This document shows, one piece after another, positions 1 through 55,761 of a DNA stretch of 55,761 nucleotides. The notes beneath the pieces are model-generated. The model was given only the letters and a program-made list of their open reading frames with translations, had not been told where the DNA came from and made no database searches. The position numbers were made by a program, and so were the translations under genes. Source of the DNA: an uncultured Actinomycetes bacterium (lineage in GTDB: Bacteria > Actinomycetota > Thermoleophilia > RBG-16-64-13). Each line of letters begins with the position of its first letter. The first letter of the stretch is position 1. The stretch is taken from contig CAIQPS010000061.1 of the NCBI GenBank assembly GCA_903873715.1, positions 1 through 55,761 on the forward strand, given 5' to 3'.

Positions 1-28
1 AGCCCGGCCCCTGCGCCCCGCCTCTCCC

Positions 29-2698
29 CTAGGGCGCCTGGATGAGCGTCCCGTAGATGTCCAGGGCGTCCAGGTTCACCTTGGCACTGGTGGCCCCGGT
101 GGTGATCTGCCCGGAGTAGTCCAGGGTGACGGTGTGGGTGGCGTAGGGCATGCCGGTCTTGACGTAGAGCAGCTGCTGGTAGAGGGTGCCGCCGGCGTTG
201 TAGAGGCTGGGATAGGCACCGGCGGCCAGGGGGACGGCGTCGATGGTGATCTTCATCTTGCCCCAGTCCGGGCCCTTGGTGGAGACCAGGCGGAAGCCGG
301 TGCCGGTGAACGTGAAGGTGAGGGCCCCGGCGGAGGTCCTGGTCTTCATGTAGCCGCCGGAGTAGCTCGCGCTATACGGGGTGGTGCTGGTCCAGGCCGA
401 GGCGTAGGCGATGCGGGTGCTCGATTCCTGGTAGCGGGTGTAGGCCGGGGTGAGGCCCCCGTCCACCACCAGGGCGTCCAGGTCGATGAGGGACCCGGCG
501 GGGTTGCCGGAGGCGTAGTCGAGCACCACGGTGTGGGCGGCGTCGGCAAGGACGGCCGAGGTGTAGACCGTCACCTTGGCTGCGGCGGTGGCGGCGTGGA
601 GGTCGATGGCGACGGCCGCGGCCCCGTCCAGCTTGAGGGTCATCGTGCCGTAGGTGGGGCCTTTGGCCGCCACGATGCTGATGCTCTTGCCGGTGAAGCG
701 GATGGAGAGCGGGGCCCCGGTCGAGTTGCGGGTCTTGATGAAGCCCCCGGAGTAGCTGGTGGAGCTGGTGCGGGGCCAGGCGGTGTAGAAGGAGAGGAGT
801 TGGGAGTCCTCCTGGTAGGTGGTGAGGGCGAAGGTGAAGTCGTTGCCGGTGCCGGTGATGGCGCTGGTGCCCAGCGGGGTGGTGACGGTGACGTCCACCT
901 TGCCGGCGACGTGGATGGGGGTGGTGCAGGTGATGGTGGTGGAGTTCACCACCACCACATTGGTGGCGGCCGTGGTGCCGAACTTCACCGCGGTGGCCCC
1001 GGTGAGGTCGGTGCCGGTGAGGGTGACGGCCGTGCCGCCGCCGCTGGGACCGGTGTGGAGGGAGAGGGCGGTGACGGTGGGGAGCGCTGCGGCCAGTGTG
1101 GTGGAAGAGAAGGCGGCCGACGCCGTCCCGATCTTGAGAGTGGTGGTCACCTTGGTGTTGTAGTTCGCCGAGGAGGTGTGCCGCACCGCCACGGAGTGAC
1201 CGCTCGTGATGGTGCCGGCGACATTGGTCCACGAGCCGGCATCGATCTGGTATTCGCCGTTCGTCACCGTGATCAGGGTCGGACAGTCGATGAGGGAGAT
1301 GGTCACGGGGCTCGTCGTCTGCATGGTGCTGCGCGCGGCACCGGTGACCGAAGTGAAGCTGAAGGCGTTCGGCGTCACGTCTCCCCAGAAGCGCCACTCC
1401 AGCATGAAGTCGCCGGATTCGATATATCCGTCCACCTGGATGTAGTAGGTGACCCCGGCCGTCGCCGCGAACGTCACGTAACTCTGCATGAGGGTGTTGC
1501 TGTCGATCTCGTAGTCCTCGTTGGAAGCCACCACATCCAGGTTCCAGCCTGGCGTGCCGGTGTTGATGCCCCCTGCCCCGGCCTTGTAGACCGAGAGTTC
1601 CGTGTCGAAGTTGGCGTTCAGAGTCTGGAAGTAGACCGAAGCGGTCCCTTTCGCGGTCCATTCGTACCAGACCGAATGGCCGCTGAAACCGGGGGCGAGC
1701 GCCGGTTCGTCGGTCTCGGCGGTCGAGCCGATGGTCCAGCCCTGTTTGATCTGGAGACCGGTCCCGTCGAGGACCGTCCGGTTGGCGAAGTTGTCGTTCG
1801 GCGGCGCCGACGGCACCGTCCAGAGCATGTTGACGAAGCCGGAGCCCTGGTATCCGCCGACCTGGACATAGTAGGTCGTCCCCGCCGTCGCGGAGAAGGA
1901 GACGCGGCTTTCCAGGCCCGTCGACCAGTCGTCGTTCTGATCGGCCACCACCAGGTTCCACCCGCTCGTCGCAGGTTTCACACCGCCCGTGTCCGCCCAG
2001 TAGACCGCGAGTTGCGTGTCGAAGTCCGACCCGAACAGGGTGATGCTCGCGGAGCCGCTCACGCTCGGGGTCCACTGGAACCAGATGGTCTGCCCTCCGC
2101 CATCCATGACCGGCTCGTTCGCCTCGGTGGAAGCGCCGTGGCTCATGCCGGTCCAGACGCCGGAGTTCCCCGCCATGGTCGACCGGTTCGCGAAGAGGTC
2201 GTTCGCCGGCAACGCCAGCATCCCCCAACTGAGGCTTATGGACCCCTCGCCGGTGCCCCCGTCGACCTGGATGTAATACGTGACCCCGGCCGTCGCCGCG
2301 AACGACGCGCGGCTGGGGCCGAAGAATCCGAGGATATCGTCGTTGAATCCCACCTACACCAGGTTCCAGCCGTAGGCGCCGGTGTTCACACCGCCCGCTC
2401 CGGCCTTGTAGATGGTCACGACGGTGTCGAAGTCAGAGCCGGTCAGATCGATCACTGCGGCCTTCGACTGACTCGGGGTCCACTGGTACCACACCGTCTC
2501 CCCCAGACCGACCGAGACGGGCTCGTTGGTCTGGGACGTGGCCCCGATGATGGACCCTGTCGTGGACCCGCTGTCCCCCGCAAGCGTGGCGCGCGAACTG
2601 AAGTCGTCGTTCGCAGGCGTGGCGGCCAACGCGGTACCGCTCATCAGCAGCGCGAGCGCGAACGCCAGCGCGAGAGCGGCATACAGGGACCGTTTCAT
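29..2698 (-). pseudogene. Secreted repeat surface protein interrupted by an in-frame TAG
   Basis: A single reading frame runs from an ATG at 2698 (GGAGG about 6 nt upstream) to TAG at 29-31, except for one TAG at 2354-2356 after about 114 codons. The N-terminus is a signal peptide (MKRSL, then a hydrophobic stretch ending ALA-A). At least three bacterial pre-peptidase-like repeats follow, each with WNL and a TYY-QVDG-type strand; then an IPT/TIG-like domain (roughly residues 530-630 of the full frame) and two copies of a C-terminal beta module beginning YQE. The TAG lies inside the first repeat at a position that is valine in the next repeat, and the repeat length is unchanged, so this looks like one gene with a nonsense codon. 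It may be a pseudogene, a readthrough product or a sequencing error. If translation restarts at the GTG at 2353, the product has no signal peptide. Likely a cell-surface or extracellular binding protein; substrate unknown. Confidence 0.75.
2354..2356 (-). other. In-frame amber codon splitting the surface protein gene
   Basis: The reverse-strand codons around this site read Asn-Leu-Val-TAG-Val-Gly-Phe-Asn. Both sides continue the same repeat in the same frame. TAG is an ordinary stop elsewhere in the window (for example at 14290, 18604, 22066, 26330, 33254 and 35031), so genome-wide reassignment is not supported. Confidence 0.85.
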
Positions 2699-2922
2699 GT
2701 TCTGCCTCCGATGCAGTGGTGCGGAACGCCCTGGGCGGGGCCGATGCGAGAAGAGACTAACGTCGGGGGGCACAAAATGCTAGGTGGTTTGCCCCGCTCG
2801 GCCAGAGGGTAATCATCCCGACACAAGGCCGCTGCGCGTACCACAAAGGCGTACACTGGTGTTAATCAGTGTGGCTCGTAGGCCGATATAAGAACCGCAA
2901 GGCGCTGGAGAAGGGAGCGGCG

Positions 2923-3174
2923 ATGCGCGGTAACGTCCTACTTGCTGTTATGACTCTTGCGATCACGATCTTCGTGATGGTGCCGGTGCTGGTCTCCGCC
3001 CTCGGAGGGGGCAGACCGCATCACCGCCACCGCCACGCGGGAGTCCCCGGGTCGATACCCCCCACCGCCGTCCAGCAGTGGCACGTGCACCGCATCGACC
3101 CGGTGGATGGCGCCGGGATCTCCCGGTCCGCCCGGCTCGACGACTCCCACCAGCCGGAGGCCCACGAACACTGA
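2923..3174 (+). CDS. Small exported or membrane-anchored protein, hypothetical
   Basis: An 83-residue frame starts at ATG 2923 with a purine-rich RBS (AAGGGAG) about 6 nt upstream. Residues 4-26 form one strong hydrophobic segment, either a signal peptide or an N-terminal anchor. The rest is His-, Pro- and Arg-rich (HHRHRH near residue 32, ending HQPEAHEH), which may bind metal. No family was recognised. A clear terminator follows within about 60 nt, which supports a real transcription unit. A small inverted repeat, ACACTG/CAGTGT at 2853-2872, lies about 50 nt upstream and could be an operator. The histidine clusters could also be a by-product of GC-rich sequence. Confidence 0.5.
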   Translation: MRGNVLLAVMTLAITIFVMVPVLVSALGGGRPHHRHRHAGVPGSIPPTAVQQWHVHRIDPVDGAGISRSARLDDSHQPEAHEH

Positions 3175-3231
3175 CCGGGCCGGGAGGCCTGGACCTCCGG
3201 ACCGAACGACCAGCCCCTTCGCCCTGCAAAC

Positions 3232-3260
3232 GGCCCGGCGACACCAGCCGGGCCTTTCTT
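3232..3260 (+). terminator. Rho-independent terminator after the small exported protein
   Basis: An 8-bp stem GGCCCGGC / GCCGGGCC with a 7-nt loop is followed by TTTCTT on the + strand. It lies 57 nt past the stop at 3174. Confidence 0.8.
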
Positions 3261-3280
3261 GCGGGTCGGCCCAGATAAGC

Positions 3281-3379
3281 GAAGGCCCCGGAGGGGGGGT
3301 CCGGGGCCTTTATGCTCTCGAGTGGGGTGCTCGATGAGGAGGGGTAGCATCAGGATAGACCCCGGGGCATAAGGGACGT
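3281..3379. repeat. Three-hairpin intergenic repeat, copy 1
   Basis: Copy 1 of a roughly 100-bp element. In + orientation it has a 10-bp GC-rich hairpin at 3282-3310, a CTCGAG/CTCGA hairpin around 3315-3336, a GGGGT...ACCCC hairpin around 3341-3363, then the conserved tail AAGGRAYGTGTAA. It lies between the small + strand gene and the 3' end of the minus-strand C39-like peptidase gene. Read on the minus strand, it would be the 3' UTR of that gene, ending in the GC-rich hairpin. Copy 2 is at 5362-5463. Confidence 0.8.
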
Positions 3380-3447
3380 GTAAGGCCTGTCCGCCGCATG
3401 CCGCCCGGCGGCCACGAGCCCCGGCGCCGCGAGAGACGCGCCCGGCG

Positions 3448-4437
3448 TCACTTGGGCCAGACGTCCACCGCGTCGATGTTCACCCGCGTGCCGGCGCCGG
3501 TCACAGCCGGTCTGCCGAGCCATGCGATCACCACGGTGTGGGCCCCGGCCAGAAGCGTGCCGGTGGACCACACCTTCGCCTGCCGCACCACGGAGGTGCT
3601 GTAGAGACTCACGTTCGCCGGCGCCTTGCCGTCCACACTCACCGAGGCGAGCCCCTGCAGCAACCCCGTCGTCGCTATCCAGTCCAGCCGGACCCCGGTG
3701 AAGCGGATGGTGGCCGTCGCGGCCGCGTCGGTGAAGGTGTAGCTGCCGCCCGAAGCGCCCGTGGTCACGAACGGCTGCCAGGCGCCGGTGTAGGTGAACA
3801 GCGAGGCCGTCTGCTCGTAGCGGGTGTACGGCAGGGGCGCCGGCGGCGCATGGGTGCCGTGATAGAGCCGGTAGCCCTTGATGGCCGTCCCGGGCGATCC
3901 GTAGCGGCTGTTGAGCGTCGTGCGATCCCCGTAGCCGGGGTCGTTGATGTAGTAGGTGGACCCATCCCGCCCGGTGATGGTCACGAAATGCGTGTTGCCC
4001 TTGAGGTAGACCTTCGCCACCACGGGATATCCGGAATCCAACTCCCGGTTGATGGTGGTGAGCGAGCAGTAGTCGGCGCGGCCTATGTAGGAGATCGTCC
4101 CGCCGGCGGCCTTGGGCACGTATTGCCAGTAGATGGCCCCGCCCGAGGTGAACCCGCCCAGCGAGCTGAGCGCCTTGCACAGCCCGCCCGGGTCCTTGGT
4201 GGACCCATAGTAGGCGGCCACCATGGCGCAGGCGGTCACGGCACAGCCGGACCCGGACATGGTGTACGAGCTGCTCCCCAGATGCAGGTACCCCCAGCGC
4301 GGGTCGCTCTGCTTCCAGACAGGGACGTCCATGCGGTAGGCGAGCGCCGCCGGAGCCAAGACGGCCCCGATGACGAACGCGGTGAGCAGTACCAGGAGCG
4401 GCAGCAGGATACGGCGTCTCAAAAGGCCCCTCTTCAT
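3448..4437 (-). CDS. Secreted C39-like cysteine peptidase with C-terminal binding module
   Basis: A 329-residue protein. The ATG at 4437 puts an Arg-rich n-region and a hydrophobic signal segment (residues 1-33, ending ALA) at the N-terminus; an ATG 16 codons upstream is possible but spoils this arrangement. Residues about 35-200 resemble the C39-like papain-fold family: a catalytic-type Cys65 in SGSGCAVTAC, a THFVTI histidine motif and INDPGYG, which would supply the Asp. Residues about 205-329 repeat the C-terminal module (RYEQ start, DAVDVW end) found twice in the surface protein at 29-2353, so it is probably anchored to or binding the same surface ligand. Family members cleave peptide bonds; the substrate here is unknown. 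Copy 1 of the three-hairpin element lies just downstream. Confidence 0.8.
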   Translation of the reverse strand: MKRGLLRRRILLPLLVLLTAFVIGAVLAPAALAYRMDVPVWKQSDPRWGYLHLGSSSYTMSGSGCAVTACAMVAAYYGSTKDPGGLCKALSSLGGFTSGGAIYWQYVPKAAGGTISYIGRADYCSLTTINRELDSGYPVVAKVYLKGNTHFVTITGRDGSTYYINDPGYGDRTTLNSRYGSPGTAIKGYRLYHGTHAPPAPLPYTRYEQTASLFTYTGAWQPFVTTGASGGSYTFTDAAATATIRFTGVRLDWIATTGLLQGLASVSVDGKAPANVSLYSTSVVRQAKVWSTGTLLAGAHTVVIAWLGRPAVTGAGTRVNIDAVDVWPK

Positions 4438-4517
4438 CGGGTGTCGTCCGTTCCTTGTTTGATTCGGCCCGCAGTGGGCATGCACCTTCGTGGCCGCGCG
4501 CGCCGGCCCGCCGCCCC

Positions 4518-5228
4518 TCAGCCCCCGTACCGGTTGAAGTACGTGAAATCGCCCACCTCGCGGCGCACGCGCAGATAGTCCTCCGGCTGTTTCACCGGAT
4601 AGCCCAAGCGCACCGAGTACGCCACCCGCAGGTGGTCCGGTATCCCCAGGATGTCCTTGAGCTCCGCGTCTCCGGCCAGCAGGCTGACGATCTGCACCCC
4701 CAGCCCCAGGCCCTCCGCCTCCAGCCAGATGTTCTCCATGAGGCAGCCGAGGCTGATGATGCCGAGGAAGTCGCCCTCAGAGGCCGGAGCCCGGCGGGTT
4801 GGGTCGTACACCACGACGAGCATCACCGGGCCGGGCAGGAGCGCCCGCTGCCGGGACGATATGCCGTCCTTGCCGAGTGCGTCGGCCTGGGTGTCGGGCT
4901 TGAAGTCGGGGGTCTGCCAGGCGGCGGGGAACATGGAGGCGAGCAGGCCGGTCTTGCGCTCGAGCAGCGCCTCTTTGGAGAACGAGAGCTGCTCGTAGTT
5001 CTCTTTGATGAACGCTTCCGAGATGGGCCGCTCGGCCTGCGCCAGTCGGGCGAGCACAGCCGGGTCGTCCACCGCGACGATCTCCCAGTTCTGCATGTTG
5101 TGGGCGCTGGGTGTCCAACGGGCGGCCTCGAGCACGCGCAGCAGGTCCTCCTTGGGGATGGCCCGCGCCATGTCGAACGGCACCCTCCAGGATTTCCTGT
5201 CTCGGATCAGATCCAGCGGATCGGGCAT
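4518..5228 (-). CDS. Nitroreductase-family FMN flavoprotein
   Basis: A 236-residue protein starting at ATG 5228, behind AGGAGG with a 7-nt spacer. It begins MPDPLDLIRDRKSWR, and the R-S-x-R-type start and AARWTPSAHNMQNWEIV match the FMN-binding N-terminal part of nitroreductases. The later segment with EAEGLGLGVQIVSL and the C-terminal LGYPVKQPEDYLRV are typical of the family, and the length is normal. These are cytosolic NAD(P)H-dependent oxidoreductases of nitroaromatics, quinones or flavins; the physiological substrate cannot be told from sequence. It appears to be monocistronic. The region upstream (5229-5361) contains no other gene. Confidence 0.85.
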   Translation of the reverse strand: MPDPLDLIRDRKSWRVPFDMARAIPKEDLLRVLEAARWTPSAHNMQNWEIVAVDDPAVLARLAQAERPISEAFIKENYEQLSFSKEALLERKTGLLASMFPAAWQTPDFKPDTQADALGKDGISSRQRALLPGPVMLVVVYDPTRRAPASEGDFLGIISLGCLMENIWLEAEGLGLGVQIVSLLAGDAELKDILGIPDHLRVAYSVRLGYPVKQPEDYLRVRREVGDFTYFNRYGG

Positions 5229-5361
5229 GGTGACGCCTCCTGTGAGCGAAGAGCTTGGACGGGCGCGGCGCAGGCCGCGGGACGTGCTGTGGTCCAAGGA
5301 TAACCGCGACGGGGCCGCTGCGCGAGACGTTTCCGAGCCGCCATGGGTCCCCACAAAAGGG

Positions 5362-5463
5362 TAAGGCCCCGGTGGGGTGCTACCGGGGCCTTGTCTCTCG
5401 AGGGGGTGCTCGAAGAGGAGGGGTATCGTGAGGATACCCCTGCATTTGTAAGGAATGTGTAAA
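5362..5463. repeat. Three-hairpin intergenic repeat, copy 2
   Basis: Copy 2 of the element at 3281-3379. It has an 11-bp hairpin at 5363-5392 (AAGGCCCCGGT stem), a CTCTCGAG / CTCGAAGAG hairpin at 5395-5417, a perfect 9-bp hairpin at 5419-5441 (AGGGGTATC stem), and the tail AAGGAATGTGTAA. It lies 8 nt past the stop of the minus-strand phospholipase gene. Stem sequences differ from copy 1 but pairing is kept, which suggests a functional RNA. On the minus strand the last hairpin is followed by ACCCTTTTG, so it could also terminate transcription. Confidence 0.8.
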
Positions 5464-5470
5464 GCTGCCG

Positions 5471-6217
5471 CTACCCCTTGTAGCCGGCCGCTATCTGGAT
5501 GCTCGTGATGAGATCGGCCAGGCCGTTGGCCGCCTTGGCGAGCAGCATCTTGGTGGTGCTGTCGACGTTGGGCGCGTTGTAGCCGGCGGTGCCGTACGCG
5601 ATGTAGGCGTTGGCAAGCACGGTGTAGTAGTTGCGGGAGAACGTCGCCGCGTTCTTGGTGGCGGTCGCCGCATCGCTCACCGTCTGGTAGCCGTCCTTGG
5701 TGACAGTGGCCGGCTCGTGGCCGAGCACGTCGTTCTCGTAGACGCTGTGGTACTTGGTCTGGACGGTGACGTTGGAGAACTCATACGTGGTGTGCCACGG
5801 GTTGCAGATGTCGTCGAAGTAGTGGGCCATCAGCCCCACTTCCTTGCTGGCGGTGTAGAGGTCCTTGACCTTGAGCGCGTTGACCGCCAAGGTCCAGTGG
5901 GACTTCACCGTGTTCGGGGCGTTGCCGAGCCTCAGCAGCCCCCACAGGTCGTACGCGTGGTTGTTGAGGTCGTTGTAGACCTCGTCCGGATAGTGGCTGA
6001 AGCTCTGGGCGACGCTCACGTTGAGCCAGTCGGCCGACGTGGCGACGTTCTGGTTGGCGACCGTCTTCGCGGCACCGATGATCCAGTCGTGTGTGCCTAT
6101 GCCCGTCGGGGGGTTCCCCTCCGACCAAGCTCCCGCGACACCCGATATGCCGAGCATCGCCGCGCCCAACACGGCCACGAACACCATGAGCTTGAAGAAG
6201 CGGGACCTACCCTTCAT
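5471..6217 (-). CDS. Zinc-dependent phospholipase C family protein, secreted
   Basis: A 248-residue protein with ATG at 6217 and GGGAGG 5 nt upstream. Residues 1-30 are a signal peptide ending GAGA, so the mature chain would begin with Trp31. In bacterial zinc phospholipases C the mature N-terminal Trp itself binds zinc. Further ligands are visible in order: THDW near residue 44, AHYFDDICNPWH near residue 130 (H-x3-D-x5-H) and YHSVYEND (H-x3-E). The family hydrolyses phospholipid head groups or acts as nuclease-like P1/S1 enzymes. Export and an intact metal set support an active extracellular enzyme. Copy 2 of the three-hairpin element lies directly downstream. Confidence 0.85.
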   Translation of the reverse strand: MKGRSRFFKLMVFVAVLGAAMLGISGVAGAWSEGNPPTGIGTHDWIIGAAKTVANQNVATSADWLNVSVAQSFSHYPDEVYNDLNNHAYDLWGLLRLGNAPNTVKSHWTLAVNALKVKDLYTASKEVGLMAHYFDDICNPWHTTYEFSNVTVQTKYHSVYENDVLGHEPATVTKDGYQTVSDAATATKNAATFSRNYYTVLANAYIAYGTAGYNAPNVDSTTKMLLAKAANGLADLITSIQIAAGYKG

Positions 6218-6371
6218 GCGGACCTCCCCTCGGATCGCTGGCCGCCGGTACAGGCGCGCGCCGCAGCGCCTCTCGGCATCTACGAGTCGGTCCTATTCTA
6301 GTACATGCTGACCAGGGGGTAAATAGGCCGGAAGCAAGCGGCCCGCATGTCGCGTGCTGGTCCCTCGCGGC

Positions 6372-7301
6372 CTACCCTTCCTTGGCCGGGTCCCCGTCGT
6401 AGCCGCCCTCGGGGTTGAGGAAGATCTCCCCCGGCTTGCCGGGCAACGGGGTGAGCCAGTCGGGCGAGCTGTGCGGGAACAGCAGGCGCGCCTGCCAGTG
6501 GATGGCGAAATCCTCGGCCTTGACGTCCGGGTAGAACTTGAACATCCGCTCGACCATCTCGGCGCCGGTCTTGGCGCTGTGGTAGACCTCGTCGTAGTTG
6601 TCCAGATAGTCGATGGACCACTTGACGCAGTCGAGGTAGGTCTTGGAGGTGTCGTTCTGCGCGTCCTCCAGGATGGCCAGCTTGGCGGTGTCGCAGTGGC
6701 CCGGGATGACGATGCGCGGATCCAGGTCGAGCATGCGGGCGATGTCCTTGCGCCACTTCTTCCGGCGCTCGACGTTGCTCTCGATGGGCCACAGGTGGCA
6801 ATCGTGGAAGGCCACGTCGGTGGCGCACACCACTTTCAGCGACGGGATCCAGGCGATGGTGTTGTCGATGCTGTCGCCCTCGAAGCCGTCGTAGAACAGG
6901 ATCTCCTCACCCTCCAGCTCCAGTCGAGGTTCATGCATGGGCTGCGGGATGTACGTCTTGCTGGGGATGTCCGGGCCGAACCGGTCGATGGCCCACATGT
7001 CCACTTTGTCGCTGGAGGTGAAGACGATGTCCTTGACGGACTGCGGCAGTCCCACGACCTTCGCGTTCGGGAACGCGGCTTTGAGCACCTCGACGCCGAA
7101 GTGATGGTCCGGATGGAAGTGGCTCACGTAGATGTGGGTGAGGTTCTTCCGGGACAGGATGATCTCGGCCGCCATCTTGTGGCTGTCCGACAGGCACTGC
7201 GAAGCGTCGATGAGGATCGCGTCCTTCTCGCCGTAGACGAACGTCGAGTTGCTGTTGAACCCGAGGTAGCTATGCAGAAAGACCTTGTATTTGAGAGCCA
7301 C
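6372..7301 (-). CDS. Metallo-beta-lactamase-fold hydrolase
   Basis: A 309-residue cytosolic protein. The metal-binding HFHPDHH motif is at about residues 62-68, preceded by the DAILIDAS strand. A later ATDVAFHD supplies the bridging aspartate region and PGHCD a further histidine. There is a GGGGGAC ribosome site before the ATG. The insert after the metal motif and the C-terminal region with WQARLLFPHSSPDW are not diagnostic of a subfamily I recognise. Members include glyoxalase II, lactonases and flavin-linked proteins; a hydrolase of a small ester or thioester is the most that can be said. No obvious operon partner. Confidence 0.8.
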   Translation of the reverse strand: MALKYKVFLHSYLGFNSNSTFVYGEKDAILIDASQCLSDSHKMAAEIILSRKNLTHIYVSHFHPDHHFGVEVLKAAFPNAKVVGLPQSVKDIVFTSSDKVDMWAIDRFGPDIPSKTYIPQPMHEPRLELEGEEILFYDGFEGDSIDNTIAWIPSLKVVCATDVAFHDCHLWPIESNVERRKKWRKDIARMLDLDPRIVIPGHCDTAKLAILEDAQNDTSKTYLDCVKWSIDYLDNYDEVYHSAKTGAEMVERMFKFYPDVKAEDFAIHWQARLLFPHSSPDWLTPLPGKPGEIFLNPEGGYDGDPAKEG

Positions 7302-7425
7302 GTCGTCCCCCTGATGAGTTCTTGCGCAGACCGGGCGACCCGGTCAGCCGTGTGTGGATAGATGTAACCACATCCTGGCGCACTCGTTCTCCCCGGCCGC
7401 CTCGACTATCGAGGGCGGGACCGGT

Positions 7426-9861
7426 CTACGAGCCTGCGCAGGCGGGACGGTCGTCGCCCCCGTCCGTCAACGAGACCGCGAGCAGGGCCACATCGTCGCG
7501 GAGCCTCCCACCGGAGAACTCGAGCACCCTGTCCAGCACTGTGGAGACGATCTCCTCCGCATCGGCGCCGTCCGCCCGCACCGCGTCGGCGAGGCGCACC
7601 TCCCCGAAGAACTCCTCCCCGAGACGGGCCTCGATGATGCCGTCGGTGTAGAGCACGAGCAGGTCCCCCGCACCGAGTTGCGCCCGATCGGACCGCCACG
7701 CCGCGTCCGGGAACACCCCCAGGGGCACGGATCCCGTCACGAGAGGCTCCACCTCGCCCGAGGCCCGGCGCAAGAGCGGCTCCGGATGGCCGGCCGAGCA
7801 GTACCGGAGCGTCCCGGTGTCCGCCTCGAGGATGCCGAGGAACAGGGTCACGAATCCCGGCAGCTTCTTCTCCACCAGCAGCCTGTTCGTCTGCCGGAGC
7901 ACTTCGTCGGCGCGAAGCGACTGGTGGATGAACGCGTGCACCACGTCTTTGACCAGCGTGGCCGTGCGGGCCGCCTCGATGCCGTGCCCGGACACGTCGC
8001 CGATGAGCAGGGCGATCTGGGGATCCTTCACCGACCAGACGTCGTAGAAGTTGCCGCCCACCCGCGCGGCCTCGGTGGCGGACCGGTAGAGGTGCCCCAG
8101 GCGCACCCGCCCGATCTGCTCCGGGATGTCGATGAGCGCTGACTGGAGCGTCTCGGCGATGTCCAGTTGCTGCCGGTAGAGGCGCTCGTTCTCGATGGCG
8201 AGCTCCCGGTGGCGCTCCTCGCTCGCGCGGAGGATCTCCTCCGCCTGCTTGCGCTCGCTGATGTCGCGGATGACTGTCTGCACCGCCACCTTGCCGTCCC
8301 ACCGGATCTGGCTCCTGCTCACCTCGGCTATGAACGGGGTGCCGTCGAACCGGAGGAAGGTGCCTTCCGAGGGCGGGGCGCTCCCGCCGGCGTAGGCCTG
8401 GTCGATACGGGCGAGCTCGGCCTCCGCGCCCTCCGGGTGCAGGAAGCGGCTCACCCCCTCGCCGAGGATGCGAGAGCTGTCCGACGCTCCGAACAGCCGG
8501 GCGGCCGCAGGGTTGGCGAACACATACCGGCCCTGAGCGTGGACGAGGATGGCCTCGGGGCTGGTGTTCACCAGGGCGCGATACCGGTCCTGCACCTCAT
8601 GCAGCGTCCGTTCCAGGGCGAGCACCGACCCCCCGCTCCTCTGAAGGCTGTAGACGGCCGCGAACAGATAGACCCCGCCCATCCATTGCCCGGCCCGGCC
8701 GGCCCAGTTGATGGCGTTCCCCAGCGCCGGCTCCGCCACCAGGAGGATGCCGAGCCCCACGGCGAAGCACACGAACGCCGCAGCAGAGAACAGCACGAAG
8801 CCGGAGGCCTGTCTCCAGTGGAGCAAGGCATAGGTCGCCGCTGCCCCCACGAACGCCAGGACCGCCAGCCCCAACACCACTTCGCGTGTGAGCGTGTACT
8901 CCCCGCCGGCCACGAACGCGGGAAGCCCGCGGAGGCCCGCCAGGACGGCGACAAGCGCCATGAACGCCGCGGCAAGCAGATACGAGAGCCCGAGGATCGC
9001 CGCCCGAGGCCCGCGCATGAGCGGTGGATCCGGCCGAAGCGCGAGCACGCCGGAGACGGCGAAGAGGGCGGCGCCCACGAGGACGGACGTATTGTGCACC
9101 GTTATCAGCGAGTTGGGCTCGGTGAGCAAGGGCCCGGAGAGAAGGAACCCGAGCGCCACCACTATCGACGCCACTCCCAGGATGAGGACCGCCACCGAGC
9201 CGGAGCGTATAGCCGAAAGGGCTGCGAACGCTGCCACGGCAAGGCCGGTGGCGGAGACGAACAAGGTGTTGAACGCTGTGAGCAACGGCTGGGAATCGTG
9301 GGCCCCCGTCAGGCCCGAGGCCCAGAACACCAGCACGGCGGCGACGAGCAGCGGCAGAGGGATCAGCAGCCAGCCAAGCGCCCACCGGCCATGGCCGGCC
9401 GCCACCGGAGGAGCGCCGGTCTGCGGCTGCTCGAAGAGGAAGGTGAGAGACACCCGGGTGCGTTCGTCGGGGAGCCGGGAGACGTGCACCTGGTCGGCGA
9501 GCGACACCATGAGCGGCAGACCCAGCCCGCGCCGCCTTCCAGCCCGGTCCTTGTAGATGCCCGGCTGGAACACGCCGTCGTTGATGACCTCGACCAGCAA
9601 CCGGTCGGGCATCACCCACGCGCTGACCTCCACCTCGCTCGCCGCATGCTCGATCCCGTTCGCGACCGCTTCGGAAGTCACCACTTCGAGATCGAACACG
9701 CGGTGCTCCGGCAGCGCGGCCACCCGCCCCACCCGGCCCACCCACTGCCGCACCTCGGCCACCCGAGACAACTCGGCCGGGATCTTCAGCCTGAAGGGCG
9801 ACCCCCTCAGGATATCGGGCGACGTGTTCAGACGGCCTCCCACGCTCGCGGCGCCAGACAC
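7426..9861 (-). CDS. SpoIIE-type phosphatase with RsbW-like kinase, membrane and PAS domains
   Basis: An 811-residue multidomain regulator with GTG start at 9861 and no strong RBS. Residues about 15-150 form an RsbW-type HATPase domain (VVTSEAVANGIEHA and RRGLGLPLM). Residues about 155-410 hold roughly eight membrane segments. A PAS domain spans about 420-540 (NTSPEAILVHAQGRYVFANPAAARLFG), followed by a short coiled linker and a PP2C/SpoIIE phosphatase domain, about 570-805, with GDVSGHG, YTDGIIEA and RDDVALLAV. Such proteins dephosphorylate anti-sigma-factor antagonists (STAS) in the partner-switching control of sigma factors. Asn604 replaces the first metal-binding Asp of the usual GGDFYD motif, so activity is uncertain. 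The STAS protein at 18696-19073 is a candidate partner, but it is about 9 kb away. Confidence 0.85.
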   Translation of the reverse strand: MSGAASVGGRLNTSPDILRGSPFRLKIPAELSRVAEVRQWVGRVGRVAALPEHRVFDLEVVTSEAVANGIEHAASEVEVSAWVMPDRLLVEVINDGVFQPGIYKDRAGRRRGLGLPLMVSLADQVHVSRLPDERTRVSLTFLFEQPQTGAPPVAAGHGRWALGWLLIPLPLLVAAVLVFWASGLTGAHDSQPLLTAFNTLFVSATGLAVAAFAALSAIRSGSVAVLILGVASIVVALGFLLSGPLLTEPNSLITVHNTSVLVGAALFAVSGVLALRPDPPLMRGPRAAILGLSYLLAAAFMALVAVLAGLRGLPAFVAGGEYTLTREVVLGLAVLAFVGAAATYALLHWRQASGFVLFSAAAFVCFAVGLGILLVAEPALGNAINWAGRAGQWMGGVYLFAAVYSLQRSGGSVLALERTLHEVQDRYRALVNTSPEAILVHAQGRYVFANPAAARLFGASDSSRILGEGVSRFLHPEGAEAELARIDQAYAGGSAPPSEGTFLRFDGTPFIAEVSRSQIRWDGKVAVQTVIRDISERKQAEEILRASEERHRELAIENERLYRQQLDIAETLQSALIDIPEQIGRVRLGHLYRSATEAARVGGNFYDVWSVKDPQIALLIGDVSGHGIEAARTATLVKDVVHAFIHQSLRADEVLRQTNRLLVEKKLPGFVTLFLGILEADTGTLRYCSAGHPEPLLRRASGEVEPLVTGSVPLGVFPDAAWRSDRAQLGAGDLLVLYTDGIIEARLGEEFFGEVRLADAVRADGADAEEIVSTVLDRVLEFSGGRLRDDVALLAVSLTDGGDDRPACAGS

Positions 9862-9961
9862 CGGGCCCGAGGAGAGTCTCGCGGACCCGACGGAGCGCTA
9901 TACCCAGGCCATGTCGGGGTTAAACCCGCCGGTGCCCGGCCGTTCGGAAGGCCTGAAGCAC

Positions 9962-9993
9962 GGCGCCCGCGCCGCGGCGGCGGCGCGGGCGCC
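9962..9993 (-). terminator. Strong GC hairpin after the old-yellow-enzyme gene
   Basis: A perfect 13-bp stem (GGCGCCCGCGCCG) with a 6-nt loop begins 10 nt past the stop of the minus-strand gene. No U-tract follows, so it may act as a terminator with other factors or only stabilise the 3' end. The rest of 9862-10003 holds no gene. Confidence 0.5.
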
Positions 9994-10003
9994 TGTACGG
10001 CCT

Positions 10004-11992
10004 CTAGGCCTCGACGACCGAATAGAAGCCTTCGTGGACCGCGTCGATGATGTGGCGGGGCTTGACGCAGTCCCCGGCGACGAACACCCGCGGCGCGGCG
10101 GAGCGGAGCCCGTCCACTGCCGCACTCCGAGGCGTCATGCCCAGCGCGAGCACCACCGTGTCGGCGGCGATGTCGACGCGCGAGCCGGCGGCGTCCTCGA
10201 CGGAGACCCCGTCCGCGCGGACCTCCACCACCTTGAGCCCGGTCCGCACCTCCACCCCGGCCTCGGCCATGAGTTCCAGGAGCATGCCCCGGTTGATGAA
10301 GTTGAAGTCGCAGGCGGCCTCCGGCAGCATCTCCACCACCGTGACCTTCTTGCCCCGGCGCGCAAGGTGCAGGGCCGTCTCGCAGCCTATGCCGCCACCA
10401 CCCGCGACGACCACCCGCTCACCGGTGTCGGTCTCGCCGGCGCAGACGTCGCCGGCCCACACGGCCCCCGCCTCGCCCAGTCCCGGGATGTCCGGCCGCG
10501 CGGGATCCGCGCCGACGGCGATGACCAGCCTGTCCGGCTTCTCGGCGGCCACGGTGGCCGCGGTCGCGGCCACGCCCAGCCGCAGATCGACCCCGAGAGC
10601 CGCCACCCGATCGCGCAGGAACATGAGGAAGCGCTTGAGTTCGTCCTTGAAGTCCGGCGCCGCCGCCGCGATGAGGTTTCCGCCCAGGAAGAAGCTCTTC
10701 TCGAAGAGCACGACGTGGTGCCCCCGCTCGGCCGCGGTGATGGCCGCCTGCAGGCCGGCCGGCCCGCCTCCCACGACCGCTATCTTCAGCGGCGCGGTCA
10801 TGGACAACGGCGTGGTGCGCGCCATCTCGGTCTCCAGCCCGGCCCACGGGTTGGTGGCGCACCGCACCGGGACGAACCGGGCCACCCGGGCCAGGCACTC
10901 GTTGCAGCGGATGCAGGGGATGACCTCGTCCTCGTGCCCGTGGAAGGTCTTTCCGGGCAGGCAGGGGTCGGCGAGCAGGCAGCGGCCCAAGGCCACCATG
11001 TCCGCCTGGCCGGACTGGACGATCTTCTCCGCCAGGTCGAGGTCCACGACTGCCCCGACCGCCGTGACGGGCTTGCTCACGGCCTGCTTGAGACGGGCCG
11101 CGAAGCGCACGTTGACGCCCTGAGGCAGGAAGTAAGCCGGATGGATGTACGGCACCAGCCGCATCTCCCCCATCGTGCCGCAGGAGGTATGGAAGAGGTC
11201 GATGTACGGCTCGATGAGCTTGGCGAACTCGACACCCTCGTCCTGGCTGAGACCGCCGGGGACCAGTTCGTCGGCGCTGAAGCGGTACTCGATGCCGAAC
11301 TCGGGACCGCACAGCTCGCGGATACGGGCGAGCACCCGCAGCGGGAAGCGGGCCCGGTTCTCGAGGCTGCCGCCGTATTCATCGGTGCGCCGGTTGGTCC
11401 GGGGCGAGATGAACTGGGCCAGCAGCCAGCCGTGGCCGCCGTGGAGCAGGCACATGTCGAAGCCGGCCTTCTTCACCCGGAACGCCGCCTGGGCGTAGTT
11501 CTCCACCACCTGGTCGATCATCTCGGTGGTCATCACCTGGACGTCGATGTGGCGGCCGAGCAGGGCCTCGTGGAGCTGGCTGGTCATCACCGACGGAGCG
11601 ATGGGCGGCCGGTCGCCTATGAGCTGCGGCATGGTCTGGCCGCCGCCGTGGCAGAGTTCGATGGAGGCCAGAGCGCCGTACCGGTGGATGGCATCCGCTA
11701 TGCGGCTGAGCCCGGGGATCTTGTTGTCGTGGTCGAGAAAGAGCTGGCCGGCGTGGGTGATGCCGTAGTCCGAGTCGACCGCGCTCTCCCCCACCGTCAC
11801 GATGGCCGCGCCGCCCCGGGCCTTCGCCCGGTAGTAGTCGACGAGCTCCGTGGTGGCCGAACCGTCCACGTTGGCCAGGCACACGAGCGAGGGGGCGGCT
11901 TCGATGCGGTTCTTCGCCGTCAGCCTGCCGAACCGCAGGGGTCGGCGGAGGGCGTCGTGGCGGGTGGGGTCGTAGGCTGCCGCAGCGGTCAT
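10004..11992 (-). CDS. Old-yellow-enzyme / 2,4-dienoyl-CoA reductase-type Fe-S flavoprotein
   Basis: A 662-residue enzyme; the ATG at 11992 overlaps the preceding stop by ATGA, and AAGGGAT lies about 10 nt upstream. Residues 1-370 form the FMN TIM barrel (RFGRLTAKNRIEAAPS; HGGHGWLLAQFISPRTNRR). The 4Fe-4S cysteines CIRCNEC and a later RCATNP lie around residues 355-385. The C-terminal half carries an FAD/NAD(P) fold with AVVGGGPAGLQAA and VVAGGGGIGCE. This order is that of bacterial 2,4-dienoyl-CoA reductase, BaiCD/BaiH, and trimethylamine dehydrogenase relatives. It reduces activated C=C bonds, or a related reaction, using NAD(P)H; the substrate is unknown. Co-translated with the TfoX-like gene upstream. 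Confidence 0.85.
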   Translation of the reverse strand: MTAAAAYDPTRHDALRRPLRFGRLTAKNRIEAAPSLVCLANVDGSATTELVDYYRAKARGGAAIVTVGESAVDSDYGITHAGQLFLDHDNKIPGLSRIADAIHRYGALASIELCHGGGQTMPQLIGDRPPIAPSVMTSQLHEALLGRHIDVQVMTTEMIDQVVENYAQAAFRVKKAGFDMCLLHGGHGWLLAQFISPRTNRRTDEYGGSLENRARFPLRVLARIRELCGPEFGIEYRFSADELVPGGLSQDEGVEFAKLIEPYIDLFHTSCGTMGEMRLVPYIHPAYFLPQGVNVRFAARLKQAVSKPVTAVGAVVDLDLAEKIVQSGQADMVALGRCLLADPCLPGKTFHGHEDEVIPCIRCNECLARVARFVPVRCATNPWAGLETEMARTTPLSMTAPLKIAVVGGGPAGLQAAITAAERGHHVVLFEKSFFLGGNLIAAAAPDFKDELKRFLMFLRDRVAALGVDLRLGVAATAATVAAEKPDRLVIAVGADPARPDIPGLGEAGAVWAGDVCAGETDTGERVVVAGGGGIGCETALHLARRGKKVTVVEMLPEAACDFNFINRGMLLELMAEAGVEVRTGLKVVEVRADGVSVEDAAGSRVDIAADTVVLALGMTPRSAAVDGLRSAAPRVFVAGDCVKPRHIIDAVHEGFYSVVEA

Positions 11993-12429
11993 GGTCGGGA
12001 TCCCTTCGGGTCGGTGGGCTTGGACCGGCGCGCGGACGCACCGGTGGAGGCGGCGCTCCCGGCGCCGCCGGTCTTCCTCGGTTTGGGTTCTTTGGCCGGC
12101 AGCGAGGCCATGTGCTCTACCGACCGGCGCATCCATTCGTCCAGAGCCGCCTCGTCGCTCCATATGGCCTCGGGCATCTGCACGTATTCCTTCATCGGCC
12201 TGCCGGCTATGGGCTCGAACGGCTTGGCGCCGAACGTGTCCCGCAGTTCGTCGCGGGCCTCTAGCGGCAGCCGGAGGAACAATTGCCGCCCATACACCCC
12301 GGCGAACATGTTCCCGTTGATGTAGTAGGCGGGGCAGCCGAACATCTTCCGGCGCTCGATGATGCCGAAGGGTGCCGAGCTCTCCTCGAGTATGCGGGTC
12401 AACTCGGGCGAAGGTTTCTCCCAGTCCAC
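11989..12429 (-). CDS. TfoX N-terminal-domain protein
   Basis: A 146-residue protein. A GTG at 12429 is chosen because AGGAGG lies 6 nt before it; a longer frame reaching 12552 has a disordered, Arg-rich extension and no such site. Residues about 5-105 match the TfoX N-terminal fold (RKMFGCPAYYINGNMFAGVY and EARDELRDTFGAKPFEP). The last 40 residues are a low-complexity Lys/Pro/Ala/Ser tail. TfoX in gamma-proteobacteria regulates competence; stand-alone N-terminal-domain proteins like this have no established role. The stop overlaps the start of the flavoprotein gene, so the two are coupled. Confidence 0.8.
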   Translation of the reverse strand: MDWEKPSPELTRILEESSAPFGIIERRKMFGCPAYYINGNMFAGVYGRQLFLRLPLEARDELRDTFGAKPFEPIAGRPMKEYVQMPEAIWSDEAALDEWMRRSVEHMASLPAKEPKPRKTGGAGSAASTGASARRSKPTDPKGSRP

Positions 12430-12628
12430 GCGTCCCCTCCTGGTCCGTGACGCGGCCGCCGCTACCGGCCTGCCCTGCGCCGCCTCAAGCCGCCCCCCGA
12501 TTCTACCGATATTACCGGGCAGATACGCGAGTCGAGGAACGCCGATCTCCATCCAAGGGTGGAGAGAGCGCAGGGCCGCGTGCTTGTAACGTCTTCACCG
12601 TGTGGGCCCGAGCCCCCGGAGGTACGTG

Positions 12629-14290
12629 GTGATCGGAATAGCGAAGCGGAGTGTCAAACTGGGTCTGTGGGTGGTGGGCGCCGTCGCGCTCGCCCTGGCA
12701 GTGTGCGCCGCCGGCCCGGTGAGCGCCGCTCGCGCCGAGACCGGCTACCAGGTGCGGCTGGTCGAGACCCCGGTCATCAACACCTCGCCTTCGTTCATCT
12801 CTCCGTCGGGCGGCTATCTGGCGTGGACCGGCACCTACAAGGGCGTCTCCAAGATGTACCTGTTCCAGTCGCTCACCGGTGAGAACTCCTACATCAACCC
12901 CGGCCCGGCCGGTTCGTACTACAACCCCGCCATGGAGGGCAAGTACGTCGTCTACCAGGGCTCCACCACCGGCGGCTACAGCGATATCTACCTGTTCACC
13001 CGGGGCCAGAGCCGCACGCAGATCATCAGCTCCGCAGGCATCGACGGTGACCAGGACGACTGGAACCCGCGCATACAGAACGGCCGGGTGGTCTGGCAGA
13101 AGACCACGGCGGACGGCACCGGCGCCGGCATCTACCTGTACGACATCACGGCCCGCACCAGGCAGTGCGTCCTCCCCGGCACCGAATACCGCGACCCCGA
13201 CATCTTCGGCGACTACATCGTGTGCGTCAAAGACGTCGCTTCGGACAAGGGTCCCAATGCCAGCGAGATAGTGCTGTATCAGATCTCCACGGCCCAGTCC
13301 AAGACCATCGCCGGCAGCGGCCTGGCCGAGAGCTTCGAGCACCCGCGCATCGACGGCGACCATGTGGTGTGGTCCCACGGAGCGCTGTGGTCGGCCGAAG
13401 AGGCCAAGTCGTGGGCGGCCTCGTACCAGGTCGAGGTGTACACCATCTCCTCCGGCACCACCAAGGCCATCACCGACAACCAGGCCGGCAACCTGAACCC
13501 GGCCGTCGGCGGCGACCTCGTGGTCTGGCAGACGTGGACCCCGTCGACCATCAAGGGCTACAGCATCGCCGGCGCCACCACGACCGACATCTCGCCCCAC
13601 GGCGACACGTTCCGCGAGCCCGACGTCGACGGCACCCGGGTCGCGTGGTGGGGCGGCAGAGGCCTCTACTACGCAGTCCCGCAGAGCGAAGCCACCATGT
13701 TCCCCGACGTGCCCACCGGACACCACTACCTGGCCGCCATCGAAGCCACGGCGGAGAAGGGCATCATGTCCGGCTACGGCGCCCGGACGGACGGGCCGGA
13801 CGCCGACTTCGGGCCGGACGACTGGATCATCCGGCAGCAGTTCGCGTTCATGATCTGCAAGACGATGGGCTACAAGCCCGCCGAGGAAGACACCTACGAC
13901 TTCTCCGACGTGCCCTCCATCGTCCACCTCGAAGGGTCGCTGTACCCCTACCACTACGTGGCTGCAGCCGTTCTCAAAGGCTGGGCCGTCACGCACTCGG
14001 GCACCTTCCACCCGCTCTGGCGGGAGTACACGAAGGAGGCTTTGGCGTCCATCCTGGCGGCCGCCGGTGACGCCCTCCTCGATCCGCCCGATACGTTCGT
14101 GGCCACCCTCACCGACGAGGACGTCGTCGTGGCCGAGAACCTGCGCATCGCCGAATACAACGGCCTGCTCGACAACATCGTGGGCCCGGACGGGACCCTG
14201 GCCTCCTGGAACGTCCAGGAACCCGTCACTCGGGGCCAGGCCGCCCAGCTACTCTGGAACCTGTACCTGAAGCTGCACCCCGCCACCTAG
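12629..14290 (+). CDS. Secreted beta-propeller-like protein with C-terminal SLH-type repeats
   Basis: A 553-residue protein. The second of two adjacent GTG codons (12629) is chosen because GGAGG sits 6 nt upstream; the other is at 12626. A signal peptide (residues 1-37) ends in an Ala-rich cleavage site. Residues about 45-355 hold repeats of the type 'GDYIVCVKD', 'GDHVVWSHG', 'GDLVVWQTW' and 'GTRVAWWGG', as in TolB/YncE-like beta propellers. Residues about 365-550 hold three S-layer-homology-like repeats (MFPDVPTGHHYLAAIEATAEKGIMSGYG, DFSDVPSIVH, PVTRGQAAQLLWNL). SLH repeats bind secondary cell-wall polymers. Probably a cell-wall-associated protein of unknown ligand. Confidence 0.8.
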   Translation: MIGIAKRSVKLGLWVVGAVALALAVCAAGPVSAARAETGYQVRLVETPVINTSPSFISPSGGYLAWTGTYKGVSKMYLFQSLTGENSYINPGPAGSYYNPAMEGKYVVYQGSTTGGYSDIYLFTRGQSRTQIISSAGIDGDQDDWNPRIQNGRVVWQKTTADGTGAGIYLYDITARTRQCVLPGTEYRDPDIFGDYIVCVKDVASDKGPNASEIVLYQISTAQSKTIAGSGLAESFEHPRIDGDHVVWSHGALWSAEEAKSWAASYQVEVYTISSGTTKAITDNQAGNLNPAVGGDLVVWQTWTPSTIKGYSIAGATTTDISPHGDTFREPDVDGTRVAWWGGRGLYYAVPQSEATMFPDVPTGHHYLAAIEATAEKGIMSGYGARTDGPDADFGPDDWIIRQQFAFMICKTMGYKPAEEDTYDFSDVPSIVHLEGSLYPYHYVAAAVLKGWAVTHSGTFHPLWREYTKEALASILAAAGDALLDPPDTFVATLTDEDVVVAENLRIAEYNGLLDNIVGPDGTLASWNVQEPVTRGQAAQLLWNLYLKLHPAT

Positions 14291-14381
14291 CAGCCTACCG
14301 GCCGCGGGGCCGCGCGCCATTACCGGTCTGCACCGGCTACGGGCGAGGCCGTCGCGGGCTGCATATTCGCCGTGCATATTC

Positions 14382-14394
14382 TATGCTGCAGACA
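14382..14394 (+). promoter_or_regulatory. Candidate leaderless -10 element
   Basis: TATGCT at 14382-14387 lies exactly 6 nt before the ATG, and no ribosome binding site is present. This matches the TANNNT-N6-7-ATG arrangement of leaderless actinobacterial transcripts. No clear -35 is seen. Confidence 0.45.
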
Positions 14395-14966
14395 TGTCGA
14401 CCCAGACCACACATCCCGGCGCCGCTCCTCCCTTCGCAGTCCGCCCCACCGGCACGGCCGACCAGGCTTGGGTCACCGAGATGGTCCTCGGCTGGGGAGC
14501 CGACTTCATAATCACCAGGGGCCGCAAGGTCCGCCCTCAGGAGTTGCCCGCCTTCTGCGCCGTCGCGGCCGGCGGCGAACGTCTCGGACTGGCCACGTAC
14601 GAGATCGCCGGTGCCGACTGCGAGCTGGTGACACTCGACGCCCTGCAGCAGTGGCAGGGGGTCGGCACGGCACTGCTGGAGGCGGTGAGGGGTGCGGCGG
14701 CCGCCGCAGGCTGCCGCCGCCTCTGGCTCGTCACCACCAACGACAACCTTGACGCGCTTCGTTTCTACCAGCGCCGGGGTATGCACCTGGTGACCGTGCA
14801 CCACGGTCTGCGGGAGACCGCCGCCAGGCTGAAACCCCAGATCCCGCTCACCGGGTGTTTCGGCATCCCCATCGTCGACGAGATCGAGTTGGAGATGGAT
14901 CTGGACCCCGCCCCGCCCGCACGTCCACCCGCCGCCGGAGGGGCAGCAGAGGAGGCACGGAGATGA
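14394..14966 (+). CDS. GNAT-family N-acetyltransferase
   Basis: A 190-residue protein. The acetyl-CoA-binding region is seen as LDALQQWQGVGTALLEAVRGAA (about residues 81-102; Q/G-x-G-x-G/A motif) and NDNLDALRFYQRRGM (about 118-132). The acceptor is unknown. There is no Shine-Dalgarno site; instead TATGCT lies 6 nt before the ATG, which fits a leaderless transcript. GCATATTC occurs twice at 14361-14381 and may be part of an operator. The stop overlaps the start of the GcvT-SHMT gene by ATGA, so the two are co-translated, which suggests a role near glycine/one-carbon metabolism. Confidence 0.85.
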   Translation: MSTQTTHPGAAPPFAVRPTGTADQAWVTEMVLGWGADFIITRGRKVRPQELPAFCAVAAGGERLGLATYEIAGADCELVTLDALQQWQGVGTALLEAVRGAAAAAGCRRLWLVTTNDNLDALRFYQRRGMHLVTVHHGLRETAARLKPQIPLTGCFGIPIVDEIELEMDLDPAPPARPPAAGGAAEEARR

Positions 14967-17596
14967 CCGCCCTCAGGAAGACCCCGCTCCATGGCAGCCA
15001 CGTCGCCCTCGGCGCCAAGATGGTCGACTTCGCAGGCTGGGACATGCCTCTGATGTATCCCACCGGAGTGGTGGCCGAACACCTGGCCACGAGGCGGACC
15101 GCCGGCCTGTTCGACATCTCCCACATGGGGCGCTTCACAGTGGCGGCCGGTGACGGCCTCGCCCGGCTGCAGAAGGTGCTCAGCAACAACGCGGCCGCCC
15201 TCGAACCGGGCCAGGCTCAGTACACCTTCATCCCCACCGAGACGGGCGGCGCCGTCGACGACGCCTACCTCTACCGCTTCTCAGAAGGCGAATACCTGCT
15301 CGTCGTGAACGCCGCCAACACGGCCAAGGACACCACCCACCTCGAGACGCACGGCGTCCCTCTCACCGACCGCACGGCCGGCCTGGCGATGCTCTCGCTG
15401 CAAGGGCCGGCCTCCCGTGACATCGTCGCCGGCCTCATCACCGCCGGCGCGCTCCCCGAGCCGCGGCGCAACGAACTGTCCACAGTGGCGATCGGGCACG
15501 CCCAGGTGCTTCTGGCCCGCACCGGCTACACGGGCGAGGCGCTCGGTTTCGAGCTGTTCCTGCCAGCGGAGCACGCCGGCGCCGTCTGGGAGTTGCTCGT
15601 CGAAAAAGGCGCTGTTCCCTGTGGCCTCGGCGCCCGGGACACCCTCCGGCTGGAAGCGGGACTGCCCCTGTACGGCCACGAGTTGGGCACCGACCCGATG
15701 GGGAACGAGATCCCGGTGTTCTCCTCCCCTCTCGCTCAGTTCGCCGTCAGCTTCTCCCCCGTCAAGGGCGACTACGTGGGCCGTGAGGCCCTGCTGCACC
15801 AGCAGGAAGCCTTTCACCGCATCGTGGACGGCGACCTCTCCGACATCGCGGCGCTGCCCCGCCTCACCCGTCCGGTGGCGGTCACCGGCCGCGGCGTGGC
15901 CCGCGCCGGGGCACCGGTCTTCCACACGGATGGGAGGCCCGCGGGCTGGGTCACCAGCGGCACCATGGTCCCCTACTGGAAGCCCACAGGCGACAAGCTG
16001 GCATCGCGCCCCAGCGACGAGTACGGTCTGCGTTCCATCTGCCTCGCGCTCCTGGACGCCGACCTACACGACGGAGACGACGTGCACATCGACATCCGCG
16101 GCAGCCTCACGCCGGCTGCGGTCGTGCGCTACCACCTGAGGAGCGACGCGCCGCCCTTCGCCCGGCCCATCGTCCACCGCCCGCCGGAAGAAGGCGCCGC
16201 GGCCCCGGCGCCGGACGCCCGCAAGGCCGCCGGCGATCTGGTGCGCCTCGCCGCCGAGAACCACCACTGGCGGCAGCGGGATTGCATCAACCTGATCCCG
16301 TCGGAGATGACTCCGTCCCCGCTGGTACGGCTGCTGTCGGCGAGCGACCCGGCCTTCCGCTACGCCGAACACAGGAAGCTGGAAGCCCTCGACGAGGCCG
16401 ACATCTTCTACTACCAGGGCACCGGCTTCATCGACCAGGTCGAGCAGGCCCTGGAGCGCGAGATGCGGCGGTTCCTGGGCGCGGCCGAGGTCGAGACCCG
16501 GGTGATAAGCGGCCAGATGGCCAACACCGCCCTGTTCTCGGCGCTCGTGGACCACCGGAACCGCTGGAACAGGAAAGGGGAGCCCCAGCGCCTGCGGATG
16601 GTCATGAACAACCACATCGGCAAAGGCGGCCACCTGAGCGCCCAGCCCATGGGCGCTCTCAAGGACTTCGTCGCCACCGACCCCCGGACCGACCGGCCGG
16701 CGGTGGTCAACTTCCCGGTCCAGCCCGGCGATCCCTACCGCATGGACGTCGCGGGCGCACTCGAACTCATCGAACGCCACCGCCCGGAGCTGGTGATCCT
16801 CGGGAAGAGCATGGTGCTCTACCGGGAACCGGTCGCGGATATCCGCCGTTTCGTGGACGAGGCGGGCATCGACGCGGTCGTCATGTACGACATGGCCCAC
16901 GTCCTCGGCCTTGCCGGCCGGTACTTCCAGCAACCGTTCGCGGAAGGTGCCGACTTCGTGACCGGCTCGACCCACAAGACCTTCTTCGGCACTCAGCGTG
17001 GCGTCGTCGCCACCCGCTTCGGCCGGCGGGACGACGAGTACGAACTGTGGGAGGCGGTCCAGCGGCGCACCTTCCCGGGCTCGGTGTCGAACCACCACCT
17101 GGGCACCATGCTCGGTCTGCTGGCCGCCGCCTACGAGATGAACCACTTCAAGGACGAGTATCAGCCCGCCGTGATAGCCAATGCCAAGGCGTTCGCGCAG
17201 GCGCTGGCAGCCGCCGGTCTGCGCGTGGCCGGCGGCCCGGCCGCCGGGTACACCGAGACCCACCAGGTCATCGTGGAGGTCGGATACGGACAGGGCCCGA
17301 TGCTGGCGGCCCGTCTGGAGGAGAACGACATCATCTGCAACTACCAGGCGGCCCCCGACGAGGAGGGCTTCACCGCAGCCGGTGCGCTGCGCCTGGGAGT
17401 GGCCGAGATGACCCGGTTCGGCATGGGTGCCGAAGGCTTCGCGGCGCTCGCGGGAATCATCGCGGGCGTCATCCTCGATGACCGGCGGTCAGAGGCCGAG
17501 GTCCGCGACCTCCGGCGTGCCCACCAGACCCTGCACTATTGCTTCGGCGAGGCGGACTTCCCCGAAGCGTTCCGGGCGCTGCGCGACACCATCTGA
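14963..17596 (+). CDS. Fused aminomethyltransferase (GcvT) - serine hydroxymethyltransferase
   Basis: An 877-residue fusion. Residues 1-405 are a glycine-cleavage T protein: MVDFAGWDMPLMYP, FDISHMG, VVNAANTAKD with the expected catalytic Asp, and LEAGLPLYGHE. After a Pro/Ala linker, residues about 415-877 are a PLP enzyme of the SHMT family, with NLIPSEMTPS, SGQMANTA and GSTHKTFFGTQRG, in which Lys672 is the Schiff-base lysine. T protein makes 5,10-methylene-THF and ammonia from the aminomethyl group of glycine; SHMT uses methylene-THF and glycine to give serine. The fusion could channel methylene-THF between the sites, making serine from glycine or the reverse. The SHMT half is divergent from the standard GlyA, and an alternative hydroxymethyl acceptor is possible. 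Start set by the ATGA overlap with the GNAT gene. Confidence 0.85.
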   Translation: MTALRKTPLHGSHVALGAKMVDFAGWDMPLMYPTGVVAEHLATRRTAGLFDISHMGRFTVAAGDGLARLQKVLSNNAAALEPGQAQYTFIPTETGGAVDDAYLYRFSEGEYLLVVNAANTAKDTTHLETHGVPLTDRTAGLAMLSLQGPASRDIVAGLITAGALPEPRRNELSTVAIGHAQVLLARTGYTGEALGFELFLPAEHAGAVWELLVEKGAVPCGLGARDTLRLEAGLPLYGHELGTDPMGNEIPVFSSPLAQFAVSFSPVKGDYVGREALLHQQEAFHRIVDGDLSDIAALPRLTRPVAVTGRGVARAGAPVFHTDGRPAGWVTSGTMVPYWKPTGDKLASRPSDEYGLRSICLALLDADLHDGDDVHIDIRGSLTPAAVVRYHLRSDAPPFARPIVHRPPEEGAAAPAPDARKAAGDLVRLAAENHHWRQRDCINLIPSEMTPSPLVRLLSASDPAFRYAEHRKLEALDEADIFYYQGTGFIDQVEQALEREMRRFLGAAEVETRVISGQMANTALFSALVDHRNRWNRKGEPQRLRMVMNNHIGKGGHLSAQPMGALKDFVATDPRTDRPAVVNFPVQPGDPYRMDVAGALELIERHRPELVILGKSMVLYREPVADIRRFVDEAGIDAVVMYDMAHVLGLAGRYFQQPFAEGADFVTGSTHKTFFGTQRGVVATRFGRRDDEYELWEAVQRRTFPGSVSNHHLGTMLGLLAAAYEMNHFKDEYQPAVIANAKAFAQALAAAGLRVAGGPAAGYTETHQVIVEVGYGQGPMLAARLEENDIICNYQAAPDEEGFTAAGALRLGVAEMTRFGMGAEGFAALAGIIAGVILDDRRSEAEVRDLRRAHQTLHYCFGEADFPEAFRALRDTI

Positions 17597-17689
17597 CGGC
17601 CTTTTGACAGCCCCCGTCCCGCGGCCTACAGTGAAGAGCAGGCGCAGGGCGCCGGTCATGACCCTCGAGGCGAGCGAAAGGCGGGTTCT

Positions 17690-18604
17690 ATGTCTATCGG
17701 AGGCATCATCGGGATCGTCGTGGCGGTCGCCTTCATCCTGGGAATGCTGCTCTCGGGCATCAGGATCGTCCGGCCCACCCACCGGGGCCTCACCGAACGG
17801 CTCGGCAAGTACAACCGCTTCGCCGAACCCGGCTTCCACCTGATCATCCCCGTGATCGAGCACATGTACAAGGTCGATATCCGGGAGATGATGGTCGAGG
17901 CCACCCCACAGATGATCATCACCAACGACAACCTGAACGCTCAGGTGGACGCTCAGGTGTACCTCAAGGTCAAGCCGGACGAGGAGAACGTCAAGGCGTC
18001 GCAGTACAACGTCACCAACTACAAGTACCAGATCGTCAACCTGGCCCGGACGACGCTGCGTAACATCATCGGCACGCTGACCCTGAAATCGGCCAACAGC
18101 GAGCGCGGCAAGATCAACGCGGAACTGCGCCAGACGCTGCTGGAAGAGACCTCCAGTTGGGGTATCGAGATCCTGCGGACCGAACTCAAGGAGATCGACC
18201 CGCCGACCGACGTCCAGGAGACCATGAACAAGGTGGTCAAGGCCGAGAACGAGAAGGTGGCCGCGGTCGACTTCGCCACCGCCACCGAGACTCAGGCCGA
18301 CGGCCAGCGCCGCGCAGAGATCAAGAAGGCCGAGGGGATCAAGCAGGCCAAGATCCTCCAGGCCGAGGGCGAGGCTCAGGCGATCGCCCTGGTCAACGAG
18401 GCGGCGGACAAGTACTTCATCGGCAACGCCCAGATGCTGCGGAAGCTCGAAGCCGTGGAGAAGGCGCTGTCGCAGAACGCCAAGGTCGTGGTCCCGGGAG
18501 ATACCCAACTCATCAACGTCATCGGCGAACTGGCCGGCATATCCCAGACACCCAAGACCCCGGCGACCACCCCGCCCCCGCCGCCACCGGCGGCCCGGCG
18601 GTAG
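17690..18604 (+). CDS. SPFH/band 7 stomatin-like membrane protein
   Basis: A 304-residue protein. Residues 1-27 are one membrane anchor. The SPFH domain follows (RPTHRGLTERLGKYNRFAEPGFHLIIPVIEHMYKVDIRE), then a charged helical stretch with repeated AEG/QAKILQAEGEAQA at about 205-230, typical of oligomerising stomatin/paraslipin proteins. The C-terminus is Pro-rich. Family members form membrane microdomain rings and often pair with an NfeD protease, but no NfeD gene is adjacent here. A strong terminator follows, so the gene is probably monocistronic. Confidence 0.9.
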   Translation: MSIGGIIGIVVAVAFILGMLLSGIRIVRPTHRGLTERLGKYNRFAEPGFHLIIPVIEHMYKVDIREMMVEATPQMIITNDNLNAQVDAQVYLKVKPDEENVKASQYNVTNYKYQIVNLARTTLRNIIGTLTLKSANSERGKINAELRQTLLEETSSWGIEILRTELKEIDPPTDVQETMNKVVKAENEKVAAVDFATATETQADGQRRAEIKKAEGIKQAKILQAEGEAQAIALVNEAADKYFIGNAQMLRKLEAVEKALSQNAKVVVPGDTQLINVIGELAGISQTPKTPATTPPPPPPAARR

Positions 18605-18639
18605 CGGCCGCCCACCCGAAGACCTCACAGCACCGCACA

Positions 18640-18676
18640 CCGCCGTCCGGCCCCACAGGCCGGGCGGCGGTCTCGT
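18640..18676 (+). terminator. Terminator after the band-7 gene
   Basis: A 13-bp stem, 18640-18652 with 18658-18670, containing one G-U pair and a 5-nt loop, is followed by TCTCGT. It lies about 36 nt past the stop. Confidence 0.7.
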
Positions 18677-18695
18677 TCGAGAGGGGTGGCGGACC

Positions 18696-19073
18696 CTAGA
18701 TGGCGGTGTCCCGCCAGGAGGGCGGCTCGTCAGGCACTGCGAGAAGCGCCAGAGCTTCGTCGCGCCCGGAGAACATCCGCAGCCCCGGCTCCTGCGCCAA
18801 CCCGACGATCTCGAACAGCCGCTGGACGTTGCGATCGGCCCCGATAACCCCCAGCCATCCGGTGGGCTGGGACCGGCGCACCAGATACAGGAACACGGCG
18901 AGCCCCCCGCTGTCGATGTAGCGGCAGGAGGTGAGATCGACGAACAGCCGCTGAGCGCCTGAGCGCAGGCTCTCCTGGACGGCCAGTTCCAGTTCACCGG
19001 CGGTCGAATGGTCGACCTCGCCGCTTACGACAAGCAGCGGGACACCCTCGAGGGACTCTCCGCGTATCTCCAT
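18696..19073 (-). CDS. STAS-domain anti-sigma-factor antagonist
   Basis: A 125-residue protein, about the full length of SpoIIAA/RsbV proteins. It starts [29 protein letters not shown], with the conserved strand and Asp-His-Ser turn. Residues about 55-70 read [18 protein letters not shown], with the Asp-Ser-Gly that carries the regulatory phosphoserine. Phosphorylation by an RsbW-type kinase and dephosphorylation by a SpoIIE-type phosphatase would switch its binding to an anti-sigma factor. No kinase or sigma gene is adjacent; the kinase/phosphatase fusion at 7426-9861 is a candidate partner. The ATG at 19073 is favoured over upstream starts because the extra residues lie outside the domain. 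Confidence 0.85.
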
Positions 19074-19201
19074 GCTCTCTCCCGGCCTCCGATGGGAAGG
19101 GACCCCACAACGGTGCTTGCTACCCGCCAGGAGCGACGGCAAAACATGTACGCATCGGGTCGACCGTCACGGCTGCGAGGCCGGACGGGTCGAGGACCCG
19201 G

Positions 19202-19720
19202 CTAGATACCGGGCTTCTGCCGCCCGCTGGGGACGACGGTCGCCTCGATCTCGGGGGCGATGAAGGCCACGTCCTTGCCGAGTTCGATCCATTGGGGAGT
19301 GGGCAGGAACGGGGTGCCGTCGAAGACGTCGGAGAAGCGGCCGCCCGACAACTCGTAGCCGTATATCTCCCCCGTGGTCTCGTCGAACACGACATCGGAG
19401 ATCTTGCCGAGATCCTTGCCCTTGGTGGTCACCAGCCTCAGCCCTTTGATGTGGGTCTTCTTGGCGAGTGCCGCCTTGATGGCGCGGTCCGAACCGGCTT
19501 TGACCACGCTGCGCATGGTGTCGAGGACCACGTTGTCTTCCCCGAAGGCCTGCACGGCCTTCCAGGCCGCCACTTTCGACGGGAGGAACATGCTGTCGGA
19601 GAGCACGAGGCCGATCACCTCCCGGCCTGCGGGATCGACCACCAGGTCCTTGATCCTGCCGACCTGCCGGCCGCCGTCGCGCGAAGTCACTTGCCGCCCG
19701 ATGACGTTGGTGGCTTTCAT
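19202..19720 (-). CDS. Two-domain PRC-barrel protein
   Basis: A 172-residue protein. ATG 19720 is chosen because AGGAGG lies 8 nt upstream; a GTG at 19729 is too close to it. Two PRC-barrel repeats are visible: residues about 5-75 ([25 protein letters not shown]) and about 88-160 ([32 protein letters not shown]). PRC-barrels occur in RNA processing (RimM), photosynthetic reaction centres and stress proteins; the function here is not fixed. It follows a 41-residue membrane peptide gene by 12 nt and is probably co-transcribed with it. Confidence 0.8.
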
Positions 19721-19732
19721 CCCACCCACCTC

Positions 19733-19858
19733 CTACGAGCCGAAGATGTGGATGACGCCGGTCGCGGCCAGCACCACCACGATGGCGACGACCACGACTA
19801 CGACGGCGATGAGCTCCCACCAGACCGACACGGTCTTCCTACCGACGAATCGTGGCAT
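19733..19858 (-). CDS. 41-residue single-span membrane peptide
   Basis: A short frame with ATG 19858 and GGAGG 5 nt upstream. The sequence is [16 protein letters not shown], then a Val/Ile/Ala-rich membrane segment (about residues 17-33), then a short tail ending IFGS. Basic residues precede the segment, so the N-terminus would face the cytosol. The stop at 19733 lies just before the RBS of the PRC-barrel gene, so the two form a small operon. No family was recognised. It is supported by its RBS, context and membrane composition. Confidence 0.65.
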
Positions 19859-19942
19859 GGAGGCCTCCGGGAAGACGGGACCGCAGTGTGCGAGACACGA
19901 CCAGTATACAATCGCACCGCACAGCTCACGTTGGGGGACAGG

Positions 19943-22066
19943 ATGACCAACCGCCTTTCGCGCGAGTCCAGCCCGTATCTGTTGCAGCACGCCGAGAACC
20001 CCGTCGATTGGTTCCCGTGGGGCGCCGAGGCCTTGGCCAAGGCGCGGGCCGAAGACAAGCCGATCTTCCTCAGCATCGGATACTCGTCGTGCCACTGGTG
20101 CCACGTCATGGCACACGAATCGTTCGAGGATGAGGAGACCGCGGCCTATCTGAACGAACACTTCGTGAGCATCAAGGTGGACCGCGAGGAGCGCCCCGAC
20201 CTCGATGCCGTCTACATGGAAGCGGTGCAGGCAGTGACCGGTCAGGGTGGGTGGCCGCTGAGCGCCTTCCTTGCGCCGGACACGACACCCTTCTTTGGCG
20301 GCACCTACTTCCCGCCGACGCCTCGACACGGCATGCCCTCGTTCCGCCAAGTCCTCGAAGCCATCGTGGCCGCCTGGGCCGGCCGGCGCGAGGAACTCGC
20401 CCGCGCGGCCGAGTCGGTGCGCGCCCATCTGCGGCGGGAGACGGCCATGCACGCCGGCGACTCGCCGGACTATGCGGACATCCTCGCCGGCGCCGACCAG
20501 GAACTGCACGCCTCCGCCGACGGCCGTGACGGCGGTTGGGGCGGCGCCCCGAAGTTCCCCCAGCCGATGGTGCTCGAATACCTCCTTGCCCGGCAGACGG
20601 TGGGTCCGCAACCGGAACTCGAGCGGGACATCGAGATCACCCTGGACGCCATGGCCGCGGGCGGCATCTACGACCAGCTTGCCGGCGGCTTCCACCGCTA
20701 CTCCACCGACGGCGTCTGGCTGGTGCCTCACTTCGAGAAGATGCTCTACGACAACGCCCAGATCGCCCGCTGCTACGTGCACGCCTGGCAGCACCTGGGC
20801 AAGCCCCGTTACCGCACCATCGCCACCGAGACCCTCGACTACCTGCTGCGCGAGATGACACATCCCGAAGGCGGCTTCTTCAGCGCCCAAGACGCCGACA
20901 CTCCGGAAGGCGAGGGCGCCTACTTCACCTGGACGACCGCCGAGGTCCGGGACCTTCTCCCTCCCGCCGAAGCCTCCGCCATCATCGACACGTACGGCCT
21001 GACCGAGGAGGGCGACTTCGAGGGAAGGAACATCCTGAGGCTGCGGCCGGGCTTCCCGACGCCGGCCAGGCCCGATCCGGCTTCGTCGGAGATACTTGGT
21101 GCCGCGCGGGCCCGCTTGCGGGCCGCCCGCGAGACGCGGCCCCGGCCCGCGCGCGACGAGAAGATCCTGGCCGGATGGAACGGCCTCGCCATCGCGGCGC
21201 TGGCAGATGCCGCGGCCGCTCTCGATTCGCCGCTGTACCGCGGCGCCGCGGAGAAGACGGGTACCTTCATCCTGGAGCACATGACCGGACGGGGGACGGC
21301 GCCCGGCGGCGGACCGGCTCCGGCGCCCAGTGATGGGTCAGCGGCCGCCGCGGACAGCGCCACACCGGCCACCATGCGGTTGTTCCATTCGTGGAAGGAC
21401 GGCCACATCTCCGGCGACGGGTTCCTGGACGACCACGCCTGTGTGGCCGAGGGCTTCCTCGCCCTCTACCGGTGTACCTTCGACGAACGCTGGTTCGTGG
21501 CCGCCCGGTCCCTCGCGGACGCCCTGATCGAGCGGTTCGACCGCCCCGGAGGCGGGTTCTACGACACGAGCGCCGGCCACGAGGCCCTCATAAGCCGTCC
21601 CCGGGCGGCCTACGACAGCCCCACGCCCACCGGCAGCTCCATGGCCGCGACGGTGCTCCTCAAGATGGCGGCCTACACCGGCGAGGACCGGTACCGCGCC
21701 AAGGCTGAGGAGGCCTTGGCCTCTCTTGCCCACGTCGCCGCGGCCGCCCCGGTCATGGCAGGACAGTGGCTCTCCGCCGCACTTCTCGCGGAGGGGCCTG
21801 TCACCGAGACCGCTATCGTCGGAGACCTGGAGCATCCGCGTGGCCAGGCCCTCGTGGAGACCGCGCGCAGGAGGTTCCAGCCGCTCATGGTGGTGGCGGC
21901 GCGGCACGCCGGCGCCGCCACGGCGATCCCCATCCTGGATGACCGGGAACCCGCGCCAGAGAGCACTGCCCAGGCCTGGGTCTGCCGCCACGCCACCTGC
22001 TCGACCCCCACCGATGACCCGGAAGTCCTGACCGCACTCCTGGCCGGCGGCACGCCTCCGCTCTAG
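19943..22066 (+). CDS. DUF255 thioredoxin-domain / six-hairpin glycosidase-like protein (YyaL family)
   Basis: A 707-residue protein starting [27 protein letters not shown], the hallmark N-terminus of the YyaL/spermatogenesis-associated protein 20 family. The thioredoxin-like domain (about 1-165) has the [15 protein letters not shown] motif, with a C-x2-C at about residues 50-53. The remainder is an alpha/alpha-barrel-like domain with [43 protein letters not shown] and [12 protein letters not shown]. The cellular role is not known for bacterial members; redox or sugar-isomerase roles have been suggested. A TATACAAT box at 19905-19912 may be its -10. A terminator follows. Confidence 0.88.
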
Positions 22067-22088
22067 CACCTGGTGCCACACCAAAAGG

Positions 22089-22115
22089 AAGGGGCCGGTC
22101 GCCCGGCCCCTTTGC
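22089..22115. terminator. Bidirectional terminator between convergent genes
   Basis: A 10-bp stem AAGGGGCCGG / CCGGCCCCTT with a 4-nt loop. TTTGCC follows on + and TCCTTTTGG on minus. It separates the DUF255 gene from the RRM gene. Confidence 0.8.
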
Positions 22116-22137
22116 CTGTCTCGTATCCCAGCGAAGG

Positions 22138-22536
22138 TTAGTAGCGGGAGCCCCCGCCACCGTAGCCACCGCCACCGCCGTAGCCGCCGCGGGAACCGCC
22201 GCCCCCGTAGCCGCCACCGCCATAGCCGCCCCCGCCGCCGTAGCCGCCGCGGGAACCGCCGCCGCCGAAACCGCCGGGCCGGCGTTCCTGCTCGCGAGCG
22301 TTGTCGACGTTGATGGTGCGGCCGTCAAGATCGGTGCCGTTTAGCGCCTCTTTGGCGGCGTCGCCCTCTTCGGGGCTGCTCATCTCTACGAACGCGAACC
22401 CTTTCGGGCGGCCGGTCTGGCGATCGGTGATGATGTTCACCGATACTACTTCTCCGTGGACACCGAAGGTCTTCTGAAGAGTCTCCTCGTTGGTGCCGTA
22501 AGAGAGGTTACCGACATACAACCTAGCCGTGCTCAT
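22138..22536 (-). CDS. RRM-domain glycine-rich RNA-binding protein
   Basis: A 132-residue protein. A single RRM spans residues about 5-82, with RNP2 LYVGNL at 6-11 and RNP1 KGFAFVEM at 45-52. The rest, from about residue 90, is a Gly-rich tail of GGYGGGG and GGSRGG repeats ending SRY. It is the bacterial counterpart of cyanobacterial Rbp and plant GRP proteins, which bind RNA and are often cold- or stress-induced. The gene has a convincing promoter and a leader of roughly 100 nt, which could be where regulation acts. The repeated GGC/GGT codons in the tail explain the direct DNA repeats at 22141-22266. Confidence 0.92.
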   Translation of the reverse strand: MSTARLYVGNLSYGTNEETLQKTFGVHGEVVSVNIITDRQTGRPKGFAFVEMSSPEEGDAAKEALNGTDLDGRTINVDNAREQERRPGGFGGGGSRGGYGGGGGYGGGGYGGGGSRGGYGGGGGYGGGGSRY

Positions 22537-22648
22537 TCACTCCTCCACAGTACTGGTGGCACAAAGCGCATTCGTTCGGACGTACCTGTGGACGAGAAGA
22601 AAGCTGGGCATCTACGCGTCGACGAGGTTCTCCTACCGATGCAGCACA

Positions 22649-22676
22649 AGCATACAACGGGCGTTTCGAAAAGCAA
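22649..22676 (-). promoter_or_regulatory. Promoter of the RRM gene
   Basis: On the minus strand, TTGCTT (-35) and TATGCT (-10) are separated by 16 nt. The expected start is near 22641, giving a 5' UTR of about 105 nt before ATG 22536, long enough for regulatory structure. The whole stretch 22537-22718 contains no credible gene and is less GC-rich than its surroundings. Confidence 0.55.
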
Positions 22677-22718
22677 TACTCATGGGCCTGGACATTTGTA
22701 TAAACATTGACCTGGAGG

Positions 22719-23120
22719 TTATCTCCAAACGTAGTAGTACAAGTGCCCACCAAGCGCCAAAACGACCACCCAGGCCCCGAACGCCGTCCACATGTACGGC
22801 CGCAGACGGTGCGCGAACTTAATGACGCCGGCCATCACCAGGTTGAAGAACGCGAAGAGCAGCACGACGATCAACCCGAGGACGTGGTGGACGAGAAACT
22901 CGGCGTAGAGCTTCGGGTCGTTGCTGAAAGCGGGCAGGAGGACCCCCAGCCGCGGCCCCATGATGGCGGCGACGAGGACGATCTGTATCCCCACTGCCAC
23001 GCGCATGACCAGGCAGTGCCGCTTGAGCCGCCTCTTCTTTGCCAGCCACATAGCGGCCAGCGCCGTCACGAATATGACAGCCTGCAGCACGAGGTTGGCG
23101 ACGATGAAGCCGAAGCCCAT
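22719..23120 (-). CDS. Four-helix membrane protein, possibly DUF420-like
   Basis: A 133-residue protein with GGGGGAG before the ATG. Four membrane segments lie at about residues 5-25, 42-60, 75-100 and 110-130. The histidines in LKRHCLVMRV and LVHHVLG, together with the helix count and length, recall DUF420/CtaM-type proteins tied to cytochrome oxidase assembly, but I am not certain of the match. No oxidase genes are nearby. It may share transcription with the coiled-coil gene upstream, although 55 nt separate them. Confidence 0.65.
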   Translation of the reverse strand: MGFGFIVANLVLQAVIFVTALAAMWLAKKRRLKRHCLVMRVAVGIQIVLVAAIMGPRLGVLLPAFSNDPKLYAEFLVHHVLGLIVVLLFAFFNLVMAGVIKFAHRLRPYMWTAFGAWVVVLALGGHLYYYVWR

Positions 23121-23175
23121 GCTCTCCCCCTCTCAGCGAAGCCTGCGGCCACCCGAGCCGGCAGCCAGGCCGGAA

Positions 23176-23418
23176 TTACTGCTCGGCGCCGGAGCCCTGC
23201 TGCTCGTCGAGCGCCAGCAGGATGCTCTGCAGCTCGGCGACCTTGCCGCTGAGAGCGGAGAGTTCGTTCGTGAGACGCTCGGTGGCCTGGCTGACCTTCG
23301 CGCCGGCCGCGTCGCTCAACTCGTCTTCTTGGATCAGCTCTTCGATCTCGTCCAGATAGAAGAAAGCCTCGTCCAGCTTCAGCTTCGCCTTGTCCAGATT
23401 ACCGATGATCCGTTCCAA
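23176..23418 (-). CDS. Small coiled-coil protein
   Basis: An 80-residue acidic protein. A TTG start at 23418 is chosen because GAGGAGG lies 6 nt upstream; no ATG fits. The sequence is almost entirely helical heptads (NLDKAKLKLDEAFFYLDEIEELI, then ATERLTNELSALSGKVAELQSILLAL), predicting one or two coiled coils. No family was recognised. It is divergent from the alpha/beta hydrolase gene, with about 70 nt between starts. Confidence 0.65.
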   Translation of the reverse strand: MERIIGNLDKAKLKLDEAFFYLDEIEELIQEDELSDAAGAKVSQATERLTNELSALSGKVAELQSILLALDEQQGSGAEQ

Positions 23419-23488
23419 TGCGTCCTCCTCAGGGTATGCGCCTGTATATTACACATTGTTCCCGCTCTTGCGGACAAGGGGGTGTCCC

Positions 23489-24223
23489 GTGCCTGCCTCC
23501 GGCCCGGCCGTTCTGAAGATCGCAGTGTCCGAACACTCGTCCGTCACCGCCAAGGCGGAGATGCCCGCGCGCATCGGCGCCGGCACGCCGGTGCTGATAC
23601 TCGCCCACGGCGCCAACAACGACCTGGACCACCCCCTGCTGGTGGCCGTCACCCGGCATGCGGCCGCCCAAGCCGGGGCGATCGCCGTCCGGTTCAACTT
23701 CCCGTACATGGAGCGTGGCGCAAGCTCGCCGGACCCAGCGCCGATCCTGGAGGACTGCTTCCGCCGTGTGCACGATCACGTGGTCGACGAACTGGCGGCT
23801 CCGGGGGCCCCGGTCTTCATCGGCGGCAAGTCGCTGGGCGGCAAGACCGCGGCCGAGTTGATCTCCCGGGGTGAGGAAGGCGAGGGCATCGTGGCCGCGG
23901 GGTTGGTTGAACTCGGTTACCCGCTACACCGCCCGGGCCACAAGGAGAACCTCTGGACCGAACCTCTCCGCAAGATCGGCGTGCCCAGCCTGTTCCTCAT
24001 CGGGGAGAAGGACCCGTTCTGCGACACCGACCTGCTGCGCCCCCTCCTCGCCCGCTTGCTCCATCCCGCCAAGCTCGTCGTAGTGCCCGGCGGCGACCAT
24101 TCGCTCCACAGGGCCGGCAGGGCGAAGGAACCTCACGGGGAGAGCGGCGTGGACGAGTTCGCCGACGTGGCGGACGAGGTGGCGCGCTTCCTGGATGAGG
24201 TCGCGGCCGGCTTGAAGAGCTAG
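23489..24223 (+). CDS. Alpha/beta hydrolase of the KANL3/Tex30 type
   Basis: A 244-residue protein. GTG 23489 is selected because AAGGGGG lies 6 nt before it; the frame extends upstream but without a site. The fold elements are in order: PVLILAHGANNDLDHPL (oxyanion strand), RFNFPYMERG, the nucleophile elbow GGKSLGGK (G-x-S-x-G), LIGEKDPFCD (acid) and PGGDHSL (His). A complete Ser-Asp-His triad is visible. This subfamily resembles dienelactone-hydrolase-like esterases; the substrate is unknown. It converges on the DMT transporter gene with only 4 nt between stops. Confidence 0.82.
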   Translation: MPASGPAVLKIAVSEHSSVTAKAEMPARIGAGTPVLILAHGANNDLDHPLLVAVTRHAAAQAGAIAVRFNFPYMERGASSPDPAPILEDCFRRVHDHVVDELAAPGAPVFIGGKSLGGKTAAELISRGEEGEGIVAAGLVELGYPLHRPGHKENLWTEPLRKIGVPSLFLIGEKDPFCDTDLLRPLLARLLHPAKLVVVPGGDHSLHRAGRAKEPHGESGVDEFADVADEVARFLDEVAAGLKS

Positions 24224-24227
24224 CCCG

Positions 24228-25175
24228 CTACGGTGCAGGCGGCGCCTGTTCGGCCGCCATCTCGGGCTCCTTCTCGGAGCCGATGCGGGCGACCGTCGTG
24301 CCCGCGAAGACCAGCAGGAAGCCTATCCCGGTCCGGATGGTGAGACTGTCGTAGCCGGCGATGATCGAGAAGATCAAGGCGAAGACCGCTTCAAGACTCA
24401 TGATGACGCCGGCCAGCGTGGGCGCCGTGTGTTTCTGCCCGACCACCATAAGAACGTATGCCACCAGGCTGCCCATTATCCCGGTCCACATGATGGCGCC
24501 GACCGACGGCCACCCCGGGAAGAGCGGCGGGTGTTCGAACGCGAACGCGCCTATCAGCGACAGGACCGCGCAGGTGGTCAACTGGAGCTGGACGAACGCC
24601 AGCGACCCGAGCCTGCTGGAGCCGTAGGCCACGCCCAATATGTGCAAGGCCCAGAAGATGGTCGCGAGCACGGTGGCGATCTCACCCCAGCCGAAGGACA
24701 GGTGCCCGTAGAGGGAGAGGAGGGCGAACCCGCCCACCACCACTACCAGACCCACCCAGACCATGAACGAGGGCCAGCGCCCGCTGACCACGCCGATGAA
24801 CAGCGGGACCATGATCACGTAGAGGCTGGTGAGGAATCCCGAGACGCCGGGAGACGTCGACACCAGCCCGATGGTCTGCAGGGCGAAGCCGCCGAACAGC
24901 AGGACCCCGACGCCGATGCCTATCAGCCACCCCTTGCGATCCAGCCGCCGCATCTGCTTCCAGGAGAACGGCAGCAGGAAGACTGCGCCCACGAGAAACC
25001 GCAGACCGACGTAATAGACCGGAGGCATGTGGCCGACCGCGAGCTTCACCATGATGAAGTTGAAGCCCCAGATGAGCGCTGCAGCAAAAAGGCCCGCCTC
25101 CGCGAGCACCTTCACCCGCGCGGTGTCGTGCGGCGCGCGAGGGCGGCGAAGAGCGAAGCGGTCCTTCAACAGCAC
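24228..25175 (-). CDS. EamA-family (DMT superfamily) transporter
   Basis: A 315-residue protein with about ten membrane segments in two EamA repeats: the first begins near residue 27 (AALIWGFNFIMVKLAVGHMPPVYYVGLRF) and the second near residue 165 (WGEIATVLATIFWALHILGVAYGS). The IMSLEAVFALIFS segment near the end is typical. It starts with GTG 25175 behind GAGGGGAC. EamA proteins export or import amino acids, nucleosides or other metabolites; the substrate is not predictable. The 5' side contains a roughly 180-nt structured leader (25176-25356), so expression may be controlled by an RNA element. Confidence 0.88.
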   Translation of the reverse strand: MLLKDRFALRRPRAPHDTARVKVLAEAGLFAAALIWGFNFIMVKLAVGHMPPVYYVGLRFLVGAVFLLPFSWKQMRRLDRKGWLIGIGVGVLLFGGFALQTIGLVSTSPGVSGFLTSLYVIMVPLFIGVVSGRWPSFMVWVGLVVVVGGFALLSLYGHLSFGWGEIATVLATIFWALHILGVAYGSSRLGSLAFVQLQLTTCAVLSLIGAFAFEHPPLFPGWPSVGAIMWTGIMGSLVAYVLMVVGQKHTAPTLAGVIMSLEAVFALIFSIIAGYDSLTIRTGIGFLLVFAGTTVARIGSEKEPEMAAEQAPPAP

Positions 25176-25226
25176 GGAGCGTCCCCTCGGTAGGCTGTGA
25201 TCCCAGAAGAAAGTCCACCAAATAGC

Positions 25227-25356
25227 ATAGCCGACTCCGTTGGGGGAAAGAGTCGGCTATACGCGGGAAAAGCTGCTCAGCTCTGCAGTGACCTGGGAGG
25301 GGGGGTTCCCGGTGATCACCTTGGTTCAGTGCTCAGCCGAGAGCTAGGTTAGCCCT
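25227..25356 (-). promoter_or_regulatory. Structured leader region upstream of the EamA transporter gene
   Basis: The minus strand carries a perfect TATAAT at 25363-25368. A transcript from about 25356 would contain a GC-rich fold around 25270-25340 (GCTGAGCA occurs twice; CCGGGAA pairs with TTCCCGG flanking a C-run). It is followed by a perfect 11-bp hairpin with 12-nt loop at 25227-25260 (ATAGCCGACTC stem), about 50 nt before the GTG. The arrangement is that of a riboswitch or attenuator, but it matches no class I can name. The divergent LysR gene could also use this region. Confidence 0.4.
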
Positions 25357-25439
25357 TGGTTGATTATAAGTCCAATATATTGTTTCTATCTGTGCTATAA
25401 ATCTTTCTCATGTAACCGTCGCCGTGTCCGGAGGGCGCG

Positions 25440-26330
25440 TTGGAGCTATTCCAACTGAAGTATTTCGTCAACATCGCGGACACCCTCAGCTTCAGCCGCT
25501 CTGCAGAGTTGCTCCATGTCTCCCAGCCGGCATTGAGCCACCAGATGCAGCAACTCGAACGCGAACTGGGCACCAAGTTGTTCGACCGGGAGCGCCGCAA
25601 GATCAAGCTGACGTCCAGCGGCGAGGTCTTCCTCCCGCTCGCGCAAGCCGTACTCTTCCGGGCGGACGAGGCCGTGCGCGTACTCAAGGAACATCTCGGT
25701 ATCGAGACCGGCGACGTACGGATGGGCTGCAACCCGTCGGTGGCCACCTATGTGGCTCCGATGATCCTCGCCTCGTTCCGGACCGCCTTTCCCAAGGTCA
25801 GCGTCGAACTGATCGAGGGCGGCGACGGCGACCTGGCAAGGATGGTCCTCGAGGGGTCCATCGACTTCGCGGTGGTCACGGCGTCGGGATCGTACAGCAC
25901 TCTCGAATCGACCTATCTGGCAACCGAGGAACTGCTGGTGGTAGTCCCGGAGGGCCATCGGCTCGCCGGGCAAGGGTCCGTCGCGCTCCCCGATCTCAGG
26001 GACGAGCCCTTCCTGTTCAACTCGGAATCGTTCAACGCCACCATCCAGGCCATGGAGGCCTGCAGGGCCGCCGGCTACGAGCCGCAGGTGCCCTACAGGG
26101 CCGGCTCGGTGGAATCGGTGAAGAACTTCGTGCGCCAGGGCCTGGGCATATCGGTCCTCCCTGCGATGACCCTCACCGAGGCGAGCGCCAACGGGCTGGC
26201 CGTACTCGAGGTGGAAGGCGGAATGAGCCGCGACCTCACGCTCATCCGGGCGAAGGACCGGTCGCCCACAGGGGCGGCGCGGGCGCTGATGCTGCACGTC
26301 AAGATGTTCCTCTCCGGGGACATCGACTAG
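25440..26330 (+). CDS. LysR-family transcriptional regulator
   Basis: A 296-residue protein. A TTG start at 25440 is supported by GGAGG 6 nt upstream and by the canonical N-terminus MELFQLKYFVNIADTLSFSRSAELLHVSQPALSHQMQQLE (winged HTH). The effector domain begins near residue 90 (GDVRMGCNPSVATYVAPMIL), with GLGISVLPAM at about 237. It is divergent from the EamA gene, and LysR proteins often control their divergent neighbour, so EamA is the first candidate. It converges on ilvC, about 250 nt away. Confidence 0.9.
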   Translation: MELFQLKYFVNIADTLSFSRSAELLHVSQPALSHQMQQLERELGTKLFDRERRKIKLTSSGEVFLPLAQAVLFRADEAVRVLKEHLGIETGDVRMGCNPSVATYVAPMILASFRTAFPKVSVELIEGGDGDLARMVLEGSIDFAVVTASGSYSTLESTYLATEELLVVVPEGHRLAGQGSVALPDLRDEPFLFNSESFNATIQAMEACRAAGYEPQVPYRAGSVESVKNFVRQGLGISVLPAMTLTEASANGLAVLEVEGGMSRDLTLIRAKDRSPTGAARALMLHVKMFLSGDID

Positions 26331-26496
26331 CACGCGGAGGGGGCGCGATGCCCTCTCTCACTCTGCACCGGGGTACCGGCGCAATGTTCGCTCGGGCACC
26401 GCGCCCCCTCCGGGCCCCACTCGATGACTGTCATCAATGGGCGGGCTTCGCCGCCCCAAGGGTTCCGGTGCCGCTCGCCTTCCAGGGCAGAAGAAA

Positions 26497-26525
26497 GGGC
26501 GCCGCCGGCGAAGCCGGCGGCGCCC
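26497..26525 (-). terminator. Terminator of the ilv operon
   Basis: A perfect 13-bp GC stem (GGGCGCCGCCGGC) with a GAA loop is followed on the minus strand by TTTCTT. It lies about 58 nt past the ilvC stop. The rest of 26331-26582 shows no gene. Confidence 0.85.
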
Positions 26526-26582
26526 CAAAAGGACATCAACCTCGAAAGACGGTGAGGTGAGGTGCTGCGATAGCGGTCGCAG

Positions 26583-27581
<999 letters not shown>

Positions 27582-27700
27582 CTTTATCAACTACCTCCTG
27601 GTCTCAGTACATCGTCCGCAGGTTAACACGTATCAGCGGCGCGCCGCGTGCTGCGCGCCCGGGCGCCGCAGGCGCCACTCAGGCCCGGCCCCGGCCGGAC

Positions 27701-28186
27701 CTACGTCGCTTTCCGGCCCCGGCTCATGGCCAGGCGCCCGGTCCGCATCTGTTCGACTATCCCGAAAGGCGCCAGCACGTCGATGAAGGCGCCCACTTTC
27801 TCGCGGGGGCCGGTCATCTCTATGAGGAGCACCTCAGCGGTCACATCCACGATCCGCGCCCCGAAGATCTCGACCATCTGCATGATCTCTCCGCGGGTCT
27901 GACCGGACGCCTTGACCTTGATCAGCAGCAGCTCGCGCTCCACGCTGCCTGCCGGGTCGAGGTCGGTTATCTTGAGCACGTTGATGAGCTTGTGGAGTTG
28001 CTTGGTCACCTGCTCCACGTTCTGGTCCTGCTCGTCGACCGCGATGGTCATGCGCGAAAGCTCCGGCTTCTCGGTCTCCGCGACCACCAGACTGTCGATG
28101 TTGAAGCCGCGGCGGGCGAACAGCCCGGCCACGCGGGTGAGGACGCCCGGCTTGTTCTCCACCAGGACGGACAGCGTGTGCTTCAT
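27701..28186 (-). CDS. ilvN: Acetolactate synthase small (regulatory) subunit
   Basis: A 161-residue protein. The N-terminal ACT domain is clear (LSVLVENKPGVLTRVAGLFARRGFNIDSLVV), followed by the ALS_ss C-terminal domain (RELLLIKVKA and FGARIVDVTAEVLLIEMTG). It binds the large subunit, raises its activity and confers feedback inhibition by valine or other branched-chain amino acids. The start overlaps the ilvB stop by ATGA, which favours balanced synthesis. Full length compared with the family. Confidence 0.95.
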   Translation of the reverse strand: MKHTLSVLVENKPGVLTRVAGLFARRGFNIDSLVVAETEKPELSRMTIAVDEQDQNVEQVTKQLHKLINVLKITDLDPAGSVERELLLIKVKASGQTRGEIMQMVEIFGARIVDVTAEVLLIEMTGPREKVGAFIDVLAPFGIVEQMRTGRLAMSRGRKAT

Positions 28187-29877
28187 AGTTCACGCTCCAT
28201 CATGTCGTGGACGGTGCCGCCGGCGGGGATCATCGGGTAGACGTTGGCCTCCTGCTTGACCCGGATGTCGATGACCGCCGGAGCGGGGCTGGCGAACGCG
28301 ATCCGCAGCGTCTCCTCGAGGTCCTCGGGCCGGCTCACGCGGTAGCCCTCCGCCCCGTACGCCTCGGCGAGCTTGACGAAGTCGGGCTGACATTCGATGC
28401 ACGTCTGGCTGTAACGGGAGTTCCAGAAGAGCTCCTGCCACTGGCGCACCATGCCCAGCCACTGGTTGTTCATGATGCAGACCTTCACCGGTAGCCTGAA
28501 CTGCACCGCCGTCGCAAGTTCCTGGAGCGTCATCTGGAAAGAGCCGTCGCCGGCGATATCGATCACGAGTCTGCCGGGGCTGCCCACCTGCGCCCCTATG
28601 GACGCCGGGAAGCCGAAGCCCATGGTGCCGAGGCCGGCCGAGCTGATGAACTGACGCGGGTGACGGCACAGGTAGTGCTGGGCGGCCCACATCTGGTGCT
28701 GCCCCACTTCCGTGCAGACGATGGCGTCGCCGTTCGTGACCTGCCAGATCTTGTGTATGGCCCATTCGGGCATGATCTCGCCGTTGTCGGGCTCCCGGAC
28801 TATCAGCGGATGGTCGCGCTTCCACGACTCCACCTGCTCCATCCAGGGCAGATGCCGGTCGGGCGACAGTTCGAGCTTCCTCAGTTCGGTGATCAACTCG
28901 CCCAGCACCCACTTGGCGTCCCCGACGATGGGGACGTCGATGGCCACGTTCTTGGAGATCTCGGCCGGGTCCACATCCACGTGGATGAAGGTGGCATGAG
29001 GCGCGAACGCGTCGAGCTTGCCGGTGACCCGGTCGTCGAAGCGCACGCCCACCGCGAAGATGACGTCCGCCTGGCTGAGCGCGTAGTTGGCATAGGGGGT
29101 GCCGTGCATCCCCACCATGCCCATGGAGAGCTCGTGGTCCTCGGGGAAGCCGCCCTTGCCGGTGAGGGTGTTGACGACAGGGATATGGCCGTAAAGAGCC
29201 ATCTCCCGCAGTTCCTGAGAGGCGCCGGAGATGATGATGCCGCCACCGGCGTAGATGACTGGCCGCTCCGCCGCGGCGATGACGCGCGCAGCTTCCCGGA
29301 TCTGTTTCATGTGCCCTTTGACGGTCGGCTTGTAGCCGGGGAGATGGAGGGGCGGCACGTCGTCCGGGTCGAACTCCATGTCTTCCTTCATGATGTCGAC
29401 CGGGATGTCGATAACCACCGGACCCGGCCGCCCCGTGCTGGCGATGTGGAACGCCTCGCGGATGGTCCGCGTGATGTCGTCCTTGCTCGTGATGAGGTAG
29501 CTGTGTTTGACGATCGGCAGGGTGATGCCGGTGACGTCGGCCTCCTGGAACGAGTCGAGCCCGATGAGGTGACGGCTCACCTGGCCGGTGATGGCCACCA
29601 TCGGGACGCTGTCCATATACGCGTTGGCGATGGGCGTCACCAGGTTGGTGGCGCCGGGGCCCGACGTGGCGATGCACACGCCCACCTTGCCCGAAGCCCG
29701 GGCGTAGCCGTCGGCCGCGTGGCCGGCACCCTGCTCGTGCCGGGCGAGTATGTGGGTGATGCCCGGACAATCGTACAGGGCATCGTAGAGAGGGATGACA
29801 GACCCTCCCGGGAATCCGAATATGGTGTCGACCCCTTCGCGCTTGAGCGCTTCCAGGATCACTCGCGCTGCTTTCAT
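28183..29877 (-). CDS. ilvB: Acetolactate synthase large subunit
   Basis: A 564-residue TPP enzyme that condenses two pyruvates, or pyruvate and 2-oxobutyrate. The catalytic Glu48 lies in ARHEQGAGHAADGYAR. The TPP/Mg site is GDGSFQMTLQEL with IMNNQ. The middle FAD-type domain has PVIYAGGGI and VRFDDRVTGKLD. GIGxxP-type pyrophosphate contacts are also typical. All expected residues are present. Translationally coupled to ilvN downstream; 67 nt after ilvD. Confidence 0.95.
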   Translation of the reverse strand: MKAARVILEALKREGVDTIFGFPGGSVIPLYDALYDCPGITHILARHEQGAGHAADGYARASGKVGVCIATSGPGATNLVTPIANAYMDSVPMVAITGQVSRHLIGLDSFQEADVTGITLPIVKHSYLITSKDDITRTIREAFHIASTGRPGPVVIDIPVDIMKEDMEFDPDDVPPLHLPGYKPTVKGHMKQIREAARVIAAAERPVIYAGGGIIISGASQELREMALYGHIPVVNTLTGKGGFPEDHELSMGMVGMHGTPYANYALSQADVIFAVGVRFDDRVTGKLDAFAPHATFIHVDVDPAEISKNVAIDVPIVGDAKWVLGELITELRKLELSPDRHLPWMEQVESWKRDHPLIVREPDNGEIMPEWAIHKIWQVTNGDAIVCTEVGQHQMWAAQHYLCRHPRQFISSAGLGTMGFGFPASIGAQVGSPGRLVIDIAGDGSFQMTLQELATAVQFRLPVKVCIMNNQWLGMVRQWQELFWNSRYSQTCIECQPDFVKLAEAYGAEGYRVSRPEDLEETLRIAFASPAPAVIDIRVKQEANVYPMIPAGGTVHDMMEREL

Positions 29878-29944
29878 CTCAGTCTAGCTCCGCTGTCGGA
29901 ATGAACGGACGAGAGCGGGAGCCGGATGCACGGCGCCGCGGTCC

Positions 29945-31624
29945 TTAGGCGAGCGGTCCCCCGCCGCCCAGTACAGCACCGGTGTCGGCTCCGGAGACGA
30001 AGGCTACGTAGCGGCGCAGCACGCCGGAAAGCTGCTTGACCGGCCGTTGCCACGCCGTCTTCCTCCGTTCCAACTCGTCGTCGGCCACCTCGAGCACCAG
30101 CTTGCGTCCGGGGATGTCGATGCTGATCATGTCCCCGTCCTTCACCAGCGCGATGGTGCCGCCGTCATAGGCTTCAGGAGCCACGTGTCCGATGCTCGCC
30201 CCCCGGCTGGCGCCGCTGAAGCGGCCGTCGGTGATGAGAGCGACGCTGGAATCGAGACCCGCCCCCGCGATGGCGGAGGTGGGAGTGAGCTGCTCGGGCA
30301 TGCCCGGAGCGCCCTTCGGACCGACGTAGCGGATGACCACGACCGTACCGGGGACGATCTTGCCCTTCTCGATGGCTTCCATCAGGGTGGCTTCGTCGTC
30401 GAAGCACATGGCCGGACCGCGGTGCACCAACATCTCGGGCAGCACTGCGGATTCCTTGACCACGGCGCCCTTCTCGGCCAGGTTGCCGAACAGCATGGCC
30501 AGACCGCCCGTCTTGCGATAGGGCTCGGCCAGCGGCTTTATGACGTTCTCGTCGCGGACGACCGCCGGTTTGCTCTGCTCGGCCATGGTCTTGCCGGAGA
30601 TGGTCGGCACGGAACCGTCCACCAGACCGGCCTCACCCAGCCGGTTGAGCACGGCCTGGATGCCGCCCGCCCGGTACAGGTCTTCCATGTGCTGCGGGCC
30701 CGAAGGTGCGAGCTTCACGATGTTCGGCGTGGCGTCGGCCACCTCGTTGAACATGCCCAGGTCGAGCTTGACGCCCGCCTCGTTGGCGATGGCCAGAAGG
30801 TGCAGCACCGTGTTGGTGGAGCAGCCGAGGGCCGCGTCCACGGTGAGGGCGTTGCGGAGGCTCGCCTCGGTCATGAACTTGCGGGCGGTCCAGCCGTTCT
30901 TCACCACTTCCACGGCCTGCGCGCCGGTCTCCCGGGCGAGGCCCAGGCGGGCGGAGTACACGGCCGGGATGGTGGCGTCGCCGGGAAGGGTGAGGCCCAG
31001 GGTCTCCATGACGCAGCCCATCGAGTTGGCGGTGAAGAGGCCGGCGCAGGAGCCGCAGGTCGGGCAGACCGCGTCTTCCAGGTCGCACAGTTGGTCTTCG
31101 CTGATGTCGCCGTTGAAGTACTTGCCCAGACCCTCGAAGATCTGGGAGAGGCTGACTTTCTTGCCTTCATAGTCGCCGGCCAGCATCGGGCCGCCGGAGA
31201 CCAGCACCACGGGGATGTCGAGGCGGGCGGCGGCCATGACCATGCCGGGCACGATCTTGTCGCAGTTGGGGATGAGCACCAGGCCGTCCACCCCGTGCGC
31301 CTTGGCCATGATCTCAACCGAGTCGGCGATGACCTCGCGGCTCACCAGGGAATAGTTCATGCCCTCGTGGTTCATCGCCAGGCCGTCGCAGACGCCTATG
31401 ACGTTGAACTCGAGCGGGATACCGCCGCCCTGGTACACCCCGTACTTGACCTGCTGGGCGATGGTGTTCAGGTGCATGTGCCCAGGGATCCACTCGTTGT
31501 ACGAGTTGGCGATACCGATGAGCGGCCGGCCGGCGTCGCCGCGGCCTACCCCGAGGGCGCGAAGAAGCGAGCGGTGCGGGGCCCGAGCGGGACCGGAGTA
31601 CACGCGATGGCTGATACCTTCCAA
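29945..31624 (-). CDS. ilvD: Dihydroxy-acid dehydratase
   Basis: A 559-residue Fe-S dehydratase making 2-oxoisovalerate and 2-oxo-3-methylvalerate. TTG 31624 is chosen: GGGGAG lies 6 nt upstream and the next residues ([25 protein letters not shown]) align with the usual N-terminus; a longer frame reaching 31798 has an unrelated N-terminal extension. Fe-S and metal residues are seen in [11 protein letters not shown] and [16 protein letters not shown], and [16 protein letters not shown] is the C-terminal signature. First gene of the ilvDBNC cluster. No convincing leader peptide rich in Ile/Val/Leu codons was found ahead of it. Confidence 0.93.
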
Positions 31625-31949
31625 GACTATCTCCCCGGGAAGAGAAAACGAAAGAACGACCGTAGAGTTTAGCGCAGCCAAGGCGTCGCCGTGGGACACC
31701 GGCACGGCGCGGCCGCTGGGCCCGGGTCTTGGTGGTGGCTGCCCGGCTGCATATCTGTAACCTTCGTGTATAAAACAGGCATGCTGCGCATAATTCATTG
31801 AATATCAGGAATTCTCCATGCAAGTCCGACCCTTGACGGGTATACTGGCGAGCGCGAGCGGCACACTAGTGGTACGCTCACCTCAAGTAAGGACCTGTCC
31901 GCGCGGCAGATCGGCCGCGAAGACAGGGCACGGACCAGTTGGAGGAGCC
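31625..31949. other. Divergent intergenic region between ilvD and an aminotransferase gene
   Basis: This 325-bp stretch contains no credible gene. The centre (31745-31820) is AT-rich, with the imperfect palindrome ATTCA-TTGAAT and an EcoRI-type GAATTC, which suits operators and promoters for both sides, although no -35/-10 pair is convincing. TATACT at 31841-31846 could serve the + strand gene. A hairpin with stems CCTGTC/GACAGG and GCGGC/GCCGC at 31894-31927 lies 22 nt before the + strand ATG. Confidence 0.5.
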
Positions 31950-33254
31950 ATGACGACGAACGCTGATATCGCCGCCCTTCGGGCCCAGGCCGTCCCCCGG
32001 GGCGTCCCTGCCACCGCGCCTGTGTACGTGGCCGGCGCGCGAAACGCGATCATCACGGACGTCGAGGGCCGAGAGTACATAGACTTCGCCGCCGGCATCG
32101 GCGTCATGAACGTCGGGCACAGCCATCCGAAAGTGGTGGCCGCCGCCAAAGAGCAGGCCGAGCAGTACTCCCACATGTGCTTCGGGCTCTTCGGCTACGA
32201 GAGCTACGTGAAGCTGGCCGAGAAGCTGAACCAGCACGCGCCCGGCGACTTCGCCAAGCGCACCTTCTTCATGAACTCCGGCGCCGAGGCGGTGGAGAAC
32301 GCGGTCAAGATCGCCCGCTACGCCACCGGGCGCAAGGCCATCATCGCTTTCGAGGACGCCTTCCACGGCCGGACCTACATGACCTTGAGCCTCACCTCCC
32401 AGGTGTCGCCGTACAAGGTGGGCTTCGGCCCCTACGCGTCCGAGGTCTACCGGATCCCGTACGCCTACTGCTACCGCTGCCCGCTGGCCATGTCCTATCC
32501 CAGTTGCGCCTGCGCCTGCGCCGAGTTGCTCGAGCAGGCCTTCGCCAAACAGGTGAACGCCGAAGAAGTGGCGGCGGTCATCGCCGAGCCGGTTCAGGGC
32601 GAGGGCGGCTTCATCGTGCCTCCGCCGGAGTACATGGGCAAGATCAAGGCGATGTGCGAGAAGCACGGCATCCTGCTCATCGGCGATGAGATCCAGACCG
32701 GCATGGGCCGGACCGGCAAATGGTTCGCCATGGAGCATTGGGGCGTCGCCCCCGACATCATGACGACGGCCAAGGCTCTGGGCGCCGGGTTCCCCATCTC
32801 GGGGATAACCGGGAAGCAGGAGATCATGGACGCCGTCCATCCCAGCGGCGTGGGCACCACCTACGGCGGCAACCCGTTCGGCACCCGGGCGGGCCTGGCG
32901 GTGTTCGACATCATCGAGAGCGAGGGACTGCTGGCGCGGGCCTCGGTCATCGGCGAGCGCATCCGCGCCCGGTTCAAGGAGATGCAGAAGACCTACCCGG
33001 TCATCGGCGACGTGCGCGGCATCGGGGCCATGGCAGCCATGGAACTGGTGGAGGACCCGGAGACCAAGAAGCCGGCCGGCGACTTCGCCAAAGCCTTCCG
33101 CACCAAGCTGTACCAGAACGGTGTGGTCAACATCGGGGCGGGTACGTACCACAACGTCATCCGGATCCTGGTGCCGCTCACCATAGAGGACGAGACACTT
33201 GCCCGCGGCCTGGATATCATGGAAGAGACCATGTCTCAGGTAAGCACGATCTAG
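31950..33254 (+). CDS. Class III aminotransferase, 4-aminobutyrate type
   Basis: A 434-residue PLP enzyme with ATG 31950 behind GGAGGAG. The fold is complete: DFAAGIGVMNVGHSHPKV, FFMNSGAEAVENAVKIAR, AFEDAFHGRTYMTLS, LIGDEIQTGMGRTGKW (cofactor Asp) and TTAKALGAGFPI (Schiff-base Lys). A Cys-rich insert AYCYRCPLAMSYPSCACACA occurs in GabT-like enzymes. It probably transfers the amino group from an omega-amino acid such as 4-aminobutyrate to 2-oxoglutarate, leaving a semialdehyde. The aldehyde:ferredoxin oxidoreductase gene begins 10 nt downstream, which fits oxidation of that aldehyde. The exact substrate is inferred, not shown. Confidence 0.85.
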   Translation: MTTNADIAALRAQAVPRGVPATAPVYVAGARNAIITDVEGREYIDFAAGIGVMNVGHSHPKVVAAAKEQAEQYSHMCFGLFGYESYVKLAEKLNQHAPGDFAKRTFFMNSGAEAVENAVKIARYATGRKAIIAFEDAFHGRTYMTLSLTSQVSPYKVGFGPYASEVYRIPYAYCYRCPLAMSYPSCACACAELLEQAFAKQVNAEEVAAVIAEPVQGEGGFIVPPPEYMGKIKAMCEKHGILLIGDEIQTGMGRTGKWFAMEHWGVAPDIMTTAKALGAGFPISGITGKQEIMDAVHPSGVGTTYGGNPFGTRAGLAVFDIIESEGLLARASVIGERIRARFKEMQKTYPVIGDVRGIGAMAAMELVEDPETKKPAGDFAKAFRTKLYQNGVVNIGAGTYHNVIRILVPLTIEDETLARGLDIMEETMSQVSTI

Positions 33255-33264
33255 CGAGCGACAC

Positions 33265-35031
33265 ATGACAGACACGCGGCGGATCCTGGTCGTCGATCTG
33301 ACGGCCGGGGATTCTCACGTCGATGAATTCGATGCCGAGGGCACGTTGGGCCTGGGTGGGAAGGTGCTCGGCGTCCGCCTGCTCGAGAGGTATCTCGATC
33401 CGGGAGCGGACCCGCTCTCTGCCGGCAACGTCATCGTGCTGGCCCCCAGCCAGCTGTCCGCCTACGGCATGTACGGGTCCAACCGCTTCGGGGCGTTCAC
33501 CAAGAGCCCGCTCACCGGCATCTGGCTCGAATGTTATTGCGGCGGCACCTTCGCGCGCGTGTTCACCGAGACCCGCTGGGGCGCGGTCGTGGTCACGGGA
33601 GCTTCTGCGACGCCGGTGCACATCCATGTGACCTCGGACGGCGCCGAGATCCGCCCCGCCGAAAGCCTGTGGGGAAAGGACACCGCAGCCACTGAAGGAG
33701 AGATCCTGGCGGGGCTCGGCAGCCGTTCGGCCGTGCTCAGCATCGGTGCCGGCGGCGAGAACCTTGTGCGAGTGGCCTCGGTCATGCACGAGCACGCCCA
33801 CAGTCTGGGAAGAGGCGGCCTTGGGGCGGTGTTCGGGAGCAAGAAGCTGAAGGCGCTCAGCGCCGGCTCCTCCGGATCCCTCAAGGCCACCGCGAGCCCC
33901 GAGTTCGCAGAACAGCGGCGTTCGGTGGGCAACTTCGCGAAGGAGTCGCCCGCGACACGCAACTACATCCTCTACGGCACGCCGGTGATGGTGAGGATAC
34001 TCAACGACACCGGAGCCTATCCCACCGATTTCTTCGAACGGGGAGAGGCGGCGCACCGCGCCACCCTGGAGGCCGAGCGCTGGCCCGAATGGGCGACCAT
34101 CGAACACGAGGGCTGTCCTCCCTGCCCGCTCCGCTGCCGGAAGAAGCTCACCGTCAAGGAGGGGCCGTACCAGGGTCTCCAGATCCATCAGGCCGAATAC
34201 GAGACCCTCTACACCTTCGGCGGATCGTGCATGGTGGAGCACGCGCTGGACGTCGCCCGCCTGAACGACCGATGCAACCTGTTGGGATTGGACTCCATCA
34301 GCGGCGGCAACCTCGCCGGGGTGGCCATGAAGGCGCGCCAGGCCGGGCGCTTGCCCGACGGGCCGGCACCCGGCGATACCGAAGCGATACTCGGCCTCCT
34401 CGACCAGATCGCCACCCGATCGACGCCCACCGGCGACATCCTGGCGGAGGGCATGGACAGCGCACTGGCAGCCTTCGGCATGAGCGATCGGACGGTCACC
34501 AGCAAGCACATGGACCCGGCCGGGTACGAGCCCCGCAGGCTCCGGGGGATGGCCCTGGCCTACGCGCTGAGCCCCCGCGGCGCCTGCCACCTGCGGGCGA
34601 CGTTCTACAAGGCTGAGCTGAGCGGGCTGCTCAAAGACCTGGACGACGACACCTACGTCGCTACCTACATCGACTGGGAGAACCGGATGCTGCTCATGGA
34701 CAGCTTCACCATGTGCCGGTTCTACCGCGACCTGCTCTTCTGGGAGTTCTACGAGTCGGCGGCGACCCAGCTCCACGGCGGGTCGGTCACCGAGAAGGAG
34801 CTCGAGGCGCTCGCGAACGAGACCCTGACGCGCATCCGGAAGCTCAACCTGGCCTTCGGGATGACCCCGGCCGACGACACCATCGCCGAGCGCTTCTTCA
34901 CGGAAGCCACCGACAAGGCGCCGGCCGTCGACCGAGCCGAACTGGAACGGCGCGTCCGCCTCTACTGGATCAAGCGGGGATGGGGCGAGACGGGCATCCC
35001 CGGCAGCGCAGGGACGCCGTCCTCGATCTAG
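33265..35031 (+). CDS. Aldehyde:ferredoxin oxidoreductase (tungsten/molybdopterin family)
   Basis: A 588-residue protein, close to the normal length. It begins with RRILVVDLTAGDSHVDEF and GLGGKVLGVRLL, as in AOR domain 1. The 4Fe-4S cluster ligands are Cys284, Cys287 and Cys291 (GCPPCPLRC), with Cys484 (DSFTMC) as the fourth. The pterin-binding region has ETLYTFGGSCMVEH and LLGLDSISGG. AORs oxidise aldehydes to acids with ferredoxin and require an anaerobic or microoxic cytosol; here the substrate is probably the aldehyde made by the neighbouring aminotransferase. The two genes are 10 nt apart and surely co-transcribed. Confidence 0.9.
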   Translation: MTDTRRILVVDLTAGDSHVDEFDAEGTLGLGGKVLGVRLLERYLDPGADPLSAGNVIVLAPSQLSAYGMYGSNRFGAFTKSPLTGIWLECYCGGTFARVFTETRWGAVVVTGASATPVHIHVTSDGAEIRPAESLWGKDTAATEGEILAGLGSRSAVLSIGAGGENLVRVASVMHEHAHSLGRGGLGAVFGSKKLKALSAGSSGSLKATASPEFAEQRRSVGNFAKESPATRNYILYGTPVMVRILNDTGAYPTDFFERGEAAHRATLEAERWPEWATIEHEGCPPCPLRCRKKLTVKEGPYQGLQIHQAEYETLYTFGGSCMVEHALDVARLNDRCNLLGLDSISGGNLAGVAMKARQAGRLPDGPAPGDTEAILGLLDQIATRSTPTGDILAEGMDSALAAFGMSDRTVTSKHMDPAGYEPRRLRGMALAYALSPRGACHLRATFYKAELSGLLKDLDDDTYVATYIDWENRMLLMDSFTMCRFYRDLLFWEFYESAATQLHGGSVTEKELEALANETLTRIRKLNLAFGMTPADDTIAERFFTEATDKAPAVDRAELERRVRLYWIKRGWGETGIPGSAGTPSSI

Positions 35032-35068
35032 CTCCAGGACGGCCACGGGCCCGCGGCGCCTCCAGTCC

Positions 35069-36082
35069 CTAGATCCTCTTCGCGACCGCTTCCGCGATGG
35101 CTTCGCCCATGTCTTTGGTGCCCGAGGTGCCGCCCAGGTCGTAGGTCACGCGCTTGCCCTCGCCGATGACCGCGCGCACCGCCTCGAAGAGCGCGTGCGC
35201 CGCTGCCGCCTCGCCGAGATGGGCGAGCATCAGGCTTGCGGACAGGGTGAGAGCCGTCGGGTCGGCCTTGTCGAGACCGGCATACTTGGGCGCGGAGCCG
35301 TGCACCGGCTCGAACACGGCCATCTCCAGTCCGATGTTGGCGCCGGGCGCCACGCCCAGACCGCCCACCAGGCCGGCGCACAGGTCGCTGACGATGTCGC
35401 CGTAGAGGTTCGGGCAGAGCAGGACGTCGTAGAGCTCCGGCTTCTGCACCAGCTGCATGCACATGTTGTCGACGATGCGGTCCTCGAACTCGATGTCCGG
35501 ATAGTCGCCGGCCACCTCGCGGGACACCTCCAGGAACAGCCCGTCGGTGCACTTCATGATGTTGGCCTTGTGCACGGCGGTGACTTTCTTCCGCTTCTCG
35601 CGCCGGGCATATTCGAAGGCGAACCGGGCGATGCGCTCGGTCCCCTTGCGGGTGATGATCTTGATGGATTCGGCGGCGTCCTTGCCGACCATGTGCTCCA
35701 CGCCGGCATACAGGTCCTCGGTGTTCTCCCTGACGATGACCAGGTCGACGCCCTCGTACTTGGAGACCACCCCGGGGATGCTGACCGCGGGACGCAGGTT
35801 GGCATAGAGGTCGAGCTCCTTGCGCAGACCGACGTTCACGCTGCGGAAGCCCGATCCGACGGGAGTGGTGATGGGGCCCTTGATGGCCACCTTCGTGTCC
35901 CTCACCGAGTCGATGACGGCCTGCGGGAGCGGAGTGCCGTACTTGTCCATGACTTCGGCGCCGGCTTCCACGTCGATCCAGTCGATGGTGACGCCGGTGG
36001 CGGCCACCGCGACTTTGGTCGCAGCCATGATCTCGGGGCCTATCCCATCGCCGGGGATGCAGGTGACCCTGTAGCTCGTCAT
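35069..36082 (-). CDS. icd: Isocitrate dehydrogenase of the short (IDH3/IPMDH-like) type
   Basis: A 337-residue beta-decarboxylating dehydrogenase. [21 protein letters not shown] carries the S-x-N-x-x-L-R isocitrate motif rather than the isopropylmalate one. [18 protein letters not shown] supplies the metal Asp residues. The cofactor loop is HGSAPKYAG, with the Lys-Tyr pair seen in NADP-dependent enzymes, so NADP may be preferred even though the overall length resembles NAD enzymes. It oxidises isocitrate to 2-oxoglutarate and provides reducing power and the amino acceptor for the nearby transaminases. Start ATG 36082, behind GAGGAGGG. Confidence 0.88.
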
Positions 36083-36179
36083 CGTCCCTCCTCGAACTTC
36101 CTCTTGCGGTCGCCGCGTGCCCGCAACCGGGAACGTGGTTGGAGCATGCTACCCAACCTGCCCGGGGATGCGCAAGTTC

Positions 36180-37526
36180 CTACAGCCCGAGCTGGCCCAG
36201 CAGCAGCGGTGTGATGTCCTCGTCCGGCCGGTAGAGCTGCTCGCGGACGTAGTTCCAGATCGTGCTCATCCGCGCCTTGTCGTCTGCGGTGAGGGGGATG
36301 TCGGTATCGGGTTCCACCCCCGGGAGCACGGGCAGCACTCGGAAGCCGACCGGCTTGCCGGCGGCCTCGGCTCCGGAGGCGTATGCCACCTGGACGTACA
36401 GGGGAAGGTAGTCGATGCCCATCAGGTACGTGCGCAGCCCCCGCTTCTGGAAGCGCAGGTACACGGCGATGCCGGCCTGCGGAGCCGCGTCCTCGGATGC
36501 GGCCGCCCGTGGACCGGCGAGGAAGTCACCGAGCGAGTACGCGGTGTAGCAGTTGACCGTACGGGAGAAGGGGAAGTACGTCCCGATGGTCTGCACCACT
36601 CCCGCCCGGGTCCCGAGGATCACGTCCACCCCATGGCCGAGGATGTCGTTCGCGAGGCCTGTCTGATCCGCCGTGGGCCGCCGTTGGTATTCCGCACCGT
36701 AGTCCACCAGGGCGAGCACGATGTCGGCTCCCCAGGCCCGGGCGGTGTTGGCGTCCTGGGTGACGGTCGCTAGGTCGAGCAGGTTCACGGCGAACGGCTT
36801 CTGCTCGCTCACCGGAAGGCTGGCGCCGACCGCGGCGGTGTAGTCGAGGAATGCGACCTTCACTCCGTCGACATCCACGATGGTCGGAGTGTTGCGCTCT
36901 TCGGACGTCCGGTACGTGCCGACGTGGGCCAACCCCGCGGCGTCCAGGCGGTCCAGCGTCCCCACGACGCCGTCCCATCCCAGGTCGAGCGAGTGCGGGT
37001 TGGCGGTGCCCACCATGTCGATGCCCACCTGCTTCATCGCGAAGGCCAGTTCGCGAGGTGCGTTCGGCACCGTCTCCGAGTCGTACCCCACCACGGGACC
37101 GCCGAGCCGGGGCTCGAGAGCCGCCACTGTGTAGTCCGGCTTGCTGAGGTACCTGGCGACGGGCGCGAACACGGCGCCGAAGTCGTACGAACCGGTCTCG
37201 GCATCGCGCACGGTCGACAGGATCTCGGGGGTCGTGTACAGGCCGCCGACCGCGGCTATGGTGATGTCCACCGGGCTCGTGGTCGTGGTGGTGGACGGCG
37301 GCGGGGTGGTGACCGGCGGTGTCGTGACGGGGGGCTCCGTGGTCGTGGTGGTAGTCTCCAAACCGGGGATGGTGGTGGCCACGACGACCGTGTCGGGGAC
37401 GGTGACCGTCACCGTGGCGTACCCGATCGTGGTCGGTTGCGTATCTTCCGCAGGGAGGAACATCAAGGGCGCACAAAGGGCGATAACGGCCACGATGGCG
37501 CCCGCGGCTTTCAGCGCATTACGCAT
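36180..37526 (-). CDS. Membrane-anchored CapA-like metallophosphatase domain protein
   Basis: A 448-residue protein. Residues 1-22 form an uncleaved anchor or signal peptide; a Thr/Pro-rich linker (about 55-85) separates it from a domain of about 355 residues. That domain resembles the CapA/PgsA calcineurin-like fold: ITIAAVGG, DYTVAALEPRLGG, ANPHSLDLGWDGVVGTLDRLDAAGLAHVGT, DIVLALVDYGAEYQ and LGHGVDVILGTRAGVVQ. The usual metal residues are partly changed (AAVGG for GDxxxG, TRAG for the SHPH-type motif), so catalysis is doubtful. CapA proteins take part in poly-gamma-glutamate export. The ATG at 37526 has no RBS; TACAAT 6 nt before it suggests a leaderless transcript. Confidence 0.75.
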   Translation of the reverse strand: MRNALKAAGAIVAVIALCAPLMFLPAEDTQPTTIGYATVTVTVPDTVVVATTIPGLETTTTTTEPPVTTPPVTTPPPSTTTTTSPVDITIAAVGGLYTTPEILSTVRDAETGSYDFGAVFAPVARYLSKPDYTVAALEPRLGGPVVGYDSETVPNAPRELAFAMKQVGIDMVGTANPHSLDLGWDGVVGTLDRLDAAGLAHVGTYRTSEERNTPTIVDVDGVKVAFLDYTAAVGASLPVSEQKPFAVNLLDLATVTQDANTARAWGADIVLALVDYGAEYQRRPTADQTGLANDILGHGVDVILGTRAGVVQTIGTYFPFSRTVNCYTAYSLGDFLAGPRAAASEDAAPQAGIAVYLRFQKRGLRTYLMGIDYLPLYVQVAYASGAEAAGKPVGFRVLPVLPGVEPDTDIPLTADDKARMSTIWNYVREQLYRPDEDITPLLLGQLGL

Positions 37527-37532
37527 GCGGGC

Positions 37533-37538
37533 ATTGTA
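37533..37538 (-). promoter_or_regulatory. Candidate leaderless -10 box of the CapA-like gene
   Basis: TACAAT on the minus strand lies 6 nt before the start ATG, and no Shine-Dalgarno sequence is present between them. Confidence 0.45.
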
Positions 37539-37723
37539 TCCCCGTTGCCCTCCCCGGACCACGGCGCCGGTGAGTGGTAAACGATTCCGCGTAGCGGAAC
37601 GGTCCACGCAGCACCTTTAGCACCCACCCGGTGCCGGAAGGGGTCGTAGGGGGAAAGAGTAGAATCGATAAGTGGTACTGCAACCGTACTGCGGACATCA
37701 GAAGTCGAGGGAAGGATCCTCTT

Positions 37724-39826
37724 ATGCTTGACGCTCTGCTACGTCCCAAGGCGGTCGCGGTGATGGGGGCATCGCGCACGCCTGGGAAAGTCGGCTACGC
37801 CGTCGTCGCCAACCTCATCCAGGGGGGATTCCAGGGCGACATCGTCCCGATCAACCCTTCCGGTGGCGAGATGCTGGGCCACAAGATCTACGCCGGTCTC
37901 GAGGAATACGGGAAGGAGATCGACCTCAGCGTCATCGCCGTCCCGACCGCCGCGGTCAAAGGCGCCGTCATCTCGTCCCTGCACCAGGGGGCCAAGGCCA
38001 TAGTGGTCATCACCGCGGGGTTCAAAGAGGTGGGGCACGAGGGCGCGGTGCTCGAGAAGGAGATCGCCGACCTCTGCCGCGCCTCCGGCGCTCGGATCAT
38101 GGGCCCCAACTGCCTCGGCCTCATCAACACCCACCACGGGATGAACGCCTCGTTCGCAAGCCATATGCCGGCGGTCGGAGGCATCTCCGTCGTCTCGCAG
38201 TCCGGCGCCCTCTGCACGGCCATCCTCGACTGGGCCGCCGCCCGCAAGATGGGCTTGGCCACGCTGGTCAGCATCGGCAACAAGGCCGACCTCGACGAGA
38301 CCGACTTCCTCTCCGCGTTCGCGGATGACGACAACACCAAAGTGATCGTCGGCTACCTGGAGAGCATCGGCTCGGGCGACGAGTTCATCCGGGCGGCCGA
38401 ATCAGTGGCCGCCGTCAAGCCGGTGGTCATCTTGAAGGCGGGCACCACTTCGGCCGGCTCCAAGGCGGCGTCCTCGCACACGGGCGCCCTGGCCGGGGCC
38501 GACATCGCCTACGGGGCGGCGTTCAAGCGGGCCGGCATCATCCGGGCCGAGACCTTCGAGTCCCTGTTCGACTTCTCTGCCGCCCTGGCCATGCAGCCCC
38601 TGCCCAAGGGCGACCGGGTGGCGATCATCACCAACGCCGGCGGCCCGGGCATCATGACCGCCGACGCCGTGGAGAACTCCGGCATGAAGGTGGCGTCGCT
38701 CCACCCGGACACCGCCGAAGACCTGCGCGGCAAGCTGCCCGCGGCGGCCAGCGTGGGCAACCCCATCGACGTGCTGGGCGACGCCGACCCCGAGCGTTAC
38801 GCCATGGCCGTGGAGGCCGCCCAGAACGACCCGTCGGTGGACGCGGTCATCGTGATCCTCACCCCCCAGGCCATGACCCGTCCCGCCGAGACGGCCCGCG
38901 CCATCGCGGCCAAGGCCAACGGCTCCAAACCGGTGCTGGCCAGCTTCATGGGCGGCTCCGACGTGCTGCCCGGCCGGGAAGAACTGGTGGCCGCCAACCT
39001 CCCCGACTACCCGTCGCCGGAACGCGCGGTCGCCGCCCTCAAGGCCATGGTGGACTACGCGGCGTGGCGCCTGCGCCCGCCGCGCATCGTCACCCGCTTC
39101 CCGGTCAACCGCCGGCGGGTCGAGCGCATCATCTCCCGGCAACTGCGCAGCGGCCGCCTGTACGTGGGCGAGGCTAAGGCCAAGGACATCCTCCGGGCCT
39201 ACGACTTCTCGGTGCCGGACGGCCGCCTGGTGGCCACGGTGGACGAGGCCACGGAAGCCGCGCCCCGCATCGGCTACCCGTTGGCCATGAAGATCGTCTC
39301 CCCGGACATCGTCCACAAGTCGGACGTAGGTGGGGTCAAGCTCAACCTCAACAGCCAGCAGGACGTCGCCGACGCCTTCGAACTCATGATGCTGCGCATC
39401 AAGCGCCGCATGCCGGACGCCTTCCTCGAGGGTGTCTACCTCGAGAAGATGGCACCGCGCGGCCGGGAGGTCATCCTCGGCATGACCCGCGACCCGCAGT
39501 TCGGCCCCATGCTGATGTTCGGACTGGGCGGCATCTTCGTGGAGGTCATGAAGGACGTGACCTTCCACCTGGCCCCCATCACTTCGGGCGAGGCGATGAG
39601 CATGCTCATGGGCACGCGCTCCTACAAACTCCTCGAAGGGGTCCGTGGCGAGCAGGGGGTCGACCTCTCCGCCATCGGCGAAGCGCTGCAGCGCATCAGC
39701 CAGCTGGTCACCGACTTCCCGCAGATCGACGAGCTCGACATCAACCCGTTCATCGTAGGCAAGATGGGTGAAGAGTCCTTCGCCGCCGACGCCCGAATCC
39801 AGCTGTCCGCGGGAGGTGCGCTATGA
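37724..39826 (+). CDS. acd: ADP-forming acyl-CoA (acetyl-CoA) synthetase, alpha-beta fusion
   Basis: A 700-residue cytosolic enzyme that turns acyl-CoA, ADP and phosphate into the acid, CoA and ATP. Residues about 1-465 are the CoA-binding/ligase alpha part (VAVMGASRTPGKVGYAV and SHTGALAG with phosphohistidine His252). Residues about 475-700 are an ATP-grasp beta part (YDFSVPDGRL, VSPDIVHKSDVGGV with second His531, and VMKDVTFHLAP). Both catalytic histidines are present. There is no fused GNAT domain, so this is the energy-conserving type rather than a Pat-like acetyltransferase. Its stop overlaps the start of the CoA-transferase-GNAT gene by ATGA. Confidence 0.9.
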   Translation: MLDALLRPKAVAVMGASRTPGKVGYAVVANLIQGGFQGDIVPINPSGGEMLGHKIYAGLEEYGKEIDLSVIAVPTAAVKGAVISSLHQGAKAIVVITAGFKEVGHEGAVLEKEIADLCRASGARIMGPNCLGLINTHHGMNASFASHMPAVGGISVVSQSGALCTAILDWAAARKMGLATLVSIGNKADLDETDFLSAFADDDNTKVIVGYLESIGSGDEFIRAAESVAAVKPVVILKAGTTSAGSKAASSHTGALAGADIAYGAAFKRAGIIRAETFESLFDFSAALAMQPLPKGDRVAIITNAGGPGIMTADAVENSGMKVASLHPDTAEDLRGKLPAAASVGNPIDVLGDADPERYAMAVEAAQNDPSVDAVIVILTPQAMTRPAETARAIAAKANGSKPVLASFMGGSDVLPGREELVAANLPDYPSPERAVAALKAMVDYAAWRLRPPRIVTRFPVNRRRVERIISRQLRSGRLYVGEAKAKDILRAYDFSVPDGRLVATVDEATEAAPRIGYPLAMKIVSPDIVHKSDVGGVKLNLNSQQDVADAFELMMLRIKRRMPDAFLEGVYLEKMAPRGREVILGMTRDPQFGPMLMFGLGGIFVEVMKDVTFHLAPITSGEAMSMLMGTRSYKLLEGVRGEQGVDLSAIGEALQRISQLVTDFPQIDELDINPFIVGKMGEESFAADARIQLSAGGAL

Positions 39827-41736
39827 CGCCCGATGCGTCCATCTACGACGCCGATTGGCAGAGCAAGTACGCGAACATGATCATGACCGCCCAGCAGGCG
39901 GTCTCGCAGATCCGTCCCGGCCAGCGGGTGTTCATCGGCACCGGCGGCGCGCAGCCGCTGCATCTGGTCCAGGCGCTCGTCGACCGGCGGCGCGAGCTCG
40001 CCGACACCGAGGTGCTCCACTCCCTCACCCTCGGCGACGCGCCCTACGCCTTCAAGGAGCTGGCCGACAACTTCCAGGTGAACGCGTTCTTCATCTCCTC
40101 CAACGTGCGGGAGATGATCCAGCAGGGCTACGGCGAGTACACGCCCATCCCGCTGTTCGACATCCCGAAGCTGTTCGAGAGCGGGCGGATGCCCATCGAC
40201 GTGGCCCTCATCCAGGTCACCCCGCCGGACAAGCAGGGCCGCTGCAGCCTGGGCATCTCGGTGGACATCGTCAAGTCGGCCGCAGCAAACGCCGGGCTGG
40301 TCATCGCGCAGGTGAACCCGCAGATGCCCTGGACCATGGGCGACAGCTTCGTCAGCGTGTACGACCTGGACATCCTGGTCCCGGTCGACGAGCCGCTCAT
40401 CGAGACCAGCGAGTACTCGTTCACCGACAACGTCCGTTCCGGTGAGGTGGCCCCCGACGCCGCCGACCGCACGCGGGCCATCGGCGAGTACATCGCCTCC
40501 CTCGTGGAGGACGGCTCCACCGTCGAGGTGGGCATCGGCCGCATCCCCCACGGGGTGGTCGAGTTCCTCAAGGACAAGAAAGACTTGGGCGTACACACCG
40601 AGGTGGTCACCGACGCCATCATCGACCTCATCGAGGCCGGGGTCATCACCGGGGCCCAGAAGTCCACGGACCGGGGCAAGATCGTCACCAGCTTCGCCAT
40701 GGGCAGCAAGAAGCTGTACGACTACGTCAACAACAACCCGGTGTTCTCGTTCAACCCCACCGAGTACGTCAACGACCCGTTCGTCATCGGCAAGCAGAAC
40801 AAGATGGTGGCCATCAACACCGCGCTCGAGATCGACCTCACCGGCCAGGTCTGCTCCGACTCGCTCGGCACCAAGTTCTATTCCGGCATCGGAGGGCAGG
40901 CCGACTTCAACATGGGCGCCGGCCGCTCCCAGGGCGGACGGGCCATCATCGCCCTGCCGTCCACCGCGGAGAAGGGCAGTAAGTCGCGGATCGTGCCGTC
41001 GCTCACGCCGGGCGCCGGCGTGGTGACCACCCGGGGCTACGTGCACTACGTGGTCACCGAGTACGGCATCGCCTACCTGCACGGCAAGAGCGTCCAGGAG
41101 AGGGCCATGGCCCTCATCACCATCGCCCATCCGGACTTCCGGGAAGAGCTCCTGGCCAAGGCCATCGAGTACAAGTGGGTCCGGCCGGAGATGGCCGACG
41201 TCGAAGGCCGCTTCTTCGTGGGCCCGAAGGAAGTCAAGACCACCATGCTGCTCGACAACGGCACTCTGGTCAGCTTCCGCGCGATGCAGCCCACCGACGA
41301 GAAAGAGACCAAGGACCTGTTCTACTCGCTCTCGCAGGAGACCGTCTACTACCGCTACATGTCGCACATGAAGCGCATCCCGCGAAAGCAGCTGCAGAAC
41401 TTCGTCTATGTGGACCACCGCACGGAGGTGGCCATCGTCGGGACGGTCCCGGAGGCGCACGGCGAGGACATCATCGCCATCGGCCGGTACTACCTCGACC
41501 AGCGGACCAACCGGGCGGAGGTCGCCTTCGTGGTGCGCGACGACTGGCAGATGCAGGGCATCGGGGGCTTCATCATGAAGCACCTCGCCACCATCGCCAA
41601 GCGGAACGGCATCTCGGGCTTCACGGCCGAGGTCATGCGCGACAACAAGCCGATGCAGGCGGTCATCAACCATTCCGGGATGAAGGTGCGGTCCAGCCTC
41701 AACGAGGGTGTGTTCCACTTCGAGATGGACTTCTGA
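39823..41736 (+). CDS. Acetyl-CoA hydrolase/CoA-transferase fused to a GNAT domain
   Basis: A 637-residue fusion. Residues about 1-450 are a family I CoA-transferase of the acetyl-CoA hydrolase/4-hydroxybutyrate CoA-transferase type: GQRVFIGTGGAQPLHLVQAL, VEVGIGRIPHGV, GIGGQADFNMGAGRS, and VVTEYGIAYLHGKS near the catalytic glutamate region. Residues about 475-637 are a GNAT acetyltransferase (LVSFRAMQPTDEKETKDLF, DDWQMQGIGGFIMKHL, DNKPMQAVINHSGM). The fusion is known in databases as an architecture but has no clear function. Coupling to the acyl-CoA synthetase suggests acyl-CoA interconversion with protein or small-molecule acylation as control. Start set by the ATGA overlap. Confidence 0.88.
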   Translation: MTPDASIYDADWQSKYANMIMTAQQAVSQIRPGQRVFIGTGGAQPLHLVQALVDRRRELADTEVLHSLTLGDAPYAFKELADNFQVNAFFISSNVREMIQQGYGEYTPIPLFDIPKLFESGRMPIDVALIQVTPPDKQGRCSLGISVDIVKSAAANAGLVIAQVNPQMPWTMGDSFVSVYDLDILVPVDEPLIETSEYSFTDNVRSGEVAPDAADRTRAIGEYIASLVEDGSTVEVGIGRIPHGVVEFLKDKKDLGVHTEVVTDAIIDLIEAGVITGAQKSTDRGKIVTSFAMGSKKLYDYVNNNPVFSFNPTEYVNDPFVIGKQNKMVAINTALEIDLTGQVCSDSLGTKFYSGIGGQADFNMGAGRSQGGRAIIALPSTAEKGSKSRIVPSLTPGAGVVTTRGYVHYVVTEYGIAYLHGKSVQERAMALITIAHPDFREELLAKAIEYKWVRPEMADVEGRFFVGPKEVKTTMLLDNGTLVSFRAMQPTDEKETKDLFYSLSQETVYYRYMSHMKRIPRKQLQNFVYVDHRTEVAIVGTVPEAHGEDIIAIGRYYLDQRTNRAEVAFVVRDDWQMQGIGGFIMKHLATIAKRNGISGFTAEVMRDNKPMQAVINHSGMKVRSSLNEGVFHFEMDF

Positions 41737-41837
41737 TCCCTCGCGGCGGCCCGCCGTCCCTGCATCATTGACCGTTCGGACTCGCCGGCGGTACCTTGGA
41801 AGATAGGGAAAGCGCGGGACGCGGCGAGGAGGGCTCG

Positions 41838-43025
41838 ATGAACGCATCGTGGAAACGGTCACCGGCGGCGCTGGCCGGGCTGACAGCCGTCGTGGTCATG
41901 GCGCTGGCCCTCGTGCTGGCCCCTGCGGCACTGGCGGCTTCGCCCATCTCCCTGACCCTCGACGACGGTTCGGACTGCTACGCACCGGGCGACGCGGTCT
42001 ACTACACGGCCGTCCTCACCAACGAGTCCGGCGCTCCGGTTTCCGGGGTGGCGCTCGACTTCACGTATCCCGACGCGGCCGACAGCGGCGCGTCCTCCTG
42101 GATGTGCGCATACGAAAACGCCACAGGCTCTTTCCCGAGCGACGGCACGGGGGCCATCTCGGGTACCGTCGACCTCGACGCCGGCGGCTCGGTGCGCCTC
42201 GAGATCCTCTGCCAGACGCTGCCGGACGCAAGCTCCGATCTGAAGGCGGTCATCACCGCGCAGGTCCCCGACAGCGCGGACTTCCCCGGCGGCGTGACGG
42301 AATCAGCGGTGGACGTCGACCTCGTCGGAGTCGTCACCACGATCCCGGTGGAGCCGGGCCCGCTCTCCCTGTTCAAGTTCGATGACGTGGAGGTCTACGA
42401 GCCGGGTGGGGTCGTCACCTACACCATCATCGTCGCCAACACCGGCAGCGAGCCGCAGCTCGGCGTCGGCGTGAACGACGTGCTCCCGAAACAGATCGAC
42501 GCGGCCAACGCTTCCTGGGAATGTGTCTCGAAAGACATGGCCACCTGCAGCCCGGCCAGCGGTTCAGGCAACGTCGACTGCAGCATGGACATCGAGGCCG
42601 GAGGGTCGGTCACCATCACGGTGACCTGCCCCGTCCTGGAAGACGCCTCAGGCTACATGACGAACACGGTGATCGCCACGCTGGCTGACCAATCGCAGTA
42701 CGTGGCCGACGACACCGACCTGGACCCGTCCGACACCACCGACACGACCGCGGATGACGGCTCCGGCGGCACCGACACCACCTGGGAAGAAGGGGCGAGC
42801 ACCACCGATGCCTACGTGACCACGACGGCGCCCGGCGGCGAGACCACGGAGATCTCCCCCGAAGAGGACAGCGCCGGTTCGATCACCACGGTGGACGACA
42901 TCGACACCGGCCACGGCCGCAGGGCGATGACGGATCCGGGAGTGTGGCTCTTCGCAGCCATGGCGCTTCTTCTCGCCGGCGGCGTGCTGTACGCCCAGAT
43001 GAGGACCTCCCGGCGACGCGGCTGA
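41838..43025 (+). CDS. Secreted DUF11-like repeat protein with C-terminal membrane anchor
   Basis: A 395-residue protein; ATG 41838 lies behind GAGGAGGG. A signal peptide covers residues 1-33. Two immunoglobulin-like repeats, about 35-160 and 180-305, share 'YxPGxxVxYTxxxxNxxG', 'ASWxC' and the cysteine 'VTCPVLEDAS', as in DUF11/conserved-repeat domains. An Asp/Thr-rich linker (about 305-355) leads to a membrane helix (WLFAAMALLLAGGVLYA) and a basic tail, MRTSRRRG. There is no LPxTG motif, so it would be membrane-anchored with the repeats outside. Role unknown. Confidence 0.78.
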   Translation: MNASWKRSPAALAGLTAVVVMALALVLAPAALAASPISLTLDDGSDCYAPGDAVYYTAVLTNESGAPVSGVALDFTYPDAADSGASSWMCAYENATGSFPSDGTGAISGTVDLDAGGSVRLEILCQTLPDASSDLKAVITAQVPDSADFPGGVTESAVDVDLVGVVTTIPVEPGPLSLFKFDDVEVYEPGGVVTYTIIVANTGSEPQLGVGVNDVLPKQIDAANASWECVSKDMATCSPASGSGNVDCSMDIEAGGSVTITVTCPVLEDASGYMTNTVIATLADQSQYVADDTDLDPSDTTDTTADDGSGGTDTTWEEGASTTDAYVTTTAPGGETTEISPEEDSAGSITTVDDIDTGHGRRAMTDPGVWLFAAMALLLAGGVLYAQMRTSRRRG

Positions 43026-43045
43026 TCGGACGGCCGGGTCTAGCT

Positions 43046-43087
43046 GCCCTACCGGCCCGGCCCGACCAGGCGCCCTACCGGCCCGGC
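43046..43087. repeat. 16-bp direct repeat between convergent genes
   Basis: GCCCTACCGGCCCGGC occurs at 43046-43061 and 43072-43087, in the 94-bp gap between the DUF11-like gene and the nitrilase gene. It may contribute to termination; no U-tract is seen. Confidence 0.6.
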
Positions 43088-43119
43088 GATGCCGGCGCCC
43101 CGATCGTGGCGGGCGTCTT

Positions 43120-43923
43120 CTAGCCGAAGAGGTCGCGGCGCCGGTGTTTCAGCACCGGCATGCGCTCCCGGACCGAGCGCAGATATGCCATATCGAGGTC
43201 GACGGCGAGGACGTCCACCCCTTCGCGGCACTGCGCGATGACCGTCCCCCACGGGTCAGCTACCAGACTGTGACCGTAGCACTGCTTGCCGCGCGCCCAC
43301 TGTCCCCATTGCCCGCAGGCCGCTAGATAGCAGCCGTTCTCTATGGCCCGGGCCCGGATCAGGGGCTCCCAGTGGTACATCCCGGTCGGCACGGTGAAGG
43401 CCGCCGGCAGGATGAGGACTTCAGCGCCCGACTCTGCGAGCGCTCGGAACAGTTCCGGGAAGCGGAGGTCGTAGCAGATGGCCAGTCCGCACACCACGCC
43501 GTCGCAGTCGAACACGGCGATGCGGTCCCCCGGGGTGATGGCTTCGGACTCAAGGTATTTGGTCCCGTCGGGCAGGACGATGTCGAAGAGGTGCAACTTG
43601 CTGTAGCGAGCGACTTCCTCCCCCGCGCGGTCGAACACCACCGACGTGTTGAAGTTGCCCTCGTCGCGCCGCTCGATGATGCTCCCGAGGTGAAGGTAGA
43701 TCCCCTTCTCTTTGGCCAGTGCCCGGGCCCACTCGCTGGATTCCCCAGGTATGCCTTCGGCCGCTGCCGCGTTCTCGGCGTCGCTCCCGAGATGGTTGAA
43801 CATCTCCGGCAGCACGACCAGGTCGACCCCCTGATAGGCGAGCCGCTCGACCCCTTCGGCCGCCGCCGCGAGGTTGGCCCGCTTGTCCTGCCGGGAGTTC
43901 ATCTGTACAAGCCCGATCTTCAT
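43120..43923 (-). CDS. Carbon-nitrogen hydrolase (nitrilase superfamily)
   Basis: A 267-residue cytosolic amidase. The catalytic triad is visible: Glu40 (VVLPEMF), Lys109 (YSKLHLFD) and Cys150 (AICYDLRFPELFR). The length and the FD-IVLPDG-xKYLESE insert match Nit2/omega-amidase-like members, which hydrolyse 2-oxoglutaramate or 2-oxosuccinamate formed by transamination of glutamine and asparagine. The substrate is inferred. There is no Shine-Dalgarno; TAATAT lies 7 nt before the ATG, which suits a leaderless transcript. Confidence 0.9.
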   Translation of the reverse strand: MKIGLVQMNSRQDKRANLAAAAEGVERLAYQGVDLVVLPEMFNHLGSDAENAAAAEGIPGESSEWARALAKEKGIYLHLGSIIERRDEGNFNTSVVFDRAGEEVARYSKLHLFDIVLPDGTKYLESEAITPGDRIAVFDCDGVVCGLAICYDLRFPELFRALAESGAEVLILPAAFTVPTGMYHWEPLIRARAIENGCYLAACGQWGQWARGKQCYGHSLVADPWGTVIAQCREGVDVLAVDLDMAYLRSVRERMPVLKHRRRDLFG

Positions 43924-43930
43924 GCCCTAG

Positions 43931-43936
43931 ATATTA
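43931..43936 (-). promoter_or_regulatory. Candidate leaderless -10 box of the nitrilase gene
   Basis: TAATAT on the minus strand lies 7 nt before the ATG at 43923, with no RBS between. Confidence 0.4.
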
Positions 43937-44101
43937 CCCAGAAGCGCGAACTGAGGTAACGCAACGTCTATTGCGTTGCAACGTGTCTGCAATCGCGCCC
44001 TGGGCGGAGGCCCCGCTCGCCGCCCAGCACCTGCAACCGCCCGCGAACGAATCGATGCCCGCCAGAAAGCGGAGCGAGGCAAGCCCACGAAGACAAAGAG
44101 C

Positions 44102-44220
44102 GAGCGAAACGACGCGCCAAAGAGGGGCGAGCGAAGCGACGCTCCGAAGAGGGGCGAGCGAAGCGACGCCCCAGAGAAGGGTGAGCGAAGCGAGCCACCT
44201 GATAAAGAGCGAGCGAAGCG
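44102..44220. repeat. 27-bp tandem repeat, five copies
   Basis: GAGCGAA begins at 44102, 44129, 44156, 44183 and 44211, a period of 27-28 bp. The best-conserved units read GAGCGAAGCGACGC plus CCNAAGAGGGGC-type sequence. The outer copies are more diverged. There are no spacers, so it is not a CRISPR. Confidence 0.8.
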
Positions 44221-44244
44221 TGGCTCTCGAGGACAACGTGGCTG

Positions 44245-44354
44245 AGTGGTCGCCGGCGATAGGCCGGCCGCGTGAACGAACATTGCGACGCGTGACCGCG
44301 AAGCCGGAGCGTGGCGCAGAGTGAGCGAGCGCGGTCGGCCTATCGCCGGCCACT
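44245..44354. repeat. Long inverted repeat flanking the end of the DUF47 gene
   Basis: The left arm, 44245-44271 (AGTGG..CGGCGATAGGCCG..CCGC), pairs with the right arm 44331-44354 with one insertion and few mismatches. The 59-nt loop contains GAACGAA and GAGCGAG words like those in the tandem repeats. The right arm ends 2 nt from the DUF47 stop codon, so it could form the 3' end of the Pit operon mRNA or be the end of a small mobile repeat. Confidence 0.7.
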
Positions 44355-44355
44355 A

Positions 44356-45075
44356 CTATTCAGACTCGATGTACTCCAGGGCCATGTGGCGCACAAGCTC
44401 TGCGTTTTGGGAGCAGCGGTCCGCTATCGACTCCAACCGCTCGAGGATCGCCTTGAGCTGGTGGAACGTCTTGTAGTCGGTGTCCCACTCGAACATGAAC
44501 CGGTACAGTTCGGCGAAGATGTCGTCGGCCTTGCTCTCCATCTTGTCGACGAGGCCCGCCAGCCTGATGGCCTCGCGCAGATCGGTACCCATGGCCTTCA
44601 CGGCCGCGGTCAACCCGAGAACGGCGTCCACGTCCGCCCTGGCCAATTCGACGATGAGCTGGTTCATGGGCGATGGCAGACTGAAGCGACGCATGACGAT
44701 GCGGTCTGCCGCACCGGCGGACAGGTTGTTGATGCTGTCCATGGAGGTGACCAGCCGGGACAGGTCGGCCCGGTTCATCGGGAAGATGCCGCCCAGCGAG
44801 AGACGGTCCAGGATGGCGTCCTTGGTGTCGTCGGCAGCGCTCTCGAGCGCGTCCAGTTCCTTGGCGGAGGCCGCAAGTTCTTCATACTGGTCCGCAGCGA
44901 AGCGCTCGACCACGTCCTGCAGCTTGTTGATGACCACGACGACTTCGTCGGTGAAATTGGCTATGCGCTCGAGGACCTGCTCCTCGCGCTCCTTGCCCAT
45001 GGCGCCGATGACGCCTTCCAGGGTAGTCTCGCCCCCCATGGCCTGCCGGATGGACTTAAACCTGTTCTTAGCCAT
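44356..45075 (-). CDS. DUF47/PhoU-like Pit accessory protein
   Basis: A 239-residue all-helical protein (TIGR00153/DUF47 type): ATLEGVIGAMGKE-like N-terminus, ITDEVVVVINKLQDVV-type helix, ALESAADDTKDAILDRLSLGGIFPMNRADLSRLVTSMD and a C-terminal ILERLESIADRCSQNAELVRHMALEYIE. PhoU-like metal-binding acidic patches (E/D-x3-D) are present. ATG 45075 is chosen over a longer frame because GAGGCGGAG precedes it. It lies 10 nt after the Pit permease gene, the usual pairing, and is thought to control phosphate flux through Pit. Confidence 0.9.
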   Translation of the reverse strand: MAKNRFKSIRQAMGGETTLEGVIGAMGKEREEQVLERIANFTDEVVVVINKLQDVVERFAADQYEELAASAKELDALESAADDTKDAILDRLSLGGIFPMNRADLSRLVTSMDSINNLSAGAADRIVMRRFSLPSPMNQLIVELARADVDAVLGLTAAVKAMGTDLREAIRLAGLVDKMESKADDIFAELYRFMFEWDTDYKTFHQLKAILERLESIADRCSQNAELVRHMALEYIESE

Positions 45076-45085
45076 CTCCGCCTCT

Positions 45086-46126
45086 TTAGAACACGAGCTT
45101 GAGGATGTAATACACGACCGCCGCAACGATCGCACAGAACGGAAGGGTCACCACCCAGGCCAGCATGATAGCACGGAAGACTTTCCAGCTGACCCCGCCC
45201 AGACCGCTGGTGAGACCGGTCCCGGTGACCGCTGCGGTGATCACGTGGGTGGTGGATACCGGCAACCCGAACTTGGACGCGAGGAAGATGACCACGCCGC
45301 CCCCGGCCTCGGCGCTGAACCCGTTGATGGGATGGAGTTTGGTGATCTTCTCCCCCATGGTCTCGATGAGGCGGTTGGACTTGACCGATATGAACGTACC
45401 GATAGCCATGGCCGCCGCCGACGCGAGGATCACCCAGATGGGCACGTGGTAGTCCTTCAGATCGGTGACCCCGGCCTGGGCCGCCAGGAAGATGACGATG
45501 ATGCCCATGACCTTGGTGGAGTCGTTGGAGCCGTGGTTGAACGAGACCCAGCTCGAAGACACGATCTGGGCGTACTTGTAGAAGCGGTCGGACCCCGACA
45601 GGCTCATCTTCATGACCCTGAAGAAGAGCCGGCTGATGCGCATGAAGATGTAACCCACGATGATGCCGATGAACGGCGAGACGAACAGGAACACGAAGAT
45701 CATGATCAGCTTGTGCCAGACGATGCCATGAGCGCCGGAGGCCGCGAGCCCCGCACCCACGAGCCCGCCGACGAGCGCATGCGAAGAGCTCACAGGGAGG
45801 GCCCACCACCAGGTGAGGATCTCCCATACGATGGCGCCCGCCATGGCGGCGAGGACGAGGTGGGCGGTGGCCTCGTTGGAAGGGATGACCCCTCCGATGG
45901 TCTTGATGACGCCGAGACCCATGACCAGCGGGCCCACGAAGTTGAAGATGGCGGAGAGGCCGATGGCTACCTTGGGTTTGAGGGCGCCGGTGTAGATGAC
46001 GGTGGAGACCGCGTTGCACCCATCGTGGAAGCCGTTCATGAGGCCGAAGATGAGGGCGACCGTGACGACTGCTATCAATTGGCCGTCCACGCCCTCAAGA
46101 GCCTTTCTCGTAGAACAAGCCGGCAC
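45086..46126 (-). CDS. pit: Pit-family inorganic phosphate transporter
   Basis: A 346-residue protein with about ten membrane segments. The two inverted signature regions are NGFHDGCNAVSTVIYT (about residues 31-46) and FNHGSNDSTKVMGI (about 194-207), as in E. coli PitA. VSSSHALVGGLVGAG and VSTTHVITAAVTGTG are the re-entrant regions. It imports metal-phosphate with protons at low affinity. The start is uncertain: GTG 46126 or GTG 46090, both with weak sites; the first is given. Operon with the DUF47 gene. Sulphate or other anions cannot be excluded. Confidence 0.88.
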   Translation of the reverse strand: MPACSTRKALEGVDGQLIAVVTVALIFGLMNGFHDGCNAVSTVIYTGALKPKVAIGLSAIFNFVGPLVMGLGVIKTIGGVIPSNEATAHLVLAAMAGAIVWEILTWWWALPVSSSHALVGGLVGAGLAASGAHGIVWHKLIMIFVFLFVSPFIGIIVGYIFMRISRLFFRVMKMSLSGSDRFYKYAQIVSSSWVSFNHGSNDSTKVMGIIVIFLAAQAGVTDLKDYHVPIWVILASAAAMAIGTFISVKSNRLIETMGEKITKLHPINGFSAEAGGGVVIFLASKFGLPVSTTHVITAAVTGTGLTSGLGGVSWKVFRAIMLAWVVTLPFCAIVAAVVYYILKLVF

Positions 46127-46279
46127 GCCCCACGGACAGCCGGCTCGAGACCTGTAGTGCTCGCTTGTTCATCGGGCAACATGATACTTGATTGAGCGGG
46201 CGAGGGAGACACCATTCCGGGTGCGACGTGGCGATAACGCCCGCTCTATGCACAGAAAACAGCGCGGGCGGCAAAAGAA

Positions 46280-46311
46280 GGGGCGCGCCGGCCGAACGGC
46301 CTGCGCGCCCC
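46280..46311 (-). terminator. Terminator after the lipoprotein gene
   Basis: A stem of about 14 bp (GGGGCGCGCCGGCC with one mismatch) and a 4-nt loop is followed on the minus strand by TTCTTTTGC. It lies about 45 nt past the stop. Confidence 0.8.
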
Positions 46312-46355
46312 GAGGCTCGCTCCCGGAGACCGCTCCGGGACGGCGAGGCGAAGTC

Positions 46356-46787
46356 CTAGGTGGTGGTCGGCGAGACCAGCGCCCGGATCTGATCCAGAGC
46401 GGCGGTCAGCGGGCCGACCTTACTCATGAGGATGGGGGCGATGTCCAGGAGGGTGGCCGTGTCGGAGAGCCCGGTGACGGCCGCATCGAGATCGGTCCAC
46501 GCCTTTTCGACGGCAGCGGTGTCCGCGCCCTTGATCTTCTTGCCGTTATCGATGACCGACTGCACCTCAGGCTTCAGGGAATCCCTGGAGGCCTTGATGT
46601 CGGCCACCGTGAGGGTCATGGCCGTACCTTTTGCGGTCAGATCCTTGATCGCGGCGTCGATCTTCGCCAGGTTCCCCTGCACCGCGGTGACCGCGGCCTG
46701 ATCCGTGCCCCCGCCGCCACAACCGGCCACTGTCAGCGCCAGAAGCGCCACGACGGCGATCAAAACGAGAACCACTGCCTTTCTCAC
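46356..46787 (-). CDS. Small lipoprotein, helical
   Basis: A 143-residue protein with GTG 46787 and AGGAGG 10 nt upstream. Residues 1-22 are a lipoprotein signal with lipobox LTVAGC, so Cys23 would be lipidated; a GGGG spacer follows. The mature part is helical and Ala/Lys/Asp-rich (AVQGNLAKIDAAIKDLTAKG and AAVEKAWTDLDAAVTGL). No family was recognised. Monocistronic, bounded by a terminator. Outer face of the cell membrane expected. Confidence 0.75.
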   Translation of the reverse strand: MRKAVVLVLIAVVALLALTVAGCGGGGTDQAAVTAVQGNLAKIDAAIKDLTAKGTAMTLTVADIKASRDSLKPEVQSVIDNGKKIKGADTAAVEKAWTDLDAAVTGLSDTATLLDIAPILMSKVGPLTAALDQIRALVSPTTT

Positions 46788-47022
46788 TCTACCGATCCTC
46801 CTTGGCTAGTCACCCTGGAAGGGCCACACTTGGTCCACTGGTTTGAACCACCATGCACTGTAAGCCACAGCAACAGGTATATCAACTGGGCACGCGTTTC
46901 CCGAATGCTGAGTGTTCGGAATCCGCCCGGATCCACGCGACCACACACCCTCTCGGTGCGGCGAGCGCGCTGTGCTGTCCGGCCGCTCGCCGACGAGCGC
47001 CCGGGGACGTATCGCGGGATGA

Positions 47023-47028
47023 TAAGGT
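47023..47028 (+). promoter_or_regulatory. Possible leaderless -10 box of the UbiA gene
   Basis: TAAGGT lies 6 nt before the ATG at 47035. AAGG within it could instead be a weak ribosome site, so this reading is uncertain. Confidence 0.3.
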
Positions 47029-47034
47029 TCAAGC

Positions 47035-47943
47035 ATGAAGAGGCTCGTCCTGTTCTTCGATCTCGCCCGGGGTAAGTCTGCGCTGTTCTCGGTGAGCGAA
47101 CCCGTGCTCGGCGCAATGCTTGCCACCGGCCACATCCCCTCCCTGCGGGTGTGCCTCCTGGGAGTCGTCGCCGCACTGGCGGGCTATCTGTGCGTGTACT
47201 CCTTGAACGACCTGATCGATCTCCGCGCGGACCGCGAGGAGATCCGTCTAGCCTCCCCGGACCCCCTCGCGTGGAAGCCGCAAGTGGCGCACATGGACAT
47301 CGTCGCGCTGCGCCACCCCGTGGCGGCCGGTGCGCTGCCGCTGTGGGCCGCCACCGCCTGGGTCGTCGCGCTGGGCGCAGTCGGACTGGCGGCAGCATAC
47401 CTGCTGCGCCCGCTCTGCGCATACCTGTTCATCGGCTGCGCGGGACTCGAGATCGTCTATTGCAGTCTGCGGCGGATCACGTGGCTCAAGGTCATCCCGG
47501 CCGCCGCGATGGTGGCAGTGGGAGGGCTCGCCGGGTGGTTCGCGGTCGGACGGCTCACCTGGGGGACGCTTGCGTTCTTCTTCCTGCTCTACGGCTGGGA
47601 GACCACACGGAACCTCACCAACGACCTGGCCGACGTGGTCCACGACCGTTTGGTGGGCATACGGACGCTGGCCGCCACGCACGGGCCCCGAGCCGCGTCG
47701 CGCGCCATCCTCGCGGCGGCCATGGTGATGGTGGCCCTCTCGCTCGCGCAGCCGGTCGGCTGGGCGGTCCGCGGCCTGCTGGCGCTGGTCGCCCTGGGGA
47801 CGATGACCTGGCCCGCTCTGGTGTTGTACCGGGATCCGAGCGAGCCCGCCGCCCAGCGCTACTTCAACCGGCTGACGCTCTTCCCCCCGTTCGGCGCGGC
47901 ATGCGCCATCATCGTCGCGGCGATCACCTATCTGGCAGGCTGA
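47035..47943 (+). CDS. UbiA-family prenyltransferase
   Basis: A 302-residue integral membrane protein with about eight helices. The two Asp-rich motifs of the UbiA superfamily are present: NDLIDLRAD (residues 58-66) and NDLADVVHD (about 200-208), which bind the Mg-diphosphate of the prenyl donor. Typical acceptors are quinone precursors, haem or lipids; none can be assigned here. There is no quinone or haem operon around it. Residues between the motifs are less conserved than in MenA/UbiA, so a specialised acceptor is possible. Confidence 0.8.
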   Translation: MKRLVLFFDLARGKSALFSVSEPVLGAMLATGHIPSLRVCLLGVVAALAGYLCVYSLNDLIDLRADREEIRLASPDPLAWKPQVAHMDIVALRHPVAAGALPLWAATAWVVALGAVGLAAAYLLRPLCAYLFIGCAGLEIVYCSLRRITWLKVIPAAAMVAVGGLAGWFAVGRLTWGTLAFFFLLYGWETTRNLTNDLADVVHDRLVGIRTLAATHGPRAASRAILAAAMVMVALSLAQPVGWAVRGLLALVALGTMTWPALVLYRDPSEPAAQRYFNRLTLFPPFGAACAIIVAAITYLAG

Positions 47944-48149
47944 GAGCGGCTCCACACAGCCTCCACGGCGTACGGACCGCGCTGCCCTCCGCGGGGCAGG
48001 CTCTGCCGGTCGTACACGCCTATCCGACATAGGAGCGCCCCGAGGTATCTCGGCATGAGGTCACTCGCTTCCTCCACGCAAGCGTCAGGTGTCGCCTCGA
48101 TGCTCCCGTGCTACCGCCCCCCGGGATCGGCGTGCCGGGCGAAAAGAAA
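47944..48149. other. Intergenic region between UbiA and mmsA
   Basis: No gene or clear promoter is seen in this stretch. It separates two convergent genes and ends at the mmsA terminator. Confidence 0.5.
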
Positions 48150-48177
48150 GCCGGGCCCCGCAGATGCGGGGCCCGGC
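48150..48177 (-). terminator. Terminator of the mmsA unit
   Basis: A perfect 12-bp stem GCCGGGCCCCGC with loop AGAT; on the minus strand it is followed by TTTCTTTTC. A second hairpin, CGCCGCG/CGCGGCG, lies at about 48200-48222, closer to the gene. Confidence 0.88.
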
Positions 48178-48238
48178 GTGAGGTCCTTCTGAGAGGGGCG
48201 CCGCGCGCGAAACCGCGGCGCGGCCCTGTCTTCCGCGT

Positions 48239-49765
48239 TTAGCGGTTGACGGTGCCTTCCCAGGTGTTGACTTTCTTCTGCTTCTTGTCGGCCTCGGTGA
48301 ACCAGCGGGTGGTCACGCACTTGGTCTCGGTGAAGAAGCGGATGCCGTCCAGGCCGAACACGTGGCTCTCGCCGAAGAACGAGTCTTTGTGGCCGGCGAA
48401 CGGGAAGAAGCTGACCGGTACCGGGATGCCCACGTTGATCCCGACCATACCGGCGTGGGTCCGACGGGCGAACTCGCGGCTGTAGTAGCCGGACTCGGTG
48501 AAGATGCAGGAGCCGTTGGCGAACCGGCTGGCGTTCATGAGCTCGATGCCCTCTTCGAAGTCCGCCACGCGTTTGATGGCGAGCACGGGGCCGAAGATCT
48601 CGTCGCGGCCGACGGTCATGTCTTCAGTGACGTTGTCGAAGATCGTCGGGCCTACGAAGAAGCCCTTCTCGAAGCCCGGGACCACCAAGTCGCGGCCGTC
48701 GAGCACCAAGTCGGCGCCTTCCTCGACACCCTTGTTGATCCAGTTCTTGATGAAGCCCTGGTGGTCGGCGGAGACCACCGGACCGAGTTCGGTCTTGGGA
48801 TCGTAGGAGCAGCCCACGATGCGCTGCTGGGCGAACTTCGTCATATAACCGATGAACTCGTCGGCAACCTTGTCCTCCACCACGCAGACCGGGAGCGCCA
48901 TGCAGCGCATACCGGCACAGCCGAACGTGGAGTTGATGATGCCGGCGGCGGCGCGCTCGAGCGAAGCGTCGGCCAGGACGAGGCCGTGGTTCTTGGCTTC
49001 GGTCTGGGCCTGGACGCGCTTGCCGTGAGCGGCGGCCACAGAGTAGACGTGCTTGCCCACGTCGGTGGAGCCCACGAAGGAGACACCACGGATGAGCGGA
49101 TGGGTGAGCAGGATCTCAGCCTCGTGACGGCTGCAGGTGACGACGTTGACGACACCCTTGGGCAGACCGGCTTCCTGCAGCAGTTCCATGAGGCGCACCG
49201 ACGACGTCGGCACCATGGAGGCAGCCTTGAGCACGAAGGTGTTGCCGGTGACGATGCACAGCGGGATCATCCAGCCCCAGGGGATCATGGCCGGGAAGTT
49301 GAACGGGGCGATACCGGCGAACACGCCGAGCGGCTCGCGGTAGCTCACGGTGTCGTGTCCGGTGGACACGTTCATGATGGACTCGCCCTTGGCCAGCATC
49401 GGAGCGGCAACGCCCACTTCGCAGCCTTCGATGATCTTGACGATCTCGCCGCGCGCTTCATCGAGGTTCTTGCCGACCTCGCGGGAGCAGATGTAGGCGA
49501 GTTCTTCCATGTGCTTCTCGAGCAGAGCCTTCCAGGCGAAGAGCACCTGGGTGCGCTTCTGGATCGGCAGCCCGCCCCAGATCTGGAACGCCTGGTGGGC
49601 GGAGTTGATGGCGTCCTCGACTTCGGACGCGGTGCAGCACGGCGCGAGAGCGAACACTTCGCCGGTGCTCGAGTCCGATACTTCCATGTATTTATCAGTC
49701 TTCGACTCGAGCCACTCGCCGTCGACGAAATACTTCAACTTGATGGGATCTGCCACGTGTATCAC
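48239..49765 (-). CDS. mmsA: Methylmalonate-semialdehyde dehydrogenase (CoA-acylating)
   Basis: A 508-residue aldehyde dehydrogenase. Subfamily features include AGIAPFNFPAMIPWGWMIPLCIVTGNTFVLKAASMVPTSS-like cofactor motifs, GSTDVGKHVYSVAAAHGKRVQAQTEAKNH and GMRCMALPV, with catalytic Cys288. These enzymes turn (methyl)malonate semialdehyde, NAD and CoA into propionyl- or acetyl-CoA and CO2. Downstream of an omega-aminotransferase, it would finish breakdown of beta-alanine or 3-aminoisobutyrate. GTG 49765 lies behind AAAGGGC; a second GTG is three codons on. The 140-nt gap to the aminotransferase may hold a separate promoter. Confidence 0.92.
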   Translation of the reverse strand: MIHVADPIKLKYFVDGEWLESKTDKYMEVSDSSTGEVFALAPCCTASEVEDAINSAHQAFQIWGGLPIQKRTQVLFAWKALLEKHMEELAYICSREVGKNLDEARGEIVKIIEGCEVGVAAPMLAKGESIMNVSTGHDTVSYREPLGVFAGIAPFNFPAMIPWGWMIPLCIVTGNTFVLKAASMVPTSSVRLMELLQEAGLPKGVVNVVTCSRHEAEILLTHPLIRGVSFVGSTDVGKHVYSVAAAHGKRVQAQTEAKNHGLVLADASLERAAAGIINSTFGCAGMRCMALPVCVVEDKVADEFIGYMTKFAQQRIVGCSYDPKTELGPVVSADHQGFIKNWINKGVEEGADLVLDGRDLVVPGFEKGFFVGPTIFDNVTEDMTVGRDEIFGPVLAIKRVADFEEGIELMNASRFANGSCIFTESGYYSREFARRTHAGMVGINVGIPVPVSFFPFAGHKDSFFGESHVFGLDGIRFFTETKCVTTRWFTEADKKQKKVNTWEGTVNR

Positions 49766-49905
49766 GCTGCCCTTTCTTGGTAATTCGCGATTACCCGATT
49801 TTATCGATTCGCGGCTGCTTTATGCTGCTTTTGCCATGAAATTCTCAGCTATCGACCATCAACTATGTCGATAGCGTATGGAAAACCCACCCGGTCCTGC
49901 GCCGC

Positions 49906-51228
49906 TCAGGCCCCGAGCGCCTGGTCGACGACCGCCAGGGCCTCGTCGACGATGTCCAGACCGTACTTCAGTTCCTCTTCGGTGATGACCAGCGGCGGGG
50001 CGATGAAGAACAGGTTGAAGCGCGAGTATGTGTAGAGGTGCTTGCTGCGCAGGTAGGCCGCCAGCTTGCCCATCTCCGGAGAGGTGCCGCCATACGGCGC
50101 CAGAGGCTCCTTGGTGGCCTTGTCCTTGACCAGCTCGACCATGCTGAACAGCCCGATGTGCCGGACGTCGCCCACGCACGCGTGCTTGGCTTTTAGGTCT
50201 TCCAGCCGGGCGGCCAGATAGGCGCCCTGCTTCTCCACGTTCTCGAAGACCTTCTCCTCTTCGTAGACGTCCATGCAGGCGATGCCCGCGGCGCAGCAGA
50301 CCGGGTGCCCGGCGCCGGTGAGACCCGTCCAGAGCATGTGGTCTTCGAGGTGGTCGGAGATGCGCTTGTTGACGATGACGCCACCGAGCGGCATGAGGCT
50401 GCTGGAGACGCCCTTGGCGAAGGTGATCATATCCGGCTTGATGCCGTAGTTCTGGGTGGCGAACCACTTGCCGGTGCGGCCGAAGCCGGCCATGACCTCG
50501 TCGTCGATGAGCAGGATGTCGTACTTGTCGAGAAGGGCGCGCACGCGCGGCCAGTAGTCGGCCGGGGGCACGAGCAGCCCGTTGGTGCCGGTGACGCCCT
50601 CGGCCAGCATGGCGGCGATGTTCTGCGGGCCTTCCATCTGGATGACTTCCTCGATGTGGCTCACGCACTGCCGGCTGCAGGTGGCCTCTTCAGCGCCGAA
50701 GGGGCAGCGGTAGCAATAGGGGTCGAACACCCGGACGATCCCGGGGATCCCGGGCTCCACCGGCCAGCGGCGGAAGTCGCCGGAGGCGCTCATGGAGCCC
50801 ATGGTGTCGCCGTGATAAGAGCGGTACCGGGTGATGATCTTGTTGCGGCCGGTCACCAGGCGGGCGATCTTCATCGCGCTCTCGTTGGCTTCGGTGCCGG
50901 AGAGGGTGTAGAAGGCCTTGTGCAGGCCGGAGACTTCCACCAGCTTCTTGCCGAGCTCGGCCTTCGGTGTGGTGACCATGGTCGGGCCCGCGTAGCAGAG
51001 CTCGTCGACCTGCTTCTTGATGGCTTCCAGCACCTTGGGATGCTGGTGCCCCACGTTGACGTTCATGATCTGCGCGCAGAAATCGATCCACTTGTTCCCG
51101 TCGCCGTCCCAGAACCAGACGCCCTGAGCCTTGGTCATGTGGATGGGCTGCACCGCTCCCTGGACGGACCACGGGAAGAGGGTGTAGTCGCGCGCGTCTT
51201 GAACTACCTGCTTAGAAGAGATGTCCAT
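49906..51228 (-). CDS. Class III omega-amino-acid aminotransferase
   Basis: A 440-residue PLP enzyme; ATG 51228 is preferred (GGAGG 6 nt upstream) over an upstream ATG. It has FWDGDGNKWIDFCAQIMNVNVGHQHP, YTLSGTEANESAMKIAR, ITRYRSYHGDT, LIDDEVMAGFGRTG (cofactor Asp) and TFAKGVSSSLMPLGG (Schiff-base Lys). It resembles beta-alanine/taurine:pyruvate aminotransferases. With MmsA next to it, beta-alanine or 3-aminoisobutyrate is the leading guess, giving malonate or methylmalonate semialdehyde. Taurine is less likely because no sulfoacetaldehyde enzyme is nearby. The Cys-rich insert YCYRCPFG is shared with the other aminotransferase in the window. Confidence 0.88.
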   Translation of the reverse strand: MDISSKQVVQDARDYTLFPWSVQGAVQPIHMTKAQGVWFWDGDGNKWIDFCAQIMNVNVGHQHPKVLEAIKKQVDELCYAGPTMVTTPKAELGKKLVEVSGLHKAFYTLSGTEANESAMKIARLVTGRNKIITRYRSYHGDTMGSMSASGDFRRWPVEPGIPGIVRVFDPYCYRCPFGAEEATCSRQCVSHIEEVIQMEGPQNIAAMLAEGVTGTNGLLVPPADYWPRVRALLDKYDILLIDDEVMAGFGRTGKWFATQNYGIKPDMITFAKGVSSSLMPLGGVIVNKRISDHLEDHMLWTGLTGAGHPVCCAAGIACMDVYEEEKVFENVEKQGAYLAARLEDLKAKHACVGDVRHIGLFSMVELVKDKATKEPLAPYGGTSPEMGKLAAYLRSKHLYTYSRFNLFFIAPPLVITEEELKYGLDIVDEALAVVDQALGA

Positions 51229-51279
51229 GCCTGCCTCCGATGTGGGATGAGACATGGTAGCCACGCCGGGGGCGGCTAT

Positions 51280-52014
51280 TCAACGGACACTATGTCCAAA
51301 ATCCATTCGTTTGAGCAGTTCCAGCGCCACGATGATGCCCGTGCGGCGCCGAGGCTGCTCCATGTCCCCGAGCAGACCGGTGAGCTGATCGAGCCGGTAG
51401 TAGACGCTCTGCCGCCTCACCCCCAGCCGCCTGGCCGCTTCGGCGACGTTGAACTGCGACGCCACCAAGGTCTCGAGCGTGGCCAGGAGGGTGCCCCGCG
51501 GCCGGCCGGGCAGCGCCAGGATGGGCCCCAGTTGCTCCTCGACGAAGCGTCCCGAGCGCCCCGTCTCGACGAGCGCATCGAGCAGTCCGTCCAGCCAGTG
51601 TTCGGAGTCGGAAGGGCTGTGGGGACGCAGGATGAGTTCGTGAGCCTCCTTGGTGAGCTCGGCGAACCGCACCTCTTCACGGAAGACCACCAGCGGGAAC
51701 TCCATGAGCCGGGCGGCCCGCAGCATCTCTTCCGGGACTTCGGCCAGCCACTGGACCAGTTCGAGAGCGAGCGCCTGGGCCCCGGCGTCGACGAGCGAGC
51801 GCAGATAGGCGACCCGAGCGTCGGGCGTCGCCCGGGCCAGCTCGAGACCGGTGCTCACCAGCACCTCTCCCCCCGACAGGAACCGCCAGGCGTCCATGAG
51901 TTCGGACACGTGGACCCAGGTCACGGGCTCGTGGAGGCGCGACTGGCCGGAGAGGACCTCCGCCTTTTCGAAAGCCGGCAGCGCGAGTATGTCGCAGAGT
52001 GACGGCAGGCTCAC
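51280..52014 (-). CDS. PucR-family transcriptional regulator, short form
   Basis: A 244-residue protein. Residues about 5-125 match the PucR N-terminal domain (LCDILALPAFEKAEVLSG, WVHVSELMDAWRFLSGGEVLVSTGL). Residues about 170-235 hold the C-terminal HTH (TLLATLETLVASQFNVAEAARRLGVRRQSVYYRLDQLTGLLG). The central GGDEF-like region of longer PucR proteins is absent, so the gene is short for the family. PucR regulators act on purine, amino-acid or polyamine catabolism. The GTG start overlaps the GNAT stop (GTGA). It probably controls this operon in response to the imported compound. Confidence 0.88.
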   Translation of the reverse strand: MSLPSLCDILALPAFEKAEVLSGQSRLHEPVTWVHVSELMDAWRFLSGGEVLVSTGLELARATPDARVAYLRSLVDAGAQALALELVQWLAEVPEEMLRAARLMEFPLVVFREEVRFAELTKEAHELILRPHSPSDSEHWLDGLLDALVETGRSGRFVEEQLGPILALPGRPRGTLLATLETLVASQFNVAEAARRLGVRRQSVYYRLDQLTGLLGDMEQPRRRTGIIVALELLKRMDFGHSVR

Positions 52015-52499
52015 AGCGGCCTCCTCGCCACGATCTCGTCGTCCTCCATCTCACCGGTCTCGCGGAACCCGAGCGACTCGTACAGTCGCTTCGCCCGGAT
52101 GTTCGCCGGGGAGTAGCTCAGGGCCGCCGACGCGCAGCCCTGATCGCGGAGATGGTCGAGGGCCGCCCCTACGGCAGCCCGTCCAAGCCCCTGTCCCTGC
52201 CGGTCCGCTGCGATCTGCACCCCGCCCAGCCAGCCGCTGTTGTCCGCTGGGTCTACGGCCCACATCATGAACCCCACTGCCCGCTCCTTGGAGTAGACGG
52301 CGAGAGGCCGCCACGAATCCGAGTAGTGGCAGAGGACCAGATAATAGGTGACGGGCGCCACGAAGACCCGTTGATCATCGTGGATAAAAAGCTCCGCGCA
52401 GTCGCGCCAGTTGCTGGCATCGACTGCGCGGAGCGAGATCTGCGTCTGAGCAGGCGGCATGGGCTTCACCGGCCGGTGTCCCCCTGGGACGACCGTCAC
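52011..52499 (-). CDS. GNAT-family N-acetyltransferase
   Basis: A 162-residue protein of spermidine-acetyltransferase-like type. VGFMMWAVDPADNSGWLGGVQIAADRQGQGLGRAAVGAALDHL has the R-x-x-G-x-G/A acetyl-CoA motif, and SPANIRAKRLYESLGFRETGEMEDDEIV is the C-terminal motif. It starts with GTG 52499 inside the livM stop (GTGA) and ends in the start of the PucR gene, so it is locked into the operon. It may acetylate the imported amine or its by-products. Confidence 0.88.
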   Translation of the reverse strand: MTVVPGGHRPVKPMPPAQTQISLRAVDASNWRDCAELFIHDDQRVFVAPVTYYLVLCHYSDSWRPLAVYSKERAVGFMMWAVDPADNSGWLGGVQIAADRQGQGLGRAAVGAALDHLRDQGCASAALSYSPANIRAKRLYESLGFRETGEMEDDEIVARRPL

Positions 52500-53581
52500 A
52501 CGGCCGGCGGCTCCTCACTCGGGAGTCGCCCGGGCTCTTCGCCGCTCTTCCGCGGCGTCTCCTCGGTGAAGCAGACCGTCTCCAGACAGAGGCGGCGCCG
52601 CACCGGGAACAGGTCGACCGCTTTCTTGCGAACGAGCGTGCCCCACAGACCGCGCTGGGCGAACACGACGACGCCGGCGGCCAACGCGCCGATGAGGATC
52701 AGGTACCAGGTACCGTAATCGGAGAGCACCTGCTGCAGGATGAAGAAGATGACCGCCCCGATGATCGGGCCCTCGATGGTACCCAGGCCACCGATGACCA
52801 CCGAGAAGATCATGAGCGCGCTCCACTGGAGGCTGAAGCCGGCTTCGGGCTGCACGCGCAGCAGGTTGAGGTAGATCACCGATCCGACCATGCCGGTGCC
52901 GGCCGCGGCGATGATGTACACCCACAGCTTGGACCGGGTGATGTTCACGCCGAGCCCACGGGCGCCGAGGTCGTTGTCGCGGATGGCCGTGAGCGCCAGC
53001 CCGCGCTTGGAGCGAAGCAGGAAGTACACCAACACGATCGAGCCGACGGCCACGCCCAGGGCGAGCCAGAAGGTGATCGATTCCCGGGCGTGCCGGCTGA
53101 CCGAGTTCACCGAGCCGATTGTGAAGCCGGAACCACCACCCAACCACTTGATCTGGGTGACGATGAGCCGGAACACCTCGGCGATGACCCAGGTGCCCAC
53201 CGCGAAGTACCCACCGCGCAGCCGGAACGCGAGCCCGGCGGTGGGGATCGCGAACAGACCCGCGACGATGCCGGCGAAGATGACGCTGGCGAACGGGTTG
53301 AGGTGGAACTTGTCGGCGAACACCCACAGGGTGTAGGCGCCTATACCGACGAAGGCCTGCTGACCCACCGAGACGAGCCCGGCGTAGCCGGCGAGCAGGT
53401 TCCACATCTGCGCCAGCCCGATGAGCGTGAGCAGAGTGACCGACTGCTTCATGATCGCGGACGAGCCCCATGCGGGGATGGTGGCCGCGGCTATGACGAT
53501 GGCCGCCGCCACGGGCAGAGCCACGCGGCTGGTGCGCGTGTAGCGCTCGACCTTCACGTGATCCTTGGATTGCTTCGCCAT
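52496..53581 (-). CDS. livM: Branched-chain-type ABC transporter permease LivM
   Basis: A 361-residue permease with about ten helices. LivM features include NLLAGYAGLVSVGQQAFVGIGAY, FRLRGGYFAVGTWVIAEVFRL and ITRSKLWVYIIAAAGTGMVGSVI, plus GGLGTIEGPIIGAVIFFILQ. ATG 53581 shares one base with the livH stop; a longer frame upstream only re-reads livH. A hydrophilic C-terminal tail of about 50 residues (RRRLCLETVCFTEETPRKSGEE) is longer than usual. Confidence 0.92.
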   Translation of the reverse strand: MAKQSKDHVKVERYTRTSRVALPVAAAIVIAAATIPAWGSSAIMKQSVTLLTLIGLAQMWNLLAGYAGLVSVGQQAFVGIGAYTLWVFADKFHLNPFASVIFAGIVAGLFAIPTAGLAFRLRGGYFAVGTWVIAEVFRLIVTQIKWLGGGSGFTIGSVNSVSRHARESITFWLALGVAVGSIVLVYFLLRSKRGLALTAIRDNDLGARGLGVNITRSKLWVYIIAAAGTGMVGSVIYLNLLRVQPEAGFSLQWSALMIFSVVIGGLGTIEGPIIGAVIFFILQQVLSDYGTWYLILIGALAAGVVVFAQRGLWGTLVRKKAVDLFPVRRRLCLETVCFTEETPRKSGEEPGRLPSEEPPAV

Positions 53582-54447
53582 CACTGCACCTGCCTTGCGA
53601 AGAGGCCCTGCGGCCTGAATGCCAGGATGGCCAGGAACACCAGGTGGCCCACCAGGATGCCGTAGCCCTGGTGGATGTGGTCGCCAAGGACCTGGGCGAT
53701 GCCCAGCACGATCCCGCCGACCAGGGTGCCCCACAGAGAGCCGAGACCGCCGATGATCACCGCTTCATACGCGAAGATCAGGCGCAGCGGGCCTGCGCTC
53801 GGGGAGAACGTGGTCCGGATGCCGATGAACACGCCGCCGATGGCCACGATGGCCAGGGCGACCGCCATCGCCATGCCGTACAGATGCCGGTTGTCGATGC
53901 CCATCAACTGGGCGGCCCGCTGGTTGTCTGCCGTGGCCCGGAAGGCGCGCCCCGTGCGGGTGCGGCCCAGGAACCACTGCAGCGCCACCAGGACGACAAC
54001 CGAGACGATGAGCGTGGTGAGCGGGAACCAACCTATTGCGATCTGCTTGCTGATGGTGATGACCGCGTTCTCGATCTTGCCTGCATCCAGGCCTTTGCTG
54101 TTGGCGGTGAAGCCCTCGAGCAACAGGTTCTGGATGATGATGGCGATGCCGAACGTCGCCAGGATGGCCTGCATCGGGCCCGCGTCCATGGCGAAGTTGA
54201 ACAACCCGCGCTGGATCACATAGCCGAAGATGGCCATGATGATGATCACGATGATCAACGTGTAGAACGGGTTGATGTGCAGCAGGCCCACGAACGCCAA
54301 CGCCAGATAGGCGGCGAGGATGCTGAAGTCGCCGTGGGCCAGGTTCACGAGTTTCATGACCCCGAACACCAGGGCGAGCCCCGCGGCGAACAGAGCGTAA
54401 AGCCCGCCGAGAAGGATCCCTTGGATGATGTCGTTTACCCAGACCAC
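53581..54447 (-). CDS. livH: Branched-chain-type ABC transporter permease LivH
   Basis: A 288-residue permease with about eight helices and the family motifs GLYALFAAGLALVFGVMKLVNLAHGDF near the N-terminus, RAFRATADNQRAAQLMGIDN in the cytosolic EAA loop, and FAYEAVIIGGLGSLWGTLVGG. GTG 54447 follows livF by 3 nt. With livM it forms the membrane channel of a HAAT-type importer for amino acids, amides or related amines. Confidence 0.93.
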   Translation of the reverse strand: MVWVNDIIQGILLGGLYALFAAGLALVFGVMKLVNLAHGDFSILAAYLALAFVGLLHINPFYTLIIVIIIMAIFGYVIQRGLFNFAMDAGPMQAILATFGIAIIIQNLLLEGFTANSKGLDAGKIENAVITISKQIAIGWFPLTTLIVSVVVLVALQWFLGRTRTGRAFRATADNQRAAQLMGIDNRHLYGMAMAVALAIVAIGGVFIGIRTTFSPSAGPLRLIFAYEAVIIGGLGSLWGTLVGGIVLGIAQVLGDHIHQGYGILVGHLVFLAILAFRPQGLFARQVQ

Positions 54448-54450
54448 CGG

Positions 54451-55152
54451 TCACACTCCGAAGTAGGCAGCAAAGATTGCTTCTTGGCTGATCTCACCGG
54501 GGGCGCCCTCGAGGACCAGACGTCCTTCGAGCATGCAGGTGACCCGGTCGGCGAACTTCATCGCCTGGCCCACGTCCTGCTCCACGAGCAACACGGTGGT
54601 GCCGGAGTCGACGATGGCGGGCATCGCTTGGTAGATCTTCTCCACCACGACGGGCGCAAGACCCAGCGACACCTCGTCGAGAAGGAGCAGGCGGGGGTTG
54701 GACATCAACCCGCGGGCGATGGACAGCGCCTGCTGCTCCCCGCCGGACAGGCCGAAGGCCTGGCGGTTCTTGAGGCGGGCGAGCAGCGGGAACAGCTCGT
54801 ACACCTTGTCGATGTTCCAGACGCCCGTGCGCTTGGAATGAGCGCCGACCTGGAGGTTCTCGTGCACGGTGAGGCTCGGGAAGACCCAGCGGCCCTCGGG
54901 GACGTAGGAGATGCCCAGGCCCACACGTTTGTGCGGGGACATCGCGCCGATGGCCTGCCCGTCGAAGCGGACCTTGTCCGCCGGTTCGGTCTTGATGAGC
55001 CCGCAGATCGTGCGCAGCAGCGTGGACTTGCCGGCGCCGTTGGCGCCGATGATGGCATGGGTCTCCTTCTCTTCGATGCGAAGGTTCACGTCGAAGAGGG
55101 CCTGGAAATGCCCGTACCCGGAGTTGATGCTTTCGAGTTCGAGCAGGCTCAT
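54451..55152 (-). CDS. livF: Branched-chain-type ABC transporter ATPase LivF
   Basis: A 233-residue ATPase. Walker A is GANGAGKST (about residues 36-44), the Q-loop/PEGR region ISYVPEGRWVF, the signature LSGGEQQ, and Walker B LLLLDE. It lacks the long insert of LivG. The start overlaps the livG stop by ATGA. Confidence 0.94.
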   Translation of the reverse strand: MSLLELESINSGYGHFQALFDVNLRIEEKETHAIIGANGAGKSTLLRTICGLIKTEPADKVRFDGQAIGAMSPHKRVGLGISYVPEGRWVFPSLTVHENLQVGAHSKRTGVWNIDKVYELFPLLARLKNRQAFGLSGGEQQALSIARGLMSNPRLLLLDEVSLGLAPVVVEKIYQAMPAIVDSGTTVLLVEQDVGQAMKFADRVTCMLEGRLVLEGAPGEISQEAIFAAYFGV

Positions 55153-55761
55153 GGCGCCATGCTCCCCATATACACGTCCCTGACTTCGGGACTGTTGATT
55201 ACGGTCTTGGGATCGCCCTCGGCGATGAGCTTGCCGAAGTCGAGCGCGATGAGGCGGTCGACCACTGCCAGCAGTGCGTGGACGATGTGTTCGATCCAGA
55301 TGATGGTGATACCTGCGTCGTCGCGCAGGGACCGGATCGTCTCGATGAGCGACTGGACTTCGTGCTCCGTGAGACCGCCGGCGATCTCGTCGAGAAGAAG
55401 CACTTTGGGCTCGATGGCCAGCGACCGGGCCAACTCGAGGCGCTTGCGCTCCAGCAGGCTCAGCGACTCCGCCAGAGCGTTGGCGCGGGGCAGCAGCCCC
55501 GTGCGCTCCAGCGCCTTGGCGCAGAGGTCATACGAGGCTTTTTCGGACATGCGGCGGCCGTAGGTAGCGCCTACGAGCACGTTCTCGAACACCGTCATGC
55601 CTTCGAACGGCCGGGGGATCTGATAGGTCCGCCCGAGCCCGAGATGACAGCGTTGATCAGGGGGCAGGTGTGAGACGTCACGGCCGGCAAAGACCACCGT
55701 GCCCACGTCCGGGTGGACGACCCCCGTGAGGAGGTTGAGCATGGTGGTCTTGCCCGCACCG
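55149..55761 (-). CDS. livG: Branched-chain-type ABC transporter ATPase LivG, 5' end outside window
   Basis: Partial: 203 codons are present, and the window edge cuts inside Walker A (GAGKTTMLNLLTG remains). Then RTYQIPRPFEGMTVFENVLVGA, the signature region LSLLERKRLELARSLA (degenerate relative to LSGGQ, as in some LivG proteins), Walker B VLLLDEIAGGL, IEHIVHALL (H-loop) and a C-terminus typical of LivG. The substrate-binding protein gene probably lies further upstream, outside the window. Confidence 0.92.
   Translation of the reverse strand, partial: GAGKTTMLNLLTGVVHPDVGTVVFAGRDVSHLPPDQRCHLGLGRTYQIPRPFEGMTVFENVLVGATYGRRMSEKASYDLCAKALERTGLLPRANALAESLSLLERKRLELARSLAIEPKVLLLDEIAGGLTEHEVQSLIETIRSLRDDAGITIIWIEHIVHALLAVVDRLIALDFGKLIAEGDPKTVINSPEVRDVYMGSMAP

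Follow-up and report, generated by a model that had tools for sequence, protein, structure and literature searches.

A predicted T-protein–serine hydroxymethyltransferase fusion recurs in many groups of mostly uncultured bacteria

The 55,761-nucleotide stretch analyzed here (the window, an entire contig of an uncultured Actinomycetes bacterium) encodes one chain in which a glycine cleavage T-protein (GcvT) is followed by a serine hydroxymethyltransferase (SHMT), and we observed that this architecture is widespread, in many groups of mostly uncultured bacteria. Its sequence makes it likely that this is a bifunctional protein, in which a T-protein working in a normal glycine cleavage system is permanently joined to an SHMT, with CH2-THF handed over between the two. 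The T half would convert the aminomethyl group of lipoyl-H-protein into NH3 and 5,10-CH2-THF, the SHMT half would combine CH2-THF with a second glycine to give serine, and each step could run in reverse. Together with the P, H and L proteins, the chain would interconvert two glycines and serine, CO2 and NH3, and the flux could run towards the breakdown of glycine or towards reductive synthesis of glycine and serine. By fusing the two enzymes, the cell would gain a local hand-over of CH2-THF with less decay to formaldehyde, the product of CH2-THF decay in the glycine cleavage system according to PMC7227101. We infer both enzyme activities, THF as the carrier, this advantage and the channelling of CH2-THF between the halves.

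Table 1. Positions of the fusion gene, its parts and its upstream neighbor in the window
Feature	Position	Strand	Basis or conservation
GNAT acetyltransferase, 190 aa	14394..14966	+	Pfam PF00583, 40.5 bits
GGAGG, Shine-Dalgarno-like, 7 nt upstream of the fusion ATG	14951..14955	+	Sequence
GcvT-SHMT fusion gene, 877 aa plus stop	14963..17596	+	No internal stop; Pfam and NCBIfam matches to both halves
T-protein half, aa 1-403	14963..16171	+	PF01571/PF08669, NCBIfam GcvT, Foldseek, own clade
Codon of D100 (E. coli T-protein D97, catalytic Asp)	15260..15262	+	Invariant 70/70; correspondence by alignment and numbering
Linker, about aa 404-424, poorly conserved	16172..16234	+	Alignments of fusions
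SHMT half, aa 425-877, archaeal-lineage SHMT fold	16235..17593	+	PF00464, PDB search, Foldseek, tree
Codon of E469 (E. coli SHMT E57)	16367..16369	+	Glu in 70/70 fusions; Cys in L-threonine transaldolase 7k34
Codon of K672, PLP lysine (E. coli K229)	16976..16978	+	70/70
Codon of Q795 (E. coli N347), fusion-specific change	17345..17347	+	Gln in 70/70 fusions; Asn in 22/22 canonical GlyAs and in M. jannaschii SHMT
Codon of R810 (E. coli R363)	17390..17392	+	70/70

The GcvT-SHMT chain described by the first-pass annotation is real: the reading frame is intact and the matches to GCV_T (aa 9-244; 250.7 bits), GCV_T_C (aa 357-389; 33 bits) and SHMT (aa 432-833; 106.1 bits) all exceed their Pfam cut-offs. 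The AlphaFold2 model of the fusion reached a pLDDT of 90.6 and a pTM of 0.88. Among the relatives, of which we examined the best-scoring 80 of 113, every locus (80/80) spans both halves or parts of them, one (L085) starting at a contig end inside the T half. This recurrence of the same two-domain chain excludes a sequencing artefact or a chance joining. We aligned the window's protein with 69 relatives (53-71% identity), leaving out 11 of the 80: nine that were incomplete, had a broken frame or lacked a clean start, the nearly complete L058, and L069, which is full length with an extra insertion. The relatives include a homologue from a named strain, Desulforhopalus singaporensis DSM 12130 (L068). 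The catalytic residues of both halves are invariant across the 70 aligned sequences, which rules out a degenerate SHMT half. The PLP lysine (K672) and the T-protein motifs (D100 and the NCBIfam GcvT match) are intact as had been claimed, and the sequence supports the view that two consecutive steps of glycine/serine interconversion lie on one chain with intact active sites.

The T half passes the cut-offs of both NCBIfam GcvT (309.8 against 300 bits) and TIGR00528 (250.4 against 235.85 bits), and its top Foldseek matches are the T-proteins 1wos, 1woo and 1yx2. It shares with GcvTs of known structure (e.g., PDB 1wos, 1yx2 and 3a8i) the PF01571 and PF08669 domains, the catalytic aspartate and, in relatives, a gcv neighborhood. 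It differs from them by the added C-terminal SHMT and by its position in a clade of its own: in a quick tree, it grouped with the T halves of 26 other fusions (SH-aLRT 100), and the 11 standalone GcvTs included for comparison lay outside this group. The substitution D97N is named in the title of PDB 3a8k. The fusion was the best GcvT in all 21 genomes checked and exceeded the curated NCBIfam cut-off in 20 of them, the exception (G296) reaching 297 of 300 bits. It was the only GcvT match at E ≤ 1e-20 in 13 of the 21, and the other eight contain weaker GcvT-like proteins (98-232 bits), some of which, with frames of 380-436 aa, could be T-proteins. Across the host and 40 relatives, a standalone-type GcvT (385-418 bits) was found in 20 of the 41 genomes and a match of 291-320 bits in a long, fusion-type frame (902-1114 aa; SHMT half checked only for G000 and G328) in 10, and no genome of the 41 contained two GcvTs over the cut-off. 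The first-pass annotation had named a standard glyA and gcvT elsewhere in the genome, with degenerate active sites in the fusion, as evidence against its reading. A canonical glyA is present in the host, but the profile search of its genome yielded no separate GcvT above the NCBI cut-off and the sites are not degenerate. The host also encodes two O-demethylase-like GCV_T proteins.

When the whole genome was searched, neither GDC-P nor GCV_H matched anything on the contig that the window represents, in agreement with the earlier remark that no H or P gene is nearby. Yet gcvPA and gcvPB lie on another contig of the host (C128), so that the T half can, as suggested, serve a distant cleavage system, and gcvH and/or gcvP occur in the DNA around the fusion in 29 of the best 80 of 113 loci. 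This was the case for 20 of the 58 loci with at least 8 kb of total flank; in 51 of the best 80, where many contigs are short, neither gene was seen in the available DNA. A gcvH was located within 600 bp of the fusion in 21 of the 80, and in two genomes (G071 and G115) it lies downstream of the fusion match, in the same orientation and less than about 50 bp away. A lipoylation gene is also present in 13 of the 29 loci bearing gcvH or gcvP. Further neighbors across the best 80 loci include Lpd (13), LipB (8), LipA (7), LplA (4) and a phosphoserine-phosphatase-like gene (6). These counts come from clustering the neighbors of the 80 loci and the window, with clusters in at least four loci retained; one representative of each of seven gene families was checked with Pfam and the rest were named by reading, and the GcvP cluster merges PA and PB, only a PB having been scanned. 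Because the fusions of relatives sit among gcvH, gcvPA, gcvPB, lpd and lipA/B genes, the different aminomethyl donor proposed earlier finds no support. In the host assembly, no GcvH exceeded the cut-off. The best match (21 bits) is directly downstream of a gene read as a 2-oxoacid dehydrogenase E1-beta and is therefore probably an E2 lipoyl domain. GcvH passed the cut-off in 24 of 25 genomes, that is, in all those tested except the host, and its absence there may reflect an assembly gap. The location of the fusion beside gcvH/gcvP in relatives and its rank as the best, and often the only, GcvT of its genome make it very probable that an ordinary glycine cleavage system uses the T half as its T-protein.

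The SHMT half shares the PF00464 fold and the PLP/substrate residues with canonical bacterial GlyA, but it is 26% identical to the host's own GlyA, scores below the NCBIfam SHMT cut-off (239.5 against 335 bits) and, in a careful tree, branches outside the GlyA clade (100/100), with the M. jannaschii SHMT. This phylogeny bears out the divergence noted earlier and places the SHMT half in the archaeal-type, M. jannaschii-like lineage. The same enzyme is its best match in the PDB (4bhd/4uqv; 175 bits, 33% identity) and, among SHMTs, by Foldseek (4uqv), and the two share the YQG and GSTHKTFFG motifs and the change of R235 to Gln. The fusions differ from it by three inserts of 7, 12 and 8 residues, by N347Q and by the attachment to GcvT. 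The PLP lysine and the equivalents of His126, Asp200, His203 and Arg363, as well as those of Glu57 and Tyr65, are kept in 70/70 fusions.

The divergent SHMT half had been suspected to use another acceptor. The M. jannaschii-like lineage speaks weakly for this idea; the retained Glu57 equivalent and the lack of a tetrahydromethanopterin (H4MPT) marker, beta-RFAP synthase, in the host assembly speak against it. The host has a formate-THF ligase (FTHFS) and no such marker was found, and THF is therefore the likely carrier. It is quite improbable that H4MPT or another modified pterin serves the SHMT half, and perhaps also the T half, in place of THF. The closest characterized SHMT is that of M. 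jannaschii, which is H4MPT-dependent according to the title of a reference cited in PMC9012536, and the Asn347 equivalent is Gln in 70/70 fusions; however, M. jannaschii SHMT itself retains Asn347, so N347Q is not a mark of H4MPT. Moreover, the T half is an ordinary GcvT, and among 29 fusion-type genomes (eight of them, G324, G329, G330, G331, G332, G333, G334 and G336, assigned by frame length only) beta-RFAP synthase is present in 3, the other 26 differing in this from M. jannaschii, whereas FTHFS is present in all 29 (split by a stop in G315). FTHFS is also found in 6/6 standalone-GcvT controls, and so indicates THF chemistry without separating fusion from non-fusion genomes. We rejected H4MPT dependence as a first choice on these marker counts. 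A link to the Wood-Ljungdahl pathway as such was likewise rejected, CdhC being present in 16 of the 29 fusion-type genomes against 6/6 controls.

Alternatively, the T half could be a T-protein while the SHMT half, instead of being an SHMT, catalyzes aldolase or transaldolase reactions of glycine or threonine with other aldehydes, in the manner of the fluorothreonine and L-threonine transaldolases (TIGR04506, 7k34), with which it shares the SHMT fold and some motifs. We consider this unlikely. The fluorothreonine transaldolase model does match within the SHMT half, but with 139.8 bits against a family cut-off of 650; L-threonine transaldolase 7k34 scores about as well as canonical SHMT 6ymd in the PDB search (93.9 and 94.1), but the nearest solved structure is an SHMT. 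The equivalent of E. coli R235 is Gln in the fusions, M. jannaschii SHMT and 7k34, whereas Glu57 and Tyr65, kept in 70/70 fusions, are Cys and Phe in 7k34 (the sole transaldolase checked, aligned in pieces with its middle missing). The neighbors, moreover, are glycine cleavage and lipoylation genes. The position of 7k34 in a first SHMT tree was unstable (long branch) and it was omitted from the careful tree. A non-catalytic scaffold or folate-storage domain, with only the T half active, is also very unlikely. In its favor, a canonical GlyA is additionally present in 17 of 20 fusion genomes, so a second SHMT is unneeded there for bulk serine/glycine exchange, and one locus (L074:12856-14085) carries a duplicated T half without SHMT that falls inside the fusion clade. 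But all PLP residues examined are invariant (70/70), a full-length canonical GlyA was not seen in the remaining 3 of 20 genomes, which may be incomplete, and conservation of the SHMT half is good, unlike that of a decaying domain (mean column identity 73% over 26 halves and 67% over 70 full fusions, which are different row sets).

Each half forms a single clade, which indicates one fusion event followed by wide transfer. A fuller scenario is possible, which we advance tentatively: a single ancient fusion may have joined an archaeal SHMT of methanopterin lineage to a folate-dependent T-protein, with the pterin site re-tuned for THF (N347Q and the three inserts), creating a dedicated glycine-to-serine synthase with direct passage of CH2-THF between active sites; it would then have passed by horizontal transfer into many phyla and taken the place of GcvT there, with the housekeeping GlyA retained for the free folate pool.

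To our knowledge, whether the glycine cleavage system and SHMT pass CH2-THF directly to each other is an unsettled point of one-carbon metabolism, one that a naturally occurring and widely retained fusion allows to be tested directly. The recurrence of the joined form across many bacterial groups suggests that this one-carbon hand-over, normally the work of two separate enzymes, seems hard-wired here. These results further show that genomes without another GcvT match, such as the 13 of 21 above, can carry a T-protein within a fusion, and they suggest that an archaeal-type SHMT can be at work in folate-using bacteria. The hand-over is relevant, too, to engineering of the reductive glycine pathway, in which formaldehyde arises as CH2-THF decays (PMC7227101). 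We found no paper describing a GcvT-SHMT fusion by title or abstract start in a library with few subscription papers, and a description may exist elsewhere, as in protein-architecture databases; the passages of PMC12827605, PMC10327494, PMC9686372 and PMC7547702 that we consulted do not mention one.

Finally, the fusion had been described as coupled to a GNAT acetyltransferase. The two genes lie on a common strand and share ATGA (14963-14966), the stop of one overlapping the start of the other by 4 bp, which could mark a functional pair. This is extremely improbable, as the pairing is not conserved: among the best 80 of 113 loci, a GNAT homologue occurs in two (L009, 62% identity; L008, 41% with an internal deletion), never adjacent, since an opposite-strand gene separates it from the fusion in both. 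The GNAT is probably not a functional partner, and the comparison of loci indicates that its position next to the fusion is a local accident.

As the first-pass annotation had proposed, GcvT and SHMT are joined on one chain, in a frame that carries Pfam domains of both halves (see table). The start codon overlaps the stop of the upstream GNAT gene (ATGA) and is preceded by GGAGG 7 nt upstream. The T half scored over the NCBIfam GcvT cut-off (309.8 vs 300 bits), whereas the SHMT half scored under its own (239.5 vs 335). An AlphaFold2 model based on a 70-row alignment (the window protein and 69 relatives, 53-71% identical to it) presented a mean pLDDT of 90.6 and a pTM of 0.88. Foldseek against the PDB placed T-proteins at the top (1wos, 1woo and 1yx2), and the best SHMT was that of Methanocaldococcus jannaschii (4uqv).

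Coordinates of the fusion, its halves and the other features discussed
Feature	Location	Strand	Remarks
GcvT-SHMT fusion gene	window 14963-17596	+	877 residues, stop-free frame
T-protein half	residues 1-403		PF01571 250.7 bits; PF08669 33 bits
SHMT half	residues 425-877		PF00464 106 bits
S-layer homology domain protein	window 12602-14290	+
Standalone SHMT	L142:421-1731	-	bacterium UASB270; 436 aa
T half without SHMT	L074:12856-14085	+	Oscillospiraceae MAG
GCV_T protein	L090:8001-9365		host contig C139; syringate/vanillate O-demethylase models nearest
GCV_T protein	L091:7629-9017	-	host contig C168; syringate/vanillate O-demethylase models nearest

The fusion is a conserved architecture. A search of 84,980 species, with one genome per species, yielded 113 relatives; the best 80 were taken, and all 80 matches span both halves or parts of them. 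Their record titles include Actinobacteria/Thermoleophilia, Desulfobacterales and other Deltaproteobacteria, Planctomycetes and Oscillospiraceae/Clostridia, as well as Calditrichales, Abyssobacteria, Nitrospiria, Firestonebacteria, Gammaproteobacteria and others. Most of these 80 records carry MAG in their titles; a named strain, Desulforhopalus singaporensis DSM 12130, is among them. The module is nevertheless patchy, since a model of the SHMT half (E<=1e-40) matched just four of 296 genomes sampled from the host's phylum, host included: three matches lie in 876-947-aa frames, and the fourth, a partial one, in a 576-aa frame. No standalone copy of this SHMT half was met in that sample at this threshold. 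Both domains are already known, and we found no paper describing their joined arrangement in the open-licence literature searched.

The active sites, which the first pass had read as intact, are well preserved across the 70-row alignment. D100, equivalent to D97 of the E. coli T-protein, is invariant. Relative to E. coli GlyA, the SHMT half carries inserts of 7, 12 and 8 residues, and the equivalents of S35, E57, Y65, H126, S175, D200, H203, K229 (the PLP lysine) and R363 are identical in 70/70 fusions. We take E57 to act in folate-dependent catalysis; the L-threonine transaldolase 7k34 differs from all 70 fusions in presenting Cys rather than Glu there. R235 is replaced by Gln in the fusions, as in M. 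jannaschii SHMT, the standalone SHMT of UASB270 and 7k34. At the position of N347, which presumably acts at the pterin, all 70 fusions present Gln, whereas Asn is found in M. jannaschii, the UASB270 protein and 22/22 canonical GlyAs.

The SHMT half is only 26% identical to the host's GlyA, relative to 33% for M. jannaschii SHMT and 39% for the standalone UASB270 protein. In a careful tree of 51 rows (7k34 omitted as a long branch, one archaeal sequence, root not inferred), the fusions and the canonical GlyAs form separate clades (100/100 each), with M. jannaschii and then the UASB270 protein branching between them; both would fall on the fusion's side if the root lies on the GlyA side. The divergence that the first-pass annotation noted is apparent here; its suggestion of another acceptor finds weak support. 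GlyA is described as having H4F-specific and H4MPT-specific versions, M. jannaschii SHMT being cited as H4MPT-dependent (PMC9012536). The H4MPT marker beta-RFAP synthase was detected in 3/29 fusion-type genomes (3/6 controls with standalone GcvT) and not found in the host, and FTHFS was present in 29/29 (6/6 controls); these distributions favor THF as the probable carrier. UASB270 itself harbors three SHMT types: the fusion, a canonical GlyA and the standalone archaeal-type protein (47% identity with the M. jannaschii enzyme across 373 columns).

A quick tree of the T halves also recovered the fusions as one clade (SH-aLRT 100) relative to 11 standalone GcvTs. The simplest reading of these sequences would be one fusion event followed by transfers; the host groups beside other Actinobacteria records, which suggests some vertical descent. 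In one Oscillospiraceae MAG (L074), the fusion is followed directly by a second copy of the T half that lacks the SHMT part and falls inside the fusion clade; this naturally split paralogue would be useful for probing what keeps the two halves joined.

The T half is very probably the T-protein of glycine cleavage. Among the best 80 of 113 relatives, gcvH and/or gcvP occur in the DNA around the fusion in 29 loci (20 of the 58 with at least 8 kb of total flank), with gcvH within 600 bp in 21. In the genomes G071 and G115, gcvH lies no more than 50 bp downstream of the fusion match. Other neighbors in these 80, identified by Pfam scan with one representative per family, are Lpd (13 loci), LipB (8), LipA (7), LplA (4) and a phosphoserine-phosphatase-like ACT/HAD protein (6); 13 loci contain at least one of LipB, LipA and LplA. 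The fusion is the top GcvT match in 21/21 genomes, and over the NCBI cut-off in 20 (297 of 300 bits in the other). In 13 genomes no other match reaches E<=1e-20, whereas the other eight contain weaker paralogues (98-232 bits), some T-protein-sized. GcvH exceeds its cut-off in 24/25 genomes, the exception being the host. Across 41 genomes (host and 40 relatives), 20 possess a standalone-type GcvT (385-418 bits, in frames of 355-564 aa apart from a single 818-aa frame), ten a 291-320-bit match in a 902-1114-aa frame, three a truncated or unclear one and eight none; none of the 41 has two GcvTs over cut-off. The SHMT half was confirmed in the host and G328 (coordinates as G296), the other eight long frames being counted as fusions by length. 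Such a distribution is consistent with the fusion having replaced GcvT.

Components of a distant cleavage system, as imagined by the first pass, were located in the host: gcvPA and gcvPB lie on contig C128, together with CODH/ACS (CdhC), and FTHFS lies on C145. Of the adverse signs that annotation had named in combination, a canonical GlyA does occur (C29, 518.7 bits); a separate GcvT, judged by the NCBI cut-off, and degenerate sites were not found in the host. Despite gcvPA, gcvPB and a T-protein, no GcvH exceeded the Pfam cut-off in the host assembly. The best match (21 bits) is probably an E2 lipoyl domain, because it lies just 3' of a gene read as 2-oxoacid dehydrogenase E1-beta. The host may have an assembly gap or an unusual H-protein; a gap is likely, since its close relative G296 possesses a 155-bit gcvH. 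Two further GCV_T proteins of the host score 184 and 210 bits, far under the O-demethylase cut-offs (580-800), and could be THF-dependent demethylases; CODH/ACS and FTHFS are also present there.

To the architecture, conservation and genomic role documented here we add an inferred hand-over of CH2-THF between the halves: the T half would produce it and the SHMT half would combine it with a second glycine to give serine, or the reverse. CODH/ACS, present in 16/29 fusion-type genomes and 6/6 controls, gives no clear reaction direction. A separate GlyA occurs in 17/20 fusion genomes, which suggests a dedicated role for the fused SHMT in glycine cleavage, with GlyA supplying the free pool. Full-length canonical GlyA was not found in the other three, which may be incomplete assemblies (none in G297, a fragment in G310, a 28-bit partial match in G314).

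The GNAT was also considered as a partner of the fusion and rejected. Among the best 80 of 113 relatives, homologues (E<=1e-3, DNA around the fusion) were found in two loci, L009 (62%) and L008 (41%, with an internal deletion), and were absent from the other 78; in both, an opposite-strand gene separates them from the fusion. The pairing that the first pass proposed to seek elsewhere was not recovered in these 80 loci, and the two overlapping genes of the window are juxtaposed locally. The S-layer homology domain protein, which we label TolB-SLH, is a steadier upstream neighbor: it holds the same place in L008-L011, the four loci from Actinobacteria that are closest to the window. Finally, a conserved minus-strand protein of ~200 aa, presumably DUF3786, is convergent after the fusion in 11 mostly Desulfobacula-type loci (L045, L046, L049, L053, L055, L056, L060, L066, L071, L073 and L086), within ~200 bp in ten of them.
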